Assembly (NCBI RefSeq): GCF_029910235.1
Contig: NZ_CP112874.1
Location: 124,001-188,000, forward strand
Reading direction: 5' to 3'
Source: Pseudanabaena galeata CCNP1313
GTDB lineage: Bacteria; Cyanobacteriota; Cyanobacteriia; Pseudanabaenales; Pseudanabaenaceae
Length of the DNA: 64,000 nucleotides
The notes under the pieces were generated by a model. The model ran no database searches. It was given only the letters and a program-made list of their open reading frames with translations, and was not told the origin of the DNA. The position numbers were made by a program, and so were the translations under genes. Within the stretch, counting starts at the first letter, position 1, and each line of letters opens with the position of its first letter. Below, in pieces: positions 1 to 64,000 of the stretch.

Positions 1-1476
1 GCAGCAAAATTAAAAATGGAGGTTGATTCTCGACCATTAGAACTAGATGAAATTGATCGCCGCCTGATGCAATTGGAAATGGAAAGATTATCCTTGCAAA
101 AAGAAGGAGGCTTTCCCCCTGTTGAACGGACGGAAGCCGAAGGTAAAGTCGTCTATAAAACTAAGAGCAGTAAGGCTGTCCAAGATCGTCTCGATCGCCT
201 TGACAAAGAAATGGACGAATTACGCGATCGCCAAATTAGCCTCGATGATCGCTGGCAACAGGAAAAAGATACCATTGACAATCTGCGATCGCTCAAAGAA
301 CAAATCGATCAAACTAAGTTACTAATTGAGCAATCTGAACGTGAATTCAATCTCAATCGTGCTGCCGAATTGAAATATGGCAAGTTGACAGAACTAGAGA
401 AAAATCTTGATGAGGCCGAACTAGAGCTAAATCGAGCTAGAGTAGATGGTTCAATTCTCTTCCGTGAACAAGTCACAGAGGATGATATTGCCGAAATTGT
501 GGCGCGATGGACAGGTATTCCCCTCAAAAAGTTACTCTTATCAGAACGTCAAAAATTATTGACCCTAGAGAAACATCTCCACGATCGCGTCATTGGTCAA
601 GATGAAGCCGTAATTTCTGTGTCCTCAGCAATCCGTCGCGCTCGTGCAGGGATGAATGATCCTAACCGTCCCATTGGTTCATTCCTGTTTCTAGGTCCTA
701 CAGGAGTTGGCAAAACTGAACTGGCGCGAACCCTTGCCGAATTTCTATTTGATTCTGATGCTTCGATGGTACGGATCGACATGTCGGAATATATGGAGAA
801 ACACTCGGTTTCCCGCTTAATCGGTGCGCCCCCTGGTTATGTGGGCTATGAAGAAGGCGGACAGTTTTCCGAAGCAGTACGTCGTCATCCTTACTCAGTA
901 GTACTTTTTGATGAAGTCGAGAAAGCGCATCCTGATGTATTTAATATTCTTTTGCAAGTTCTTGATGATGGAAGGATTACCGACAGCCAAGGGCGCTTAG
1001 TTGATTGCAAGAATACGGTGATCATCATGACCAGTAATATCGGTAGCGATCGCATTCTCGAAGTGTCGAAAGATTTACCCAGCGATCTGGATGGGGATGC
1101 TCGCTATGACCAAATGCGCGATAAGGTGCTGGAGGTACTTCGCAATCATTTCCGTCCTGAGTTTCTCAATCGCATTGATGAAACAGTGATCTTCCATGCA
1201 TTACGTCGCAATGAAATTCGGTCAATTGCGGAGTTACAAATTAAACGTATTGAAAATAGGCTGAGCGATCGCAAGATTTCCTTAAAACTGAGTGAGGAAG
1301 CCAAAGACTATATTGCTGCTGTTGGTTATGATCCTTCCTACGGTGCGCGTCCTTTAAAACGCGCCATTCAAAGGGAAATCGAAAACCCGATCGCCAACAA
1401 AATTCTGGAAGGAACTTTTGCAGAAGGTCATCAAATTTCCATCACTGTAGAAGATGAGGCATTAGTTTTTAGTTAG
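1..1476 (+). CDS. clpB: ClpB disaggregase, C-terminal part (5' end outside window)
   Basis: ATP-dependent Hsp100 disaggregase that rescues aggregated cytosolic proteins with DnaK. The reading frame is open at base 1 (AAKLK precedes the first internal ATG at 16), so the start and first nucleotide-binding domain lie upstream. Visible are the charged coiled-coil middle domain (nt 1-480), then the second AAA+ module: DRVIGQDEAV, Walker A GPTGVGKTE (near 694), the pore-loop segment GAPPGYVGYEEGG, Walker B VVLFDEVEKAH (near 898), and the C-terminal D2-small domain with GARPLKRAIQ. The middle domain and closing residues fit ClpB rather than ClpC. A second ClpB paralogue may exist elsewhere, as is common in cyanobacteria. 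Confidence 0.95.
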   Translation, partial: AAKLKMEVDSRPLELDEIDRRLMQLEMERLSLQKEGGFPPVERTEAEGKVVYKTKSSKAVQDRLDRLDKEMDELRDRQISLDDRWQQEKDTIDNLRSLKEQIDQTKLLIEQSEREFNLNRAAELKYGKLTELEKNLDEAELELNRARVDGSILFREQVTEDDIAEIVARWTGIPLKKLLLSERQKLLTLEKHLHDRVIGQDEAVISVSSAIRRARAGMNDPNRPIGSFLFLGPTGVGKTELARTLAEFLFDSDASMVRIDMSEYMEKHSVSRLIGAPPGYVGYEEGGQFSEAVRRHPYSVVLFDEVEKAHPDVFNILLQVLDDGRITDSQGRLVDCKNTVIIMTSNIGSDRILEVSKDLPSDLDGDARYDQMRDKVLEVLRNHFRPEFLNRIDETVIFHALRRNEIRSIAELQIKRIENRLSDRKISLKLSEEAKDYIAAVGYDPSYGARPLKRAIQREIENPIANKILEGTFAEGHQISITVEDEALVFS

Positions 1477-1531
1477 TGTCTCTCAATCACCTCAAAATGT
1501 CTCGCTCAATCCCCAACCAAGAAAACATTTA

Positions 1532-1594
1532 AAAGCATTGCTTTGCAATGCTTTCATCTCGATTCACGAAAGTGTTGTCACACTTTTATGAATC
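1532..1594. repeat. Two adjacent hairpins downstream of clpB
   Basis: AAAGCATTG/CAATGCTTT (9 bp arms) is followed by GATTCACGAAAGTG paired imperfectly with CACTTTTATGAATC. Both motifs recur elsewhere in this window (for example 16671-16718, 38796-38846, 52870-52901), so they are dispersed repeat modules and may also end clpB transcription. The rest of the 349 bp gap up to the next gene holds only a short GC-rich imperfect stem around 1725-1745; no gene is visible. Confidence 0.6.
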
Positions 1595-1825
1595 GAAATT
1601 ATGGTATGTAGAGATTTTAAAAAATTATTTAGCTTTATAGCGTTTATCATTCTAGTGAAGCACGGGTTTGTTTTCCCGTCTTGGGTGAAGAAGTGCCTCG
1701 CTTGGTTGAAAAACGCTTGTGGCGCATGTTGTGCGTGCGCCACAGTTGTTAACTCTGGGGTTTAATTGTCCAACTACTTACTAAATATTCACAACAATGA
1801 AATCACATAGGGCAGGATTGACTAT

Positions 1826-2722
1826 ATGAAATGGGATGAAATGCGTGAGAGTGATAACGTAGAAGACCAGCGTGATGGATCGGACGAGTCAACGGAACCA
1901 ACTAATCTAAGCTCATCGTCAGTGGGCATGTTGGGTGGCTTAGGTGCTGGTGGTATTGCGATCGCTGTTATCCTTGGTCTAATTTTCAAAATTGATCCCA
2001 CCCAGCTTTTGAATTTAATTGGTGGCAATAATAAAACTGCACCCGCACCACAGGCTTTAGTCAAAACACCAACCAAAGACCGAGACTCAGCTTTTGTAAA
2101 ATCTGTTCTTGGTGATACCGAAGACACATGGGAGCGGATCTTTAAACAACAACTCAAAACTAACTATCAAGCTCCAAAACTAGTTCTTTTTGATGGTTCT
2201 GTTAAGTCAGCCTGTGGATCAGCCAAAACTTCATCTGGCCCATTTTATTGTCCTGCTGACAAAAAGGTATACCTAGATATGGGTTTCTTTAAGTATCTAG
2301 AAGCTACGGCTGGAAATGATGCTGACTTTGCGCGAGCCTATGCGATCGCCCATGAAGTTGGTCATCACATTCAGAATTTGCGTGGCATATCAGGCAAGGT
2401 AAGGCAGTTAAAAGCGAGTTCCAGTAAGGCTAAAGCCAATGAACTATCGGTAAGAATAGAATTGCAGGCTGATTGCCTTGCAGGGGTTTGGGGGCATTTT
2501 ACGGCTCAACGGGGCTTAATCTCCGATCAGGACATCACCAAAGCTCTGAACACAGCGACGCAAATAGGCGACGACTATTTGCAAAAGCAGTCTAAGCGTG
2601 GGCATGTAACTCCCGAATCCTTTACCCATGGTACTTCTGAGCAAAGAGTAACTTGGTTTAAGCGTGGTTTAAGTACTGGCAATATCGATCAATGCGATAC
2701 CTTTGCGACGAGTAAGCTATAA
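1826..2722 (+). CDS. Membrane-anchored neutral zinc metallopeptidase (YpfJ-like)
   Basis: The protein has an acidic, Ser/Thr-rich N-terminus, one hydrophobic segment at about residues 37-57 (GLGAGGIAIAVILGLIF), and a C-terminal peptidase domain. The zinc motif HEVGHH begins at H176 (HExxH), and a second conserved block ELQADCLAGVWG provides the likely third ligand region. This order (anchor, linker, HExxH, E-x-x-A-D-C) matches the Zn_peptidase/YpfJ family, usual length about 290 residues. The substrate is unknown in the family. The ATG is preceded by a purine-poor leader, and the next ATG (M6) is also possible. Confidence 0.85.
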   Translation: MKWDEMRESDNVEDQRDGSDESTEPTNLSSSSVGMLGGLGAGGIAIAVILGLIFKIDPTQLLNLIGGNNKTAPAPQALVKTPTKDRDSAFVKSVLGDTEDTWERIFKQQLKTNYQAPKLVLFDGSVKSACGSAKTSSGPFYCPADKKVYLDMGFFKYLEATAGNDADFARAYAIAHEVGHHIQNLRGISGKVRQLKASSSKAKANELSVRIELQADCLAGVWGHFTAQRGLISDQDITKALNTATQIGDDYLQKQSKRGHVTPESFTHGTSEQRVTWFKRGLSTGNIDQCDTFATSKL

Positions 2723-2762
2723 CAAAGAAGAAGCAAAGCTTCTCCTTTGTTATGGACAAATC

Positions 2763-2817
2763 AAAACCCAAAATAAAAGTGGCGGCGCGAAGCGCCGCCA
2801 CTTTTATTTTGGGTTTT
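2763..2817. repeat. Long perfect hairpin (26 bp arms), convergent gene ends
   Basis: Arms 2763-2788 and 2792-2817 pair perfectly around a GAA loop; the core is GGCGGCGC-GAA-GCGCCGCC with AAAACCC/GGGTTTT ends. It sits between two converging genes and could terminate both. Same family at 8938, 15217, 16628, 22772, 28825, 38861 and 49504. Confidence 0.8.
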
Positions 2818-2837
2818 ATTAAGCAAAACTTACGTTG

Positions 2838-3731
2838 CTATAAATCCTGATCTGTCCATGATTTGGGATCTTCTAAGGGTTCCAAATGGGTGAATACATT
2901 TACATGGGGTAAAGCTTTGCTAATGGCAGTTTCAACCTCTTCACATAAGTCATGCCCCTGTTGTATTGACCAATTACCTGACACCAGAATGTGAAAAGAT
3001 ACAAACTTTTTTGTACCTGCCATTCTGGTGCGGATGGCATGAAACTGGACTTGATGGCGATCATAATGGGACAAAATTTTATCAATCATTTGTCTCTCTT
3101 CGAGAGGAATAGAGGCATCTAAAAGCGCTGAGCCACTTTCCTGTATCAGCTTTACGCCAGTCCAGACAATATTTGCCGCAACTAATAAAGCAATCAAGGG
3201 ATCAAGAATTAACCAGCCCGTGACAGAAACTAATAATAATCCAAGGATTACGCCCACAGAAGTCCAGACATCGGTTAGCAAGTGGTGAGCATCAGCCCGC
3301 AAAGTAATTGAGCGTAGTCGCTTGCCTGCTTGGAGTAAGATTAGAGCCGTTATGCCATTGATGGCTGAAGCGACTACTGACAGGACTAGACCAAAACTAA
3401 GCTGTTCGAGAGGTTGCGGATTTAATAATCTGGGAATGGCGGCGATCGCAATACTTACAGCCGCCACTAAAATCAATGCGCCTTCAAATCCACTGGAGAA
3501 ATATTCGGCTTTAGAATGTCCAAATGTATGTTCTTCATCGGGTGGCTTCGCAGCATAGGTTAACGCCCATACTGCGCCGATCGCGGCGACGAGATTAACT
3601 CCCGACTCAAGGGAATCCGATAAAAATCCCACGGAATTAGTCAACAGATAAGCGCCTAATTTCAAAGCGATCGTCAAAAGTGCCGCTCCGATTGAGAGAA
3701 ACCCATAATAACGAGCCGATTTATTTTGCAT
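2838..3731 (-). CDS. Cation diffusion facilitator (CDF) metal transporter
   Basis: Inner-membrane antiporter that exports divalent metal ions such as Zn, Co, Fe or Mn. About five to six hydrophobic helices fill residues 8-200; the second carries SDSLESGVN and the fifth HHLLTDVWTS, the positions of the transport-site residues in the CDF family. The C-terminal cytoplasmic domain (residues 205-297) has the family's ferredoxin-like fold, with H-rich HYDRHQVQFHAIRTRM and VFTHLEP. At 297 residues it is of normal length. The metal cannot be told from sequence. It is divergent from the exporter adaptor that follows, with about 90 bp between starts. Confidence 0.9.
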   Translation of the reverse strand: MQNKSARYYGFLSIGAALLTIALKLGAYLLTNSVGFLSDSLESGVNLVAAIGAVWALTYAAKPPDEEHTFGHSKAEYFSSGFEGALILVAAVSIAIAAIPRLLNPQPLEQLSFGLVLSVVASAINGITALILLQAGKRLRSITLRADAHHLLTDVWTSVGVILGLLLVSVTGWLILDPLIALLVAANIVWTGVKLIQESGSALLDASIPLEERQMIDKILSHYDRHQVQFHAIRTRMAGTKKFVSFHILVSGNWSIQQGHDLCEEVETAISKALPHVNVFTHLEPLEDPKSWTDQDL

Positions 3732-3819
3732 ATCGCCGTTTATTGAAAATTAGGTAAGGTCAAGTGAACGTTTGATCGAGTATAAGTGTCTAAAGCCATT
3801 AAGCATTGACTTAACTCTT

Positions 3820-5232
3820 ATGCAAACAGAGAAACAACTGAAACCGCAGGAAATGGATTTAACCGAAGGGCAAGATGTAGATGAGCTAGAACAGCCAAAA
3901 AAAAAGTTCCTAGGTCGTTGGGGATGGCGGATAGCCATCATCTTGATCCTGATTGCGGTTGGCGGTGGTGGTTACTATGCCTATACCCAACTGACAGCAC
4001 CTGCGAATAATCGAGAAACGCGCCGACGCGATCGCACGGTTGCCATTAAGCGAGAAACCTTACCAATTATCGTCACTGCTAACGGTACAATTCAGCCTGA
4101 AAAGTCGATTAATGTCAGCCCTAAAAGCTCAGGGCGGCTCAAGAGTTTACTAGTTAAGGAAGGCGAGAATGTACGCACAGGGCAAATCCTTGCCTATATG
4201 GATGAGTCCAATACCTTAGGGCAAATCACCCAAGCGGATGGAAGTCTGGCGGCGGCTCAGGCAAGTCTCGATCTATTAAGGGCAGGAAATCGCGCTCAAG
4301 ATATTGCTCAAGCTCAAGCTAACTTAACTAACGCCCAAGCGACCCTCGAACAATCAGAAATCGTCTATCGCCAAAATCAACAGCTTTATCGGGAAGGGGC
4401 GATCGCCTCGCGAGATCTGGATGCTTCCAGAACCACGATGGAAGCCAATCGCGCTAGGGTAACACAGGCGCGAGAAGCATTATCTTTGCAGCAATCAGGT
4501 TCGCGTCCTGAAGAAATCGATCGCGCACAGGCGCAAGTTGTAGCCGCCGCAGGATCTTTGCAAAGTGTGCAGTCTCAGTTAGAAGACACAATAATTCGCG
4601 CTCCCTTTGATGGTGTAGTAGTCCGTAAGTATGCTGACCCTGGAGCTTTTGTAACGCCAACAACATCAGGAAGCGCGGTGAGTTCAGCAACGGCTTCTTC
4701 GATTCTTGCCCTTGCTAGCAATAATCAAGTTGTGGCGAATGTGGCTGAAGCCGATATTTCTCAGATTGCGATCGGTCAACAGGTGACGCTGCAAGTTGAT
4801 GCCTATCCAACGAAAAAGTTTCGCGGTCGAGTGGTGTCGATTTCTCCACAGGCGATCGTTACTCAGAATGTCACCAGCTTTGAAGTGAAAGCCGAAATTA
4901 CTTCTGAAGACAAGCAAATGTTGCGATCGGGAATGAATGCCAGTTTAGAATTTAAAGCTGGTGAATTGAAGAATGTGCTAGTTGTCCCCACCGTAGCGAT
5001 CGTTCGAGAAAAGGGACTTACAGGCGTATATGTCAAGACAGAGCAGAGTGAAACTGCTGTGTTTACAGCTATTGAAACTGGACTCACCGTTGACGACAAA
5101 ACCGAGGTGAAATCAGGATTAACAGGTAATGAGAGAATTTTTGTTTCTTTCCCTGAAGGTTCTGCGCGTCCACGAACTGAGCCTAGAGGAGTTCCAGGGC
5201 TATCGCCTTCACCACAAAGAAGTCGGGGTTAA
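3820..5232 (+). CDS. HlyD/MacA-type periplasmic adaptor of a tripartite exporter
   Basis: Membrane-fusion protein expected to bridge the permease and an outer-membrane channel. A cytoplasmic stretch of about 45 residues precedes one transmembrane helix (WRIAIILILIAVGGGGYYAY). A barrel-sandwich half follows (VSPKSSGRLKSLLVKEGENV), then a long Ala/Gln-rich coiled-coil hairpin, the returning lipoyl half (IRAPFDGVVVRKYADPGAFV), and beta-barrel and membrane-proximal domains to residue 470. I start at the ATG at 3820; an in-frame TTG 48 bp upstream is less likely. The next gene begins 6 bp after the stop, so the two are co-transcribed and the product is probably MacA/DevB-like. Confidence 0.88.
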   Translation: MQTEKQLKPQEMDLTEGQDVDELEQPKKKFLGRWGWRIAIILILIAVGGGGYYAYTQLTAPANNRETRRRDRTVAIKRETLPIIVTANGTIQPEKSINVSPKSSGRLKSLLVKEGENVRTGQILAYMDESNTLGQITQADGSLAAAQASLDLLRAGNRAQDIAQAQANLTNAQATLEQSEIVYRQNQQLYREGAIASRDLDASRTTMEANRARVTQAREALSLQQSGSRPEEIDRAQAQVVAAAGSLQSVQSQLEDTIIRAPFDGVVVRKYADPGAFVTPTTSGSAVSSATASSILALASNNQVVANVAEADISQIAIGQQVTLQVDAYPTKKFRGRVVSISPQAIVTQNVTSFEVKAEITSEDKQMLRSGMNASLEFKAGELKNVLVVPTVAIVREKGLTGVYVKTEQSETAVFTAIETGLTVDDKTEVKSGLTGNERIFVSFPEGSARPRTEPRGVPGLSPSPQRSRG

Positions 5233-5238
5233 GCAAAT

Positions 5239-6513
5239 ATGCAAAATTCAAAGCCATTAGCAAAACCACGCATTCAAGTTGCTAAGGTTCCCTTTGCCGA
5301 AATTCTGTCCATGGCGGCGGAGTCTCTCTGGAATAACCGACTGCGAACTGCCCTAACTATGTTGGGAGTAGTGATTGGAATTGCAGCCGTAATTGCGATT
5401 ACATCGATTGGTCAAGGTATTCAAAAGTCAACGGAAAATCAGTTACAAGCCCTTGGCACAAATTCGATTAATGTCCTCACAGGTTCTGCGCGGACAGGTG
5501 GCATTAGTCAGGGTGGTGGTAGTGCTTCCACTTTGACGCTCGAAGATGCTCAAGCTGTGGCAAAAGCCCCTGCGGTGAAGTTAGTATCGGCATATTTGCA
5601 GCGGACTCGACAGGTTTCCTATGGCAATAAAAACACCTTGACAACGGTAATCGGTACGGATGTCAACTATTCTCCGATTCGCAATACTTTTCCCACTGAA
5701 GGGAGATATTTTGATCAAGAAGATATTGATAATGCTCGATCAGTAGTGGTGCTTGGCTCGAAGGTGAAATCGGATCTATTTGGTAATGCCAATGCGATCG
5801 GTGGGCGAATTCGGATTCAAGCGGAGCAGTACCAAGTTATTGGGGTAATGGAGTCGAAAGGTGCTTCAGGTGGCTTTGATCAGGACGATCGCGTATTGAT
5901 TCCGCTTAAAAATATGTCCGCGCGACAGGTGGGTAACAATGCCTTGCAGGGGATCTCAGTGAGTGGATTTTGGGTGCAAGCCTTTGATGAATCAGAAATT
6001 GATGCTGCACAATTCCAATTAACAAATCTTTTGCGCCTACGACACAAGATTTATCCACCTCAACCCGATGACTTTCGGATTGTGAACCAGACCGATATCG
6101 TCAGTGCTTTCACAAATATTGTTGGTTTGCTGACGCTTATGGTCGGCGCGATCGCAGCCATATCTCTGATCGTTGGCGGCATCGGCATTGCGAATATTAT
6201 GCTAGTTTCGGTAGTGGAACGTACTCGCGAAATTGGTGTCAGGAAAGCATTAGGGGCAACGCGATCGGCTATTCTGAGTCAGTTTCTCACTGAGGCAATT
6301 CTGGTGTCGGGGCTGGGTGGTGTCGTGGGGATTGGGTTGGGAGTAGCGATCGCCTATACTTCAGCAACAGTTTTCCAATTTCCCTTTCTGGTATCGATCT
6401 GGGCGGTTGTCGCAGGTTTTGGTTTATCGATGGTGGTGGGTTTAGTGGCGGGAGTGATTCCTGCAAGGAGTGCCGCTAGGTTAGATCCTATTCAAGCGCT
6501 TAGAAGTGATTAA
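5239..6513 (+). CDS. MacB/FtsX-type ABC transporter permease
   Basis: Permease of a type VII ABC exporter (MacB/DevC class) without a fused ATPase. The first helix follows NNRLRTALTMLGVVIGIAAV. A large periplasmic MacB_PCD domain spans residues 60-280. Three more helices begin at about 290 (LLTLMVGAIAAISLIVGGIG), 345 and 385; VERTREIGVRKALGATR and the end PARSAARLDPIQAL are hallmark FtsX-family segments. It forms an operon with the adaptor upstream. The ATPase gene lies 273 bp downstream because a miniature transposon starts at this gene's stop codon. Confidence 0.92.
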   Translation: MQNSKPLAKPRIQVAKVPFAEILSMAAESLWNNRLRTALTMLGVVIGIAAVIAITSIGQGIQKSTENQLQALGTNSINVLTGSARTGGISQGGGSASTLTLEDAQAVAKAPAVKLVSAYLQRTRQVSYGNKNTLTTVIGTDVNYSPIRNTFPTEGRYFDQEDIDNARSVVVLGSKVKSDLFGNANAIGGRIRIQAEQYQVIGVMESKGASGGFDQDDRVLIPLKNMSARQVGNNALQGISVSGFWVQAFDESEIDAAQFQLTNLLRLRHKIYPPQPDDFRIVNQTDIVSAFTNIVGLLTLMVGAIAAISLIVGGIGIANIMLVSVVERTREIGVRKALGATRSAILSQFLTEAILVSGLGGVVGIGLGVAIAYTSATVFQFPFLVSIWAVVAGFGLSMVVGLVAGVIPARSAARLDPIQALRSD

Positions 6514-6724
6514 GAAACCATTTAAGAATTGTCTAGATCCCCACTCAATCCCCCTTAAGAAGCTACCGTGTACACACAAGTCTCTCTGTCTACGTTTGAA
6601 GGTTTAGATCCCCCCCAGCCCCCCTTAAAAAGGGGGGAGAATTTTCTTCTTCCCCCTTTTTAAGGGGGATTGAGGGGGATCTCTTAGAACTTTTGACCGC
6701 AGAAAGTAATTCTTAAATGGTTTC
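6514..6724. mobile_element. MITE with GAAACCATTTAAGAATT ends, TAA duplicated
   Basis: Seventeen-base perfect terminal inverted repeats GAAACCATTTAAGAATT (6514-6530) and AATTCTTAAATGGTTTC (6708-6724). Both sides are flanked by TAA (6511-6513 and 6725-6727), and the left TAA is the permease stop codon. No transposase is encoded, so mobility would need one in trans. A second, shorter member lies at 41184-41320, again at a TAA stop codon. Confidence 0.8.
6569..6680. repeat. C/G-rich hairpin element with TGTACACACAAGTC end (copy 1)
   Basis: The sequence starts with TGTACACACAAGTC and continues into a stem of CCCCCTTAAAAAGG-type runs folding on themselves around AGAATTTTCTTCTT. It matches the elements at 51352-51503 and 54466-54615 but lacks the far terminal repeat. 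It is therefore a truncated copy lying inside the larger MITE. Confidence 0.7.
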
Positions 6725-6786
6725 TAAGATAAAAACCTCTTCGAGGTTCTTAATCTTGGGTTTGACAATACAACTTAAGGAAATCT

Positions 6787-7473
6787 ATGATTCGTTTAAA
6801 TAATATTCGTAAAGCTTATCGCCTTGCTGAAGTTGATGTGCCAATTCTCAAAGGGATTGATTTAGAGATTGAGTCGGGCGAATATGCGGCGATTATGGGC
6901 ATGTCAGGTTCGGGCAAATCAACGCTGATGAATATTATTGGCTGCCTCGATCGCCCCACGTCAGGGAAATACTATCTCGAAGATCGCGAATTAACGACCT
7001 ATAACGATGATGAACTGGCTTTCATTCGCAATCGTCGGATTGGGTTTGTATTTCAGCAGTTTAATTTGCTATCACGCTCAACAGCGATCGAGAACGTAAT
7101 GCTGCCGATGATTTATTCCAATATCCCCAAAGAAAAACGTCATCGCCTCGCCTCTGAAGCCTTAACCAAAGTCGGACTTAGCGATCGCATGTCCAATCGT
7201 CCTAATCAACTATCAGGTGGACAACAGCAACGGGTAGCGATCGCCCGTGCTTTAGCTAATCGTCCTGCGTTAATTCTGGCGGATGAACCGACGGGAGCGC
7301 TAGATTCGCAAACATCCCATGAGGTAATGGAACTATTAGGGGAGTTAAATTCACAGGGAATTACGATTGTGCTAGTTACCCATGAGCATGATGTTGCGGA
7401 GAGAACTCGTCGGATTATTCGGATTCAAGATGGTTTGATCGTTAAAACCGAACAGGTGGCGGCTCTCAATTAA
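6787..7473 (+). CDS. ABC transporter ATP-binding protein (MacB/LolD/DevA class)
   Basis: ATPase that powers the permease and adaptor encoded upstream. The protein carries Walker A GMSGSGKST (residues 38-46), Q-loop FVFQQFNLL, signature LSGGQQQRVAIARAL, Walker B LILADEPTGALD and switch histidine LVTHEHD. Length (228) and the N-terminus MIRLNNIRKAY are typical of LolD/MacB N-domain proteins. Its separation from the permease by the inserted repeat may mean a weaker or separate promoter. A leader GGAAATCT precedes the ATG. Confidence 0.93.
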   Translation: MIRLNNIRKAYRLAEVDVPILKGIDLEIESGEYAAIMGMSGSGKSTLMNIIGCLDRPTSGKYYLEDRELTTYNDDELAFIRNRRIGFVFQQFNLLSRSTAIENVMLPMIYSNIPKEKRHRLASEALTKVGLSDRMSNRPNQLSGGQQQRVAIARALANRPALILADEPTGALDSQTSHEVMELLGELNSQGITIVLVTHEHDVAERTRRIIRIQDGLIVKTEQVAALN

Positions 7474-7513
7474 ACTTCTGTCTCTTACAACAATTGCCGA
7501 TCAAGCGAGCCAC

Positions 7514-7562
7514 AAGAAAAATCTTGAAAGCGTTGCTTCACAACACTTTCAAGATTTTTCTT
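7514..7562. repeat. Hairpin repeat, AAGAAAAATCTTGAAAGC type
   Basis: AAGAAAAATCTTGAAAGCGTTG pairs with CAACACTTTCAAGATTTTTCTT with one mismatch. Related stems occur at 28948, 38796 and 47121. It follows the ATPase gene and could act as its terminator. Confidence 0.65.
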
Positions 7563-7659
7563 AATTTGGGTTTAAGCGCAAAGCGCTATAGCGAGCGCTA
7601 TGTTATACCAATTCACGAAAGTAGGACAACACTGATGATTTTTGTCAAAGTTTTGAAAG

Positions 7660-7750
7660 ATAAGTACCTGTGCAGAATAAATTACCCAAACCCGTAAAGT
7701 TGCGCCCCTGCGGGCGCAACTTTACGGGTTTGGGTTTGTAATTAATTATG
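7660..7750. repeat. Dispersed repeat with 24 bp stem (copy 1)
   Basis: A near-identical block recurs at 59231-59332. The core is a perfect 24 bp stem (7684-7707 with 7712-7735, loop CTGC) flanked by ATAAGTACCTGTGCAG and TGCCCATCTACT. Conservation of the unpaired flanks in both copies shows that the unit is larger than the hairpin. Confidence 0.75.
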
Positions 7751-7962
7751 CCCATCTACTTACTGGGACAGAGCAACCAATGTTGCCATTAATGCTCGAA
7801 GAAAGAAAAGGTCGGTCAAGAATGAGACTGAGTGAATACTGTCAAAAATTTTGTGTAAACTGAAGCTGAATCCATCGATTTTAGGTCTATATTGCTGGAT
7901 TTGTTGATGAGTAGTGTAAAGTGATCGCGCGATCGCTAATATATCAAGTAGCTCACCATAAT

Positions 7963-8024
7963 TAAAACCTAAAAACAGAAGCTGTCCCGCCCGCATAGCG
8001 GGCGGGACAGCTTTCTGGGTTTTT
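7963..8024. repeat. Hairpin repeat, GCTGTCCCGCCCGC type (copy 1)
   Basis: AGCTGTCCCGCCCGC-ATA-GCGGGCGGGACAGCT is a perfect 15 bp stem with looser outer pairing. The segment before it, AGCTCACCATAATTAAA, and the stem recur at 47021-47089. Between 7751 and 7962 I see no convincing gene; a 78-codon minus-strand frame there runs into this repeat. Confidence 0.7.
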
Positions 8025-8079
8025 AGTGTACTTATGCCTAGCTACTTAGAACGATGCAAACAAAAACTGACGGGAATAT

Positions 8080-8925
8080 ATGTTGACAGTTTATTTCACA
8101 ATTGGTTTACCTGCTTCTGGTAAATCCACATGGGCTAAAGCAAAAGTCGATAAATCCCCCAATGCAATTAAGCGGGTAAATAAAGACGAACTTCGTGCCA
8201 TGCTTGATAATTCTTACCATTCCAAAGGCAATGAAAAATTTGTTTTAAATATGCAAGATCTGATAACTAAATCAGCGCTAGAGGAAGGGAAGCATGTGAT
8301 CGTCGATAATACACATCTTGCACCCAAACATGAAGCACGGATTAGAGAACTAATTAAGGGCTTAGCAGTTCTAGAAATAGTAGACTTTCGGCATGTGCCT
8401 CTAGAGACTTGTATCGAGAGAGACTTGAAGCGGTTTAACTCGGTCGGCGAGAAAGTAATTCGCGATATGTACAACCAGTTTATCGCGCCACCGAGGAATC
8501 CAAAACCTGCTCATAATCCAGACTTGCCCGAGGCAATTATCTGCGATTTAGATGGAACAATTGCTTTGATTGGCGATCGCAGTCCCTATGATGGCGCTAG
8601 CTGTGAGAAAGATTTAGTAAATGAGCCAGTACGCTCCATTTTGCAGACATCAGGGAAAGCGATCGTCTTTGTTTCTGGAAGGGAGGACAAATACAAGCCT
8701 CAAACCTTGGCATGGCTGGAGAAGCATGGGATCAAATTTGAGAGTCTCTATATGCGAAAGTCTGGTGATATGCGAAAAGACAGCATTGTCAAGAAGGAAA
8801 TTTATGATCAATTTATTCTTGATAAATACAATGTTGCCTTTGTGCTGGACGATCGCGATCAAGTAGTTAGAGTCTGGCGAGATCTGGGTTTAACCTGCTT
8901 GCAAGTTGATTACGGTGATTTCTAG
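8080..8925 (+). CDS. T4-type polynucleotide kinase/3'-phosphatase
   Basis: Two-domain nucleic-acid end-healing enzyme. Residues 1-150 form a P-loop kinase (Walker A GLPASGKST, residues 9-17; IVDNTHLAP and RDLKRFNSVGEKV follow the T4 Pnk kinase pattern). Residues 151-281 form a HAD phosphatase with D156LDGT, FVSGRED as motif II and VLDDRDQVVRVWRDLG as the acidic motif. The kinase-then-phosphatase order and length (281) match T4 Pnkp rather than eukaryotic PNKP, which has the reverse order. It would convert 3'-phosphate/5'-OH breaks into ligatable ends; whether RNA or DNA is the target is unknown. No ligase gene is adjacent; hairpin repeats flank it on both sides. Confidence 0.88.
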   Translation: MLTVYFTIGLPASGKSTWAKAKVDKSPNAIKRVNKDELRAMLDNSYHSKGNEKFVLNMQDLITKSALEEGKHVIVDNTHLAPKHEARIRELIKGLAVLEIVDFRHVPLETCIERDLKRFNSVGEKVIRDMYNQFIAPPRNPKPAHNPDLPEAIICDLDGTIALIGDRSPYDGASCEKDLVNEPVRSILQTSGKAIVFVSGREDKYKPQTLAWLEKHGIKFESLYMRKSGDMRKDSIVKKEIYDQFILDKYNVAFVLDDRDQVVRVWRDLGLTCLQVDYGDF

Positions 8926-8937
8926 ATTTGATAGCTT

Positions 8938-8982
8938 CCAAAGTAAGAGTGGCGGCGCGAAGCGCCGCCACTCTTACTTTGG
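8938..8982. repeat. Long perfect hairpin (21 bp arms)
   Basis: CCAAAGTAAGAGTGGCGGCGC, loop GAA, and the exact complement. A GGCGGCGC-family member immediately after the kinase/phosphatase gene, possibly its terminator. Confidence 0.8.
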
Positions 8983-9139
8983 GTTTTGATTTTTCTTGTA
9001 TGGCTATAGCAATAATCACCAAAGTTTTGGGCAAAGCTGTCCTAATCGTTATAATACAATTAGGAAATTATTAAAATTTGTAAGAATTTATATAGGTTTG
9101 CCCAACATATAAGTACCTTGGCATAACTAAAAACCAGAG

Positions 9140-9178
9140 CTAAAATGTGGCGCACGCTGAGCGTGTGACACATTTTAG
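9140..9178. repeat. Imperfect hairpin before alaS
   Basis: CTAAAATGTGGCGCACGC pairs imperfectly with GCGTGTGACACATTTTAG around TGA. The remaining bases of the 336 bp gap show no gene. Confidence 0.5.
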
Positions 9179-9261
9179 GGTTTGCCCACGTACTTATCAT
9201 GTTGCAAACCTGCTAAATTTCCCTGAACATTTATCTGCTGTCTGCATTAATCTAAACTTTT

Positions 9262-11904
9262 ATGGCTAGCCTTCCCTCTCTTACTGGTGCTGAAATTCGT
9301 GCAAAGTTTCTCAATTTTTTTGAGGAACGTGGTCATAAGGTATTGCCTAGCGCCTCACTCGTACCTGCCGATCCCACAGTACTATTGACGATCGCGGGAA
9401 TGCTACCATTTAAGCCAATTTTTTTAGGACAGCAAGAGCCTGAAGTTCCTCGTGCCACCACATCCCAAAAATGTATCCGCACCAATGATATTGAAAACGT
9501 GGGTAGAACAGCACGTCACCATACCTTTTTTGAGATGTTGGGGAATTTCAGCTTTGGTGATTATTTTAAAAAAGAAGCGATCGCTTGGGGATGGGAATTA
9601 GTAACCAAAGTATTTCAACTACCGCCCGATCGCCTAGTGGTCAGTGTTTATCACACTGATGAGGATGCTTTTGCGATTTGGCGTGATGCGATCGGCATTC
9701 CTGCCCATCGGATTCAGCGCATGGGTGATGATAACTTCTGGGCTTCGGGAGCGACGGGACCTTGCGGACCTTGCTCAGAAATCTATTATGACTTTCACCC
9801 TGAATTGGGTGATGAAGCGATTGATTTGGAAGATGATTCAAGGTTCTTAGAGATTTACAACCTTGTGTTCATGGAATTAAATCGTGATGCCGATGGTAAT
9901 CTGACTCCATTAAAGAAACAGAACATTGACACAGGCTTGGGCTTAGAACGGATGGCGCAAGTTTTGCAAGGTGTTCCCAATAATTACGAAACGGATTTAA
10001 TCTTCCCAATTATCAAAAAAGCTGCGGATATTGCAGGGATTGATTATCACAAGAGCGATGAGAAAGTGAAGACTTCGCTCAAGGTGATTGGTGATCATGT
10101 GCGTTCGGTTGTGCATATGATTGCTGATGGCATTAATGCCTCAAACGTCGGACGTGGCTATATTATGCGTCGTCTCTTACGTCGGGTAGTGCGTCACGGT
10201 CGCTTGATTGGCATCTCAGGCACATTTGCGTCTGAAGTTGCCGAAGTAGCGATCGCCCTTTCCGAATCGGTCTATACCAACACTCGCGAAAGAGAACAAG
10301 TGATCAAAGATGAAATCAAAATTGAGGAAGTCCGCTTTTTACAAACCCTAGAGCGTGGTGAGAAGTTACTCGAAGAGATTCTCGCAAAGCCTGAAGTCAA
10401 ATCTAGTAAGACGATTTCAGGTGTAGATGCTTTCACTCTCTATGACACCTATGGCTTCCCACTGGAACTAACTCAAGAGATTGCTGAAGAGGTCGGCTTT
10501 ACCGTTGATGCCGATGGTTTTGAGATAGAAATGAAGAAGCAACAGGAGCGATCGCAGGCAGCCCACGAAGATATTGACCTAATGGCAAAGGACAACTGGG
10601 CAAATATCGCTAAGGAAATTGGCAAGACTGAATTTCTTGGCTATGCAGAACTTAGTAGTCCCGCAACGGTCAAAGCAATTCTTGTGAATGGTGAACTCGT
10701 AAAAACAGCGATCGCTGGCAATAAAGTCCAAATCGTTTTAGACCGTACACCGTTCTATGCTGAGTCAGGTGGACAGGTTGGCGATACGGGTTATCTAGCT
10801 ATTGGTGAGGCGATCGCCAAAATCAGTGATGTTCAAAAACAAGCAGATCTGTTTATTCATATTGGACAAATCGAGCGTGGCGAAATTGCTGTCGGCGATA
10901 GTGTTAATGCTCAAATTGCAGTATCCGAGCGTCGTCGCATTCAATCACACCATACTGCTACCCACCTCTTGCAAGCAGCACTAAAGAAAATCGTTGATCC
11001 TAACGTCTCTCAAGCTGGTTCTTTAGTCGATAGCGATCGCCTCCGTTTTGACTTTAACCTCAATCGGGCAGTTACTGCGGAAGAAATCCAGCAAATCGAA
11101 CTCCAAATCAATAACTGGATTGCTGAAGCCCATGACTCTGTAATTGAAGTATTACCCATCGCCCAAGCCAAAGCTAAAGGTGCGATCGCGATGTTCGGTG
11201 AAAAATATGGCGCTGAAGTCCGCGTTATGGATATTCCTAACGTATCCATGGAACTCTGCGGCGGTACGCACGTTAAAAACACTAGCGAAATCGGCGTATT
11301 CAAAATCATTGCCGAGGCTGGTGTTGCTTCTGGTGTGCGCCGCATCGAAGCGATCGCAGGTCAAGCCGTCCTCGAATATTTAACTGTGCGCGACAATATC
11401 ACCAAAGATTTAAGCGATCGCTTTAAGATTAAGCCCGAAGAAATTAGCGATCGGATTACAGGGCTGCAAAACGAGTTAAAAAACTCTCAAAAAGAAATCG
11501 AATCTCTCAAGCAGCAACTAGCTCTAGTCAAAGCTGATAGCCTCCTCTCTGAAGCAGAACCTGTTGGCGCATTTAAAATTCTCATTGCTCAACTTCCAGA
11601 CATTGAAGCAGAAGCCCTCAAAGCGGCTGCCGAAAAACTATCAGCGAAGTTAGGACATAGTGCCGTAGTACTTGGCTCCTTTAGCGAAGATGGCAAAGTC
11701 ACACTGGTCGCTTCTTTCAGCAAAGAAGTAATTGCTAAGGGGCTACAAGCTGGCAAATTTATCGGTGCGATCGCCAAAATCTGCGGTGGCGGCGGCGGCG
11801 GTCGTCCGAATCTTGCTCAAGCAGGTGGAAAGGATGCCAGTAAGTTACCCGAAGCTCTAGAGGCTGCGGAAGCTCAGTTAAGACAAGCTCTTGGTAATTC
11901 TTAA
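9262..11904 (+). CDS. alaS: Alanyl-tRNA synthetase
   Basis: Class II synthetase that charges tRNA-Ala and edits mischarged Ser/Gly. The N-terminal catalytic domain (residues 1-~260) includes [18 protein letters not shown] and [14 protein letters not shown]. The editing domain carries [12 protein letters not shown] (HxxxH) and CGGTHVKNT (CxxxH), the zinc-binding residues. The C-Ala domain ends with the glycine-rich [17 protein letters not shown]. Length 880 is normal for bacteria. The ATG fits the family N-terminus ([19 protein letters not shown]). The next gene starts 34 bp later on the same strand. Confidence 0.98.
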
Positions 11905-11937
11905 CAATATCTCTTAGGTCAAGATAGAAGTCTAACC

Positions 11938-13011
11938 ATGAAACTACACTCGTTAGAAATTGAAAATTTTCGAGCCATTAAACATCTTGAATTAGATTTT
12001 ACTGACGAATTATCAAAACCAAGATTAATGACTTTAATCGTTGGTCCTAATGGTTCTGGTAAAACTTCTATATTTGACGCTATTGATATCGTTGTCAAAA
12101 CCTTTGAAGATCCACAAAATCCAAATCCTCAACTAAGAGATGGATTGATTTTTTCTCCTCAGCAAATTGTAAGAGGAAAAGGGTTTGTAGCGAATATAGG
12201 CTTTGAATATTCAATAAATAAGGATGAAGCAGAAGTAATTAAAAAAATTTATGCTGATCTTGGTATTTCTGCTTTTTTAGAACAGGGAAAAAATTTCCCA
12301 GTACAGGATAGTCTGAATCTCACTTGGTTTTTTCCTCCATCACAAATCATGGAGCAATTTAAGACTTTTGATTGTGATGAACCAACTAATTTACATAATA
12401 TTTTAGGCGCAAGAGGAAAAGCTCGAAAGTCTATTGAGAGAAAGCTAGAATCTGAGAGCATTTTTGATAAAGTTGGTAGTATTTGTTATTTAGATCAAAG
12501 GCGCACAGTAAAGCTAGAACATAGTATTTTCAACAATAGAAATCATGAAGAATTAGAACATAATGGGGTTCTTTCGCTGCTATATAAGTACTATTCTAGG
12601 CATATCACATGGAATGAAGAAAAATTTGGTGAATCATATTGGACTAGAATAAAGCGATTATTTAATAAGATTTGTTATCCAGCAGAACTAGTTCGTTTTG
12701 AATCTGGACCTGATTTAGATACACTTATTTTGAGAAAAAATCAACTTGAATATGATCTATACCAAATGAGTTCTGGTGAGCATCAAATTTTGCGAATCTT
12801 AGTAGGTTTAACTTCGGCAATCGCAAAAAATTCAATTGTGTTAATTGACGAAATCGAACTTAATCTGCATCCTACTTGGCAAAAAAGACTAATTAAAGCA
12901 CTGAGAGAAGACACAGACAATAATCAATATATTTTTACTACTCATTCGCCTGATGTGATTGGTCTTTTCTATGACTCAGAAATTATTCATCTTGGGAAAT
13001 TGTCAGAGTAG
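11938..13011 (+). CDS. AAA/ABC-type ATPase of a PARIS-like two-gene unit
   Basis: SMC/OLD-like ATPase with an N-terminal strand (LHSLEIENFRAIKHLELDF), Walker A GPNGSGKT (residues 36-43), an inserted helical middle (~residues 75-270), ABC signature SSGEHQIL, Walker B IVLIDEIELNLHP and histidine switch FTTHSPDVI. At 357 residues it is a compact AAA_15/AAA_21 protein. Its partner starts 6 bp downstream and encodes a TOPRIM-like DUF4435-type protein, the same arrangement as AriA-AriB of the PARIS defence system, in which the ATPase cages the nuclease until phage proteins trigger it. Family membership beyond the domain pair is an inference. The ATPase lacks HIP1 octamers. Confidence 0.75.
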   Translation: MKLHSLEIENFRAIKHLELDFTDELSKPRLMTLIVGPNGSGKTSIFDAIDIVVKTFEDPQNPNPQLRDGLIFSPQQIVRGKGFVANIGFEYSINKDEAEVIKKIYADLGISAFLEQGKNFPVQDSLNLTWFFPPSQIMEQFKTFDCDEPTNLHNILGARGKARKSIERKLESESIFDKVGSICYLDQRRTVKLEHSIFNNRNHEELEHNGVLSLLYKYYSRHITWNEEKFGESYWTRIKRLFNKICYPAELVRFESGPDLDTLILRKNQLEYDLYQMSSGEHQILRILVGLTSAIAKNSIVLIDEIELNLHPTWQKRLIKALREDTDNNQYIFTTHSPDVIGLFYDSEIIHLGKLSE

Positions 13012-13017
13012 TTAATA

Positions 13018-13956
13018 ATGAATATTAAAGACGACACTCTATATATCCTAGTTGAAGGAGAACCAAATAGTCCTGAAGTTGAATCATTTGGTCGGCTTTT
13101 ATCATCAGATATTAGTACAGTAAATTATGAATTTATTGAAATTGGTGGTAGTAGCAATTTTAATACAGTCGCAAAGCTAATATATAACAAAGTAAAAAAC
13201 AGAGAAAATTCTATTCATAAAGTAATTCCTGTATTAGCGATCGCAGATCGTGATTTTCGTAAATCGTCAGACGATAATATCGCAGACAATCTTTTGATTG
13301 AAAGAAACAAAGCAAAAATCATCTATTGGGAACGCCATGAATGGGAAAACTTTTTACTTGATGAGCTAGATGTAATCACATCTTTCTTGAACCAACTACC
13401 AGATAAATCATTAAACAATAAGCCTACAAAGCAAGCCATAACTCCGATAACAGAAGAATTTATCAATGATTTTTTATTACAGTATTTTCAAAATCAGGTT
13501 CAAAAAGAATTTATAGAATGTATTAGATTTAGATTTCTACATTCAGACAAGTTATATCCTAAATTAGAAGCGCCCAATAACATTACAGGTATAGATGATT
13601 TACGGAAATGGTATATATCGCAAATAGATGAACAATCTCAACGATCTAAAAATAAAATAGCAAGTTGCGCTGCTATTTTTGATCAAGTTTTGGAAGAATA
13701 TAATTGGAGAACTTGGATTGAAGATCCACAGTCTTTACGACTAGAGGATTGCAAACAATATTTTCGTGGAAAGGAAGCCTTTAAAAACCTCCTAAACCAC
13801 TTGTCAAATGAATTCAAAATCCATCATCTTCATGAAAACAGATTAAAAGAGCGTATTCTCAGAGATTTAGAAAATAGTAAAGAATCGATTCTAGTTTCTC
13901 AGATTAATAAACTACTATCCCCTTACTTAGGAAAAGCTAGGGAGATTTTAGAATGA
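13018..13956 (+). CDS. TOPRIM-like DUF4435-type effector of the PARIS-like unit
   Basis: The N-terminus LYILVEGEPNSPEVE places a glutamate (E13) where TOPRIM nucleases have the catalytic Glu. VLAIADRDFR gives D77-x-D79, the second TOPRIM acidic motif, and YWERHEWENFLL matches the E-N-Y/F-L block of DUF4435 proteins. The C-terminal 170 residues are helical and charged. In AriB of PARIS this domain cleaves tRNA after release from the ATPase; the same role is inferred here from neighbour and motifs. It is 312 residues long. The frame opens 6 bp after the ATPase stop, so translation is probably coupled. Overall identity to known AriB cannot be judged by eye. Confidence 0.7.
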   Translation: MNIKDDTLYILVEGEPNSPEVESFGRLLSSDISTVNYEFIEIGGSSNFNTVAKLIYNKVKNRENSIHKVIPVLAIADRDFRKSSDDNIADNLLIERNKAKIIYWERHEWENFLLDELDVITSFLNQLPDKSLNNKPTKQAITPITEEFINDFLLQYFQNQVQKEFIECIRFRFLHSDKLYPKLEAPNNITGIDDLRKWYISQIDEQSQRSKNKIASCAAIFDQVLEEYNWRTWIEDPQSLRLEDCKQYFRGKEAFKNLLNHLSNEFKIHHLHENRLKERILRDLENSKESILVSQINKLLSPYLGKAREILE

Positions 13957-14018
13957 CAAATAATTATTCTATTCAATTCCTAATGTCTACACATAGCTAT
14001 TTATAGGATTAGAGAACT

Positions 14019-14846
14019 ATGCTAACAAACATTAAAATGCTGATTGAAGCTTGCAAAAATTCATCCATCTCCTATGAGATTTTGCATCCTAATCAAAACT
14101 TAGTCAAAGTCATAATTAGCGATCGCGACTATTACTTTACTAACTATTCAACGCCATTAACACCTCAATCAGTTGCTGAAATTTTTAAAGATAAGCAGTA
14201 TTTTTATCAAGTCTTCCAAGATGTCGTAAAGATGCCGCGAACTCAATCTTTCATTTCTCCCTACTGCGATGAAAAATATAAAGAGTACTTACAGTTTTTT
14301 CCCATAGATGAAATTGTTGCCGAAATCGAGAAAAAATTTGAACTGCCTATTATTCTCAAAAGAAATCGGGGATCGGGAGGAAGCAATGTTTTTAGATGTC
14401 ACGATCCGCAGCAAATGCAAAAGGCTCTAGAGCATATATTTAATTTCAATTCTAAAAGCTACGACTATATTGCTCTTGCCCAAGAGTCTATCAATATTGT
14501 CAAAGAGTATCGCTGCGTATGTCTCAATGGCGAGCAAGTGATTTTGTATGACAAAGACTTTTCGCAAGCAAAATTTACAGGCAATCTGAGTCCTTTACAT
14601 TGGGAAGGGGCGATCGCTAAACAAGTAAGCGATTCTCAAGTTATTCAGGCGATCGATGCATTCATTAAACCAATTTTTCAGAAAATGGCGATCGCCTATG
14701 TTGGTTTAGATGTTGCTTTGGATGATCAGGGGAGTTACTGGTTAATCGAAGCGAACTCTCATCCGAACTTTGATATTTTTATTCGTGATAATGGTGAAGA
14801 TGCGATTATCAAGCTGTTTCAGAAAATTTTGGATTATTTAGCATAA
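14019..14846 (+). CDS. ATP-grasp ligase, RimK/cyanophycin-synthetase-like
   Basis: ATP-grasp domain protein expected to join a carboxylate to an amine, thiol or alcohol using ATP. The core shows PIILKRNRGSGGSNVF (ATP-binding lysine and flexible glycine loop), IALAQESINIVKEYRCVCLNGE (adenine-contact and substrate-side strands) and YWLIEANSHPNFDIF (metal-binding E and N). The first 90 residues form a pre-ATP-grasp domain. Length 275 fits small peptide-ligase-type members. The substrate is unknown. It lies 62 bp downstream of the TOPRIM-like gene on the same strand; whether it belongs to that unit or is an ordinary chromosomal gene is open. HIP1 sites inside suggest a resident gene. Confidence 0.8.
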   Translation: MLTNIKMLIEACKNSSISYEILHPNQNLVKVIISDRDYYFTNYSTPLTPQSVAEIFKDKQYFYQVFQDVVKMPRTQSFISPYCDEKYKEYLQFFPIDEIVAEIEKKFELPIILKRNRGSGGSNVFRCHDPQQMQKALEHIFNFNSKSYDYIALAQESINIVKEYRCVCLNGEQVILYDKDFSQAKFTGNLSPLHWEGAIAKQVSDSQVIQAIDAFIKPIFQKMAIAYVGLDVALDDQGSYWLIEANSHPNFDIFIRDNGEDAIIKLFQKILDYLA

Positions 14847-14883
14847 AAGAAGGGGTCGGTGCTTAGCACCGACCCCTTCTTTT
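14845..14883. terminator. Bidirectional terminator between ATP-grasp and hli genes
   Basis: AAAAGAAGGGGTCGGTGC-TTA-GCACCGACCCCTTCTTTT is a perfect 18 bp stem with A and T tails, overlapping the ATP-grasp stop codon and 9 bp from the converging hli stop. Confidence 0.85.
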
Positions 14884-14892
14884 AACTAAAAA

Positions 14893-15039
14893 CTATAGCA
14901 AGCCGATTTGAGAAAGAATACCTTGACCAGTGAGCAACTCTGTCGCTAAACCGATAACGAAGCCAAGCATTGCAAGACGACCGTTCCAAGTTTCAGCGAA
15001 GTTGTTAAAACCAAATTTAGGCTCTGTAGTGTCAGACAT
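14893..15039 (-). CDS. High light-inducible protein (one-helix Hli/Scp)
   Basis: A 48-residue protein of the Hlip/CAB-like family, single-helix thylakoid proteins that bind chlorophyll and carotenoid and protect nascent photosystems. The N-terminus is MSDTTEPKFGFNNFAE, and the helix carries the signature WNGRLAMLGFVIGLATELLT (E/W-N-x-R-x-A-M-x-G-F). The short tail after TGQG resembles HliC-type proteins. An AGGAG ribosome site stands 9 bases before the ATG. It is transcribed away from psaD upstream but on the same strand, with 498 bp between; control by high-light elements is expected but no clear HLR1 box was seen. Confidence 0.93.
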   Translation of the reverse strand: MSDTTEPKFGFNNFAETWNGRLAMLGFVIGLATELLTGQGILSQIGLL

Positions 15040-15181
15040 TGCAATTATCTCCTATGTGTTTTTGATTTCTAGACTTTAAAAATCTTTGCTTGAATTAATA
15101 ATACTTTATATTTCTTAACAAGCTATACCACCAAAGATAGATTCGATAAAGCTATCAGAGTTATTACGAAAGCAAATGGGG

Positions 15182-15304
15182 AACAAGGGGCTTAAGCCCC
15201 TTGTTTAACAATCTACAAGATGAGTGGCGGCGCTTTGCGCCGCCACTCATCTTTTCGGTTTAAGAATGAGTGGTGCGGTGCTTCGCGCCGCACCACTCAT
15301 TCTT
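15182..15304. repeat. Three consecutive hairpins upstream of hli
   Basis: A perfect 24 bp palindrome AACAAGGGGCTTAAGCCCCTTGTT (15182-15205) is followed by a 17 bp perfect stem of the GGCGGCGC family (15217-15253, loop TTT). A stem AAGAATGAGTGGTGCGG/CCGCACCACTCATTCTT (15262-15304) comes last. Arms of the last two are related but not identical. Confidence 0.75.
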
Positions 15305-15318
15305 GTGGGAGAAAGGAC

Positions 15319-15490
15319 GCGATCGCGACAGCCTTTGGACTACTGAGAGACTCGCGCCAGCGAGTATCGACAAAACAAAAGCTGCCGAAATTATGCGATC
15401 GCGACAGCCTTTGGCCTACTTTGAGACTCGCGCCAGCGAGTATCGACAAAACAAAAGCTGCCGAAATCATGCGATCGCGACAGCTTTTGT
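15319..15490. repeat. 76-bp tandem repeat, two full copies and a partial third
   Basis: Units start at 15319, 15395 and 15471, each opening with the HIP1 octamer GCGATCGC and containing the palindromic ACTCGCGCCAGCGAGT. The copies differ at only a few bases; the third stops after about 20 bp. Segments GACAGCTTTTGT and ACAAAAGCTGCC in neighbouring units can pair, so the array can fold. It lies in the psaD-hli gap. Confidence 0.85.
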
Positions 15491-15537
15491 AAAAAATAAA
15501 AATAAATGAGAGCGATAGTAATAGCCAAAGCTATTAA

Positions 15538-15969
15538 TTAGACATCGTAAGTAGCCTTACCTGTAAACTTGACGCTTATAGGATTAGGATTATCACCAAT
15601 CTTGCGGCTGACGCTATTAGCGGCAACACGACCAGCATTCACCTTCTCAGGGAATACACCATCACTAGGATGTAGATATACTTGGTCGCCATTAGGAAAT
15701 TCGCGCCAAATTTTGTAATTGGTGATCTTAAATTTACGCAACTGTGTACCCAAAGCAAGAGCTTGCTCTTTCTTTGCTAAGTAAAGCAAGTTGTCGCCAC
15801 TGACCATAGTTGCAGCGCCGCCTGTAGGCATTTCAAATACTTGCTCTTTGGGGCTATTCCAAGAGATCAGGTACTTTTCCTCAGTAAAGGCTGCGTTGAG
15901 TAGGCCACCAGTGCTACCGCCCCAAATTGGGGTTTTGCCTGAAGGCTTTGCCATTGTTTCTTCTGACAT
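15538..15969 (-). CDS. psaD: Photosystem I subunit II (PsaD)
   Basis: Stromal/cytoplasmic extrinsic subunit of photosystem I that docks ferredoxin and stabilises PsaC. The protein has the family core [37 protein letters not shown]-like [35 protein letters not shown] and the closing [14 protein letters not shown]. Length 143 is standard for cyanobacteria. The M(SEETMAKP) start is preceded by GGGAGAAC, a good ribosome site. It is monocistronic by context. Confidence 0.98.
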
Positions 15970-16096
15970 TGAGATGTTCTCCCAAATTGCGTATACGCTT
16001 TTGATATCAAGTGCAAAGATATCATTTCTACATACCCCTGCTTCAAGCTTACTTAACGTTACTTTACGAAGCTTGACAAAACTTTTAGAGAAAAAT

Positions 16097-16149
16097 CCAA
16101 ATAATTTTTAATAAGACTGGCAAAGCCAGTCTTATTAAAAATTATTTGG
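16097..16149. repeat. Perfect 25 bp hairpin upstream of psaD
   Basis: Arms 16097-16121 and 16125-16149 pair perfectly around AAA; AT-rich outer and GACTGGC inner stem. It lies between the psaD promoter region and the end of the YqgF-type gene and may terminate the latter. Confidence 0.8.
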
Positions 16150-16156
16150 GTTTGAG

Positions 16157-16558
16157 TCATGAACTAATTAGACGACTAAGATACCGCTCAATCAGGATGG
16201 CGGCAACAATGTCATCAATGGGGCGATCAGGCGATCTCATTCCGAGGGGGACTAACTTCATTAAGCCTTTAGCTGGATAAATTTGCCAAAACCTTTGACG
16301 CGCCTCTTCGCTACTAAAACGCTCATCTACGGTGATAATTCGTAAATCAGGGAATGTGGATTGTAGTTCAGCTTTCCACTGCTTAGAGGCGGTTTGATCG
16401 CCCATGATCATTAGGGAAATGGGATAGCTATCTAACAAGTTACCGACTTTAGCGATCGCTTCGGCACTTGGGATGACTGCCTGAAAATGCAGCTTACGAT
16501 CTAAGCCCATCACAGCGACACCACATTTTTGTTTTCCTGGATCGAAACCTAGCAGCAC
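16157..16558 (-). CDS. YqgF-type RNase H-fold nuclease (pre-16S rRNA nuclease/RuvX-like)
   Basis: Small RNase H-fold enzyme that in bacteria trims pre-16S rRNA. The first strand MLLGFDPGKQKCGVAVM carries the catalytic Asp, VDERFSSEEAR the second acidic site, and PIDDIVAAILIERYL the third. Length (133) matches the cyanobacterial short YqgF group. The start overlaps no other gene; the ATG is followed directly by the fold's first beta strand, so little N-terminal extension is expected. Confidence 0.85.
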   Translation of the reverse strand: MLLGFDPGKQKCGVAVMGLDRKLHFQAVIPSAEAIAKVGNLLDSYPISLMIMGDQTASKQWKAELQSTFPDLRIITVDERFSSEEARQRFWQIYPAKGLMKLVPLGMRSPDRPIDDIVAAILIERYLSRLISS

Positions 16559-16627
16559 AGATAGATCTTCCTAAGTTGATAATTCGTAACTCTTATAGCT
16601 GTCGCCATTCTTGTTAGGGCATAAAAG

Positions 16628-16771
16628 CCAAATAGTGTGAGACGGCGCGAAGCGCCGTCTCACACTATTTGGGTTTTAATTCATAAAAGTGTAATTGCAC
16701 TTTTATGAATTAAAACCCAAACCTAGTAAGGATTTTCAAGTTAAGAAATGGCATAGCCATTTCTTAACTTG
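16628..16771. repeat. Composite of three perfect hairpins
   Basis: Stem 1, CCAAATAGTGTGAGACGGCGC (21 bp, loop GAA); stem 2, 16671-16691 with 16698-16718 (21 bp, containing ATTCATAAAAGTG); stem 3, CAAGTTAAGAAATGGC with its complement (16 bp, loop ATA). Stem 2 starts in the last bases of stem 1. The same module order with diverged sequence is seen at 52870-52962. Confidence 0.8.
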
Positions 16772-16805
16772 GGATAATTCGTAATTGTTGGTTCGCTGTT
16801 CACGA

Positions 16806-17693
16806 TTATATACTTTTGATAAATTCGTTAAGCCCATTACGATAGGTTTCGAGGGAATCCAGAAAGCCGCCATTATGATCGCCACGTAGTTTAACTAGTT
16901 TTTTAGGCTGATTGGCTACTTGGAAGTTGCGATCGCCATGATGAAAAGGAATGATCTCATCATCAATGCTATGAATCACTAAAACGGGGATTTTAATGCT
17001 GGGCAAACGGTCAATGGAGTTGTAGGAAAATCGCGACAGAAATCGAATTGGCATAAATGGATAAAGCTCAGCCGCGCGATCGCTAATTGAGGTAAATGTT
17101 GAGGCAAGCACCAAACCACCTGCATTATTGTTGCCATTGGGTTGTGAGATTTTCTGGGCTAAGTAAGAGGCGATCGCGCCCCCCAGAGATTCACCATAAA
17201 TAATAATTTTTTGCGGGGGAATTTGTCTTTCTTGAGTCAGATATTGCCATGCAGCTTCAACATCTGCATAAGTTCCTTCTTCGGTAGGAGTCCCTCCACT
17301 TTTGCCATAGCCACGGTAATCAAACAGGAAAGTTGCCAGCCCTAATTCTCTAAAAATCGGTAAATAACTGATGCGGTTACTAATATTGCCACCGTTGCCA
17401 TGACAAAATAAAATCACTCCTTTGCCAACTAAGTCATTATCTTTAGCTGGTACAAACCAGCTATCTAAATTAACATTATCTCTAGTTGTAATTTGAATGT
17501 TTTCAAACTTTATTCTCAGCATTTCAGGTGTTTCTATGACATCTTTACTAGGCATAAAAACCAAGTTTGATTGCCCAATGTACAACACGATCGCTAAGCC
17601 GATATAAGCAAAGGCAAGAATGCGAATAACTGGCAGTAAAAACTTCTGAAATATTGTAATAATTTTAGCTTCTAGAAGCTTTCTTCGTAACAT
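16806..17693 (-). CDS. Membrane-anchored alpha/beta hydrolase
   Basis: Serine hydrolase of the BEM46/ABHD12-17-like group. One hydrophobic anchor at residues 15-45 (LLPVIRILAFAYIGLAIVLY) precedes the hydrolase fold. The oxyanion region VILFCHGNGGNIS, nucleophile elbow IIYGESLGGAIASYL, acid IHSIDDEIIPFHHG and catalytic His LRGDHNGGF complete the triad. Length is 295 residues. I start at the ATG at 17693 because GGAG lies 9 bases upstream; an in-frame TTG at 17717 would add 8 residues. Substrate unknown. Confidence 0.82.
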   Translation of the reverse strand: MLRRKLLEAKIITIFQKFLLPVIRILAFAYIGLAIVLYIGQSNLVFMPSKDVIETPEMLRIKFENIQITTRDNVNLDSWFVPAKDNDLVGKGVILFCHGNGGNISNRISYLPIFRELGLATFLFDYRGYGKSGGTPTEEGTYADVEAAWQYLTQERQIPPQKIIIYGESLGGAIASYLAQKISQPNGNNNAGGLVLASTFTSISDRAAELYPFMPIRFLSRFSYNSIDRLPSIKIPVLVIHSIDDEIIPFHHGDRNFQVANQPKKLVKLRGDHNGGFLDSLETYRNGLNEFIKSI

Positions 17694-17721
17694 CCTAAAT
17701 CGCTCCGTACCAATCAAAAAT

Positions 17722-17823
17722 TTGTCCGTACAACTTAATTATTTGTTCTCCTTACATCAATTTTTAAGTTGATTATGGTGGCAAGAACATGATTTAACCA
17801 TGAAAATGAGACGGATTGTCCGT
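17722..17823. promoter_or_regulatory. Candidate controller-protein operator in the divergent promoter
   Basis: The octamer TTGTCCGT occurs twice (17722-17729 and 17816-17823). The second is part of the palindrome ACGGATTGTCCGT, 35 bases before the controller gene. Restriction controllers bind such paired boxes over their own promoter; the assignment here is an inference. Confidence 0.4.
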
Positions 17824-17857
17824 TGTCGTTTTGTCTGCATTACTTTAGCTTTGAGCT

Positions 17858-18082
17858 ATGGATGATGACTCAAAGTTAACACTAAAACTTCTGGCAGAGC
17901 AGATTAAAAAAAAGCGGAAAACGCTTGGATTGTCTCAAGAAAAATTGGCTGAAAAATGTGGGTTTGACAGAACTTATATCAGTCTACTAGAAAGAGCCGA
18001 GCGAAATCTCTCCTACTTAAATTTGAAGAAGCTCAGTGATGGCTTGGGTATTAGTCTATCCGAACTATTAGATGAGCTATAA
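17858..18082 (+). CDS. XRE-family controller protein of the R-M unit
   Basis: A 74-residue single helix-turn-helix protein. The HTH runs from LAEQIKKKRKTLGLSQEKLA through RTYISLLERAERNLSYLNLKKL, typical of C proteins that delay restriction enzyme expression until methylation is established. It lies directly upstream of, and overlaps by 11 bp, the putative endonuclease gene, the standard C-R arrangement. It is divergent from the hydrolase gene. Confidence 0.85.
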   Translation: MDDDSKLTLKLLAEQIKKKRKTLGLSQEKLAEKCGFDRTYISLLERAERNLSYLNLKKLSDGLGISLSELLDEL

Positions 18083-18854
18083 AATGGATCAAGGTAAACA
18101 GGAAATCATCAGACGTTTTAATAATAATGTGAGGGGTAAAAAACCTGATACATCTATTGGCAATCAAAACCATGATGGTAGATCAGGACATTGGCTTGAG
18201 CGTCAGATGGGAATTGAGGTTAACAACAGAACTGAAGCAGATTTATTTGGTTATGAAATGAAAAATCAAACTACTTCTGGGAAAACAACTTTTGGTGATT
18301 GGTCAGCAGATTACTACATTTTCAAAGATTCTAGATATTTTAATTCTAGAGTTAATGGGATAAATAGAGATCGGTTTATGCAGATATTTGGGACATACAA
18401 ACCAGACAAGGGACGTTATTCTTGGTCTGGTGAAGTTATTCCTAAAATAAATAGCTTTAATCGATATGGGCAAAAGTTAATAGTTGATAACGACAAAAAT
18501 ATTTTTGCAGTTTATAGTTACGATCAAGATTTAAGAGCAGATAAATCAATTGTTATCGAATCTAATATGCAAACAAATGATTTGATTTTAGCGCAATGGA
18601 GAAATGATTCTATGAAGAAAAGAGTTGAGTCAAAATTTAATAATAAAGGTTGGTTCAAGTGTCTTCAAAATAATTTAGGAATTTATAATGCCATTCAATT
18701 TGGAAAACCAATTACTTTTGAAGATTGGATAACACTTGTTAAAAAAGGAACTATTTTTTTCGATAGTGGTATGTATCAAGGCAATAATAGACCTTACTCT
18801 CAATGGCGTGCTTTCAATGACTTTTGGAATAGCCTTATAATAGAGACTTACTAA
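18072..18854 (+). CDS. Putative type II restriction endonuclease
   Basis: A 260-residue protein placed between a controller protein and a cytosine-5 methyltransferase, so restriction endonuclease by context. The N-terminal region GNQNHDGRSGHWLERQMGI and RTEADLFGYEMKNQTTSGK contain E, D and E-x-K spacing of a PD-(D/E)XK core (E..DLFGYEMK). It resembles the LlaMI/MvaI-type group, which cut CCNGG-like sites, but that is a tentative reading. AT-rich codon use differs from housekeeping neighbours, suggesting transfer. The ATG overlaps the controller stop; a second ATG at 18084 directly after that stop is also possible. Confidence 0.75.
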   Translation: MSYKMDQGKQEIIRRFNNNVRGKKPDTSIGNQNHDGRSGHWLERQMGIEVNNRTEADLFGYEMKNQTTSGKTTFGDWSADYYIFKDSRYFNSRVNGINRDRFMQIFGTYKPDKGRYSWSGEVIPKINSFNRYGQKLIVDNDKNIFAVYSYDQDLRADKSIVIESNMQTNDLILAQWRNDSMKKRVESKFNNKGWFKCLQNNLGIYNAIQFGKPITFEDWITLVKKGTIFFDSGMYQGNNRPYSQWRAFNDFWNSLIIETY

Positions 18855-19843
18855 TCTGATTCTAAGCAATTTAGTATGCTAATTGCTAAATGTTCAATAA
18901 CAGGAACAGCTACACTATTCCCAAATTGTTTATATGCCTGTACATCACTAACAATAATTTTAAATTCATCAGGAAATCCTTGAAGTCTCCCAGCTTCTCT
19001 AGGTGTTAGTTTTCGTGGATTTTCATTTTTTTGTTCAATTAAGATTTCAGAACCATCTTTGTAATATCTAGCACTAATTGTACTGGTATAAGATGATTCA
19101 TCATTAAACAAAGAATATCCAAATCCATTACCTTTTGCTTGATGTTCAGCTTTTCTTCTTTGATGTCCTTCCCATAATTTATCAGAAATAGTATATTTAC
19201 TATCAACTTTAGTTTCCAAAATATTGCCTAATTTGACATCTTTACTACCTCCAATAGGAAATGTAAAATCAATATCTTGATTGAGAAAACCAATAATATA
19301 AATCCTTTCTCTGTTTTGAGGCACACCAAAATCTTTTGCATTTAAGACTTCAGCAAACACCTTATATCCAAACTCATTGAGAGTCTTTTTAACAACAGCA
19401 AATGTATTTCCTTGGTCATGGTTTTTAAACCCTTTGACGTTTTCAAGAAAAACAACTTTTGGATGATGAAACTCTACAATTTTTGCAATATCAAAAAATA
19501 AAGTACCTCTTATATCATCAAACCCTTTCTTCAGTCCTGCGTGGGAAAAAGGTTGACAAGGAAAACCAGCTAATAAAAAATCAAATGCTGGGATGTCTTG
19601 AGGATCAACTTTAGTAATATCACCATGAGGGATATCACCAAAGTTATTTTCGTAAGTTATTCGAGCGTATTTATCAATTTCAGAAGCAAAAACAAATTCT
19701 ATTTGATTCTCAAATACTTGCTGAAAACCTAACCTTATGCCACCTATGCCTGCGAACAAGTCTATTGCTCTGTATGAGGTTTGCAAAGGTATTGTAAGTT
19801 GTTTGAACAAATTAAATTGCTCATGCTTTGTTAATTGCTTCAT
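18851..19843 (-). CDS. DNA (cytosine-5) methyltransferase
   Basis: M5C methylase protecting host DNA from the partner nuclease. All core motifs are visible: I AIDLFAGIGGIRLGF, IV LLAGFPCQPFSHAG (catalytic Cys in PCQ), VI VVFLENVKGF, VIII PQNRERIYIIGF, IX RKLTPREAGRLQGFPDEF and X YKQFGNSVAVPV. The target-recognition region between VIII and IX is about 80 residues, short and compatible with a 4-5 bp site. It converges on the endonuclease gene and the two ends overlap by 4 bp. Length is 330 residues. Confidence 0.95.
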   Translation of the reverse strand: MKQLTKHEQFNLFKQLTIPLQTSYRAIDLFAGIGGIRLGFQQVFENQIEFVFASEIDKYARITYENNFGDIPHGDITKVDPQDIPAFDFLLAGFPCQPFSHAGLKKGFDDIRGTLFFDIAKIVEFHHPKVVFLENVKGFKNHDQGNTFAVVKKTLNEFGYKVFAEVLNAKDFGVPQNRERIYIIGFLNQDIDFTFPIGGSKDVKLGNILETKVDSKYTISDKLWEGHQRRKAEHQAKGNGFGYSLFNDESSYTSTISARYYKDGSEILIEQKNENPRKLTPREAGRLQGFPDEFKIIVSDVQAYKQFGNSVAVPVIEHLAISILNCLESD

Positions 19844-19872
19844 TGTTTTTACCGTCTGGATATATAAAATAT

Positions 19873-20745
19873 TTAAGATTGTTTTAGCAAGTTATTAACA
19901 GCCTCTTCAATATTTTCTTGCTTAATTAAAGATTCACCTACCAATACAGCACTTGCACCACAACTTTGAACAAAATCTAAATCTTGACGAGTATAAATAC
20001 CAGATTCACTGACCCAGAGATACTTATTTCTAGTTTCTGGATCTAGTCTATCCATCAAAACTTTGGTCTGCTCAAGCTCGACCACAAAGTTTTCTAGATT
20101 GCGGTTGTTAATTCCGATTAAGCGCACATCAGGAATTTGTAAAACCCGATCTAATTCCGCTTGCGTATGCACTTCAACTAGAGCCGCCATCCCTAATTGG
20201 TGAATCAATGCTTGCAATTCGGTTAACTCGGCATCAGTGAGAATTGCAGCTATTAATAGGACGGCATCCGCGCCATGCGATCGCCCCCAATAGATTTGAT
20301 AGGGGTCAATAATAAATTCTTTGCAAAGTAAAGGTAAATCAACGACTTGGCGGACTAATTGCAGATTCTGGAATCCACCTTGAAAAAATTCTGAGTCTGT
20401 TAATACTGAGAGACAACTTGCGCCACCAATTTCGTAGGCTCTAGCGATCGCTTGAGGATCAAAATCTTCACGAAAGACACCTTTGCTAGGAGAGGCTTTT
20501 TTAACTTCAGCAATCAATGCTGGTTTGGTGCGTGAATTTTCTAATCTGCCATAAAAATCTCGCGGGGGCTGAACATTCGCAACTTGAGATTTCACAACAT
20601 CTAGGGATGCATTGACATACATCTGGGCAACCTCACGCTCTTTCTGCCAGACAATTTTTTCTAGGATATTTTGAGGCGCATCAGTGAGCGCGGAGATCGC
20701 ATAGCCTTTGTTTCTAGCGGTTTCAGATTGGCGACGTACTTGCAT
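19873..20745 (-). CDS. trpC: Indole-3-glycerol phosphate synthase
   Basis: Tryptophan biosynthesis enzyme that closes CdRP to indole-3-glycerol phosphate. The TIM-barrel protein shows LIAEVKKASPSKGVFREDFDP, ASCLSVLTDSEFFQGG, LLCKEFIIDPYQIYWGR, IGINNRNLENFVVEL and VSESGIYTRQDL, which include the catalytic Lys and Glu residues. The cyanobacterial N-terminal extension MQVRRQSETA supports the ATG at 20745 over a TTG 12 bp further out; 290 residues. It stands alone, with no other trp gene in view. Confidence 0.96.
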   Translation of the reverse strand: MQVRRQSETARNKGYAISALTDAPQNILEKIVWQKEREVAQMYVNASLDVVKSQVANVQPPRDFYGRLENSRTKPALIAEVKKASPSKGVFREDFDPQAIARAYEIGGASCLSVLTDSEFFQGGFQNLQLVRQVVDLPLLCKEFIIDPYQIYWGRSHGADAVLLIAAILTDAELTELQALIHQLGMAALVEVHTQAELDRVLQIPDVRLIGINNRNLENFVVELEQTKVLMDRLDPETRNKYLWVSESGIYTRQDLDFVQSCGASAVLVGESLIKQENIEEAVNNLLKQS

Positions 20746-20921
20746 TGATGAAAACAATTTTGAGCGTGAAAAGTATAACTTTTAGCATAAAGCAATTTAT
20801 CAAAAAGCCGCCTAAGGTTACGCTTTAGCAAATTGCTTTATAAATTATGAGGTTTCTTTACAAGCAAAGCGCTCATTTTTCGGTATATTTGCCTGTGTAA
20901 TCTGAGTTGAGCATAGTTTTT

Positions 20922-22739
20922 ATGAGCGCGATCGCAAACTCTAACCAACCCGAAGACAAGCCAAAGACTTCGCGAGTTTCATCTTATTGGCGAAATATCC
21001 CTTGGAAAAAGTTATCCAGTTTGCTGATGGCGATCGCCCTGTGCTTTTACCTCACAGCTTGCGGAGGTGATAATAAATCAGTTAGTAAAGCCCCGACTAA
21101 AACAGTAGCTCCTAACATCAATATCACCGAAGTTTCGCCACCTACTGAAATTCAACGCCTCGGACGCCTGCTTGAGCGCTATACACCACAGGTCAGCATC
21201 GTTAGCCCCAAACCTGATGAAGAGCTAAACGATACCCAAGTGTCAGTCAAATTTGATGTAAAAGATTTACCGATTTTCAAAAATGCTGATTTTGGCTTGG
21301 GTCCCCATATCCATGTGACTTTGGATAACCAAGAATACAAAGCAGTTTACGATCTCAATCAAACCGCAACATTTGATCATCTCAGCGCAGGAACCCATAC
21401 AATTCGCGCCTTTGCTTCCCGTCCTTGGCATGAAAGCTTCAAAAATCAGGGGGCATATGCCCAGACTACTTTCCATGTCTTGACCAAGACAGGTGAAAAT
21501 ACGCCAGAACCCAAAACCCCTTTGCTTACCTACAGTCGTCCTGTGGGAACCTATGGGGCTGAGCCGATCATGCTTGATTTTTATCTGCAAAATGCACCTT
21601 TACATTTGCTTGGCAAAGAGGAGGAAGCGATCGATGACTGGCAAGTTCGCGCCACCATTGACGGAAAAAGTTTTACCTTTGATCGCTGGGAGCCAATCTA
21701 TCTCAAAGGTTTTAAAACAGGACAAAACTGGGTAAAACTGGAATTACTAGAGCCAGATGGCGATGCGATCGCCAATGTGTTTAATAGCACTGCTCATTTG
21801 ATTAACTATCAACCCAATGGTACTGATACCCTAGCGCGTCTAGTCAGTGGCGAAAAGATTGCAAATATTGAGGCGATCGTCAATCCCGACTATGTGCCAC
21901 CTGCCCCTGAAGTAACACCTGCACCTGTCGAGTCGGCAAGTCCAGAACCTGCCGCTATTACTCCTACAGAAAAGCCCGCAGAGACACCTAAAGCTATAGC
22001 TCCTAGCCCTGCATCCGCAATCAAGGAAGAGATTAAGCCTTCAGTAGTACCTGTGATTCCTGTTGCACCAGTTCCTGTAGTTCCAGTTCCTGTTGCACCA
22101 ATCAAAACAACTCCCGAAGCGATCGCCCCTATTGCACCAAAATCAGCACCAATTACTGAACCCATTAAGAGCAAATCTACCCCTGTTGTAGAACCAGTCA
22201 AGGTTGCACCAGTTACTGCTCCAGTGATCACTAAGGTTGTCCCCGTTAAGGTTGCACCAGTTGCTGAACCTGCCAAAGTTACACCGCTCAAAGTCAAAGC
22301 TGCTCCTGTTCCTGTAGTGGTAGAACCCGCGAAGCCAGTAACACCAACAGTCAAGGTGAAAACCGCACCTGTTGTCGTGCCAACCAAGGCGATCGCGCCT
22401 AAAGTAGTAGCTCCTCCAGTGAATTCTAAGGAGTCCGCGAAAAATACAATTCAGGTAGTTCCAAAATCCGAGCCAGTCAAGGATGTCTTACCTGAAAAGG
22501 AGCCTAAGGTATTCAAGCCAACTGCTGCTCCCAATGATGTGTTCAAAAATTTCAGCAACTTTGATCCACGTAATTTTTTCCCAGCCAAAACTGAAGAGAC
22601 AAAGCCCGAATCTAGTTCTCCTGACACCAAGGAAACCTCAGAAGTTAAACCTCAGGCTAAGTCAACAGACAAATCTCCAGTATTAACGGATTTGTCAACA
22701 ACCACATCAACACCAGTTAAAGTGTTAACTAAAAAATAA
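20922..22739 (+). CDS. Proline/valine-rich secreted lipoprotein
   Basis: After a positively charged stretch, the segment LSSLLMAIALCFYLTACGG is a lipoprotein signal with lipobox LTAC. A conserved globular part covers residues ~60-320, with two similar modules (PQVSIVSPKPDEELNDTQVS, and TYGAEPIMLDFYLQNAPLHL) that read like tandem immunoglobulin-like beta domains. Residues ~325-530 are low complexity, rich in P, V, A, T and K (PVAPIKT, VKVAPV repeats), and would extend through the peptidoglycan or periplasm. The start at ATG 20922 keeps the signal; a TTG 15 bp upstream is in frame. Function unknown; cell-surface or wall anchoring is inferred. Confidence 0.75.
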   Translation: MSAIANSNQPEDKPKTSRVSSYWRNIPWKKLSSLLMAIALCFYLTACGGDNKSVSKAPTKTVAPNINITEVSPPTEIQRLGRLLERYTPQVSIVSPKPDEELNDTQVSVKFDVKDLPIFKNADFGLGPHIHVTLDNQEYKAVYDLNQTATFDHLSAGTHTIRAFASRPWHESFKNQGAYAQTTFHVLTKTGENTPEPKTPLLTYSRPVGTYGAEPIMLDFYLQNAPLHLLGKEEEAIDDWQVRATIDGKSFTFDRWEPIYLKGFKTGQNWVKLELLEPDGDAIANVFNSTAHLINYQPNGTDTLARLVSGEKIANIEAIVNPDYVPPAPEVTPAPVESASPEPAAITPTEKPAETPKAIAPSPASAIKEEIKPSVVPVIPVAPVPVVPVPVAPIKTTPEAIAPIAPKSAPITEPIKSKSTPVVEPVKVAPVTAPVITKVVPVKVAPVAEPAKVTPLKVKAAPVPVVVEPAKPVTPTVKVKTAPVVVPTKAIAPKVVAPPVNSKESAKNTIQVVPKSEPVKDVLPEKEPKVFKPTAAPNDVFKNFSNFDPRNFFPAKTEETKPESSSPDTKETSEVKPQAKSTDKSPVLTDLSTTTSTPVKVLTKK

Positions 22740-22771
22740 ATTATAAGCTGTCGCCATTCTTGGTAGGACAT

Positions 22772-22872
22772 AAAACCCAAATAGAGTGAGGCGGCGCTTC
22801 GCGCCGCCTCACTCTATTTGGGTTTTGATTTGTCTAGCGAGGTACAAATGGCGGCGCGAAGCGCCGCCATTT
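22772..22872. repeat. Two GGCGGCGC-family hairpins between converging genes
   Basis: Arms 22772-22797/22801-22826 (26 bp, loop TTC) and 22846-22857/22861-22872 (12 bp, loop GAA). The second stem runs into the stop codon of the cyclase gene. The leader GCTGTCGCCATTCTTGGTAG also precedes the copies at 16600 and 49480, so it belongs to the repeat. Confidence 0.8.
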
Positions 22873-24838
22873 ATTTATTTTCAGTCAAGCCTGTGGGACT
22901 AAGTTGATTGTTTTTCTTGTGGATATCCAACACGCGATAAATTCCTGTTTCTTGGGTTTTTCCTTTGAGAGCAAATTTACCTACAAACTCAGTCTGAAAA
23001 TTATTATCTAAGCGCCGATGTGTTTCTTCACTAATTAAGATGTGATGGGGCCCACCATCAACCTCTTTATTAAAGCTTTCTAGACGTGACGCAACGTTAA
23101 CCGCATCTCCTAATACAGAATATTCAAGGCGCTCCGAACTTCCTAAACTTCCTGCAATCACTAGCCCAGAGTTAATGCCAATTCCTGTCGAGACAGGAGG
23201 TAATCCTTGGGCGACCCATATATCATTCATTTCTGCTAATTTACGGGCGATCGCTAAAGACGCAGCAACAGCAGATTGAGCATCACGGGTACGCTCAACT
23301 TCATTGCTATGGGGAATCGGTACACCAAATACTGCCATCACCGCATCACCAATATACTTATCGACCATCCCTCCATAGGCTAAAACTTCGTTTGCGATCG
23401 TACCCAAATAATTATTGAGCCAGTTAAGGGTCTCCCCAGGAGCCTGAGCCTCCGCCGCCGTACTAAAATTTCGCATATCTGTAAACAAGACCGTTACATA
23501 TACCTCTTGTCCAGTGATCCGTCCCTCTTGCAGAAATTTTTCGCGGTTTGACCAAATAATATCGGCTAACTCCTTAGAGACATGTCGCGAAAACAATCCC
23601 ATCAACACTTTGCGTTCTGATTGTTGAATCGCAAGCTGATAAGCCATCACAAGTACATTCGCCGAAATTAAACCTAATAGGGCAGGGAATAAGGGAATCC
23701 ACAAAGCCTGACCAAAAGCAAAATAGCTAACCCAAACTAAGCCCCCAGCGAAAATAATTAAAAGTCCAATATTTTTACCAGCATGGGCAATAAATGCTGC
23801 CATCGCACCACCAGCGATCGCCCAACATAAAATCCAGATATTTTCGAGTTCATTTGACCATACTTGAATAAAACGGCGATCGTCTAAAGTACTACTAATC
23901 AACTGGCTGGCAATATTTGCATGGATTTCGACTCCATACATCACCTCACCATCAACATTGACAGGTGTAGGAAAGCTGTCTTTAGTACTTTCGGCAGTTA
24001 CACCAATTAGAACAGCGCGATCGCGTAGTTTTTCAGGAGCAACACGTCCCTCAAGTACGTCAGTTGCGCGAATATGCTTGAAAGCTCGTACCTTTCCTCG
24101 ATAGCGAATCATCATTTGATATCCACTATCATCCTCTTTGCGATATGCCCCATAATTTGTCGTTAATCTGGGAATAATTTGTTTTCCAGCCTTAAACTGA
24201 ATTGCTTCGGGATTAAATTCAATGCTTTTGTTGTGTAATTTTTGTAAATATAAATTGGCAATTTCAAAGGCAAAAGAACCTGAATCCCCGACTATTGAAG
24301 CCCGCCTCACAAGCGCCCCTTTGTCCGTAGGTAAGTTTACATAGCCATGGGTGCTAATTTGTTCGAGATCTTTTGCAGGATCAACACCGCTTCTACCTGC
24401 TACCGTGGCAATAAATTTAGCGTTGACCACATTTCCTGCATTCTTAATTGCGGCAACTAACTCATCACGACCTACTAATACAGGTAAATCTAGATATTTA
24501 TCAATGCCGATCGCGGCGGGTTTGGCTACGGCAATTTGATTAATCAGTTTGGCAAATAAGCGATCTGAAATCGGCCATCGCTCACCATATAGCTTAGAAA
24601 AGTCTTGAATATCCGCTTCTGAAATTTCGACAATGACCACACGACGATCTTGAGGTTCATGGAGTTGAGATCGCATCAAACTGTCATAGACCCAAAGCTC
24701 AATTTCCCTAAAAGCTCCACTTTCCCTTGATCCCAAGATCCCTAAGGACAACGAAAAAGTAATCAATCCAGCGACTAATTGCTGATGATTGCGTTTACAG
24801 AACGCTCCGAAATTAACCAAAGCAGAAGGTATTTTCAT
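22871..24838 (-). CDS. CHASE2-domain class III adenylate cyclase
   Basis: Membrane-bound nucleotide cyclase. A short N-terminal helix precedes an extracytoplasmic CHASE2 sensor (about residues 40-320; RVVIVEISEADIQDFSKLYG is its opening strand). Three transmembrane helices lie near residues 340-410. The catalytic domain (~455-640) shows VTVLFTDMRNFSTAAEA and YIGDAVMAVFGVP with the two metal-binding aspartates, and EYSVLGDAVNVASRLE with the base-recognition segment. It would make cAMP (or cGMP) in response to a periplasmic signal. Length 655 is normal for CHASE2 cyclases. Confidence 0.93.
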   Translation of the reverse strand: MKIPSALVNFGAFCKRNHQQLVAGLITFSLSLGILGSRESGAFREIELWVYDSLMRSQLHEPQDRRVVIVEISEADIQDFSKLYGERWPISDRLFAKLINQIAVAKPAAIGIDKYLDLPVLVGRDELVAAIKNAGNVVNAKFIATVAGRSGVDPAKDLEQISTHGYVNLPTDKGALVRRASIVGDSGSFAFEIANLYLQKLHNKSIEFNPEAIQFKAGKQIIPRLTTNYGAYRKEDDSGYQMMIRYRGKVRAFKHIRATDVLEGRVAPEKLRDRAVLIGVTAESTKDSFPTPVNVDGEVMYGVEIHANIASQLISSTLDDRRFIQVWSNELENIWILCWAIAGGAMAAFIAHAGKNIGLLIIFAGGLVWVSYFAFGQALWIPLFPALLGLISANVLVMAYQLAIQQSERKVLMGLFSRHVSKELADIIWSNREKFLQEGRITGQEVYVTVLFTDMRNFSTAAEAQAPGETLNWLNNYLGTIANEVLAYGGMVDKYIGDAVMAVFGVPIPHSNEVERTRDAQSAVAASLAIARKLAEMNDIWVAQGLPPVSTGIGINSGLVIAGSLGSSERLEYSVLGDAVNVASRLESFNKEVDGGPHHILISEETHRRLDNNFQTEFVGKFALKGKTQETGIYRVLDIHKKNNQLSPTGLTENK

Positions 24839-24968
24839 TGCGATTGCCGATGAGAAAAGAGTGCTTTGTTATTTTTTTGAAAAGAATCGAGGAGTTTTTT
24901 ACAACAATAGCAACTGAATCTTAATTGTTTGCGATTATGTTGCGATTATGTAATGTAACTTTTATACC

Positions 24969-25001
24969 AAAACACAAAATGGCTAAGCCATTTTGTGTTT
25001 T
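24969..25001. repeat. Hairpin repeat, ACACAAAATGGC type (copy 1)
   Basis: AAAACACAAAATGGC-TAA-GCCATTTTGTGTTTT, a perfect 15 bp stem. Same unit at 30706 and 31518 and a variant at 59696. The 341 bp gap otherwise shows only the gap2 terminator. Confidence 0.75.
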
Positions 25002-25135
25002 AAAACTCTTACTGGATTTGGTTTTTAATTGACAAAATTATGACCACATTTTTGTCAACATTTTTATCAATTGGTAATACTCAATCTAACTGCATCGCTC
25101 TATATCCATACATCAGCGAAATTGCGTGAACTCAA

Positions 25136-25172
25136 AAAAAAAGAGGCGGTGCATAGCACCGCCTCTTTTTTT
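25136..25172 (-). terminator. Rho-independent terminator of gap2
   Basis: A perfect 17 bp stem AAAAAAAGAGGCGGTGC with loop ATA. Read on the minus strand it ends in a T run, 8 bp after the gap2 stop. Confidence 0.88.
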
Positions 25173-25179
25173 GAAAAAT

Positions 25180-26193
25180 TTATTTCCAGTTCTTAGCTAC
25201 AACTTCGGCTAAATCAACAACACGTTGGCTATAGCCCCACTCGTTGTCATACCATGCGACAACTTTTACCATGTTGCCGCCCATAACCATGGTCAGAGAG
25301 GAGTCAACAATCGAAGATGCATCAACACCGCGATAGTCAATGGATACAAGAGGCAATTCGTTGTATTCCAAAATGCCCTTCATTGGGCCTTCAGCAGCAA
25401 CGCGGAATGCTTCGTTCACTTCTTGAGCGATCGTGTGCTTTTCGACTTCTACCACAAAGTCTACAACCGAGACGTTAGGAGTTGGTACACGCAAAGCAAT
25501 CCCATTCAGTTTGCCAGCTAGTTCAGGTAGTACAAGAGCAACTGCCTTAGCTGCACCAGTTGATGTTGGCACAATGCTCAAAGCTGCGGCTCTTGCACGA
25601 CGAAGATCACGGTGGCTAGCATCTAGCAAACGTTGGTCACCAGTGTAGCTGTGGGTAGTCGTCATCACGCCCTTAACAATACCGAAGTTCTCTAGAATGA
25701 CTTTAGCTACAGGTGCTAAGCAGTTGGTGGTGCAGCTAGCATTACTGATGATGTGATGAATGTCGTGATTGTACTTATCTTCGTTTACACCAACTACAAA
25801 TGTCCCATCTTCATTTTTGCCAGGAGCTGTAATCAAAACCTTCTTAGCGCCTGCGCCAATATGTCTACCAGCACCAACCTTGTCAATGAATACGCCTGTA
25901 GATTCAATAACGAGATCAATACCCCAATCTTTCCAAGGGAGGTTGTCAGGATTGCGATCGGAGACTGTTTTGATGGTTTTGCCATTGACAGTAATTGTGG
26001 TGTCATCAGCACTAACTTCGCCAGCAAATTTGCCGAGCATGGAGTCGTATTTGAGCAAGTGAGCGTTAGTTCTGGGATCGGATGTATCGTTAAGTCCAAC
26101 TAATTCTATGTTTGTTTCTGAGCGACCAGCCCAACATCTGAGAAAGTTACGTCCGATGCGTCCAAATCCATTAATCGCTACCCTGATAGTCAC
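25180..26193 (-). CDS. gap2: NAD(P)-dependent glyceraldehyde-3-phosphate dehydrogenase (Gap2)
   Basis: Calvin-cycle/gluconeogenic GAPDH. The Rossmann start [18 protein letters not shown] and the cofactor segment [19 protein letters not shown] (T-S rather than L-T after ND) are those of the dual NADP/NAD cyanobacterial Gap2 and plastid GapA. The catalytic Cys lies in [14 protein letters not shown], the His in [14 protein letters not shown], and the C-terminus has [17 protein letters not shown]. The start is GTG (GTG ACT ATC AGG) with AGGG nine bases upstream. No C-terminal CP12-like tail. 337 residues, typical. Confidence 0.97.
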
Positions 26194-26569
26194 TTCTTGT
26201 CGCCCTTTATATAAATTTAACTTTTTACTTTAATCTGATGCTTATGATACCGAAAAACCGTCACCAATTTATTCTCTGTCAAGCAAAATTTTTTTACTGC
26301 TGCGATGACATTTTTTGTGATGTCTCGCGCAAAGACAGGGCTAATTTTCAGGTTTGTAATTTATTTCTGTTGTTGATTTTAGCGATCGCATTGCCAAAAA
26401 AAGATTTTTCCATTTTGTTGACACAATCAAGGATATCTAGCTACTTATATACAACGACCAAGATCCTTCTCAGCCTACAAGCAATGGCGAGAGTCAGGAG
26501 TACTGAGGGAAATCAAGACTGCATTGCATGAAGGGGCTTGCAAGAAAATAAAATGCCAATCCAGATTTT

Positions 26570-26610
26570 CCAGAATCAGTGGGGCGGCGGAGCCGCCCCA
26601 CTGATTCTGG
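26570..26610. repeat. Perfect 19 bp hairpin
   Basis: CCAGAATCAGTGGGGCGGC-GGA-GCCGCCCCACTGATTCTGG. It lies in the 490 bp between the gap2 start and the transposase remnant; the rest of that stretch is AT-rich and shows no gene. Confidence 0.75.
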
Positions 26611-26684
26611 TTTTATATTTGGTATTTTATTAAGTCTCAAGTCCTGAGCAGGTGAGAGGACAAGCTAGGCTTTGACTGAAATGT

Positions 26685-26915
26685 TTGCTCAAAATATCGA
26701 CTACTGTGAATTGGTATAAGCAGGAAAAAGCTTCTCTGGGCATATCTGAGTTTTTGTTCATTCCTATGCGTTGGATTGTAGAATCTTCCAATACTTGGAT
26801 GGAGTGTTGTAAAAGACCGTTCAAAAACTTTGATAGAACTTTAGATAAGGCTAATGTGAGAATCCATCTTTGCTTTATCAGGCTTATGGTTAGACGGATT
26901 GCTAAGACTTCCTAA
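26685..26915 (+). pseudogene. IS5-type transposase C-terminal remnant
   Basis: About 50 residues read MRWIVESSNTWMECCKRPFK then NFDRTLDKANVRIHLCFIRL and MVRRIAK, matching the C-terminus of IS5/IS4-group DDE transposases (RWVVERTFAWL...KDYER...IYIAMIRLMLRRL). The E of RWIVE aligns with the catalytic Glu. The upstream catalytic aspartates are absent and no inverted repeats are visible, so this is a decayed fragment. Confidence 0.7.
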
Positions 26916-27051
26916 GATACCAAATGGGTTCTATAGCCGTTTAGAGTATAGTCAGTTTCATAAAGATCTTTTATGCTAGATTTTAGTTTGGGAACTATTT
27001 TTAGCCATACTTACTGACTACATCATAATACAAAGGTTTTTTGGCGCTTCT

Positions 27052-28590
27052 ATGCGAAATTTACGCAATATCCTATTTGCCGCTTTTGGTGGTGTGATGA
27101 TGGGACTCACCCCAGATCCATTTAGTCAATGGTGGCTAGCATGGATCGCGTTGATTCCCCTTTGGATGCTTTCTCAAAGGTTAAAAGTCAAAGATGCGAT
27201 CGCTATGGGAGCGATGTGGGGATTTTGCTATCATGGAATGGCTCTGTTTTGGATTACGAGTGTGCATCCGATGGAATGGATGGGTGTACCTTGGTGGACG
27301 AGTTTTTGGATTGCCACATTGGTTTGGTTGCTGATTACAGCTTGGGGAGCGGTATTATCGGGATTATGGGCTGGGGGAATGTCTCTCTTTACGCAGAATC
27401 TCAATGTAACTAGTCGGGTAATTATTGCCTGTGCGATGTTTAGTGGATTAGAAATTGTGTGGAGTTGGGGTCCACTTTATTGGACAGCACTGGGTTACAC
27501 CCAAAGCCCCCATGATTTGCTGCTGTTACAAATTAGTCGGATTTCTGGACAACAGACTATGACTTCAGCGATCGTGACAATTAATGGATTATTTGCGGAA
27601 ATTCTCTTGCAGAGAACTTGGGCAGATAAACGGCGCTGTGTGATCGCAGCCATTGCTCTCTTGATTGCGATCGCGGGTTATGGTGCATGGGAAATGCAAG
27701 GCGATCGCATGGCAAGCAGTAATGGACAAGCGATCAAAGCAGGGATTATTCAAGGCAACTTCCCAAATGCTCTGACTGTAAAGCCGAAAGGATGGGAAAT
27801 TGCGGTTAACAACTATACCAAAGGCTATGAAAAACTAGCTCAGTCAGGAGCAGAAATGATAGTCACCCCTGAAACTGCGATTTCTTTTCTTTATCCTAAT
27901 TACGATCCTCGTCGAGAACCCTTTGATCGCGCGGTGGAGAAATATCGAGTTCCAGTATGGCTAGGCGGATTTGGTACAACTCGTAATCCCAATGCGGAAG
28001 ACCCAAATAATTATACAAATAGTCTGTTTCTGATTGATGGTTCTGGCAAGATTCTCAGTCAATACGATAAAGTTCGGCTTGTGCCAGTGGGTGAATATAT
28101 TCCCTTTAAACCAATTTTAGGAAATCTAATTAGGCGCTTATCGCCATTGCGGGGTGAAGTGGATGCAGGCTCTAGTGAACAATTAGTCGATACACCTTGG
28201 GGACGCTTCATTGTAGCGATTTGCTATGAATCTGCCTATCCTGCTACTTTCCGTTTCCAAACTGCCGCAGGTGGCAAATTAATTCTCTCTGCTTCCAATA
28301 ATGCTCATTTTGCCTCCTATATGTCGGCACAACATCATGCTCAAGATGTGGCTAGAGCGATCGAAAGCGATCGCTGGGCAGTGAGAGCAACTAATACGGG
28401 CTATTCGGGCTTTGTCGATCCCAATGGGCGCACGATTTGGCTATCTGATGTAAATACCTATGAAACGCATTTGGAAACAGTTTATTTAAGAGATACTAAA
28501 ACTCTATACGTCCTATGGGGTGATTGGTTGACTCCTTTACTCTGTGTGATTAGCATTACAATCTATGGTAAGCATAGATTTACTAACTGA
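27052..28590 (+). CDS. lnt: Apolipoprotein N-acyltransferase
   Basis: Inner-membrane enzyme that adds the third acyl chain to lipoproteins. Several transmembrane helices occupy residues 1-215 (LAWIALIPLWML, GFCYHGMALFWI, LLIAIAGYGAW). The periplasmic nitrilase domain has the triad E (IVTPETAISFLYP), K (YDKVRLVPVGEYIPFKP) and C (VAICYESAYP), and the last helix WGDWLTPLLCVISITIY closes the protein. 512 residues, usual size. The TGA stop is simultaneously the first three bases of a repeat element. Confidence 0.95.
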   Translation: MRNLRNILFAAFGGVMMGLTPDPFSQWWLAWIALIPLWMLSQRLKVKDAIAMGAMWGFCYHGMALFWITSVHPMEWMGVPWWTSFWIATLVWLLITAWGAVLSGLWAGGMSLFTQNLNVTSRVIIACAMFSGLEIVWSWGPLYWTALGYTQSPHDLLLLQISRISGQQTMTSAIVTINGLFAEILLQRTWADKRRCVIAAIALLIAIAGYGAWEMQGDRMASSNGQAIKAGIIQGNFPNALTVKPKGWEIAVNNYTKGYEKLAQSGAEMIVTPETAISFLYPNYDPRREPFDRAVEKYRVPVWLGGFGTTRNPNAEDPNNYTNSLFLIDGSGKILSQYDKVRLVPVGEYIPFKPILGNLIRRLSPLRGEVDAGSSEQLVDTPWGRFIVAICYESAYPATFRFQTAAGGKLILSASNNAHFASYMSAQHHAQDVARAIESDRWAVRATNTGYSGFVDPNGRTIWLSDVNTYETHLETVYLRDTKTLYVLWGDWLTPLLCVISITIYGKHRFTN

Positions 28591-28677
28591 TGTTACGTGG
28601 ATCTCTGAGAATTGGGCTTGGAGACCAAGCCCCTACAATCAATATGCAGGGATTTGGTCTCCAAATCATCTTTTAAT
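28588..28677. repeat. TGATGTTACGTGG element containing a GGCTTGGAGACCAAGCC stem
   Basis: The element begins with TGATGTTACGTGGA, whose TGA is the lnt stop codon, and contains GGAGACCAAGCCCCTAC that pairs loosely with GGGATTTGGTCTCC. The same end sequence bounds the element at 57214-57378, and the same stem is at 51731-51772. The right end merges with the next repeat. Confidence 0.55.
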
Positions 28678-28787
28678 GTCAGTTCGATATAGCCATCATT
28701 TGTGTCGTGCTTTGCACGCCGCAAATGGCGAAAAATGGTAAGAATCGCTCAGCGATTCTTACCATTTTTCGCTTTCGTCGAACTGAC
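28678..28787. mobile_element. MITE-like element with GTCAGTTCGA/TCGAACTGAC ends (copy 1)
   Basis: A 110 bp element with 10 bp perfect terminal inverted repeats and an inner long stem (GCGAAAAATGGTAAGAATCG and complement, 28728-28772). It is clearly homologous to 38951-39065 and 53604-53718. No coding capacity. Confidence 0.75.
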
Positions 28788-28824
28788 GTTAATATAGCAA
28801 TGCAAGAGATAGCTAGGACAAATC

Positions 28825-28879
28825 AAAACCCAAAAGATGAGTGGCGGCGCTTTGCGCCGCCACTCATCTTTTGGGTTTT
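28825..28879. repeat. Long perfect hairpin (26 bp arms)
   Basis: GGCGGCGC-family member with loop TTT; arms AAAACCCAAAAGATGAGTGG plus CGGCGC. The outer bases AGGACAAATC and TGTCCT extend the pairing. Confidence 0.8.
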
Positions 28880-28947
28880 ATGTCCTGAGCAAAACTTACA
28901 ATGCTATAGTGCCAACTTCATAGCAATTACCAATCATAATGAATCAC

Positions 28948-28996
28948 AAGAAGATTTTTGAAAGCGTTGTGAAGCAAAGCTTTCAAAAATCTTCTT
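28948..28996. repeat. Hairpin repeat, AAGAAGATTTTTGAAAGC type
   Basis: An 18 bp perfect stem with loop GTTGTGAAGCAAA, 24 bp from the GH57 stop codon, where it could terminate that gene. Confidence 0.7.
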
Positions 28997-29019
28997 AATT
29001 GATCGCTAAGAGCGATGAA

Positions 29020-30504
29020 TTACAAAGCTTCACCACGACGATAGAGTTCGCGAGCATAGTCTGTCCAAGTTCCTTGTCCCCAATAACGGAAGCAACTGGT
29101 TTGAACTAAGAGATTGTAAAGCAGAGCTTGCTGATAGTCCGATCGCTTAGTAACTGAGGGATCTTGTGCTACAAGCACATCATATTTTTCATGGAACTTG
29201 GCACTGAGTTTATTCATCGGCTCCAACACGTTTTCATAGCCATGTACCCAACTCATGCTATTTGTCCATGATGCACCATCCATATGGAATTGATGGTCAC
29301 TTGCTTTGAGTTCAATAATCACTTGTTCAATGTCGGCTGTATTAAGACTATGGCGATCGCCGCTTTGTTCAATCTTATTCCAAACCTTATGCTGTTGCAC
29401 CGCTTGAATCGTCGGGTAGTCAAGGGGACTGACTCCAGCCGCCTCAATCATTTCTAGATATTCGGTTCCATTTAAGCCCACAACGCCCGAACTGCCACGA
29501 CCATTATTCTTCAGTTGATCCCATACCAATGGATAGTCACGGGGAAACTCATTCATCATTACGCCGCCATTCTCGCCATCGGCAATTTGCGAAACTAACG
29601 AAGGCACAGCAATATTACCAAGCATCTGTTTGTTCCGACTTTTTGCCTCATGATAAGGCTGCATTTGGGCGACTAGTTTCGTATCTGAGCCTTGGGTTTT
29701 AATCAAAGCGGTGATACTAATCGATTCGCCTTGGGAATTCATCGCCACTAAACGATTTGGCAAATATTTCTGATCTTGAGTTAGCCCTGAGCCATCCATA
29801 CGCTCTACGGAATGTTCTTGAACCATCAACCATCGATAGCCGCATTCCTTAAGGGCTTTGATATATTCATACAAAGTGTCGGGATGATTGGGAAGGTGCA
29901 TTTCTGGGGGCGAGAAACCTTTAACTCGCTTTAGAGCGTCAATGCCAAAAATGGAAGCAAAATGACTTTGCCATGCTTGAATATGCAGTTTCACATCGGG
30001 AATTGGTGTTGATGGAATCACTGCGTGACTCCACATTGTGCCAAGCCATTCCACATAGGGCTGATATTGGCGATCGCAGGTAATGCGTTTGAGATTGTCC
30101 AAAATGTCATGGCGTTGCATCTGCTGTAATCCCCAGAGCAAATTTCCTGAATAGTCCAGCATAATCCGAGGATTGCTGCCTTGCGCCACTAATTGCGGGA
30201 TAAAGTCTCCCATGCGGCTATAGCACCAAGCAAACACCGAAGCGTTGTGATTATCACCTTCGCCTTGATGTTCAAACATATTTTGCAAGTTACAAATTAA
30301 CGCTCCATTTGCACCTGCGGGAATTGTCGGTTGATGCATATGTAATGCACAGGCAAAGGCTGCGCTAATCTCTTCAAGACGCAAGTTATTATCGTTTAAA
30401 AATATAGGTGCATCATCTTGCACAGCGCGTTGAATTACGTCTTCATTTCCGCAAATAGCTGGGAAATCGGAGGTGACAAAGCTTGACGGTGTAGTTGTAA
30501 TCAA
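29020..30504 (-). CDS. Glycoside hydrolase family 57-like protein
   Basis: Putative alpha-glucan-active enzyme. The N-terminal block AAFACALHMHQPTIPAG carries the HxHQP motif that opens GH57 barrels. GFSPPEMHLPNHPDTLYEYI supplies the glutamate region used as nucleophile, and DGENGGVMMNEFPRDYPLVW has the D/E-rich segment typical of the family's general acid region. The C-terminal helices include MDGASWTNSMSWVHGYENVL. Length is 494 residues. Substrate is not evident; glycogen branching or amylopullulanase-like activity is a family possibility. Confidence 0.82.
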   Translation of the reverse strand: MITTTPSSFVTSDFPAICGNEDVIQRAVQDDAPIFLNDNNLRLEEISAAFACALHMHQPTIPAGANGALICNLQNMFEHQGEGDNHNASVFAWCYSRMGDFIPQLVAQGSNPRIMLDYSGNLLWGLQQMQRHDILDNLKRITCDRQYQPYVEWLGTMWSHAVIPSTPIPDVKLHIQAWQSHFASIFGIDALKRVKGFSPPEMHLPNHPDTLYEYIKALKECGYRWLMVQEHSVERMDGSGLTQDQKYLPNRLVAMNSQGESISITALIKTQGSDTKLVAQMQPYHEAKSRNKQMLGNIAVPSLVSQIADGENGGVMMNEFPRDYPLVWDQLKNNGRGSSGVVGLNGTEYLEMIEAAGVSPLDYPTIQAVQQHKVWNKIEQSGDRHSLNTADIEQVIIELKASDHQFHMDGASWTNSMSWVHGYENVLEPMNKLSAKFHEKYDVLVAQDPSVTKRSDYQQALLYNLLVQTSCFRYWGQGTWTDYARELYRRGEAL

Positions 30505-30529
30505 AACTTGAAAACCTCAATATAAATTT

Positions 30530-30576
30530 ATAGCAGATTTGAGATCATCAGTCTGGGCTGATCTCAAATCTGCTAT
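30530..30576. repeat. 18 bp perfect hairpin upstream of the GH57 gene
   Basis: ATAGCAGATTTGAGATCA and its complement separated by 11 bases. It covers the GH57 leader, so it could affect expression of that gene. Confidence 0.55.
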
Positions 30577-30705
30577 GTTACATTCTGACAGAACTTGGGA
30601 TGAAGAATCAAACAAATGGTGTTTATCGCAGACCATTATGTTATGCCAACTTACGAAAGTGCTGTCCACTTGTAGGAATTAAAAGCTAGACCCAGTAAGG
30701 GTTAA

Positions 30706-30738
30706 AAAACACAAAATGGCTATGCCATTTTGTGTTTT
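30706..30738. repeat. Hairpin repeat, ACACAAAATGGC type (copy 2)
   Basis: Perfect 15 bp stem, loop TAT, 8 bp after the small heat-shock gene. Preceded by the module CCCAGTAAGGGTT that also precedes the copies at 16728, 31502 and 52914. Confidence 0.75.
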
Positions 30739-30746
30739 GGTATTAA

Positions 30747-31196
30747 TTAGGAAGCAGGTAACTCGGCTGCAACGTTGACTTTAAAAGCTTTGACTTCATT
30801 AGCTTTAGGCAAAGTCAGCGTAAGGATGCCATTGGTGTATTCGGCTTTCACTTGTTCGTTTTCGATCGCTACAGGTAAAGCAAAGACACGACGGAACTTG
30901 CCGTAGCTCATTTCACTCCAGTAGTAGCCTTTCTCGGATTCTTCCTTGCGTTGAATATGACGTTCGCCAGAAATTGAGAGAGAATCCTTAGTTACTTGGA
31001 TATCGAGATCTTTGGCTTCGATTTCAGGAAGCGCGAGTCTTAGAGTTAAGTAGTCGCCATCGTCACGTAGTTCACTAGCGGGAACCCATCCGCCTTTTGC
31101 TGTTTCTTGATCTAATGGAGCAAATTCGCGAAATAAGCGATCAAATTGACGACGCACTTCTTCCATTTCTTGGAAAGGTTGCCAACGTACTAACAT
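30747..31196 (-). CDS. Small heat-shock protein (Hsp20/alpha-crystallin)
   Basis: ATP-independent holdase that binds unfolding proteins and membranes, HspA/Hsp17-like. The N-terminal arm MLVRWQPFQEMEEVRRQFDR is typical, the crystallin domain includes DYLTLRLALPEIEAKDLDI and LSISGERHIQRKEE, and the closing A-x-x-NGILTLTLPKANE carries the conserved G-x-L motif. The start is the ATG at 31196; a GTG 9 bp upstream lies within the AAGGTG ribosome site. 149 residues. No CIRCE element is seen upstream. Confidence 0.95.
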   Translation of the reverse strand: MLVRWQPFQEMEEVRRQFDRLFREFAPLDQETAKGGWVPASELRDDGDYLTLRLALPEIEAKDLDIQVTKDSLSISGERHIQRKEESEKGYYWSEMSYGKFRRVFALPVAIENEQVKAEYTNGILTLTLPKANEVKAFKVNVAAELPAS

Positions 31197-31209
31197 AAAT
31201 ATCACCTTG

Positions 31210-31314
31210 AACTATTTCAAAACAACAATGAATTAACAATGAACGTTAGGAAGTAGAAAAAGAATTTGATGTTGTGTACTTCGCTTTCGTTCACAGCACT
31301 ATTATGAAATAGTT
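31210..31314. promoter_or_regulatory. Inverted repeat in the heat-shock gene leader
   Basis: AACTATTTCA (31210-31219) and its exact complement TGAAATAGTT (31305-31314) bracket the first 100 bp upstream of the Hsp20 start. A regulatory role is a guess from position. The remaining bases to 31517 show no gene. Confidence 0.3.
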
Positions 31315-31517
31315 GCAAAGCTATGAGGAGCAGGAGATCCTTACTTTTTAAGTGCGGTTCTCCCTACAGGCAAAGGGTTTGGATACAAAGTGCGATCGCT
31401 AAGCTGTCCCTCTCACTACGCAGGATGGAAGCTTCTGGTGTTGAGCTACTTAATATCAATTCACGAACGTGAGGCAATACTTTTATGGATTAAATGCCAA
31501 ACCCAGTAATGGTTTTC

Positions 31518-31550
31518 AAAACACAAAATGGTGTAACCATTTTGTGTTTT
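31518..31550. repeat. Hairpin repeat, ACACAAAATGG type (copy 3)
   Basis: AAAACACAAAATGGT-GTA-ACCATTTTGTGTTTT, perfect 15 bp. The compensatory change of GC to TA in the closing pair relative to copies 1 and 2 shows that pairing is maintained. Confidence 0.75.
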
Positions 31551-31598
31551 GGTACAAATAAATACAATTCAAGAAATTAGGCGATCGCTAATAGACAT

Positions 31599-31627
31599 AA
31601 AAAAGCACCCCATCGGGATGCTTTTTT
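31599..31627 (-). terminator. Terminator of lpdA
   Basis: AAAAAGCACCC-CATC-GGGATGCTTTTT stem (one C/A mismatch) followed by T residues on the minus strand, immediately after the lpdA stop. Confidence 0.8.
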
Positions 31628-31629
31628 AG

Positions 31630-33033
31630 TTAAATGTGTGCGGCGCGTTTGTAAGCTTCATCCAAGACTTCGCTGAGCGTTGGGTGAGCATGAACAATCG
31701 TCGCTAACTTCTGCACCGTTTGGCGATCGCGTATAGCCGCCGAAGCCTCATGAATCAAGTCCGAAGCATGGATACCAATGATATGCACGCCCAAAAGTTC
31801 GCCCGTATCTTCACGGTAAACAATCTTGGCTAGCCCCTCAGTTTCTCCCTCTGCGATCGCCTTGGAATTACCCTTAAAGTATGACTTCGCTGTAGCAACC
31901 TTAAAGCCTTCCGTCGCACCTTTTTCCTTAGCCTGTGGTTCCGTCAAGCCGACAAAGCTAACTTCAGGATGAGTAAACGCCGCCGCAGGGATGCTTTGAT
32001 AGTCAACTGTAGAAGTACGACCACACATATTCTCAACAGCGACAATACCCTGCGCTGAAGCTGCATGAGCTAGCATCATCTTGCCCGTCGCATCACCGAT
32101 CGCCCAAAGATGGGGAACGGAAGTTGCCATCGTGTCATCCACATCAATGAATCCTCGCTGATTAGGCGCAATACCTACACTTTCTAAACCAAGATCCTTA
32201 GTGAGCGGAATCCTTCCTGTGGCAACCAAGCAAGCATCCACTTCCAGAACTTCCACTACCTTCTTCGTTTTGGCATCGGTAAGTTCAATCTTGACGGGAG
32301 CACCTGCGGTAATCTTGGTAGCGAATACACCCGTTCTCGTTTCAATATCGCGAGGTTTGAGAAGTACACGCTCCGCGATCTTGGCAATATCAGGATCAAA
32401 TCCGGGCATCAAAATATCTAATGCTTCGATCATCGTTACTTCTGAACCCAGCGCCGTATAGACATCGGCAAATTCTAGCCCGATGTAACCACTACCGATA
32501 ATCGCTACCCATTGGGGCAAGGTTTCTAGACGCACAGCCTGATCGCTGGTGTAGACAGTTTTGCCATCGATTTCAATGCCGCGTGGCACAAATGGCTCGG
32601 AACCAGTGGCGAGAATAATGTCTTTAGCGGTGTAAGTCTTACTGCCGACGCTAACTTTCTGTACACCTGCGACACGACCACGACCTTCCAAAATATCTAC
32701 GCCTAATCGTTTGAGGCTATTGGTCAAGTCACCGCGCAATTTCAGTACTAAGTTATCGGCATGACTAGCGATCGCCCCGCGATCGAAATTCACTTCACCC
32801 ACATCAATACCTAGCGCCTTTAGGTGAGACTTTGCCCGCATTTCGCGTACCCGTCCCGAAGCCGCTAGTAATGCCTTGGAGGGGATGCAGCCACGATTAA
32901 CGCAGGTTCCGCCCATTACGCCATCTTCGACGATCGCTGTTTTTAAGCCACAAGCGACAGCATGGAGGGCTGCGCCATGTCCGCCAACGCCAGCACCAAT
33001 AATGATCAAATCGTAATCAAATTTGTCCGACAC
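31630..33033 (-). CDS. lpdA: Dihydrolipoyl dehydrogenase (E3)
   Basis: Flavoprotein that reoxidises lipoamide for pyruvate dehydrogenase and the glycine cleavage system. The FAD site [17 protein letters not shown], redox disulfide [19 protein letters not shown]-binding [17 protein letters not shown], second FAD segment [17 protein letters not shown] and the active-site His-Glu pair [14 protein letters not shown] are all intact. Length 467. The plastid/cyanobacterial-type insertion around [18 protein letters not shown] is present as [12 protein letters not shown]. Confidence 0.96.
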
Positions 33034-33173
33034 CTAATCTTTCTCCAGTAGAATCGATCTACTATTTTGACATCGTTTGCGCCTCCTGTTAGCTCTGGCA
33101 AGATGTAGCTGTTAAGGAAATTGCCATAGTTTGCTCATAAGATTCATCAAAATATCTTAACTGCAATAATTAC

Positions 33174-33551
33174 TTAGGCAGAAGTTTGTAATGATTGGTA
33201 AGGCTGAATCAGAATCTCAGCGGGAACTCCAAGTTCTTTATGTAGCTTTCTGATCATTTCTAGGGTTAGAGAAAACTTACGCGCTAATATCTCAGTCGAA
33301 CTAACTCGACTCCCAAGACAAGATTCCAAGTCATGGTGTGACCATCCACGCGCATCCATGTAGTAACTGATTGCTTCAATCGGATCGGGAAGTTCTATGG
33401 GAAAGTGTAATCTTTCATAGGATTCCGCTAAGGTGCTAAGAATATCTAGGCGATCGCATTCAGGGCTATTTGGTGCAGCATCGAATAATAATTCAATCTC
33501 TTGTAAGACTTGTTGATAATCTGCTTTAGTCCTAATGGGTCGTAGTTCCAT
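33174..33551 (-). CDS. higA: HigA-type antitoxin
   Basis: Helix-turn-helix antitoxin paired with the toxin gene just upstream. The N-terminus MELRPIRTKADYQQVLQEIE is the standard HigA opening, and the HTH lies at HHDLESCLGSRVSSTEILAR. I take the ATG at 33551 because AAGG stands 7 bases upstream; an in-frame ATG at 33593 would add 14 residues and overlap the toxin gene by 17 bp. Expected to bind and silence HigB and repress the operon. Confidence 0.85.
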   Translation of the reverse strand: MELRPIRTKADYQQVLQEIELLFDAAPNSPECDRLDILSTLAESYERLHFPIELPDPIEAISYYMDARGWSHHDLESCLGSRVSSTEILARKFSLTLEMIRKLHKELGVPAEILIQPYQSLQTSA

Positions 33552-33576
33552 AGGTTTACCTTCATTAGAGTAACTA

Positions 33577-33870
33577 CTAAATTGTTGCTGCATCTACTCT
33601 GTCATATTCGGCATGAGTGCCAATAAACTTGATAAACACAATACCAATATCATAGCGAATTGCCACAATTAGCCGATAGCTGTTGCCTTTGATATTAAAA
33701 ACCACGCGATTATTGGCAATGATGCTGGCGTTACGATGATTAGCTTTTATATCGGCTGGACTTTGCCAATTGGCATGGGATGCTTCGTAATACCAAGTCT
33801 TCAGGGCTTCTTCGGCATCTGGATGAGATTCCCAAAAGTCTCGCAATGTGTTGCGGGATAGGATACGCAT
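33577..33870 (-). CDS. higB: HigB-type mRNA interferase toxin
   Basis: A 97-residue RelE-superfamily toxin that cleaves mRNA on the ribosome. It shows MRILSRNTLRDFWESHPDAE, LKTWYYEASHANWQSPADIK and RLIVAIRYDIGIVFIKFIGTH, all characteristic of the HigB group. The toxin-first order is typical for higBA. There is no overlapping neighbour upstream; the promoter region is the 130 bp before the divergent Uma2 gene. Confidence 0.9.
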   Translation of the reverse strand: MRILSRNTLRDFWESHPDAEEALKTWYYEASHANWQSPADIKANHRNASIIANNRVVFNIKGNSYRLIVAIRYDIGIVFIKFIGTHAEYDRVDAATI

Positions 33871-34003
33871 TGTGTTTTTGAAATAGTTACCAGACTAGTC
33901 TGCAAATTTTTCTGTTTACTTAATCATTGCAAGTTTTGCCATAAAGTATTAGTCACAGCTAAAATTTGGTAAGCTGAAAATACTAATTGGGGCTAGATGA
34001 CCT

Positions 34004-34627
34004 ATGACCCTTGCGATCGCACAAGTACAGCATCAACCTGTCAGCCTAGATGAGTTTATTGCCCGTTATGGTGGGGATAATCGCTACGAATTGATTGATG
34101 GAGAGGTTTTCAATTTGGAACCAACGGGGCAGCATGAGGAAGTTGCGGCTTTGATCACAGCAAAAATCTGTGTGCAGATCGATCACTTAGGTTTGCCTTG
34201 GTTTGTGTTGCAAAGGGGCTTGTTTCGTCCCTCTAGTGCCAGTATGACGGCTTTTCGTTCTGATGTGATGGTTGTAGATCGAACAGAAGTTGCAAAAGAA
34301 CTGCTCTGGCAAGAACAATCGATCATCACAATGGGTAGCTCAATCAAGTTTATTGCAGAAGTTGTGAGTGGTAATTGGCAAAACGATTATGCGCGTAAGG
34401 TTGAGGATTACGCGGCTTTAGGTATTCCTGAATATTGGATTGCCGATTATTTAGGTTTGGGTGGGATTCGACATATTGGCAAGCCTAAGCAACCTACTCT
34501 CTCGATCTGTACATTGGTAGATGGAGAATATGAAATTAATTTGTTTCGCGGTAATGATGCGATCGCTTCGCCCACATTTCCAAATTTGAACTTAACGGCT
34601 GAACAAGTTTTGAATGGTAGGATGTGA
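34004..34627 (+). CDS. Uma2 family putative endonuclease (DUF820)
   Basis: Single PD-(D/E)XK-fold protein of the expanded cyanobacterial Uma2/DUF820 family. Recognisable blocks are SLDEFIARYGGDNRYELIDG, the acidic FRSDVMVVD, FIAEVVSGNWQNDYARKVED with E-x-V and K, and GIPEYWIADYLG. Length 207. These proteins are numerous, often near mobile or TA genes, and their targets are not known. Confidence 0.88.
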   Translation: MTLAIAQVQHQPVSLDEFIARYGGDNRYELIDGEVFNLEPTGQHEEVAALITAKICVQIDHLGLPWFVLQRGLFRPSSASMTAFRSDVMVVDRTEVAKELLWQEQSIITMGSSIKFIAEVVSGNWQNDYARKVEDYAALGIPEYWIADYLGLGGIRHIGKPKQPTLSICTLVDGEYEINLFRGNDAIASPTFPNLNLTAEQVLNGRM

Positions 34628-34670
34628 AACTGAAACTATACTTTATAGGATACAAGCAAGCATTAAATGG

Positions 34671-35201
34671 TTAACTACACTCTTGAAACTTCTGAACAAT
34701 TTTACTAACAAGTAATTCTATTCTTGGATTATTAAATCTTGCTCCCAATTCCAGAAGATTTTCGCGTCCTAAATTAGAATGTTTTTGAGTAGAAAGAAAT
34801 TTTAATAGAGCTTGAAATAAGTTTTTTCCTCGTAAAGCTCTAGTGTAGTCACTATAAATTTTGTCTACGAGTTCTTGTGGTGGATCAACAAAATTTATTT
34901 TTTGTTTGAAATCACTATCTAGAACATTATTTGGACATATTTTATACAAATCAAAATTGCATTGTGAAGAACCAGTCTCTATATAACGATTAACTTCAAA
35001 GGCAAACCAAATCGAGAGTTCTTTAATCAGCTTATAAAAATCTATAATTTCTTTTTTGTCTAATAACTGACTAAATTGCGACTCAATGTAAAGATCATTT
35101 TCCAAGGAATATCCATCTGTAAAAACGATATATTCCTCATATCTTTTCTCTTGAGGAATACCAACGAAAAACCACATATCCCTAATGATGCATCCAAGCA
35201 A
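34671..35201 (-). pseudogene. DUF4435-like protein, apparently N-terminally truncated
   Basis: The 176-residue frame opens with IRDMWFFVGIP and then YIVFTDGYSLENDLYIE, which resembles the D-x-x-x-x-E-N-Y/F-L block of DUF4435/TOPRIM proteins. The rest (RALRGKNLFQALLKFLS; LLELGARFNNPRIELL) is a helical C-terminus. The N-terminal TOPRIM glutamate region is missing, and the first codons overlap an acetate kinase fragment on the other strand, so a deletion junction near 35180 is likely. Identification rests on a short motif; an intact small protein of unknown function is the alternative. Confidence 0.5.
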
Positions 35202-35561
35202 GAAGTAGACAAAGAATCGAGTTTAGTTTCCCCTTCTACAAAATCAGATAATCCAAAGTCGGTTGGATCTGCGATTGACACTGATAACTCTAGAGCAAAA
35301 CAAGCCCTAGATATTTACCTTCATCGTTTACGTTCTTGCCTTGGCTCTATGCTTATGAGTTTAGGTGGTATGGATGCGATCGTATTTACATCGGAATTAA
35401 GTGAGAATTCGGAGATCGTCCGCGAACTTATTTGTCAATCTTTAGGTTTTCTAGGATTAAAGCTTGATTTAAAACAAAATCAGAACGATCCTGTAGATTC
35501 TGATATTGCTACCACTAATTCTAAAGTGCGGGTGTTGGTGATTAATCCCCAAGAAGCTTAA
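35181..35561 (+). pseudogene. ackA: Acetate kinase C-terminal fragment
   Basis: After a Ser/Lys-rich stretch, NSRAKQALDIYLHRLRSCLG, SLGGMDAIVFTSELSENSEI, LGFLGLKLDLKQNQ and KVRVLVINPQEA match the last ~100 residues of acetate kinase (RLRSYIGA..LGGLDALVFTGGIGENS...R). The G-G-I-G before the ENS motif has changed to S-E-L-S. About 300 N-terminal residues with the phosphate and acetate sites are gone, so the product cannot be a functional kinase. The 35076 start of the frame lies in the opposing gene and is not credible. Confidence 0.8.
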
Positions 35562-35736
35562 GCGATCGCTTAAGCTAGAGTCAAAACCTGTAGCATATAC
35601 TTAGCGTGTGTCATAGATTTTGACTTTGGTTTTATATTTAATTAAACCTAATTAATCACAACTCAAAGTACTGCGTGATTGAAAATTCAGTTAAGATCGC
35701 TATAGTAAATCTTGGTAGTCTGATTTAAAGGGATCT

Positions 35737-36411
35737 ATGCAGTCTAAAGCCGTACAACCTATTGCGCCTATTGCTAAAGATGAATATAACGATAATTTGA
35801 TCGATCGCTTATTCATTGGGCTGTTTTCTCGCAAGATGGCCCAAGCTTTGGGCAAGGGAACCAATATTGACGGCTATGATGGCTTTGTTGATTTATCGAA
35901 ACAAATTATGCAAGGACGCAATGCTCAAGAGCAGCAGGTGCTTGTAGCGCAAGTATTGCAGTCTTTAGTTCCAGCACCCGCCCTATGGGCAATTCGCACA
36001 TTTTTTTCTCCGACAAGACTGGTATGTGTGCTTAATGCGTGGTTTGCGGCGCAATTATTTGAGTGGCTAGTGGGTCCCTGTGAAGTCACTGAAGCTGAGA
36101 TCAAGCTTGCCGATGGAACAGTGCGATCGCAACCTTCGGCTGTACATATTAAAAAATGTCGTTATCTGGTGGATAGTGGCTGTGTTGGTATGTGTGTCAA
36201 TATGTGTAAAGTCCCAACTCAAACATTTTTTACTGAGAAGTTTGGTATTCCCCTCACCATGACCCCCAACTTTGAAGATTTAAGTTGTGAGATGATTTTT
36301 GGACAAATGCCTCTCGCTCCCGAAAATGATCCCGACTACAATCAACCATGTTTAAAGCAACAATGTCCTACAGCAAGTTTCACTAATGATGCTTGTCCTA
36401 AACTAAATTAA
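35737..36411 (+). CDS. D27-like carotenoid isomerase family protein (DUF4033)
   Basis: The C-terminal half carries the DUF4033 signature: KKCRYLVDSGCVGMCVNMCK, TQTFFTEKFGIPLTMTPNFE and DLSCEMIFGQMPL, ending CLKQQCPTA. Six or more conserved cysteines suggest a metal or Fe-S site. Plant D27 proteins isomerise all-trans to 9-cis beta-carotene as the first strigolactone step; cyanobacterial members are less well known. The N-terminus (residues 1-100) is helical. The TAA stop overlaps the start of a repeat-element remnant. 224 residues. Confidence 0.88.
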   Translation: MQSKAVQPIAPIAKDEYNDNLIDRLFIGLFSRKMAQALGKGTNIDGYDGFVDLSKQIMQGRNAQEQQVLVAQVLQSLVPAPALWAIRTFFSPTRLVCVLNAWFAAQLFEWLVGPCEVTEAEIKLADGTVRSQPSAVHIKKCRYLVDSGCVGMCVNMCKVPTQTFFTEKFGIPLTMTPNFEDLSCEMIFGQMPLAPENDPDYNQPCLKQQCPTASFTNDACPKLN

Positions 36412-36483
36412 CGTCAGTTCGACGAAAGCGAAACTTACATAGCCATATGACAAGCAAAAAAGAAAATTTATTTTTTGCTTGTC
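36409..36483. repeat. Remnant of the TCGAACTGACGTTA element plus a terminator-like stem
   Basis: TAACGTCAGTTCGA at 36409 equals one end of the 110-115 bp elements and includes the D27-like stop codon; about 30 bp of element follow (CGAAAGCGAAA) before homology stops. A stem GACAAGCAAAAAA/TTTTTTGCTTGTC (36449-36483) follows and can end transcription ahead of the tRNA. Confidence 0.55.
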
Positions 36484-36522
36484 AAGATTGCACACTGTGT
36501 TATCATTAGATTCGCGAGTTAA

Positions 36523-36596
36523 GGGCTTGTAGCTCAGTGGACTAGAGCACGTGGCTACGGACCACGGTGTCGGGGGTTCGAATCCCTCCTGGCCCG
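36523..36596 (+). tRNA. tRNA-Arg (ACG)
   Basis: A 74-base cloverleaf: acceptor GGGCTTG with CTGGCCC, D arm GCTC...GAGC, anticodon stem CGTGG/CCACG with loop CTACGGA (anticodon ACG), variable GTGTC, T arm GGGGGTTCGAATCCCTC, discriminator G. The U6-U67 mismatch near the base of the acceptor also occurs in chloroplast trnR-ACG, which this gene closely resembles. CCA is not encoded. ACG is expected to be deaminated to ICG by TadA. Confidence 0.95.
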
Positions 36597-36605
36597 TCCT
36601 AAATA

Positions 36606-36640
36606 ATAAAAAAAGCAGCGCCTAGCGCTGCTTTTTTTAT
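36606..36640. terminator. Bidirectional terminator between tRNA-Arg and LCP gene
   Basis: ATAAAAAAAGCAGCGC-CTA-GCGCTGCTTTTTTTAT, perfect 16 bp stem with A and T tracts. It overlaps the stop codon of the converging LCP gene. Confidence 0.88.
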
Positions 36641-37728
36641 TGAGGATTTTGCTTAGTTGTAAATTTGTCAGCGATCGCCTGATCGACATCTTCAGGACTC
36701 ACAATCCAATAACTAAAGCGAAATTCATTAGGATCACTTGGTCTACCTTTAAGACTATTAGCTTGGATTTGTTCAGGTTTTAAGGTCATGGTGAAAGTGG
36801 CGATCGCCATCATCTCGTCAAAACTGAGATTAGAGTCCACATGTTTTTGCATGACGTTAATCAAATCGGGAAGATTTAGTACAACCGCAGGATTAGCAAT
36901 TTTTGCCTTCACTGCTTTCAACACAATCTGTTGTCGCTGAATCCGTCCAATGTCTCCATCTTCATCATTGCGAAATCGAGAAAAGCCTTCAGCCTGTTCG
37001 CCATTCAGAGTCTGCACACCCGCATAGAGATCGATATTTAGCTTTTGAGTATTATCAACATACTTCATCCTCTTGGGGACATTTACCTCAATGCCGCCAA
37101 GCGCATCAACCAAAGCCGATAGTCCATGGGTATCAAGACGGACATAGCGATCGATTTCCACACCGTTCAGCTTTTCTGAAACAACCTCTTGGGCTAGTGG
37201 CGCACCACCGTAGACATTAGCAGCATTAATTTTGGTCACGCCGTAGTCTGGAATTGGCACTTGGGTATCGCGAGGGATTGATAGCATATGCACGGAGCGA
37301 TCAATCGGATCGAGGCGAATCAGCAGCATACTATCGCTACGACCGTTAAAGGACTCAGGAGAACCAAGAGGCGCATCCAGTACCCGATCAACCCCCATGA
37401 CCAGAATCTGATAAGGACGGTCTAACTTGCGACCTAATCCCTCCATCAAGACATCTTCAGGCTTGCGACCCGTTAATAGTCCGCCCCAATCTAGGGCATT
37501 AATGGGGATAATCCGCCCTAAAAAAGCACCAACGCCTACTGAGACTAGTAGAGATAAAGTAAAACCAATTTTTGCAAAGGGGATGCGTTTCAATTTAGTA
37601 ATGGTAGTTTGAGCCACATCGATTTGCGTTGCTTCTAGTGAATTAATAGGCAAATCAGCGCGATTGGTGGTATCGGCTGACCGAACTTTGGATGCAGTTA
37701 TCGGTCTATTGCTCACACACCACTCCAT
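36637..37728 (-). CDS. LytR-CpsA-Psr (LCP) family glycopolymer transferase
   Basis: Phosphotransferase family that moves lipid-linked glycopolymers onto the cell wall. A cytoplasmic N-terminus (~55 residues) is followed by one helix (IGFTLSLLVSVGVGAFLG) and the LCP domain: LVMGVDRVLD, GRSDSMLLIRLDP, VHMLSIPRDTQVPIP, KINAANVYGG, RYVRLDTHGLSALVDALGGI and GEQAEGFSRFRNDEDGDIGR, which include the Asp and Arg residues that bind pyrophosphate. 363 residues from the ATG at 37728; a GTG at 37716 with GGAG ahead is also plausible. It is divergent from a sugar nucleotidyltransferase, consistent with a surface-glycan role. Confidence 0.92.
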   Translation of the reverse strand: MEWCVSNRPITASKVRSADTTNRADLPINSLEATQIDVAQTTITKLKRIPFAKIGFTLSLLVSVGVGAFLGRIIPINALDWGGLLTGRKPEDVLMEGLGRKLDRPYQILVMGVDRVLDAPLGSPESFNGRSDSMLLIRLDPIDRSVHMLSIPRDTQVPIPDYGVTKINAANVYGGAPLAQEVVSEKLNGVEIDRYVRLDTHGLSALVDALGGIEVNVPKRMKYVDNTQKLNIDLYAGVQTLNGEQAEGFSRFRNDEDGDIGRIQRQQIVLKAVKAKIANPAVVLNLPDLINVMQKHVDSNLSFDEMMAIATFTMTLKPEQIQANSLKGRPSDPNEFRFSYWIVSPEDVDQAIADKFTTKQNPQ

Positions 37729-37777
37729 AACTTCTATAATGCTCAACAAACAACATATACCGCAAGTCAACAACTCT

Positions 37778-38734
37778 ATGCAAGCTGTAATTATTGCTGG
37801 TGGAAAAGGAACTCGCCTCAGACCCTTGACCTATGGCTGTCCTAAGCCAATGCTACCTCTGGTTGATCGTCCATTTTTAGAATGGATGATTAATCGTTGT
37901 CGTGAAGCTAGTGTGTGCGACATTTTGCTAAACGTGCAGTATCAAGCGCGACAAGTAATCGATTATTTTGGTGATGGCGATCGCTTTGGTGTCAAAATTC
38001 GGTATGTCGAAGAGTCCACACCACTTGATACCGCAGGCGCAATTAAGCTTGCTGAGCCATATTTCACAGGTGAGTCATTAATTATATTCAATGCCGATAT
38101 CCTTACCAATTTAGACTTGACGGCGCTCATAAAGTTTCATAAGTCAACTGAAGCTGATGCAACTTTGACTTTGACAAGAGTTCCTGATATTACGCCTTTT
38201 GGCTTAGTAGAAATTAATGAGCAAAGTCAAGTCCAAGCTTTTCGAGAGAAACCAAATGCTGAACAAGCGGTAGAATTTCTGGCTCAAGGTATTGATACGA
38301 TTAATGCGGGAACCTATGTTTTAGAGCCCAAGATTTTTGACATCTATCCAATGGGTGAACCTCTAAGCTTTGAGCGGAAAGTTTTCCCCAATGTTTTAGA
38401 GCGTGGTTTGAAGATGATGGGGTTTGTATGGGATGGCTATTGGATGGATATGGGAACACCTGAGAAGTATTTTCAAGCCCAGACTGATGTTTTGGAAGAA
38501 AAAGTTCCGTTTGATTTCGGCGATCGCGTTGAGCAGAGAAGCGAGGGAATTTGGATTGCGAAAACTGCTAAGGTTGCGGAGGGAGCATTTTTGAATGCAC
38601 CTTGTTATATAGGAGAAGATGCTTCTATTGGCAAAGATGCTCACATTCCAGCAAAAACTTTAATTGGAGCAAATTCTCTTGTTAATGGGGCGATATCGTC
38701 AGGTATGTATGCCGCAGGTTCGATGTTGATTTAG
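37778..38734 (+). CDS. Sugar-1-phosphate nucleotidyltransferase
   Basis: Enzyme that makes an NDP-sugar. MQAVIIAGGKGTRLRPLTYG with the G-x-G-T-R-L-R-P-L-T signature, PKPMLPLVDRPFLEWMI, FNADILTNLDLTAL (metal Asp) and TINAGTYVLEP form the nucleotidyltransferase domain. Residues ~260-318 are a left-handed helix of hexapeptides (PCYIGEDASIGKDAHIPAK). Mannose-1-phosphate guanylyltransferase or glucose-1-phosphate thymidylyltransferase are the likely activities; sequence alone does not decide. Start at the ATG next to the active-site strand; longer in-frame starts overlap the divergent gene. 318 residues. Confidence 0.9.
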   Translation: MQAVIIAGGKGTRLRPLTYGCPKPMLPLVDRPFLEWMINRCREASVCDILLNVQYQARQVIDYFGDGDRFGVKIRYVEESTPLDTAGAIKLAEPYFTGESLIIFNADILTNLDLTALIKFHKSTEADATLTLTRVPDITPFGLVEINEQSQVQAFREKPNAEQAVEFLAQGIDTINAGTYVLEPKIFDIYPMGEPLSFERKVFPNVLERGLKMMGFVWDGYWMDMGTPEKYFQAQTDVLEEKVPFDFGDRVEQRSEGIWIAKTAKVAEGAFLNAPCYIGEDASIGKDAHIPAKTLIGANSLVNGAISSGMYAAGSMLI

Positions 38735-38795
38735 TCAAGAGCTAGGGGATCGCTATTAGAAACCATTTACAGCGCTTTGCACTCAATCCCATGCT

Positions 38796-38917
38796 AAGAG
38801 AAAAATTTGAAAGCATTGCAAAGCTATGCTTTCAAATTTTTCTCTTGCGGCTCGTTTGCTCCAAACCAAAAAGATGAGTGGCGGCGCTTCGCGCCGCCAC
38901 TCATCTTTTTGGTTTGG
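38796..38917. repeat. Two adjacent hairpins (21 and 27 bp arms)
   Basis: AAGAGAAAAATTTGAAAGCAT with complement (38796-38846), then a 27 bp perfect stem of the GGCGGCGC family (38861-38887 with 38891-38917, loop TTC), the longest arms seen in this window. Just before them, AGAAACCATTTA (38758) is a lone half of the TAA-flanked MITE end. Confidence 0.8.
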
Positions 38918-38950
38918 ATTTGTCCTATCTATCTCTTTCGTTGATATATT

Positions 38951-39065
38951 TAACGCGAATTCGATATCGCCATTTGCTTCGTGCTTCGCACGAAGCAAAT
39001 GGCGAAAAATGGTAAGAATCGCTTAGCGATTCTTACCATTTTTCGCTTTTGTCGAACTGACGTTA
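38951..39065. mobile_element. MITE-like element with TCGAACTGACGTTA end (copy 2)
   Basis: A 115 bp element, left end TAACGCGAATTCGA and right end TCGAACTGACGTTA, with inner stems CATTTGCTTCGTGC/GCACGAAGCAAATG and GCGAAAAATGGTAAGAATCGC plus complement. It sits 57 bp upstream of the M48-like gene. Confidence 0.75.
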
Positions 39066-39122
39066 TATTTAGTGCGGTAAGTGTCAAAATAAGTTCTAAC
39101 GTTGTGAGATTGAGGCGAAACG

Positions 39123-41183
39123 ATGTCACTAAAAGCTGGCAAAGAAGCATTGCTGCGAAAGCACTATACTGAGGCGATCGCTATCTTGACTGAATATAGC
39201 CGAGAAAGTAATGATCTGACATCCAAAGACTATGTGCAAGCGCAAATTTGGCTGGTTTCGGCGTACAAAAAAACAGGTCGAGCCGATAAAGCGATCGCTA
39301 TTTGCGAGCAGTTAGAGGCTCATGCTGACCCGCAGTTGCAAAAATGGGCGCAAAAATCCTTAATTACCCTTCGCATTGAGCTTGATGCACCAACTGATGA
39401 TCGCATCAGACGTAATGAAGATGTCGCTTCGGTAATCAAGTCCGATCCTCGCCGCTATCGCAAAAAAGACGTTACCCTATCCCTTCCCTCTCGCTATAAA
39501 TATTTTCTGATTGCAGCGATCATTCTGACCGTTTGCGCGATCATCGGATTGCAATTTTTAATCAGCTATGGAATTTCGCGGATTTTTACCGATTACTTTT
39601 CGGAGGCTTGGGTAAAAATTACAGCGATCGTGTCAGTAGTATTCAGCGTTTTGCTGTTTTTTATGTCGCCTTGGATTATCGACATTACCCAAAAGCAATA
39701 TCACCGCATTCAATGGATTACCTTGGCAGATTTGGATGAAAAGAGTCCTGAAGCTGTGGAAATCATTGAGAATTTTTGTGAAAAGTACAATATATTTGTG
39801 CCGCGATTGGGATGGATTGAAGATGATGCACCTGTAGCTTTTACCTATGGCGTAATCTCCAACTCGGCGCGAATTGTCGTCAGCCGTGGTCTATTTGCCT
39901 GTCTAGATGATGACGAAATTGCGGCGGTTTATGCCTATCAACTCGGAAGAATTCGGAACAAAAGCTTTGCAGTTTTGACCTTTGTTTCCGCTCCTGTTCA
40001 AGTTCTTTATTACATTTATGTGTTACTGAGCCGCCAAAGTTATCGCGCTAAAAGTGCTAAACAAATCTGGCAAATTGCAGCCACCTTTGCCAATGTTCTC
40101 TATTCTCTCAGTAATTATTTGTTGGTTTGGCTCTCCCATGCGAGTACGATCGTCAGCGATCGCTTTGCCTCAGAAGTAACAGGCAATCCCAACGCTTTAG
40201 CCCGTGCGCTACCCAAAATGGCGCGACAAATGTTGCCCTACAATCAGCCTGCCATGCCCACTAATCGTCTGCTAGAATCCACCAGAGCCATCGGTATTTG
40301 CGATCGCCAAACCATGACTGCGATCGGGCTAGCTATGGAAATTGCCCATGTTGGACAAACCGATCAAGATCCCTATCGAGTTTTCCTCTGGGAGCTATTT
40401 AATCCTTGGCGGCGTTGGCTAGAACTTCATTCTACCCATCCCTTAGTTGGGAAACGTTTGAAGTTTTTATCGGGATATTCCAAACAATTGGGACTACTAA
40501 CAGAATATGACTTTGCGGAACTATTAAAGGAAGAGAAAAAGCTCAATAAAAAAGCCCTATATCGAAACTTTTGGCGCGATTTGCTAATTCAAATTTCGCC
40601 TGTTGTTGGTGTGGCGATCGCCGTAATTGCTGCCATGCTGTTATCGCAACTGTACAACCGATGGTTATTACTCAGCCTATTAATGATTGGCTTAGGCTTA
40701 GGATTTATGCTGCAAGGCAGTTTGCGCTATCCCGATTTTCGCAAAGTTGCCGACACTGATCTCGTGAGCCTCTTGATCGATCCCTATGCCAGTTATGTCC
40801 AAGGTACTCCCATCCAAATTCCGGGGGAATTGCTCGGCTATGGTACTGATGAGTTTTACATTGGTTATATGCTACGCCTAGAGGATCAAGGGGGCTTAGC
40901 CTTCATCAACTATATTCCCAACTTCCGTCAATGGATTATCGATCCTTCTAATACGCTTAAAAATCTAGAAATGTTATGCGATCACTCGATAATTGCGACA
41001 GGTTGGTTTCGACGCGGCAAGTTCCCAATTATCGATCTATCAACGTTACAACCAATCATGGAGGATCGCCCCAAGCAACGCGCTTCTCTCACCAGCTATC
41101 ACCAATTCTGGAACAACATCGGCAGTTCGATTCTAGTTTTACTAGGCTTATCGCTTTTACTCCTAACTTCACGGTTGTTCTAA
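39123..41183 (+). CDS. M48 peptidase-like membrane protein lacking the zinc motif
   Basis: The N-terminal ~95 residues form TPR-like helices (AGKEALLRKHYTEAIAILTE; YVQAQIWLVSAYKKTGRADK). Two transmembrane helices follow at ~125-150 and 160-185, then an HtpX/M48-like domain (FVPRLGWIEDDAPVAFTYGV; SARIVVSRGLFACLDDDEIA). Where M48 enzymes have HELGHI, this protein reads YQLGRI (AVYAYQLGRIRNK), losing both zinc histidines and the catalytic Glu. The rest of the fold (SDRFASEVTGNPNALARAL; HPLVGKRLKFL) is kept, and a C-terminal ~200-residue part with more helices is intact. No frameshift is seen, so it is probably a pseudo-enzyme with a scaffold role. 686 residues. Confidence 0.8.
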   Translation: MSLKAGKEALLRKHYTEAIAILTEYSRESNDLTSKDYVQAQIWLVSAYKKTGRADKAIAICEQLEAHADPQLQKWAQKSLITLRIELDAPTDDRIRRNEDVASVIKSDPRRYRKKDVTLSLPSRYKYFLIAAIILTVCAIIGLQFLISYGISRIFTDYFSEAWVKITAIVSVVFSVLLFFMSPWIIDITQKQYHRIQWITLADLDEKSPEAVEIIENFCEKYNIFVPRLGWIEDDAPVAFTYGVISNSARIVVSRGLFACLDDDEIAAVYAYQLGRIRNKSFAVLTFVSAPVQVLYYIYVLLSRQSYRAKSAKQIWQIAATFANVLYSLSNYLLVWLSHASTIVSDRFASEVTGNPNALARALPKMARQMLPYNQPAMPTNRLLESTRAIGICDRQTMTAIGLAMEIAHVGQTDQDPYRVFLWELFNPWRRWLELHSTHPLVGKRLKFLSGYSKQLGLLTEYDFAELLKEEKKLNKKALYRNFWRDLLIQISPVVGVAIAVIAAMLLSQLYNRWLLLSLLMIGLGLGFMLQGSLRYPDFRKVADTDLVSLLIDPYASYVQGTPIQIPGELLGYGTDEFYIGYMLRLEDQGGLAFINYIPNFRQWIIDPSNTLKNLEMLCDHSIIATGWFRRGKFPIIDLSTLQPIMEDRPKQRASLTSYHQFWNNIGSSILVLLGLSLLLLTSRLF

Positions 41184-41320
41184 GAACCCATTTAAGAATT
41201 GGACACTTAAAACTCTAGGTGTCTAGCCCCCTAAATCCCCCAATACTGGGGGACTTAAATATGCTTCCCCCCAGAATTGGAGGGCTAGGGGGGCAAAAAC
41301 TACAATTCTTAAATGGGTTC
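41184..41320. mobile_element. MITE with GAACCCATTTAAGAATTG ends, TAA duplicated
   Basis: A 137 bp element with 18 bp perfect terminal repeats (41184-41201 and 41303-41320). TAA flanks both sides; the left TAA is the stop codon of the M48-like gene. Inner sequence is C/G-rich (CCCCCAATACTGGGGG). Same family as 6514-6724. Confidence 0.82.
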
Positions 41321-41405
41321 TAAAATGTAGAAGCATTTTCTTCTGCAAGTTAAGGAAAGACTGTAAGATGTAAAAAAAGAACAGCGATATATTCTAGATA
41401 CTCCT

Positions 41406-41642
41406 ATGGATTGGCAAGATAGAATCACCCTCAACCCCGAAGTGTTATTTGGTAAGCCAGTTATCAAAGGTACTCGCCTTGCTGTTGAGTTTATTATTGA
41501 TCTTTTTGCTCAGGGTTGGAGTATCGATGAAGTTCTTCGCAATTATCCTGATATTACAATTGCAGATATTCAAGCCTGCTTTACCTATGCTAGTGCTTCT
41601 CTAAAAGCTGAGAAAATCTCAACAGCGATCGCATTTTTTTGA
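41406..41642 (+). CDS. DUF433 family protein
   Basis: A 78-residue protein with the DUF433 pattern DRITLNPEVLFGKPVIKGTR, VEFIIDLFAQGWSIDEVLRN and YPDITIADIQACFTYA. The fold is a small helix-turn-helix domain. These genes usually stand with a PIN-like DUF5615 toxin; none follows here, so it is solitary. DNA binding or antitoxin function is a family-level inference. Confidence 0.88.
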   Translation: MDWQDRITLNPEVLFGKPVIKGTRLAVEFIIDLFAQGWSIDEVLRNYPDITIADIQACFTYASASLKAEKISTAIAFF

Positions 41643-41746
41643 GGTAAAACCATAGCTTATAAGTTTTTCAATCTATCGTCTAAGTCCATTATCAAAAACT
41701 GGCAATGTGATCGCGGTAATTAAGGCTAATAAAGACAATCAGGCTG

Positions 41747-42262
41747 TCAAGATTTTCTGACCCGATCTAATAAGGGAGGAGAAACACTTCTATCGGCTAC
41801 ACAGCAAGAGATATTTTTAACATCCACAATTTTTATTGGGAAGCCAATAGTACGATAACCACAATTCTGAACGTGCTTTTCTTTTAATTGTTCTCTCTTT
41901 TGCCAGACAAGCAATCTAAAATCGGATGGTTTAACGATATAGAGATTGTTGTCTGGCACTAGAAAAATCCAATAATCTGCTTGTGAACTCCATCCCCAAC
42001 CAGGTATCCCTGTAGTATCTACAGATGTGGTTTCAAAGAAAAGATTGCCAGTTCTACCTGCCGCTTTATCAAATTTATACTCTACTGATAGAGTAAATCC
42101 ACTAGGATGAATCAGCAGCCTATCAATTCCTGAAGTTTGATATTGCAAGATATGCGATACATCAATGATTTGATACTTGGAAGATAACCAATCATCAAGA
42201 ATCTGTTCTCCCTGCTTTCCGAGTGAGTCTTGTTTCTGAAAGCTATATGTTTTGGTCTGCAT
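41747..42262 (-). CDS. PD-(D/E)XK-type nuclease of a three-gene cassette
   Basis: The third gene of the cassette encodes about 171 residues. A helix SLGKQGEQILDDWLSS precedes the core GIDRLLI...VEYKFD, which places D47, E61 and K63 in the order and spacing of a PD-(D/E)XK active site. Trp/Gly-rich TTGIPGWGWSSQADYWIFLV follows, as in several restriction-like nucleases. I start at the ATG at 42262; an ATG at 42304 would add 14 residues and increase the overlap with the preceding gene from 20 to 62 bp. Target unknown; a DNase effector is the likeliest role. Confidence 0.65.
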   Translation of the reverse strand: MQTKTYSFQKQDSLGKQGEQILDDWLSSKYQIIDVSHILQYQTSGIDRLLIHPSGFTLSVEYKFDKAAGRTGNLFFETTSVDTTGIPGWGWSSQADYWIFLVPDNNLYIVKPSDFRLLVWQKREQLKEKHVQNCGYRTIGFPIKIVDVKNISCCVADRSVSPPLLDRVRKS

Positions 42263-43127
42263 AAATGTATGGAATAAATAGCTGTTTACTGTCTGAACCT
42301 TCATAGCGAATTGGAGTTCCAGTTTTATGGCACAACCAGATTGCCCAAGTTCTCAATGCTTGTGCTCTACGTTTGCTTGTAACGTCAGTGTGATCGTGAG
42401 GACAGAGTTTTTTGTCAATTAAATCTTTAACAAACTGCAAGCTAAATGGTTGATCTTCGATAATCTCGCCATAGACTAGTTGCATGGGTTTGTAGCCAAG
42501 CATTGCCTCTATCATTACTCGTTCTTCGATGGCTGAATTTTTAGCAGTTGCAATGCGGCATCCTGATTTAGTTAGTTCATATTTGCTTCCACGACCGTGC
42601 TTTACTGTTCGACCAAGCCCTAGTTCACAAATAATCCTTCCAAGATACTGCCCATGCCTCTCGATACTTCTTTGTTCACCTTTATGTCCAAACTCATGAG
42701 CAATTTCAAAGGGAGATTTTGGTGCTGTCCCAATAAATTTTACTGCGCTAATAATTTTGTCTGGATTGTCAACTTGTGTTATGTAGATTGGATTATCTTC
42801 ATCTGTGCAATTCGCGCTTCTAAAGGTCTTTATACATTCGTCTACCTCATAAGAAGTGAGAATGTGACAAGACCATATTTTCACACACTTTGATTGCCCA
42901 TCAAATGTATATGTCAGCTTGAAATGATCACCATAAACCTCTCGAACACCACTTCGATTATCAATGCAAGGATGGCGAGTTAAATGAAATCCTGAAATCT
43001 CTCCAGTTGATTTCAACTTTTCAAGAAAATCTCTAATCTCATCTTTCTCACTTTGAGTACATAACTTTTCAAGGTTTAAAAAGATTTCTTGTACACCATC
43101 TGCATACTCGATCTTAAACTTTTGCAT
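42243..43127 (-). CDS. Unknown two-part protein (RelE-like start, wHTH-like end)
   Basis: Second gene of the cassette, 294 residues. Residues 1-100 (LEKLCTQSEKDEIRDFLEKL; SGVREVYGDHFKLTYTFDG; VKIWSCHI) have the helix-helix-strand order and R-E-x-x-G-D core reminiscent of RelE/ParE toxins. Residues ~145-215 (RHGQYLGRIICELGLGRTVK; GSKYELTKSGCRIA) look like a winged helix found beside restriction nucleases. The last ~60 residues (SLQFVKDLIDKKLCPHDHT; RRAQALRTWAIWL) are helical. ATG 43127 is chosen because GGAGG lies 5-6 bases upstream; a GTG at 43133 falls within that site. No family name can be given with confidence. Confidence 0.6.
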   Translation of the reverse strand: MQKFKIEYADGVQEIFLNLEKLCTQSEKDEIRDFLEKLKSTGEISGFHLTRHPCIDNRSGVREVYGDHFKLTYTFDGQSKCVKIWSCHILTSYEVDECIKTFRSANCTDEDNPIYITQVDNPDKIISAVKFIGTAPKSPFEIAHEFGHKGEQRSIERHGQYLGRIICELGLGRTVKHGRGSKYELTKSGCRIATAKNSAIEERVMIEAMLGYKPMQLVYGEIIEDQPFSLQFVKDLIDKKLCPHDHTDVTSKRRAQALRTWAIWLCHKTGTPIRYEGSDSKQLFIPYIYADQNI

Positions 43128-43524
43128 TGACACCTCCAGTTATTTGAGATTTGTTGATTTGAGAAAAAATCTGTTTTATATCCTCTGAATTGGTAAGAGG
43201 AATTGGTAAATAACTTGCTAAGTTACTACTAACAAAAGCTACGACTGGTCGATTATGAAATGTTAATTTTAAGCAATCAACACCAGACTGTAGTCGTTCC
43301 CAAGCATCATGTACTTGATCCCGAAACTTAGTTAATGGCATTTCCTCGGTTTTAACTTCTGGAAAGCCATTCTCTGGACTAATGTCACTCAAAGGAACAA
43401 GATATCCAATGATTTCGCCATAACAGGTAATGACTAATCTTTGTTTTCCTAGTTGAACGCTTCTTTTTAACTTTGATAATTGATGTCGTAGCTCAGATAT
43501 TGGTATTTGAGGGAAAAGACTCAT
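43114..43524 (-). CDS. Protein with two Phd/YefM-like repeats
   Basis: First gene of the cassette. Two similar blocks, SELRHQLSKLKRSVQLGKQR followed by LVITCYGEIIGYLVPLSD, and LTKFRDQVHDAWERLQSGVD followed by CLKLTFHNRPVVAFVSSN, each follow the helix-strand-hairpin pattern of Phd/YefM antitoxins. A tandem duplication inside one chain is unusual, since Phd proteins normally dimerise. 136 residues. It overlaps the next gene by 14 bp. Antitoxin or autoregulator function is inferred from fold pattern and position. Confidence 0.6.
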   Translation of the reverse strand: MSLFPQIPISELRHQLSKLKRSVQLGKQRLVITCYGEIIGYLVPLSDISPENGFPEVKTEEMPLTKFRDQVHDAWERLQSGVDCLKLTFHNRPVVAFVSSNLASYLPIPLTNSEDIKQIFSQINKSQITGGVNAKV

Positions 43525-43684
43525 AACCTGAACTAAAAACTATAGTTTGAATACTTTTAAATCATAGTACGTTTTGTAGATTTTGTACGTTTCTTAATAT
43601 TTCTTAACAATTGAGTTGCTAGCCGATAAACACCTAATCTTTATGTCAGAATTAGAAGAATATTCAAAATGAAGCTGAAAACCT

Positions 43685-43795
43685 ATGATTTGGGAAATTG
43701 AAGAAGTAAAGCAGATTTTCTCGGAAATTATTAATGCATCTAGTTCAAACCCTCAAGTAATTTATCAATGCTGCCAATTTTTAAAGGGAGAATAA
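43685..43795 (+). pseudogene. Short Phd-type antitoxin remnant
   Basis: A 36-codon frame beginning MIWEIEEVKQIFSEIINASS then NPQVIYQ resembles the first half of cyanobacterial Phd antitoxins (WQLEEAKxxFSEVVxxA...EPQLIYNR), after which it ends at TAA. It lies 3 bp before the MazE-like gene. A functional microprotein cannot be excluded. Confidence 0.45.
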
Positions 43796-43798
43796 TCA

Positions 43799-44053
43799 AT
43801 GACAACAATTATTAAAGAATCTCTCAAACAAGAGTTAGACTACTTCAATGATGAACAACTGAAACAAGTTGCGGATTTTATTGCATTTATCAAATTTCAG
43901 ACTAAATTAACGCGCCAAAAAACTGATCTCAGTCAGTTTGCTGACCTCTATCAAGAATTTGCTCAAGAAGATCGAGAATTAGCTGAAGCAGGTATGTCGG
44001 AATACGCCGAACTATTGAATAGTGAGGACAAAGATGAAAGTAGAACGTGGTGA
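43799..44053 (+). CDS. Antitoxin of the MazF pair (DUF2281-like)
   Basis: An 84-residue acidic protein, MTTIIKESLKQELDYFNDEQ then LKQVADFIAFIKFQ, followed by a flexible acidic tail (QEFAQEDRELAEAGMSEYAE). The L-x-x-E-Q-x-x-x-V-x-D-F-I pattern is shared with small cyanobacterial antitoxins. It overlaps the MazF gene by 20 bp, so the two are translationally coupled. The tail would wrap the toxin, as in other MazE-type proteins. Confidence 0.8.
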   Translation: MTTIIKESLKQELDYFNDEQLKQVADFIAFIKFQTKLTRQKTDLSQFADLYQEFAQEDRELAEAGMSEYAELLNSEDKDESRTW

Positions 44054-44381
44054 AATATGGTTAGCCAATCTCGACCCCACCAAAGGCTCAGAACAAGCTG
44101 GAACTCGTCCGATTATCATCTTTCAAGAAAACACCATCTCTAAATTCACCAGCACGATTATCACAATTCCCCTCACAACTAATTTGCGCCGTGCGGCTTT
44201 ACCAAGCTGTTTACTGATTCCTAGCGGTCAAGGCGGACTAAATCAAGACTCAGTTGCACTTTGTCATCAACTCCGAGTACTTGATAAAACTCGCTTGATT
44301 AAAAGAATAGGACAGCTAGACATAGAGGTGATCGCAGAATTAGAAAGAATTATTCTATTTACACTTGGATATCAAATGTAG
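44034..44381 (+). CDS. mazF: MazF/PemK-type mRNA interferase
   Basis: Sequence-specific endoribonuclease toxin of 115 residues. Signature parts are MKVERGEIWLANLDPTKGSE, QAGTRPIIIFQENTISKF, TIITIPLTTNL and GLNQDSVALCHQLRVLDKTR (with the S/T and R of the active site). I use the ATG at 44034; a GTG 12 bp upstream is in frame but adds non-family residues. It is likely inactive while bound by the preceding gene product. Confidence 0.93.
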   Translation: MKVERGEIWLANLDPTKGSEQAGTRPIIIFQENTISKFTSTIITIPLTTNLRRAALPSCLLIPSGQGGLNQDSVALCHQLRVLDKTRLIKRIGQLDIEVIAELERIILFTLGYQM

Positions 44382-44399
44382 TGAAGCTTTTAGGTAACG

Positions 44400-44735
44400 C
44401 TAGCTCACAGCAAACTCTGTATACTTTCTGGCATAAGGAGCATGATAAGCCAAGACAATATCTTGCTTAGGTACACCTAGATCAATTAGTTCATTGGCAA
44501 CAGAATACTCCGTTCCATTATACTGAATCCAAATCTTTCCATCTTTAATATCCACATGAATTAAACAGCCGTACATCCGAAATCCATCTTCCCAGCCCAC
44601 ACTAACCACTTGATAATGATCGCCTGTTGTGTCAAATATAGTATAGGTTTCCATCGCTTCACCAACAGGATCGATTTTACAGTGATAAGTTAAGATGGAT
44701 TGAATATGTTGGCGATAGAGAGTTAATTTATCCAT
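44400..44735 (-). CDS. xisI: XisI family protein
   Basis: A 111-residue protein homologous to the fdxN-element excision controlling factor XisI. The family pattern is visible in LTLYRQHIQSILTYHCKIDP, HYQVVSVGWEDGFRMYGCLI, VDIKDGKIWIQYNGTEYSVA and LVLAYHAP-like IVLAYHAPYARKYTEFA. XisI normally follows and overlaps XisH. Here only the last codons of xisH remain upstream and overlap the XisI start in the usual way, so XisI is effectively an orphan. Biological role outside fdxN excision is unclear. Confidence 0.92.
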   Translation of the reverse strand: MDKLTLYRQHIQSILTYHCKIDPVGEAMETYTIFDTTGDHYQVVSVGWEDGFRMYGCLIHVDIKDGKIWIQYNGTEYSVANELIDLGVPKQDIVLAYHAPYARKYTEFAVS

Positions 44736-44849
44736 TGTAAAATTTCCTCACGTTGAATATCAAAAAACGTGATTTTGATATTGTATTCAGAAATGCTGAG
44801 TATTGCTTTTAAGATCGCAAGTAGGTCAACAAAAGCAACCTGTAAATGC
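44723..44849 (-). pseudogene. xisH: XisH C-terminal remnant
   Basis: The minus-strand frame overlapping the XisI start reads LSISEYNIKITFFDIQREEI then LQWIN and stop, matching the XisH ending (I-x-I-x-V-F-D...E-x-I-x-x-W-I). Roughly 40 codons survive; the homology stops at the stem starting at 44852, where the N-terminal nuclease-like part would have been. Confidence 0.7.
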
Positions 44850-44851
44850 AC

Positions 44852-44916
44852 AGATCCCCGACTTTTTCTAGGCACGCAAAGGCAACTTACAAATTCACAA
44901 AAAAAGTCGGGGATCT
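44852..44916. repeat. 16 bp inverted repeat, AGATCCCCGACTTTTT
   Basis: AGATCCCCGACTTTTT and its complement 33 bp apart, with the loop containing GGCACGCAAAGGCAACTTACA. It forms the breakpoint of the xisH remnant, so it may have been involved in the deletion. Confidence 0.6.
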
Positions 44917-45011
44917 CAATCTGTGCTTTTTAAATAGGTTCTGCTTTTTTGAAGGTGATTGATATAAAATATATTGAGCATACTGCGGTTTACAAATAGG
45001 CGATCGCGATT

Positions 45012-46970
45012 ATGTCTGGACAGTTCCAAATCCACAAAGACACCATTGACCAAGTAAGTCAAAGGGCAGACATCGTAGATATCGTCTCCGAGCGCGTTGT
45101 GCTACGTAAAAGTGGGGCAAACTTTCGGGGGGCTTGTCCTTTTCATAATGGTACAAATGCTACAGCGCTGACGGTGAACCCATCGCGGCAGATGTATCAC
45201 TGCTTTAACTGTGGGGCGGCTGGTGGGGCAGTCAAGTTTTTGATGGAGATCGACAAGCGATCGTTCTCTGACGTAGTTTTGGATTTGGCGAAACGTTATA
45301 ACGTTCCCATTCAAACTGTCGAACCCGAAAAAGCAAAAGAAATTCAGCGTCAAATCTCCCATCGCGATCGCCTTTATGAAGTGATGGCTCTGACGACAAG
45401 TTTTTATCAACATGCGCTCTATGCACCACAGGGAAGGCAGGCTCTTGCCTATCTTGCCGAAAAGAGACAAATGAGCAAAGAGACAATCCAGAAATTTCAA
45501 CTGGGTTATGCGCCTGCGGGTTGGGAAACCTTAATGGGATATCTGGTGCAGCAAAAACAGATTCCTGTCAGTTTAGTAGAAGAAGCAGGTTTAGTAGTTC
45601 CGCGCAAAACAGGTAATGGATTTTACGATCGCTTTCGCGATCGTTTAATGATTCCTATTCACGATACTCGTGGGCGAGTGATTGCCTTTGGTGGGCGATC
45701 GCTTGGTGATGAAGAACCAAAATATTTAAATTCACCTGAAACAGAACTTTTTAGTAAGGGTACGGTTCTGTTTGCGATGGATAAGGCGCGAGATGCTATA
45801 TCTAAATCTGATCAGGCGATTGTGGTGGAGGGTTATTTTGATGCGATCGCTTTACATCAAGCGGGAATTGAACAGGCGATCGCCACAATGGGTGTAGCGC
45901 TTAATGCCGATCAAATGAAGCAGTTACTGCGCTATAGCGAATCGAAGAATGTAATTTTAAATTTTGATGCGGATAAGGCAGGAATTACGGCGGCGGAAAA
46001 GGCGATCGCAGGTTTTAAGGAATTAGTTTTTAATGGCACAGTGCAATTGCGGGTGTTGACGATGCCCGATGGCAAGGATGCCGATGAATATCTCAAACAA
46101 CATAGTGCTGAAGCTTATCGGGATTTGCTGACAAATGCACCATTGTTTCTCGATTGGCAGATTGATCAAATCCTTACAGGGCAAGATCTTAATCAAGCTG
46201 ATCGTTTTCAAAAGAGTAGTCAAGCGATCGCGCAATTGCTCAATAATCTACCCGTTGATTCCTTCTTTCGCACCCATTACATCCATACTTCTGCTCAGAA
46301 ACTATCTCAAGGCAATTCCTATCTAGCTTTGCGTTTGGAGCAAGATCTCCGTCGCCAATTACGGAATACGCGCTGGAATAGCAATAAACCTGCTCCTTCG
46401 CTGACAACGACTACAAATTCGCTGCATATTGCCGAAACTCAACTTTTGCAAATCTATCTGCATTTCCCCCAACACCGCGCTTATCTATATCAAGAGATTG
46501 CTGAAGAAGAGAATATTGAATTTACGCAATCCAATCATCGCTATCTTTGGCAAACAATTCTCAATCTGCTTCAAGAGAACAAAACTTCCCTTGCTGCTGA
46601 AGAACCCTATCCTGATCATCTAGTTCAGCAATTACAGATTCTCTGTGCTGAGCAAGAGGAAGTTGCCCAGCAATTGCAGCATCTGCTTTGGCTCGATGAA
46701 AATTCGCGTATCGGTTTATTGCGCCCCCAGATTGTTGTGAGAACTGCGATCGCGAAGATTCAATACATCATGTGCGAGAAACATGAAAAGGATTGGTTGA
46801 GCAAATATCAAAGTATTGATGTGATTGCTAATCCCGCATTTGGTTATGAGTGTCAAGCCAAAGTTAAGGAAGCAAGACAACGTAAAGCCGAAATCCGTAA
46901 ACAGATTGAGGTTAATTATCTTGATCTCTCTGGTACTAGTACGAGTGAGAAGAATATCATTGAGTTTTAA
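45012..46970 (+). CDS. dnaG: DNA primase
   Basis: Synthesises RNA primers for replication. The zinc-binding domain shows CPFHN and CFNCGAAGG (CHC2 type, residues ~40-65), the catalytic core has YAPAGWETLM and RLMIPIHDTRGRVIAFGGR, and the TOPRIM part has VVEGYFDAIALHQAG and LNFDADKAG with its acidic residues. The C-terminal helicase-binding part from ~residue 430 is variable, as usual. 652 residues. An upstream HIP1 site borders the ATG. Confidence 0.97.
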   Translation: MSGQFQIHKDTIDQVSQRADIVDIVSERVVLRKSGANFRGACPFHNGTNATALTVNPSRQMYHCFNCGAAGGAVKFLMEIDKRSFSDVVLDLAKRYNVPIQTVEPEKAKEIQRQISHRDRLYEVMALTTSFYQHALYAPQGRQALAYLAEKRQMSKETIQKFQLGYAPAGWETLMGYLVQQKQIPVSLVEEAGLVVPRKTGNGFYDRFRDRLMIPIHDTRGRVIAFGGRSLGDEEPKYLNSPETELFSKGTVLFAMDKARDAISKSDQAIVVEGYFDAIALHQAGIEQAIATMGVALNADQMKQLLRYSESKNVILNFDADKAGITAAEKAIAGFKELVFNGTVQLRVLTMPDGKDADEYLKQHSAEAYRDLLTNAPLFLDWQIDQILTGQDLNQADRFQKSSQAIAQLLNNLPVDSFFRTHYIHTSAQKLSQGNSYLALRLEQDLRRQLRNTRWNSNKPAPSLTTTTNSLHIAETQLLQIYLHFPQHRAYLYQEIAEEENIEFTQSNHRYLWQTILNLLQENKTSLAAEEPYPDHLVQQLQILCAEQEEVAQQLQHLLWLDENSRIGLLRPQIVVRTAIAKIQYIMCEKHEKDWLSKYQSIDVIANPAFGYECQAKVKEARQRKAEIRKQIEVNYLDLSGTSTSEKNIIEF

Positions 46971-47033
46971 AACAATATATTTAACCGCAGTTCGGGTTAA
47001 TTCACAAAAGTGTGATAGGTAGCTCACCATAAT

Positions 47034-47179
47034 TAAACCCTAGAAAGCTGTCCCGCCCGCTACGCAGGCGGGATAGCTTTCTAGGGTTTTAGTTTACTTA
47101 CAGCAATTATCAATCAAACGAACCAAAAGAAAAAACTTGAAAGCGTTGCTTTGCAAAGCTTTCAAGTTTTTTCTTGGTT
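47034..47179. repeat. Two dispersed hairpins after dnaG
   Basis: First, a GCTGTCCCGCCCGC-type stem (47034-47089, copy of 7963-8024, with the flank AGCTCACCATAATTAAA conserved). Second, AAGAAAAAACTTGAAAGC with its complement (47127-47175), extended by AACC/GGTT. The rest of the 354 bp gap holds ATGCCAACATTA direct repeats near 47262-47290 and no gene. Confidence 0.7.
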
Positions 47180-47324
47180 TGGGTTTGAGCGCAAAGGGCT
47201 GTATGTCTAATTACTTAATACTTTGGTGAATTGGTATTAGAGATTTGGAGAGTAACTATATCAATGCCAACATTATCAATGCCAACATTAGGGAGGTTAG
47301 CGCAAAGCGTTATGCTCACAATTT

Positions 47325-48308
47325 CTAATACAAGCGATCTAGAACGTAGTTAGTTAAACCGATGAGGGATTGCTTAGGCGCAGAAGATGGCAACCACTCG
47401 ATCGCAGTTAGCGCAGACTTAACATGACTCTTCGCAAGGTCACGCGATCGCGAAATACCTTCACTTTTATTCACTAGTTCTAAAGCCTTATCGAGATCAT
47501 CCACTTCACTAAACTCTCTTTCGATTAAGCCGCGCAACTGTGGAAATTCCTCTATCGCAAATAACACTGGTGCTGTCAAATTACCTTGCTTGAGGTCAGA
47601 GCCAGCAGGTTTACCCAAAGTCTCAGTAGAACTGGTGAAATCAAGAATGTCATCGACAACTTGAAAAGCAATGCCAAAATGCTTACCAAAGTTAAATAAT
47701 TGCTCAGCCTGTACCTGACTGACACCGCTCAACACCCCCGCAGCCTTAGCACTACCCGCCATAAGCGAAGCCGTTTTATAAAAACTTTTTTCTAGATAAT
47801 CCTCTAAGGTCAAATCGCTATCAAATGCAGTCAAGCTCTGCCGAATTTCACCCTCGGCAAAATCAGTGATTACCTTTGACAAAAGCTTAACGACTTCCAG
47901 ATGATCCAAATTGGCAAGATACCAAGATGCTTGAGCAAACAGAAAATCTCCTGCTAATACCGCAATGCGATTACCAAAACTGCTATTCACAGTTGGCATA
48001 CCGCGCCGTAGGTCAGCCGAGTCAATCACATCGTCATGCACCAGACTTGCAGTGTGGATCATTTCCGTGATCTCCGCGAGGCGGCGATGGCGTGAGGTGA
48101 TATCGCGATCGCTCATGGTCGCCCGTGAAGCCAATAAGACCAGTGCGGGGCGCATACTCTTGCCCTTAGCTTCAAACAAATGCTCAGCAGCAGCATACAA
48201 AATTGGATGTCTTGCCCCAACCAACTGCTTCAGATTATCCGTGAGCATACGCAAGTCATCTTTGACTGGTGCAAAAAGTTCGGTGACAGAAGTAGTTGGA
48301 AGGCTCAT
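47325..48308 (-). CDS. sds: Solanesyl diphosphate synthase-type polyprenyl synthetase
   Basis: Makes the long isoprenoid tail of plastoquinone. Both aspartate-rich motifs are present: first LVHDDVIDSADLRRG, second FQVVDDILDFTSS, with KGKSMRPALVLL (diphosphate binding) and GKPAGSDLKQGNLTAPVLFA. The N-terminus (SLPTTSVTELFAPVKDDLRM) is that of cyanobacterial Sds/octaprenyl synthases. 327 residues; chain length (C40 or C45) is not determinable by reading. Confidence 0.93.
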   Translation of the reverse strand: MSLPTTSVTELFAPVKDDLRMLTDNLKQLVGARHPILYAAAEHLFEAKGKSMRPALVLLASRATMSDRDITSRHRRLAEITEMIHTASLVHDDVIDSADLRRGMPTVNSSFGNRIAVLAGDFLFAQASWYLANLDHLEVVKLLSKVITDFAEGEIRQSLTAFDSDLTLEDYLEKSFYKTASLMAGSAKAAGVLSGVSQVQAEQLFNFGKHFGIAFQVVDDILDFTSSTETLGKPAGSDLKQGNLTAPVLFAIEEFPQLRGLIEREFSEVDDLDKALELVNKSEGISRSRDLAKSHVKSALTAIEWLPSSAPKQSLIGLTNYVLDRLY

Positions 48309-48493
48309 GCGAATAAACCAGTATTAAATATTAAATCAATTTTTACATATCTTCATATATTGTATGAGTAATGTTGTAAGAGTTAAAGCCCGACTTAGCT
48401 TGTTTTTGTGGTCATCATCATTCAAACGACTGCAAACGGCTGATACTCTGTACCTACTACTCCTTTAGCCAGAAATTTTTTGGCGATCGTGAT

Positions 48494-48552
48494 AGAGGAA
48501 CCAAATTTTTTGTGACGGGGCTTAGCCGCGCCACAAAAAATTTGGTTCCTCT
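48494..48552. repeat. 21 bp perfect stem in the sds-rpaA intergenic region
   Basis: AGAGGAACCAAATTTTTTGTG and complement with a 17-base GC-rich loop (ACGGGGCTTAGCCGCGC). It lies 100 bp before rpaA. Apart from it, the 340 bp divergent region has AT-rich promoter-like sequence and no gene. Confidence 0.65.
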
Positions 48553-48648
48553 ATTTTGAGGACTGCGTCACCTTTACTCGTTATGTATCGTAATGATATA
48601 TATTATTTAACAAATCGTAATCCAATCGTATAGATGGAACTTTGACTA

Positions 48649-49392
48649 ATGATGCCTAGGCTGCTCTTGATTGATGATGATCCGATAATCTCTGAGATGG
48701 TGACGCTGAACCTCGAACATGCTGGCTATCAAGTCAGTCAAGCGAGTGATGGTATCAAAGGACAAGCACTCGCCATTCAGTTAATACCTGACATGATCAT
48801 CCTTGACTTGATGCTGCCTAGAGTAGATGGGTTTACTGTCTGTCAAAGATTGCGCCGTGATGAACGGACTAAAGAAATTCCTGTAATGATGCTCACAGCG
48901 ATGGGGCAGACCCAAGATAAGGTCGAAGGATTTAATGCTGGTGCAGATGACTATCTGACCAAGCCCTTTGAGCTGGAAGAGATGCTAGCGCGAGTACGTG
49001 CTTTACTACGCCGTACTAATCGGATTATTGACACTGCTAAGCATGGTGAAATTTTAATCTTTGGTTCCTTGACGCTCGTACCTGAGCGCTTTGAGGCGAT
49101 TTGGTTTAATAAAACCGTCAAGTTAACTCATTTAGAGTTTGAGTTGTTGCATTGTTTGTTACAGCGTCATGGTCAGACCGTATCGCCTAGTGAGATTCTC
49201 AAAGAAGTCTGGGGCTATGAACCCGATGATGATATCGAGACTATCCGTGTGCATATTCGCCATTTACGCACCAAGTTAGAACCAGATCCTCGCCATCCTA
49301 AATATATTAAAACTGTATATGGGGCTGGCTATTGCTTAGAGCTTCCCAAAGATGATGATAACCATCAAGACGAAGGGGCGATCGCTGAATAA
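48649..49392 (+). CDS. rpaA: Response regulator RpaA
   Basis: OmpR-type regulator, the master output factor of the cyanobacterial circadian clock (phosphorylated by SasA) and also linked to light-harvesting control. The receiver domain has acidic LIDDDP, phospho-acceptor [15 protein letters not shown] and lysine [12 protein letters not shown]. The winged helix runs from [20 protein letters not shown] to [20 protein letters not shown]. The [17 protein letters not shown] block and [20 protein letters not shown] are RpaA-like rather than RpaB-like. 247 residues. The second ATG (48652) is equally possible. Confidence 0.93.
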
Positions 49393-49440
49393 ATCGAAAA
49401 GAACTGGTTTTACAAGTTCTTTTTGCCAAGAAATTATGCG

Positions 49441-49558
49441 ACAGCTATAAAAGTAAGTGAATTGCCCTTACTTTTATAGCTGTCGCCATTCTTGTTAGGA
49501 CATAAAACCCAAGTAGTGTGAGGCGGCGCGAAGCGCCGCCTCACACTACTTGGGTTTT
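49441..49558. repeat. Two perfect hairpins downstream of rpaA
   Basis: ACAGCTATAAAAGTAAG with complement (49441-49483) and a 26 bp GGCGGCGC-family stem (49504-49529 with 49533-49558, loop GAA). The leader GCTGTCGCCATTCTTGTTAG between them is part of the dispersed unit. Confidence 0.8.
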
Positions 49559-49597
49559 GATTTGTCCTGATACAGGTGGCTATAGCTATAGATACAA

Positions 49598-49853
49598 CGA
49601 TCAACAAAAGAAACCCCACGAAGTAGGGTTTCTTTTATCTCTCAAGCTACGCTTGTAAAAATTACTGCTGTAGCGATCGCGTCGATCATCCAAAAGAAAA
49701 CCCACTCCTTGGGGTTTCTTTTTTACTCTCAAGCCACGTTGTAAAAATTACTGCTGTAGCGATCGCGTCGATCATCCAAAAGAAAACCCAAGCAGTGGGT
49801 TTTCTTTTTTTACTCTCAAGCTACGCTTGTAAAAATTACTGCTGTAGCGATCG
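49598..49853. repeat. Three tandem ~85-bp units, each with a terminator-like stem
   Basis: Units start near 49598, 49683 and 49769. Each has a stem (GAAACCCCACG/TAGGGTTTC, GAAAACCCACTCC/GGGGTTTC, GAAAACCCAAGCAG/TGGGTTTTC) followed by T runs, then CTCTCAAGC, GTAAAAATTACTGCTGTAGC and HIP1 GCGATCGC. Stem loops vary while pairing is retained. The array separates rpaA from glgA, and the last unit ends about 50 bp before the glgA start. Confidence 0.85.
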
Positions 49854-49906
49854 CTATATGCCTGAAAATAATTTAGATAGCCTGACATACGAGTAATGAT
49901 CAACAA

Positions 49907-51283
49907 ATGAAAATTTTATTTGCGGCGGCTGAAGTTGCACCTCTTGCCAAAGTTGGTGGCATGGGCGATGTGGTGGGTGCACTCCCTCCGATTCTCAAGA
50001 AGATGGGACATGACGTGCGGATCATCATGCCTTACTACGGCGTAATCCCAGACAAACTCAAGGAAAACCCTGAATGGAAATGGAAAGGCTATGCCATGTT
50101 TCAGGAGTTTGATATTTTTGAAACCGTTTTACCGGGTACAGATGTGCCCTTGTACTTAATGGGGCATGGGTCATTTATTCCTGCTCGCGTTTACGGTGGT
50201 GAAGATGAAGATTGGCGGTTCACCATGTTTGCCAATGCCGTCGCCGAATTTGCATGGAACTATTGGAAACCAAATATTATTCACTGTCATGATTGGCATA
50301 CAGGCATGATCCCTGTGTGGATGCACCAAGTATCTGACATTGGCACAGTATTCACGATTCATAACCTTGCCTATCAAGGTCCTTGGAAATGGTTCCTCGA
50401 TAAAATTACTTGGACTCCTTGGTATATGGATGCCCATAACACCATGGCGGCAGGTATCAAGTATGCCGATCGCGTGAATACAGTATCTCCAACCTATGCT
50501 CAGCAAATCTGTACACCCACCTATGGGGAAGGGCTAGAGGGCTTACTATCGTTCCTGAAGCCTTGGGGAATTTTAAATGGCATCGATACCGAGCTAGAAA
50601 ATCCCGCCACCGATCAATCTTTGGTGCAGAACTATTCTGTAGGAACCCTTGACGATCGCATGGCAAACAAAATTGCTTTGCAAAAAGAGTTAGGGCTAGC
50701 CGTAAATCCTGCAACTTTCTTGATTGGCATGGTCGGACGCTTAGTAGAACAAAAAGGTATTGATCTACTGCTGCAAACTTTAGAGCGCTTCTTGGCATAT
50801 ACCGATGCTCAATTTGTAGTTTTAGGAACAGGTGAGCGTTATTACGAATCACAACTCTGGCAAATTGCCTCTCGCTATCCTGGGCGCATGTCGGCACAGA
50901 TCCTATTTAACTCAGCACTTTCCCATCGGGTTTATGCTGGTTCCGATGCCTTTTTGATGCCTAGTCGCTTTGAGCCATGTGGTCTGAGCCAACTAATAGC
51001 CCTGCGCTATGGTTGTGTACCAATTGTTCGTCGTACTGGCGGATTGGTGGATACTGTATCTTTCCATGATCCAATTGGGCAGACAGGTACAGGCTTTAGT
51101 TTTGATCGTTACGAGCCATTGGATATGTATACCTGTATGGTACGTGCATGGGAAAGCTATCGCTATACCGATGCATGGCGACTATTGCAAGAACGTGGCA
51201 TGAGTAATAATTTCAGTTGGCAATCTTCCGCAGAGAAGTATATCCAGCTATATCGATCGATTCCTGGACTAGATAATGCCTAG
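49907..51283 (+). CDS. glgA: Glycogen synthase (ADP-glucose type)
   Basis: GT5 enzyme that extends alpha-1,4-glucan from ADP-glucose. The ADP-glucose lysine motif KVGGMGDVVGALP is at residues 15-27, IIHCHDWHTGMIPVWM and TIHNLAYQGPW are in the N-domain, and the C-domain shows LIGMVGRLVEQKGIDLLLQT, SRFEPCGLSQLIALRYGCVP and the catalytic RRTGGLVDTV. Length 458 is slightly shorter than E. coli GlgA and typical of cyanobacterial GlgA. Which of the two cyanobacterial GlgA types it is cannot be settled by eye. Confidence 0.95.
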   Translation: MKILFAAAEVAPLAKVGGMGDVVGALPPILKKMGHDVRIIMPYYGVIPDKLKENPEWKWKGYAMFQEFDIFETVLPGTDVPLYLMGHGSFIPARVYGGEDEDWRFTMFANAVAEFAWNYWKPNIIHCHDWHTGMIPVWMHQVSDIGTVFTIHNLAYQGPWKWFLDKITWTPWYMDAHNTMAAGIKYADRVNTVSPTYAQQICTPTYGEGLEGLLSFLKPWGILNGIDTELENPATDQSLVQNYSVGTLDDRMANKIALQKELGLAVNPATFLIGMVGRLVEQKGIDLLLQTLERFLAYTDAQFVVLGTGERYYESQLWQIASRYPGRMSAQILFNSALSHRVYAGSDAFLMPSRFEPCGLSQLIALRYGCVPIVRRTGGLVDTVSFHDPIGQTGTGFSFDRYEPLDMYTCMVRAWESYRYTDAWRLLQERGMSNNFSWQSSAEKYIQLYRSIPGLDNA

Positions 51284-51351
51284 ATAAAAGCATTAATATC
51301 TTGACACACCATGCAAAAAATCCCCCCTTAGTCCCACCTTGGAAGCTACGG

Positions 51352-51503
51352 TGTACACACAAGTCATCAGCTAGAGCATGAGTTACTAATGATCCCCCTC
51401 AATCCCCCTTAAAAAGGGGGAAGAAGAAAATTCTCCCCCCTTTTTAAGGGGGGGCTGGGGGGATCTAAACCCTCAAACATAGACAGAGAGACTTGTGTGT
51501 ACA
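51352..51503. mobile_element. C/G-rich element with TGTACACACAAGTC ends (copy 2), nested
   Basis: A 152 bp element with 14 bp perfect terminal inverted repeats (51352-51365, 51490-51503). The centre folds as CCCCCTTAAAAAGGGGG around AAGAAGAAAATTCT. It has split another repeat: TTAGTCCCACCTTGGAAGC before it and CCTTTGGAAGGGGGGAAG after it look like the two halves of one C/G-rich unit running to ~51570. The remaining gap (582 bp in total) has no gene; CAAGAGGGGGCG/CGCCCCCCCCTCTTG stems at 51606-51637. Confidence 0.75.
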
Positions 51504-51730
51504 TGGAAGCCTTTGGAAGGGGGGAAGTCTAAGTTCTCCCCCTTCCAAGGGGGAGCTAGAGGGGGTTCTAGAGATTTAGTGCATCAAGTATGTTAATGCC
51601 TAGATCAAGAGGGGGCGTATAGCGCCCCCCCCTCTTGTTAGCAGCTTGCAAATCTCTCAAAGCACTGTAAGAATTACATTTAATTAACTCATGTTATGTA
51701 AAAGCTGAGATTTGGGCTTGGAGAGCAAGC

Positions 51731-51772
51731 CCCTACCTGTACAAATTCTGTAGGGGCTTGGTCTCCAAACCC
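51731..51772. repeat. GGAGAGCAAGCCCCTAC stem
   Basis: GGAGAGCAAGCCCCTAC and GTAGGGGCTTGGTCTCC, 17 bp with one mismatch. The same stem is in the element after lnt (28614-28662). The flank CATGTTATGTA resembles the TGATGTTACGTGGA end. Confidence 0.6.
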
Positions 51773-51865
51773 TCTATCAACCTGACATTGAAACATTAGG
51801 AATATCTTTGTTCTAAGTAATATTCAGTTAATTAAATTTAATCGCTCTTTCAGGCTACCTAATCA

Positions 51866-52750
51866 ATGCGTCAGTTTCCTACTATTCTTATTCCTCCAGA
51901 AGTGCAGCGCATTGCTCAGTCTAAGCCTGTTGCACCCAAGCTAAGTATGTCCTTGCCAAGGTTGCCTTCCAATCAACAGCCCACGCCAATTCAAATTCAA
52001 GAAGCGATCGCCTTGAGCTTTGGTTTGATTGTCCTAGTAGCAATAGTAACCGCCGTTGTCAAAGAGTTAGGGATAATGATGCTGATCGTGGGAACAGTAG
52101 CGATTGTGTTAAGGATCAGATATCAGTTTCTCACTTACAAAAAACGATATCAAAACCATCAAAATCAACTGCAAAACTATTTCGCAAAGCTAGAAGCTTA
52201 TTCCCGCGAAGAGGTTAGTTATCAGCAACAATTGGCGATCTCCCATGCGCCTGAACGTATCCTTGAGTTTCGCCATCAGCAATTTCAGAAGTTCTTTGCC
52301 AAGATTCCGACCGTCGAAAATGCGATCGCCTTAGCCCAGAGTCGTAAGCCTACGGATCGCGATCAATCGGCTATTTATGATTTTGGAAAGACTCTCCAAC
52401 AGTATTTATCGGGAACGCTCTATCAAGGTGTCAAGATTTATATTCCTAGCATTAACCATGATTGGGTTCCTGCTTTGACCTATATTGATCCTGCGTTGAA
52501 TGTGCATATTGCGATCGAGATTATTGCAGATTCAGAAAGTGCGGCAAATCTAATGCAAAAGGATCTTAGCGATCGCTTTTTAGTAGATTCAGGCTGGATC
52601 ATGATCAAGTTTTCACAAAAGCAAATCTTGCAAAGCTCAGCCCAATGTTGCAAGGAGTTTGCCAAGTTACTTGATCGCTTAAGTCTTGATCCATCTGTCC
52701 TACCAAACTTTGAGTCTATTCCTGATTTAGTAACTACCAGAAGCAATTGA
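51866..52750 (+). CDS. Cyanobacterial membrane protein of unknown function
   Basis: 294 residues. A Pro-rich start (~45 residues) is followed by a paired hydrophobic region (ALSFGLIVLVAIVTAVV; LGIMMLIVGTVAIVL) forming two helices, then a coiled-coil, Q-rich stretch (KKRYQNHQNQLQNYFAKLEA). The C-terminal ~120 residues (GVKIYIPSINHDWVPALTYI; VHIAIEIIADSESAANL; RFLVDSGWIMIKFSQKQIL) alternate strands and helices like a small nuclease-type or DUF559-like fold, but catalytic residues are not clear. I do not recognise the family. Confidence 0.65.
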   Translation: MRQFPTILIPPEVQRIAQSKPVAPKLSMSLPRLPSNQQPTPIQIQEAIALSFGLIVLVAIVTAVVKELGIMMLIVGTVAIVLRIRYQFLTYKKRYQNHQNQLQNYFAKLEAYSREEVSYQQQLAISHAPERILEFRHQQFQKFFAKIPTVENAIALAQSRKPTDRDQSAIYDFGKTLQQYLSGTLYQGVKIYIPSINHDWVPALTYIDPALNVHIAIEIIADSESAANLMQKDLSDRFLVDSGWIMIKFSQKQILQSSAQCCKEFAKLLDRLSLDPSVLPNFESIPDLVTTRSN

Positions 52751-52869
52751 GAGATTTGCTGCGCTGAGGCGAAAAATCCATAAAATTGGCTTTATAGTCA
52801 GAATTGCTACAGCGATCGCGAGTTAATAGGGTTTATTGTTGGCAAATGCTAAGATCAGTGACTATACCA

Positions 52870-52962
52870 ATTCACAAAAGTGTGGCCACACTTTTGTGAA
52901 TCAAAGTCTAAACCCAGTAAGGGTTTTTAAATTAAGAAATGGCGTAGCCATTTTTCAATTTG
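52870..52962. repeat. 32-bp perfect palindrome and a second stem
   Basis: ATTCACAAAAGTGTGG joined directly to its complement (52870-52901), no loop. After the module CTAAACCCAGTAAGGG, AAATTAAGAAATGGC-GTA-GCCATTTTTCAATTT (imperfect) follows. Same order as 16671-16771. Confidence 0.75.
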
Positions 52963-53016
52963 GGATTGCTAGCTGATAAATCTTCGTTTTGTAGGTTTTA
53001 TGTGAGGGTACTGCCC

Positions 53017-53439
53017 GTGAATGCTGCTGAACAAGCTAGAAATGTGGAAGTAGCGATCAAAATCGCCACGATTGTCAATTTGTTTAAAGCTATTTACCCA
53101 GCCGCACGCTCTGATTTGAAACCTTGGCTAAATAATTCCGATACACGCAGATTACTCGATCCAGACTCGATTGATGTCGGCTTCCATTTCCCAGGGGTGA
53201 GCTGGCGGCTCAAGGTTCGTAGCATTCTTTTCCAAATTCGACTATATGAAGATCCTGTCGATGGAGATTTACGCGCGATCGGGGTTGAAGCTAGTGGACA
53301 TGACTATAAGGGCGAATGTTGGCGATTTTCGACGGTGGATAACTGGCAATTTTTTGGTGAAAAGATGCCAATGGAAGATGGAGTTGAAAACCTACGTGAG
53401 TTTAGTCGTCAAACCTTAGAAGTTTTCAATCGTAAGTAA
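53017..53439 (+). CDS. Conserved cyanobacterial protein of unknown function
   Basis: 140 residues when started at the GTG at 53017, which has GAGG nine bases upstream; the longer frame from TTG 52960 reads through the repeat and is unlikely. No membrane segment or signal. Recognisable stretches are NVEVAIKIATIVNLFKAIYP, DPDSIDVGFHFPGVSWRLKV, ILFQIRLYEDP and GVEASGHDYKGECWRFST. A mixed helix-then-sheet domain is expected. I cannot assign a function. Confidence 0.65.
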   Translation: MNAAEQARNVEVAIKIATIVNLFKAIYPAARSDLKPWLNNSDTRRLLDPDSIDVGFHFPGVSWRLKVRSILFQIRLYEDPVDGDLRAIGVEASGHDYKGECWRFSTVDNWQFFGEKMPMEDGVENLREFSRQTLEVFNRK

Positions 53440-53478
53440 TGTGAGATCGGGATAATTTCAAACAGACTTTGACTCTCA

Positions 53479-53527
53479 AATCCCATCATCAAAAGCGTTG
53501 CATAGCAAGGTTTTTGATGATGGGATT
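53479..53527. repeat. 16 bp perfect hairpin
   Basis: AATCCCATCATCAAAA with complement, loop GCGTTGCATAGCAAGGT. The position after the preceding stop suggests a terminator; sequence outside this and the next element in the 420 bp gap has no gene. Confidence 0.6.
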
Positions 53528-53603
53528 ATAAAATTTGTAAAGTCTGTCAAGAGTTCCTAAAGTTTCATCGGTAGCGGATACTCTGTCTTGTTGTCACATA
53601 ATT

Positions 53604-53718
53604 TAACGTGAGTTCGATATAGCCATTTGTGGCGTGCGAAGCACGCCGCAAATGGCGAAAAATGGTAAGAATCGCTTAGCGATTCTTACCATTTTTCGCT
53701 TTCGTCGAACTGACGCTA
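53604..53718. mobile_element. MITE-like element with TCGAACTGACG end (copy 3)
   Basis: A 115 bp element, ends TAACGTGAGTTCGA and TCGAACTGACGCTA, inner stems GCGTGCGAAGCACGC and GCGAAAAATGGTAAGAATCGC plus complement. Differences among the three copies in the first stem change both arms together (CACGAAG versus GCGTGC types). Confidence 0.78.
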
Positions 53719-53859
53719 ATTTAACAGATATTTTTTATGTTGATAGTGACCTACAAAAGTTAATGTAATTAATAAAACTACCAAAAAATTAAAACTACAC
53801 CCTATATTCAATAGGATGTAGGCTATTTGTCTCAGCCTGTCTTATTGATATTCAAACCT

Positions 53860-54063
53860 ATGAAAAACTTTATTCAAAATCTGCTCCGCTATCCTAAATT
53901 CTTAGCACTAATTACTGGCGGAGTCCTGTCTGTGGTAATTGCCCCAATTATTCCATTACTCAAACAACCCCTAACTGCGATCGCTATGATTACAGCGATC
54001 GTTAGTGGATTTATTGGTGTATCACTAGTATTAAGAGCTATGCTAGGACTAGACATCGCTTAG
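53860..54063 (+). CDS. Ycf33/DUF751 family small membrane protein
   Basis: A 67-residue protein, MKNFIQNLLRYPKFLALITG then GVLSVVIAPIIPLLKQPLTA and AIAMITAIVSGFIGVSLVLR, two hydrophobic helices. This is the DUF751 (Ycf33) pattern (RYP...P..PL...P.TAI). The plastid-encoded homologue has no settled function, though an effect on cyclic electron flow has been suggested. ATG 53860 is used; the longer TTG frame adds unconserved residues. Confidence 0.85.
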   Translation: MKNFIQNLLRYPKFLALITGGVLSVVIAPIIPLLKQPLTAIAMITAIVSGFIGVSLVLRAMLGLDIA

Positions 54064-54120
54064 CATAGGTTTAGCAAAACTCGATTTGTCCAATACTTCG
54101 CCGCATGTTGAAATATCACC

Positions 54121-54423
54121 ATGTTAAGCAATATGTTAGATATCGTCGTTATCTTACTAGTGGGTGTAGCACCTCCAATCCTGTCTTTATGGATACTTCA
54201 CCGTACCCAAGATCATTATCGGCGAATAAATTCCGCTGTAAATGTAACTCCTGTAACCCTAAGCCTAAAAGCCTTACCCCCTGCTGATATGACCTGCATT
54301 GATGGCTTTGGTTATGTGATTGGCAAGGTTAGCTGCAAATACAATGCGCGATCGCCGTATATTCGCTGTGCGATCAATCCTAGTGGTCCCTGTCAAGATT
54401 GTCGGCATTACGAAAGCCTATGA
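54121..54423 (+). CDS. DUF6464-like small membrane protein
   Basis: A 100-residue protein with an N-terminal helix (MLDIVVILLVGVAPPILSLW), a linker, and a cysteine-rich C-terminus: DMTCIDGFGYVIGKVSCKYN, ARSPYIRCAINPSGPC, QDCRHYE. Five cysteines are in a compact pattern suggesting a metal site or disulfides. This matches a cyanobacterial family I know as DUF6464, with no described role. Located between Ycf33 and rbfA. Confidence 0.8.
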   Translation: MLSNMLDIVVILLVGVAPPILSLWILHRTQDHYRRINSAVNVTPVTLSLKALPPADMTCIDGFGYVIGKVSCKYNARSPYIRCAINPSGPCQDCRHYESL

Positions 54424-54465
54424 TAAAAGGCTCCAAGCCCTCACCCCTCTGCTTTTGGGCTACGA

Positions 54466-54615
54466 TGTTCACCAAGTTATCAGCTATAGCGTGAGTTACT
54501 ATTGATCCCCCAGCCCCCCTTAAAAAGGGGGGAGAATTTTCTTCTTCCCCCTTTTTAAGGGGGGCTGGGGGAGATCTAAACCCTCAAACATAGACAGAGA
54601 GACTTGATATGTACA
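54466..54615. mobile_element. C/G-rich element (copy 3) inserted before rbfA
   Basis: Homologous to 51352-51503 but with degraded ends (TGTTCACCAAGTTATC on the left, GACTTGATATGTACA on the right). The stem CCCCCAGCCCCCCTTAAAAA and its complement is intact. It lies 69 bp before the rbfA start and may therefore affect its leader. Confidence 0.7.
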
Positions 54616-54683
54616 TGGGATCTCCTACAGGGATGAGGGCAACAAATTCAAAAATTAAAGTTTACTGTGATAAGTACAAATCT

Positions 54684-55067
54684 ATGGCTACTACAAGACG
54701 AGTTGCGCGTGTTGCTGAATTAATTAAGCGAGAAGTCAGCAATATGTTGCTCAAAGATATTAAAGACGATCGCGTTGGTATGGGCATGGTCAGTGTCACC
54801 GATGCCGAACTATCAGGCGATCTCCAACATGTGAAAATTTTTGTCAGTATTTACGGTACTGAGGAAGCAAGACAGCAAACTATGGAAGCCTTGGCTTCAG
54901 CTACGGGGTTTATCAAGCGTGAAGTTGGTCAAAGACTAGCCTTGCGCCGTGTGCCTGAAGTCGTCTTCCATGAAGATCGCTCCTTTGAACGTGGTGTTAA
55001 GGTGCTGTCCCTCATCAATCAACTCAGCCGTGAACGTGAAGAAAAGGAGTCGAATCCCAGTGATTGA
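54684..55067 (+). CDS. rbfA: Ribosome-binding factor A
   Basis: Cold-adaptation factor for 30S maturation. The KH-type protein reads [20 protein letters not shown], then [32 protein letters not shown] and [21 protein letters not shown] start at the ATG at 54684, the family N-terminus; an ATG at 54609 would put 25 extra residues in the inserted element. 127 residues. The downstream gene overlaps by 8 bp. Confidence 0.95.
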
Positions 55068-55686
55068 GTTGATCAAGGCGGGTGGACCAGTCATGTATCC
55101 ACTCATCGCCCTATCGGTGTTTGCTTTGGCTGGGATCATGGAGAGGCTCATTTTTTGGTTCGACATCATTAAGCAAGAACAAAAAACTGCTGAGAATATT
55201 TTGGCGATCGCTCGTCAAGATTTAAAACTCGCCGCAGTGGCGGCTGAGCAATCCTTAAAAGTCCCTGTGGCAAGGTTTTTACATGCTCCTCTAGCTTTAG
55301 AAAATCCTGAACCTGAGCTTTTTCGCCTCGCGCTTGAAAGTACGGCTGATGAAGAACTAGCAGGAATGCTCAAGGGTGAGAAATTACTGGAAGCGGTGAT
55401 TACACTCGCGCCTTTGTTGGGACTGTTAGGAACTGTGACAGGGCTGATTGGTTCCTTTGGTTCTCTCAAAATTGGTGATGTTGCGGCTAATACGAAGTCG
55501 GGATCGCTAACCGAAGGGATCGGACAGGCGCTAATTACAACTGCGGCAGGTTTAATTATTGCCATTTTTGCTTCGGCATTTCACCGTTTATTTTTGGCAC
55601 TTCAAGATCAGCAAAGCAAGCTATTTATGAAGTTTGGCAATCAGTTAGAGCTAATCTATCGTCAAAATTGGCAACGCCATGAGTAG
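55060..55686 (+). CDS. MotA/TolQ/ExbB proton channel family protein
   Basis: Inner-membrane stator-like proton channel energising outer-membrane or motility functions. Three helices: [20 protein letters not shown], then [20 protein letters not shown] and [20 protein letters not shown], the last two containing the TolQ/ExbB polar residues. The start is GTG (reads [15 protein letters not shown]) with AAGGAG 10 bases upstream, overlapping the rbfA stop; the 208-residue product would be translated by coupling. No ExbD partner follows: the next gene is convergent. Confidence 0.9.
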
Positions 55687-55715
55687 CTATAGCTATAGCT
55701 ACTCACTGTATATAC

Positions 55716-55752
55716 AAGAAAAAAAGAGGTGCTTTGCACCTCTTTTTTTCTT
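55716..55752. terminator. Bidirectional terminator
   Basis: AAGAAAAAAAGAGGTGC-TTT-GCACCTCTTTTTTTCTT, perfect 17 bp stem between converging ExbB-like and carotenoid oxygenase genes. A separate 24-bp palindrome GAGTAGCTATAG joined to its complement covers the ExbB-like stop codon. Confidence 0.88.
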
Positions 55753-55753
55753 G

Positions 55754-57178
55754 CTACGATCGCCAAGTGCCATGAAAACCCATTGGCACAATACTGGGCA
55801 GAGCTAAACGACAAATCGGTTCGCTATCTAAGTGATCGCTATCAAAAATCCATACTTCCGAACATTGGCGATCGCCATCAAAGACCACCGTAATTACATA
55901 ACCGCGATCGGGATTGGTGGAGTCAGGGGCAAATAATGGCTCCATCGGATAGCAATTTGCACCCAGATCCGCTTCGATCAGGGTATGGGTTTGGTAATCG
56001 TAACGAGCGATCGCACCGAATAGCTCTTGATTAATCACCGCATCAGGACGCTGAATTGAGAGATAGGTGTAGCGAGAGTCTTGACCTACTTGTGAAGGAG
56101 CCACACTAGGAAACTCAGAACCGCGATCTACCAATTGCGAAGCTTCGAGAAATTCACCTGTTTTCGGATCGAGTCGCATTTGCCAGAGAGTACCTTTGGC
56201 TTTAGTTTTAGTTTGCCCTGAAGCAACTTCCTTGAGAAACTGATTGGTAGTGAAATCAGGATAGCGGATTAAATCAAAGACTACATTGCCATCGCGATCG
56301 CTATAACCATTACCAAAATGCCATTGAAACCAAGGCTCAGCAACGTTGCGACTAACCAATTCAAGATTATGACGATTGAATACTAGAATTTCAGTCCCTT
56401 CTTGGGGCTTCCATTGCAATGACTCACTATAACTCTGTAAATTTAGCAGCACAGGAAATGGATTCATCCGTAAAGGTGGTACGCAAAAGATTAGGTAATC
56501 TCCAGCTAGTACAAAGTCATGAATCATTGGTATTCCATGCAAAGTTGCCTGATTCTTTTTAAGCAGCTTACCTGTGCGATCGCTACGGTAAATATGCAAC
56601 GTGGCATTCTTGCCATAGGAAAGTCCAAAATTGAAAATCTCGCCTGTTAGAGGATCACGCTTCGGATGAGCCGAATAGGGCAAACGATTTTCTAGTCCTT
56701 CTAGATCTTCTAAACCATAGGTTTCGAGAGTTTCCAAATCTAAAGCATGGGGTAAGCCACCTTCCCAAAGGGCAAGCAGCTTGTCAGGTAATGCTAAAAC
56801 GGAAGTATTCGCCACATTCTTAGTTGATTTACCGAAACGTTGTAGCCATGAGCCAGTGGCAACCATCCCGTAATTGCCATAAATGAATTTATTGGCGCGT
56901 TCTTCTTCTAAATATCCTTCAGTTTGCACATAGCGATAGGTAGCGCGAGATTGTCCTTCGGCAAAATGCACGGCAAGAATTGCGCCATCACCATCAAACC
57001 AATGTCCTACTTTTAATCCACCACGTTCCAATCGTGCGGGACCATTACGATAAAGAGAACCTTTGAGTGATTCAGGAATCTTGCCAGAAATAGTTGAGAG
57101 TTGGGTAAGGGGAAATTCTGTCGCTGATCTTGCGATCGCCTTTGCCCAAGATGCTTGTCTTTTCGTAGTTGTAGTCAT
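55754..57178 (-). CDS. Carotenoid oxygenase (RPE65/CCD family)
   Basis: Non-heme iron enzyme cleaving carotenoids or apocarotenoids. The four iron-ligand histidines are in YSAHPKRDPLTG, IPMIHDFVLAGDY, WFQWHFGNGYSD and the C-terminal MGFHGTWRS; the second-shell glutamates are present. The beta-propeller pattern spans 474 residues. Start ATG 57178; a TTG 12 bp upstream is possible. This resembles cyanobacterial ACO/Diox1-type enzymes; no gene for the substrate pathway is adjacent. Confidence 0.93.
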   Translation of the reverse strand: MTTTTKRQASWAKAIARSATEFPLTQLSTISGKIPESLKGSLYRNGPARLERGGLKVGHWFDGDGAILAVHFAEGQSRATYRYVQTEGYLEEERANKFIYGNYGMVATGSWLQRFGKSTKNVANTSVLALPDKLLALWEGGLPHALDLETLETYGLEDLEGLENRLPYSAHPKRDPLTGEIFNFGLSYGKNATLHIYRSDRTGKLLKKNQATLHGIPMIHDFVLAGDYLIFCVPPLRMNPFPVLLNLQSYSESLQWKPQEGTEILVFNRHNLELVSRNVAEPWFQWHFGNGYSDRDGNVVFDLIRYPDFTTNQFLKEVASGQTKTKAKGTLWQMRLDPKTGEFLEASQLVDRGSEFPSVAPSQVGQDSRYTYLSIQRPDAVINQELFGAIARYDYQTHTLIEADLGANCYPMEPLFAPDSTNPDRGYVITVVFDGDRQCSEVWIFDSDHLDSEPICRLALPSIVPMGFHGTWRS

Positions 57179-57213
57179 GATATTTTCCAATGAATAAATT
57201 TCTATTGATTAAT

Positions 57214-57378
57214 TGATGTTACGTGGAAGGAATTCCTATAATGGCATAGGTTTGGGGCTGGCACGGGGGGCACAGCCCCTACGAGAATCTTTAAATTTTG
57301 GAGTAGGGGCAATCCCCCCGTGGTTGCCCTGCTTCGCTACCAGCAAGAGATTCATCATGTGCGTTCCACATAACATCA
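57214..57378. mobile_element. Element with TGATGTTACGTGGAA ends
   Basis: A 165 bp element with 15 bp terminal repeats, TGATGTTACGTGGAA (57214) and TTCCACATAACATCA (57364-57378), one mismatch. The interior has GGGGCTGGCACGGGGG and its rough complement CCCCCGTGGTTGCCC. The left end is shared with the element after lnt (28588). It ends 5 bp from the cupin stop. Confidence 0.7.
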
Positions 57379-57382
57379 GTGA

Positions 57383-57847
57383 TTAAGAGAGATAAGGAAT
57401 TCCATTCTTATGAGTAAATTGCCAGCCTTGTTCTGAAGCGATCGCAATCAGATCATCATCGGGATAGTTTGCAGAATCATCAGGAGTGCGATCGCCTATT
57501 TCTAGATAAGTAGCAACTTCGTCACTATGGTTATAGAGACAATGCCCATTAGCCTCACCCGCAGGAAATCCTGTCGCTTGTCCCGCTTGTAAAATTGAGT
57601 CTCCTGCATCGGTAATCAGGGTTAGCTCTCCTGATAGCACATAGATAAATTCATCCTGTTTTGTGTGCCAATGACGGAGCGCAGATCGAGATTTTGGGGG
57701 CAGGGTAGTCAAATTTACGCCAAAGTTTTTTAGTCCTGCTGCCTCACCTAAACGCTTTTTTTCACGTCCAGCAACTACTGGTTTGAAGTGATCGGGATAG
57801 TTACTTCCTGTTCGGCTGGGTACTTGGCTCGGATCAATGATTCTCAT
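57383..57847 (-). CDS. Cupin domain protein
   Basis: A 154-residue single cupin. The barrel motifs LRHWHTKQDEFIYVLSGELT (H-x-H-x(4)-E) and GFPAGEANGHCLYNHSDE (G-x-x-P-A-G...H) supply a normal metal-binding set. The start is the ATG at 57847, giving MRIIDPSQVPSRTGSNYPDH; a longer start would overlap the epimerase remnant. Downstream of that remnant with 22 bp between, hence formerly one operon. Ligand unknown. Confidence 0.87.
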   Translation of the reverse strand: MRIIDPSQVPSRTGSNYPDHFKPVVAGREKKRLGEAAGLKNFGVNLTTLPPKSRSALRHWHTKQDEFIYVLSGELTLITDAGDSILQAGQATGFPAGEANGHCLYNHSDEVATYLEIGDRTPDDSANYPDDDLIAIASEQGWQFTHKNGIPYLS

Positions 57848-57869
57848 AGACTTGTGCTGGGAATTTGCT

Positions 57870-58423
57870 TTAAATTTTTGTAGCAATCTTCTGAGCAGAT
57901 TGGGAAGCTTTACTTTTAACTAGTTCCTGTTCTGCTTGCGATAGATATTGGCGATACCACGCAATTGTATGGCGAATTGCTTCACGATGTGGTGTGGCAA
58001 TATCACCAAAGGTCTTGACAAATTTAGAACTATCAACAACAAAGGGATTCTCAAACTGATACATCATCTCGATTGATTCCGCCGCTTCAGGAATAAAAAC
58101 AGCACCGATTCGCATCATCAATTTGCCCATGCCATTCATTTTTGCTGGCAATTCCAATTCCTCAAAGAGAATATTTAACATTTCCCTTGTGGAAATCGTG
58201 GGCGCGTTGGGAACATGCCAGACTTGCCCGATCGCATCGTCTCGTTCTCCCAAAATGATCATCGCTCTCGCAAAATCTCGAATATTTGTATAGGTGTGTG
58301 GCAAATCCAAGTTGCCGATCGCTTCGGCAGTCTTGCCTTGAATTGCAGGAATAAACACGCGATCGCCAGACCCAATGCGCCCGTACCAAAAATAACGTGA
58401 AGTCCATCCTGAGAAGCATCCAT
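57870..58423 (-). pseudogene. NAD-dependent epimerase/dehydratase with internal deletion
   Basis: A good start (ATG 58423, GGAG 9 bases before it) begins MDASQDGLHVIFGTGALGLA, a Rossmann G-x-G-x-x-G. After the FGTG codons the homology jumps, in another frame, to WYGRIGSGDRVFIPAIQGK and the normal C-terminal half (YTNIRDFARAMIILGERDDA). About 130 residues, including the catalytic YxxxK, are missing, and the join shifts the frame. The remaining 162-codon frame from 58358 is unlikely to give a working enzyme. Confidence 0.8.
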
Positions 58424-58575
58424 GATTTTAGTCTCCTGTAACAAGATAGTGAGATGTTATGGCAATCTTCAATAGTTTGTGGAGGGCTACGACTTCGCTC
58501 AGCTAGCTTATACCGTCAGCTGAGCGAAGTCGAAGCCCTGTTTTTTTGAATTGCCTATAATATTCAATTAAGCTA

Positions 58576-58627
58576 ATATGCACTAAATTGAATATGTTGA
58601 ATAATGTATACTCAACTAAGTGCATAT
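58576..58627. promoter_or_regulatory. Candidate PadR operator
   Basis: ATATGCACT (58576-58584) and AGTGCATAT (58619-58627) are perfect inverted half-sites 34 bp apart, with further ATTCAA/TTGAAT pairs between them. They lie just upstream of the PadR start, the expected autoregulatory place. Assignment is inferred. Confidence 0.45.
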
Positions 58628-58659
58628 GTCAACCTTCATTATCGTTGATTTCCAAAAAC

Positions 58660-59196
58660 ATGTCCCTTGCTTACGCTCTCTTGGTTTCACTGGTTCAGGA
58701 ACCCAAAAGTGGTTATGACCTCGCCAAACAATTTGATGGATCGGTGGGATTTTTCTGGCAAGCCACGCACCAACAGATTTATCGAGAGCTAACCAAACTG
58801 GAGCAGCAAAGTCTTATCTCTGCCGAAGCGATCGCCCAAGAGGGAAAACCAGACAAAAAGATATTTTCTGTTACAGATCTAGGTTTGTCGCATCTAAAAA
58901 TATGGCTACTGCAATCTAGCGATGTTGCATCTGTAAAAGATGAATTTTTGCTTAAAATTTATGCAGGATATTTAATTCCTGAAGAGGCGATCGCCCAAAA
59001 AATTAAAGATCATCGTCAACTGCATCAACAACAACTGGAAATTTATCAGGCGATCGAGCGTAACTTTTTTAGTTCACCTCAAGATTGTCCTAAAGAGTCT
59101 CGTTTTGCCTACTTAACACTCCGACGAGGGATCAACTTTGAAAAAGGTTGGATCGATTGGTGCGACGAAACCTTGGAGATTCTGGCTACTTGGTAA
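58660..59196 (+). CDS. PadR family transcriptional regulator
   Basis: 178 residues from the ATG at 58660 (MSLAYALLVSLVQEPKSGYD). The winged helix with GFFWQATHQQIYRELTKLEQ and KIFSVTDLGLSHLKIWL is the PadR N-domain, and the C-terminal Vir-like helical domain (EEAIAQKIKDHRQLHQQQLE) follows. Longer starts add a weak leader from 58588. It is divergent from the epimerase remnant and cupin, which it presumably regulates. Confidence 0.9.
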   Translation: MSLAYALLVSLVQEPKSGYDLAKQFDGSVGFFWQATHQQIYRELTKLEQQSLISAEAIAQEGKPDKKIFSVTDLGLSHLKIWLLQSSDVASVKDEFLLKIYAGYLIPEEAIAQKIKDHRQLHQQQLEIYQAIERNFFSSPQDCPKESRFAYLTLRRGINFEKGWIDWCDETLEILATW

Positions 59197-59230
59197 TAAC
59201 TCAAAAGACAAATATCGTCGGAATATCCTA

Positions 59231-59332
59231 ATAAGTACCTGTGCAGAATAAATTACCCAAACCCGTAAAGTTGCGCCCCGCAGGGGCGCAACTTTACGGG
59301 TTTGGGTTTGTAATTAATTATGCCCATCTACT
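59231..59332. repeat. Dispersed repeat with 24 bp stem (copy 2)
   Basis: Same unit as 7660-7750: ATAAGTACCTGTGCAG, the ACCCAAACCCGTAAAGTTGC stem with complement, then TGCCCATCTACT. The loop differs by a compensated base change at its closing pairs. Confidence 0.8.
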
Positions 59333-59370
59333 GCAAGGATTTACTGTAGATTTGAAGATATAGCTATAAG

Positions 59371-59401
59371 AGGATAGTTGGGGCAAAGCCCCAACTATCC
59401 T
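59371..59401. repeat. 14 bp perfect hairpin
   Basis: AGGATAGTTGGGGC-AAA-GCCCCAACTATCCT, about 80 bp upstream of the PCP_red gene, followed by TTTTGG. Confidence 0.65.
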
Positions 59402-59481
59402 TTTGGTTTTTAGAGTGGCGATCGCGATCGCTAGGTTAAACTTTAAGTAAAACTAAAAATCCAAATAGACTATAAAAACCA

Positions 59482-59670
59482 ATGAGCGAAAAGATTGTAT
59501 GGACTGCCGAAGCTGAAGCTAAGCTAAAAGATATTCCTTTTTTTGTGCGTCCTTTTGCCCGTAAAAAGATTGAAAAATATGCTCAAGATAATAGTTTCTC
59601 GCCAATTACAGTCGAGATTTACGATCAAGCTAAGAAAATGTTCAATAAAAAATACGACCAAATGAATTAA
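59482..59670 (+). CDS. PCP_red-domain small protein
   Basis: A 62-residue protein (MSEKIVWTAEAEAKLKDIPF, FVRPFARKKIEKYAQDN, ITVEIYDQAKKMF) with the PCP_red pattern W-x-x-x-A-x-x-x-L-x-x-I-P-x-F-x-R...E...A, otherwise seen at the C-terminus of protochlorophyllide reductase subunit ChlB. Free-standing forms are common in cyanobacteria; their role is not known. Confidence 0.85.
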   Translation: MSEKIVWTAEAEAKLKDIPFFVRPFARKKIEKYAQDNSFSPITVEIYDQAKKMFNKKYDQMN

Positions 59671-59695
59671 AAAACCAACCCAGTAATGATTTGAA

Positions 59696-59726
59696 AATCA
59701 CAAAACGGCAGCGCCGTTTTGTGATT
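59696..59726. repeat. Hairpin repeat, ACAAAACGGC variant
   Basis: AATCACAAAACGGC-AGC-GCCGTTTTGTGATT. It is preceded by CCAACCCAGTAATGATTTG, matching the module before other copies of this family (31502, 52914). Confidence 0.7.
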
Positions 59727-59783
59727 AGGGCAAAGCCCTTATTATTAAAATAGGGAAAGGTTCTAACACAGAGCTTACACAAT

Positions 59784-61478
59784 ATGAGTCAAACATCTGG
59801 GCAGTCAGTAGGGGAATCAGTCTGGAAAAGACTGCGTCATGGCAACATTGCAACCTGCGAAGAAGCATTACGATTTTTAGTAGATATTGAAGGCAATGTG
59901 CATTTGGCTTGGCTTGACCAAGATCTAACCCATCGGTTTTTTCGCGAATTTGAAGACCGTAGTATCTTGCAGCCCGTAATTCCATTACTACTATGGCGAA
60001 ATTGTTTTTATATTGGTAGTCCCCAAGCTCTCAATGATGACCAAATCAAGCTGATTAGTGATCGCACCTTGACTGAGATCAGAGTGATCAGGATTACTAC
60101 CGATAGCTATCGCAAATGGTTCCGTCGCCAAAATATTCCTAATCCTAATCAGATTCATTCAGCGCAGGCGATCAATCCTCTCACCGGAGAAACTGAGCAG
60201 GTTGATATTGGCGAAGTGACTGACCTCTATCTAGCGCAAGCTGTCGATCAAACTCGTCGCATTAATGCCCTGATCTCGATCGCTTTGCAGCATCGTGCCA
60301 GTGACATTCACCTAGAGCCAACGCCCACAGGTTTACGAGTTCGCTTTCGCATTGATGGTATTTTGCGTGACATCAAAACCCTGCCCCTTGAAATCAGCCG
60401 CAAAATGATTGTCGCCCTCAAGGTGATGTCGGATATGGATATCGCCGATAGTCGTCGCCCTCAAGACGGACGCATTGGTAAAGAATACACCAGTGAAGAA
60501 AGTCTACACCTCAATCTAGATATGCGGGTGAGTACTTTACCCTGTGTCTGTGGTGAAAAAGCAGTAATTCGATTGTTGCCCCGTGACAATCCTTTTTCTA
60601 ATCATTTAGAATGTTTAGGATTTAGCGATCGCACCCTCAAAATTTATGACAGTTGGCTACGACAACCCCAAGGACTCATTATCATGACTGGCCCCACGGG
60701 TTCAGGTAAAACCAGTACTCTTTACACCAGCCTGCAAGCGATCGCCCAAGAACATGTAAACGTAATCACCGTTGAAGATCCCGTTGAATACATCTTGCCA
60801 AATATCACCCAAACTCAAGTTTGTGAACCCGCAGGCATGACCTTTGCGGCGGGATTGCGGGCGATTTTACGCCAAGATCCCGATATTGTAATGGTGGGTG
60901 AAGTTCGCGATCCCGAAACTGCGGAAACTGTCGTCAGAGCGGCGCTAACTGGGCATTTGGTATTATCAACAATGCATACGAACGATGCCGCTAGCGCCAT
61001 CCCACGCCTCAAAGATTTAGGACCAGATCCAGGGTTGATTAGTGATGCTTTATTGGGTGTGGTCGCTCAGCGACTAATTCGCAAAAACTGTCCCCATTGC
61101 TCATCGCCCCATTATCCTGCCTTGTCGGAACTGCAAGCCCTGAGACTGGATCGTGATGATATTGATCCCAGTCATTGGCGCAAAGGTAAAGGTTGTGAAA
61201 AATGTTTTTTCACTGGTTATATTGGGCGAGAAGCTGTTGTTGAATTGATTGATATTGATGATGCTTTTCGGCAAATGATTTATGAAGGGACAATCACCCA
61301 AATGAATCGTTATCTTAATGAAATTGACTTTAATTCATTCCGACTTGCCGCGATCGACAAATTAAACGCTGGTATAACCACAACCGAGGAAGTTTTGCGG
61401 GTCTTACCCCGTAGCGCTATATATCGAGTGAACTCACCTACGTCTCGCCAAGCTCATATCAAGGCTATTAACTCATAA
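59784..61478 (+). CDS. GspE/PilB-type secretion ATPase
   Basis: Hexameric traffic ATPase of the type II secretion/type IV pilus class. The N-domain is short; then ASDIHLEPTPTGLRVRFRID (pre-core), Walker A MTGPTGSGKTSTLYTSL, Asp box ITVEDPVEYILPNITQTQV, Walker B DPDIVMVGEVRDPETAETVV and His box LVLSTMHTNDAASAIPRLKD. Zinc cysteines are in KNCPHC and GCEKCFFTGYIGREAV. At 564 residues it is shorter than cyanobacterial PilB, lacking much of the N-terminal MshEN-like part. Function as PilB paralogue or GspE is open. Confidence 0.9.
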   Translation: MSQTSGQSVGESVWKRLRHGNIATCEEALRFLVDIEGNVHLAWLDQDLTHRFFREFEDRSILQPVIPLLLWRNCFYIGSPQALNDDQIKLISDRTLTEIRVIRITTDSYRKWFRRQNIPNPNQIHSAQAINPLTGETEQVDIGEVTDLYLAQAVDQTRRINALISIALQHRASDIHLEPTPTGLRVRFRIDGILRDIKTLPLEISRKMIVALKVMSDMDIADSRRPQDGRIGKEYTSEESLHLNLDMRVSTLPCVCGEKAVIRLLPRDNPFSNHLECLGFSDRTLKIYDSWLRQPQGLIIMTGPTGSGKTSTLYTSLQAIAQEHVNVITVEDPVEYILPNITQTQVCEPAGMTFAAGLRAILRQDPDIVMVGEVRDPETAETVVRAALTGHLVLSTMHTNDAASAIPRLKDLGPDPGLISDALLGVVAQRLIRKNCPHCSSPHYPALSELQALRLDRDDIDPSHWRKGKGCEKCFFTGYIGREAVVELIDIDDAFRQMIYEGTITQMNRYLNEIDFNSFRLAAIDKLNAGITTTEEVLRVLPRSAIYRVNSPTSRQAHIKAINS

Positions 61479-61524
61479 AAAACAAATCCCCACGCGCCAA
61501 GCTCGTAGGGCTTCTAAACAAATA

Positions 61525-61553
61525 AAAACAAACGCGCCAAGCGCGTTTGTTTT
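61525..61553. terminator. Bidirectional terminator
   Basis: AAAACAAACGCGC-CAA-GCGCGTTTGTTTT, a 13 bp perfect stem between the converging ATPase and DUF427 genes; it ends at the base before the DUF427 stop. Confidence 0.85.
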
Positions 61554-61838
61554 CTAAGACTGGACTTTTACACCCCGCCAAAAAGCGATGTAGCCTTTGA
61601 TTTGCTTAGCAGCATCCTTTGGCTCAGGGTAGTACCAAGCCGCATCCTTATTGGTTTCGCCATTAACTTCGATACTGTAATAGCTAGCAACACCCTTCCA
61701 ACCACAAGTTGTATGAGTATTACTAGGTTTAAAATATTCCATATTTAGTGAATCCGCAGGGAAATACTGATTACCCTCAACCACTTCGCAGCGATCGCTT
61801 TCTGCAAGAACAACACCATTCCAAATAGCTTTTGTCAT
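61554..61838 (-). CDS. DUF427 domain protein
   Basis: A 94-residue single-domain protein with the family pattern KAIWNGVVLAESDRCEVVEG, YFPADSLNMEYFKPSNTHTT, CGWKGVASYYSIEVNG and AAWYYPEPKDAAKQIKGYIA then FW. DUF427 has a small beta fold; no catalytic role is established. Faces the large fusion gene with ~147 bp between starts. Confidence 0.92.
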   Translation of the reverse strand: MTKAIWNGVVLAESDRCEVVEGNQYFPADSLNMEYFKPSNTHTTCGWKGVASYYSIEVNGETNKDAAWYYPEPKDAAKQIKGYIAFWRGVKVQS

Positions 61839-61985
61839 AAACTTGAGGCTTTTATAATTATTTTATTTGTTATTGTAATGTTTGATAGACTCAGCTAGTC
61901 AACTTTAGCGTTACTATAACTCTCTAGGTATAGAATACTAGAAATGCTGAAAGTTGTTTAGTTTTGATGTAGTAAGGCTTGAGAC

Positions 61986-64000
61986 ATGCTTTTAATCACA
62001 GTTGGGACAGAACAATATCAATTTAACGCGCTAATGCATTGGATAGAATTGTTGTCTAAATACCAACTAATTAACGAAGATGTATTAGTACAATATGGGG
62101 CTTCAACGCATTTACCTGATGGGGCTAAAGCTTATCGAAATTTGTCTGAGCAAGAATTTTTGAATTTTGTAGAAAGCTCTAACTTAATCATTAGTCACTG
62201 TGATGAAGATATTGCCCAACTTTTAGAAGATAAAGACACGCCTTATGTTCTTGTACCTCGTTTACATAGGTTCAGAGAATTTATTGATAATCATCAAATG
62301 GAAGTTGCTGATGACTTTGAACGTCGAGGCATTCCGATCGCTAGATCCCCTGGGGATCTAGTCAAATTTATCAAATTACGACAGACATCCTCGGTAAGCT
62401 CTAAAGTATCCGAGGCTCAATTATGTGAATATTTAAAAGATCGATATAAATCTCAAAAAAAGTTGATGCTTGTTTGTGCTGCGGGAGGATACTTTCGCTA
62501 TATGCAAAGCCTCCAAGGCTTTTGGGAAAACTATAACGAGCGTCTGTGGATATCAGTACGAACCAGTATCACTGAGCGCGAGATCGAAGATAGTGATCGT
62601 TATTGGGGATACGTTCCTATAAAAGATAACTTACTAAATATTATTCGTAATTTAGTTCTAGCTTTTAGAGCCGTACCGCGCTATAAACCAGATCTAGTTA
62701 TTTCTACAGGTTCAGGGTTTTCTCTTCCTTATCTATTAATTGCTAAGTTTTTGTGTGGGAGTAAAGTCGTTTTTATCGAATCGAAAACGCGCTTTCAAAA
62801 AATAGGTTTACCAGCGTGGGTACTCATGAAATTAAGAGTGCTTGACCTCATTGTGGTGAGAAGTAAGGCGATCGCAAATTTGTATCCCGAAGCTGTCTAT
62901 ATCCCAGTTAGTGACAGTCTTAGTGATAAAACTAAGCAAAAGCGGGATTATAAACAAGCTTCAATAGTCACCTTTGATGAAGTCGCATTTATATTTAGTC
63001 CTGAACGGCTCGTGTTTTCTACCGCTAGAGAATTTTTGCTTGATTTTCAATCTATTTGCAATATTGATGAATCCTATAAAAAGGTTGTGATCGATATGAG
63101 TCACACCACCGTTATGGATAGTGCGGGGCTAGGCGCTTTAACCAATTGCCTACGAATGGCTACAGCAAACAAGACTCAATTAGCTTTGTGGAGCGTTAGT
63201 GATGCTGTCAGTGCTTTGATTGGATTATCTTCAATTAGTAATTTATTTATAGTCGAGCCAACTAGCAACACGTTTAGATTTTCTAATTCCATCCAAAGAA
63301 CCAAAGTTAGCAATATTACGATGTTTGGTTTATTGCTATTTCGGACTCAGCTATTACTCAAAAAGATTCCTATACTCAGAATCTTCTATCCCATTCTCAA
63401 ATTTCTTTTCCCTTTCATTGACATTGATCCTAGCGTGCCTGTGCATCCTTCAGTACGTAATCCCATTAAAAGAATCATTGATATAGTTGGTTCTTTAATT
63501 GGGCTAAGTTTTACTGCTGTTCTATTTGTTCCGATCGCTCTTGCGATTATGCTAGAGAGTAAAGGTAATGTTTTGTTTGGGCAAATTCGTTGTGGGCTAT
63601 TGAGCAAGCCGTTCAAAATTTGGAAGTTTCGATCAATGGTAAAGAATGCCGAGCAACTTAAGATCAAGGTGGAGAATCAGGTTGAGGCAAGTTCAAATGT
63701 TCCTATTATCGGTGGAGATGATACGACAATAAGTGGCAAATTTTTTAAGAATGCCGATGACCCACGTGTAACTAGAGTTGGTAAATTCTTACGGAAGACT
63801 AGTCTAGATGAATTTCCACAATTTTGGAATGTCTTAGTTGGAGATATGAGCTTAGTAGGAACTCGTCCTCCCACCTTTGATGAGATTAACTCCTATGAAT
63901 TAGAAGTTGAGTATCACGATGAGCGCTATACAGAATGGAATCGTCTAGATGTTAGACCAGGGATTACTGGTGTGTGGCAGGTAAATGGACGATCTAATGT
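61986..64000 (+). CDS. Alg13-like/Alg14-like/STAS/sugar-phosphate transferase fusion (3' end outside window)
   Basis: I translated this frame codon by codon: 671 complete codons without a stop, open at the window end. Residues 1-~150 are Alg13/PssE-like ([40 protein letters not shown]). Residues ~157-325 are Alg14/PssD-like ([46 protein letters not shown]). Residues ~335-430 form a STAS domain ([20 protein letters not shown], with D378-S379-A-G-L-G). From ~490 a polyprenyl-phosphate sugar transferase follows: [12 protein letters not shown] helix, [62 protein letters not shown] lies 8 bases before the ATG. It would start a lipid-linked glycan and add the second sugar. Confidence 0.88.

Follow-up and report, generated by a model that had tools for sequence, protein, structure and literature searches.

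Both the fusion of initiating sugar transferases (PGTs) to other domains and the post-translational control of such enzymes are known kinds of arrangement. Sugar-transferase fusions are said, by O'Toole 2021, to be among the bifunctional PGTs, and in large PGTs an additional domain directly precedes the catalytic one. In the Bi-PGTs, as in the protein described here, extra functional domains are fused to the PGT catalytic domain (PMC10942596, in the parts consulted), and the excerpts of PMC12802240 available to us name sugar-modifying and regulatory domains, receiver domains included, as fusion partners of PGTs, attribute to WbaP a cytoplasmic domain with a dimer-forming hairpin, and call control of the start of surface polysaccharides at the level of the enzyme poorly known. 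The same excerpts describe EpsW–EpsZ of Myxococcus xanthus, in which, as proposed here, an initiating PGT is under post-translational control by a signalling protein. Partner-switch components have been tied to polysaccharides in two further organisms: in Nostoc punctiforme a STAS protein, an RsbW-type kinase and a phosphatase (HmpU/HmpV/HmpW) are linked to motility and polysaccharide, with a downstream effector called undefined in the consulted sections of PMC6495340 and PMC8256260, and in Vibrio fischeri (SypA/SypE) a STAS protein phosphorylated on its D-S serine governs polysaccharide-dependent biofilm (PMC4517449 and PMC10120452, likewise in part).

We compared these systems with a gene at the end of the window, by which we mean the whole stretch of 64,000 nucleotides analysed from Pseudanabaena galeata CCNP1313 (contig NZ_CP112874.1, positions 124,001 to 188,000, forward strand), and concluded that its product is probably a partner-switch-controlled initiating transferase, a variant of the PGT fusions. 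The frame is open for 671 codons inside the window (61986..63998); in the whole genome it runs from ATG to a stop ending at C1:188127 and encodes a complete protein of 713 aa, carrying in one chain Alg13-like, Alg14-like, STAS and PGT domains, in that order (Table 1). The original prediction, made from the letters of the window, of four domains in a single frame of at least 671 codons was thus borne out, both by the complete frame and by Pfam, NCBIfam and fold matches. A paralog (L007) with 51% identity over its whole length, also of four domains, lies at a second place in the same genome. That second place, together with four-domain frames in 25 of the 26 genomes of the genus, rules out a fusion of separate genes by assembly or sequencing error, a reading to which we give practically no weight. 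Another initiating-transferase gene of the same genome (L016:1156-3089; C1:1935116-1936683) is broken by a transposase gene.

Table 1. Features of the four-domain locus, in positions of the window, and the kinase group discussed in the text.
Feature	Residues	Position	Strand	Evidence or remark
T2SSE (GspE/PilB-type) ATPase gene		59784..61478	+	Frequent neighbour of window-type paralog
Four-domain gene		61986..64000	+	713 codons in genome, 671 in window; stop ends 127 bases past window end
Alg13/PssE-like domain	1-134	61986..62387	+	NCBIfam PssE and Pfam GT28_C, both under cut-off
Degenerate donor loop SHCDEDIA	70-77	62193..62216	+	Paralog has AHCGEGST
Alg14/PssD-like domain	158-310	62457..62915	+	Pfam Alg14, PssD, MurG N-half fold
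GGY replacing GGH motif	167-169	62484..62492	+	Alignment of four-domain proteins
STAS domain	328-432	62967..63281	+	Pfam; fold match to TM1442, RsbV, SpoIIAA
S379	379	63120..63122	+	Aligned to phosphorylated serine of SypA (D-S-x-G)
Hydrophobic segment between STAS and PGT		63303..63431	+	Alignments; helical in AlphaFold2 model
Initiating sugar transferase (Bac_transf) domain	490-713	63453..64000	+	Pfam E 8.6e-64; cut by window end
Asp-Glu pair of TSLDEFPQ	608-609	63807..63812	+	Alignment of four-domain proteins
HWG/QWG kinases				L087, L089, L090, L091, L130, L148, L151, L176, L177, L186, L205

The domain search upheld three of the four predicted assignments over the Pfam cut-offs, namely Bac_transf (PF02397; residues 495-706, 214.8 bits, profile positions 1-178 of 179), STAS (residues 332-427, E 2.5e-10, 40.5 bits against a cut-off of 22.6) and Alg14 (residues 217-306, E 1.2e-7, 32.4 bits against 27); Glyco_tran_28_C (residues 1-130, E 0.005) reached 17.3 bits and stayed under its cut-off of 22. 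The NCBIfam matches were all under their cut-offs: PssE at residues 3-134 (E 5.7e-14, 52.3 against 120), PssD at residues 161-305 (E 1.8e-19, 70.5 against 110) and ant_ant_sig (35.3 against 53.45). The Alg13 half is only weakly backed by Pfam and NCBIfam in the window copy; all four Pfam cut-offs are passed by the paralog, by two window-type relatives (L083 and L113) and by a protein of a sister genus (L115). The D608-E609 pair, which we take to be the catalytic dyad of the PGT, is kept in 45 of the 45 readable four-domain proteins (46 rows, one of which, L114, is cut off before the site).

An AlphaFold2 model of the 671 residues in the window had a mean pLDDT of 75.8 and a pTM of 0.50 (a second model, of L181, had a pTM of 0.39). 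Residues 319-429 of the model match anti-sigma-antagonist STAS structures (1vc1, Z 16.5; RsbV 6m36, Z 15.8), the closest folds being TM1442, RsbV and SpoIIAA at Z 15.2-16.5; residues about 157-308 match the N-half of MurG (Z 14.5-14.8) in a fold comparison that hardly tested the Alg13 part, and Foldseek matched the model to PglC (E 4.4e-7). The hydrophobic segment between STAS and PGT is present in the aligned four-domain proteins and not in the aligned separate STAS-PGTs. The STAS domain, of the partner-switch type, has a serine after the Asp (D378-S379-A-G), and the candidate serine noted in the original prediction thus occupies the acceptor position, taking as acceptor the first serine after the Asp (S56 of SypA), as read from the SypA primers in the consulted part of PMC10120452. 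With functional domains fused to a monotopic PGT domain, the protein is a fusion Bi-PGT as the term is defined in the accessible text of PMC10942596.

We surveyed 386 sampled cyanobacterial genomes with a profile built on the three N-terminal domains and obtained matches in 74; within this sample, a frame that was long enough for four domains and matched all three occurred in the window's genus only. At least one four-domain protein was found in 25 of the 26 genus genomes, the exception being a genome that is 82% complete, and two were found in 18. Two sister genera also have four-domain proteins, and in a third (G408) the frame is cut by a contig end, so that the predicted order recurs in 46 distinct proteins of Pseudanabaena and sister genera. 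In a tree using 81 of 148 rows, the 22 four-domain rows form one branch (support 100/99), within which the operon-type and window-type proteins are two inner clades. Other cyanobacteria have separate genes, often Alg14, Alg13 and STAS-PGT in a row, or STAS-PGT alone, and Alg13-STAS-PGT fusions also exist among them. The arrangement had been called unfamiliar; its parts, however, are not peculiar to the window gene, the separate rows being widespread and PGT fusions being a described class. In another genus of the same family, two Alg13-STAS proteins (L117:7523-8836 and L118:5050-6375) have a PGT recognizable over a short stretch only. Rhabdochromatium marinum, a purple sulfur bacterium, has a STAS-PGT as well (L195:6851-7993), perhaps acquired through gene transfer; no kinase was found near it in the fetched stretch.

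The operon-type paralog heads an exopolysaccharide operon, followed by genes for OPX (Poly_export), a Wzc-like protein (called on a GNVR match under its cut-off), a Wzy-like membrane protein (assigned by position, having no Pfam match), GT4, Wzx (a Polysacc_synt flippase) and GT2. The window gene is without these operon partners, and most of the fetched window-type loci share other flanking genes, namely the T2SSE ATPase, a 94-aa ORF and trpD, the last of which was not found in L104, L111 and L112, where the stretches continue for several kb. In two genomes (L085 = L183; L182) the operon-type paralog has an ATPase gene with 59% identity in its neighbourhood, and ATPase genes near both types of paralog hint at a trace of segmental duplication.

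The two paralogs differ in the motifs of their N-terminal halves. Residues 70-77 of the Alg13 half form what we assume to be the donor loop, with a role as in MurG. In the window protein the glycine-rich loop of this half is lost, HCDEDIA standing in place of HCGEGST, and HCDE replaces HCGEG in all 22 window-type proteins. Likewise, the histidine of the Alg14 GGH motif, essential in Agl24 and MurG according to the consulted part of PMC8993221, is kept in none of the 22 (GGY in 20, GGA and GNY in one each), whereas the operon-type clade has GGH. Since neither of these two motifs is intact, the hand-over of the product of step 1 to step 2, which had been proposed for the window protein, is unlikely there, although the proposal fits the operon-type paralog.

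These losses, and the missing operon partners, would also be expected of a decaying pseudogene of the operon paralog whose frame has stayed open by chance, but the values of dN/dS contradict decay. For eight window-type copies the median was 0.072 in Alg13, 0.110 in Alg14, 0.068 in STAS and 0.045 in PGT (only pairs with dS within 0.05-1.5 were kept: per domain, 18-24 of the 28 window-type pairs and 4-13 of the 28 operon-type pairs). Purifying selection in every domain, the presence of 22 window-type copies throughout the genus, mostly in a shared gene neighbourhood, and the intact Asp-Glu pair of the PGT make a pseudogene very improbable. Because the Alg13-Alg14 pair has lost these residues and is nevertheless under purifying selection, its role is most likely that of a scaffold or binding module without catalysis, within a PGT that would still add the first sugar; as judged from the sequences, the selected window copy probably starts a glycan without adding the second sugar. 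In two other genomes, Alg13-like genes without the glycine loop adjoin STAS-PGT (L092:9095-9574 and L093:9740-10294), and no Alg14 was found in either fetched stretch; these lone degenerate genes fit a non-catalytic Alg13-like accessory.

The prediction had further proposed partner-switch control, with a kinase or phosphatase gene to be looked for in the flanks of the window gene. Neither a kinase nor a SpoIIE gene was found near the window locus; the proposal itself is sustained by RsbW-type kinase, lone STAS and SpoIIE genes near the STAS-PGTs of relatives. We examined two sets of STAS-PGT loci, one of 70 neighbourhoods from genomes outside the order of the genus (with two locus pairs of identical transferase ends, and excluding L096, which has no STAS-PGT), and one of 36 loci outside the four-domain group, obtained with 38 STAS-less PGTs among the best 80 loci of one scan; because one locus (L187 = L091) sits in both sets, the counts are not additive. 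An RsbW-type (HATPase_c_2) kinase gene lies within 3 kb of the separate STAS-PGT in 25 of the 70 and 9 of the 36 loci, compared with 0 of the 38 PGTs that have no STAS (for 9/36 against 0/38, Fisher p 8.5e-4). In 23 of the 70 loci and 9 of the 36, the kinase gene follows 3' in the same orientation, no more than 1 kb away, a 3' flank of at least 1 kb being available at 70/70 loci of the first set, 33/36 of the second, 36/38 STAS-less loci and 28/29 four-domain loci. The two frames overlap by an identical 14 bases in seven loci, four of which are one close group in the tree, and examples of overlap are found in Microcystis wesenbergii FACHB-1317 and Planktothrix PCC 11201. Loci without a kinase within 3 kb number 45 of 70 and 27 of 36, many in one Nostocaceae clade, and no kinase was found within 3 kb at any of the 29 fetched four-domain loci, the window's included (three genes were fetched twice, as L178/L110, L179/L086 and L183/L085, and 22 of the 29 loci had at least 3 kb on both sides).

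The D-S-x-G acceptor motif is kept in 69/69 and 36/36 of the STAS-PGTs, the first set counting 69 rows rather than 70 because the STAS and PGT frames of L177 are split. It is missing from one lone STAS (L017) and, in the own genome, from the STAS domains of three long frames, which by their length we took to be SulP transporters. Among the 22 window-type proteins the acceptor reads DS in 14, DG in seven and DT in one. The window copy has the form DSAG, as does TM1442; in SypA this form (S57A) lowered function, according to the consulted parts of PMC4517449 and PMC10120452. The serine missing from eight of the 22, and the position of the STAS domain just before the PGT domain, would suit a purely structural STAS, serving as a dimer contact or in membrane-side packing and taking the place that an additional cytoplasmic domain has in WbaP and other large PGTs, without any phosphorylation switch. 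The kinase linkage (25/70 and 9/36, against 0/38 without STAS) and the acceptor motif in every STAS-PGT row of the two sets speak against this explanation, and we regard it as unlikely, if worth keeping in mind.

The kinases were found with a profile built from three seeds and one round of its own hits, and were confirmed by Pfam in L087, L092, L154, L018 and L208, with PF13581 at the same places among the matches listed; a length filter excluded two kinase-like ORFs (396 and 401 aa), one near L184 and one near L185, that of L184 being a histidine kinase. Pfam likewise confirmed a kinase, a lone STAS and a REC-SpoIIE protein in L087, a kinase and a REC-SpoIIE protein in L092, a PAS-SpoIIE protein in Laspinema (L206) and SpoIIE in L259. 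We assert SpoIIE at these four loci only, because our in-house 'PP2C' profile also catches receiver domains; the other SpoIIE-like neighbours are called by that profile and by their lengths. The linked kinase family is represented in 66 of the 67 STAS-PGT genomes (those passing the threshold of the 386-genome survey), compared with 53 of the other 319, counts that ignore phylogeny, and in 25 of the 26 genus genomes. The kinases beside Alg14-Alg13-STAS-PGT have HWG or QWG in the region of the ATP lid, where most others have RGL, and this subgroup may, from its sequence, bind STAS without phosphorylating it.

In the own genome, one kinase (L018) scored 135 bits against a profile of 34 linked kinases, and two others scored 23 and 21. 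In a wider search L018 scored 133 bits; the unlinked kinases of other genomes reached 174 bits, and the linked ones ranged over 156-231, several of these having been used to build the profile. The separation is limited, since the two ranges overlap between 156 and 174 bits, and L018, scoring like the unlinked kinases rather than the linked ones, may be a general HmpW-type kinase. The same genome has a lone STAS beside a REC-SpoIIE gene (C1:2782587-2783876).

Genes for Alg14, Alg13, STAS-PGT and the kinase lie together in seven Nostocales clusters (L087, L091 (= L187), L130, L148, L151, L186 and L205), all but L148 with a lone STAS; SpoIIE-like genes are found next to these clusters. Within the fetched stretches, these clusters share with the Pseudanabaena operon OPX (48-52% identity), Wzc (46-55%), Wzy (52%, one locus), GT4 (45-48%), Wzx (50-52%) and GT2 (61-63%). 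Because homologs of the operon genes are found in the switch-linked cluster, the operon-type fusion most likely takes the place of its separate genes. HpsS of Nostoc punctiforme was considered, from a table of matches, as a candidate STAS-PGT; in three Nostocaceae loci, no neighbours matching hpsT and hpsU were recognized by eye.

A hybrid kinase gene at the end of the switch-linked cluster for exopolysaccharide adjoins an H-NOX gene in five loci of four distinct genomes (L186, L187 = L091, L205 and L177). In L186 the H-NOX gene is at L186:13961-14530 (-), and Pfam matched HNOB in this gene and HNOBA in the kinases of L186 and L087. The stretches of L087, L130 and L151 have the same hybrid kinase but yielded no H-NOX. 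The adjacency suggests an input of nitric oxide or oxygen to the initiation of the polysaccharide; such an input was also considered for Pseudanabaena galeata CCNP1313, in whose genome no H-NOX was found.

Taken as a mechanism, an RsbW-type kinase would bind the STAS domain, and kinases with the usual ATP lid would phosphorylate its serine, changing the activity of the PGT; a lone STAS protein, reset by a SpoIIE phosphatase, would compete for the kinase and so free the enzyme. In Pseudanabaena the kinase would act from another locus, and the Alg13-Alg14 pair of the operon-type paralog would add the second sugar. On balance we favour the view that the protein is the initiating PGT for a Wzx/Wzy-type exopolysaccharide, gated by its partner-switch STAS domain, and the kinase genes near STAS-PGTs suggest that cells may control slime production directly at the point where it starts, turning it on or off there.

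The signal might instead run in reverse: the STAS domain of the PGT would be the antagonist, the enzyme, through its lipid or sugar occupancy, would titrate the RsbW-type kinase, and a sigma factor or other target would read glycan initiation. It is the STAS protein that controls the kinase in canonical systems, as described in the consulted part of PMC10120452, and kinase linkage also occurs without polysaccharide genes near (L154, L171 and L175). In the most complete sets, however, a lone STAS with a SpoIIE phosphatase is already the antagonist and the cluster is biosynthetic, and no sigma factor was noticed in the neighbourhoods read by eye; we consider the reversed direction rather improbable. 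Returning to control of the enzyme by the switch, a more extended proposal is tentative, and we would put its chances somewhat short of even: that a whole partner switch, from sensor kinase through REC-SpoIIE, lone STAS and RsbW-type kinase to the STAS of the transferase that would load the first sugar on the lipid carrier, is wired to an enzyme and not to a sigma factor, and that in Pseudanabaena this target also acquired the second-step enzyme by fusion, an enzyme that later became non-catalytic in one paralog. In some Nostocales the sensor kinase of this pathway would come with an H-NOX haem sensor gene.

Compared with the Bi-PGT class, the window protein has three extra domains, a partner-switch STAS among them. 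It differs from the PssD/PssE and CpsF/CpsG pairs, both halves of which are present at its N-terminus, in being fused, with Alg13 before Alg14 where the separate genes have Alg14 before Alg13, and in a window paralog that appears catalytically degenerate. EpsW–EpsZ relies on a separate phosphorylated response regulator and not on a fused STAS with an RsbW-type kinase, as far as the consulted text of PMC12802240 goes, and the word STAS is absent from the main text of that article. A STAS-PGT with a linked RsbW-type kinase, or the four-domain form, was not found in the open literature searched, subscription papers being mostly outside its range. HmpV is a lone STAS, and no link to a STAS-PGT appears in the consulted parts of PMC6495340 and PMC8256260; SypA, too, is a lone STAS, with a target called unknown, and SypE joins kinase and phosphatase in one protein (PMC4517449 and PMC10120452, in part). 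A STAS domain on an initiating transferase, with an overlapping kinase gene, offers a concrete, testable candidate target for the partner switches of biofilm and motility and, if the proposal is true, the switch-wired transferase is the kind of effector that has been missing for HmpU/V/W and possibly for SypA.
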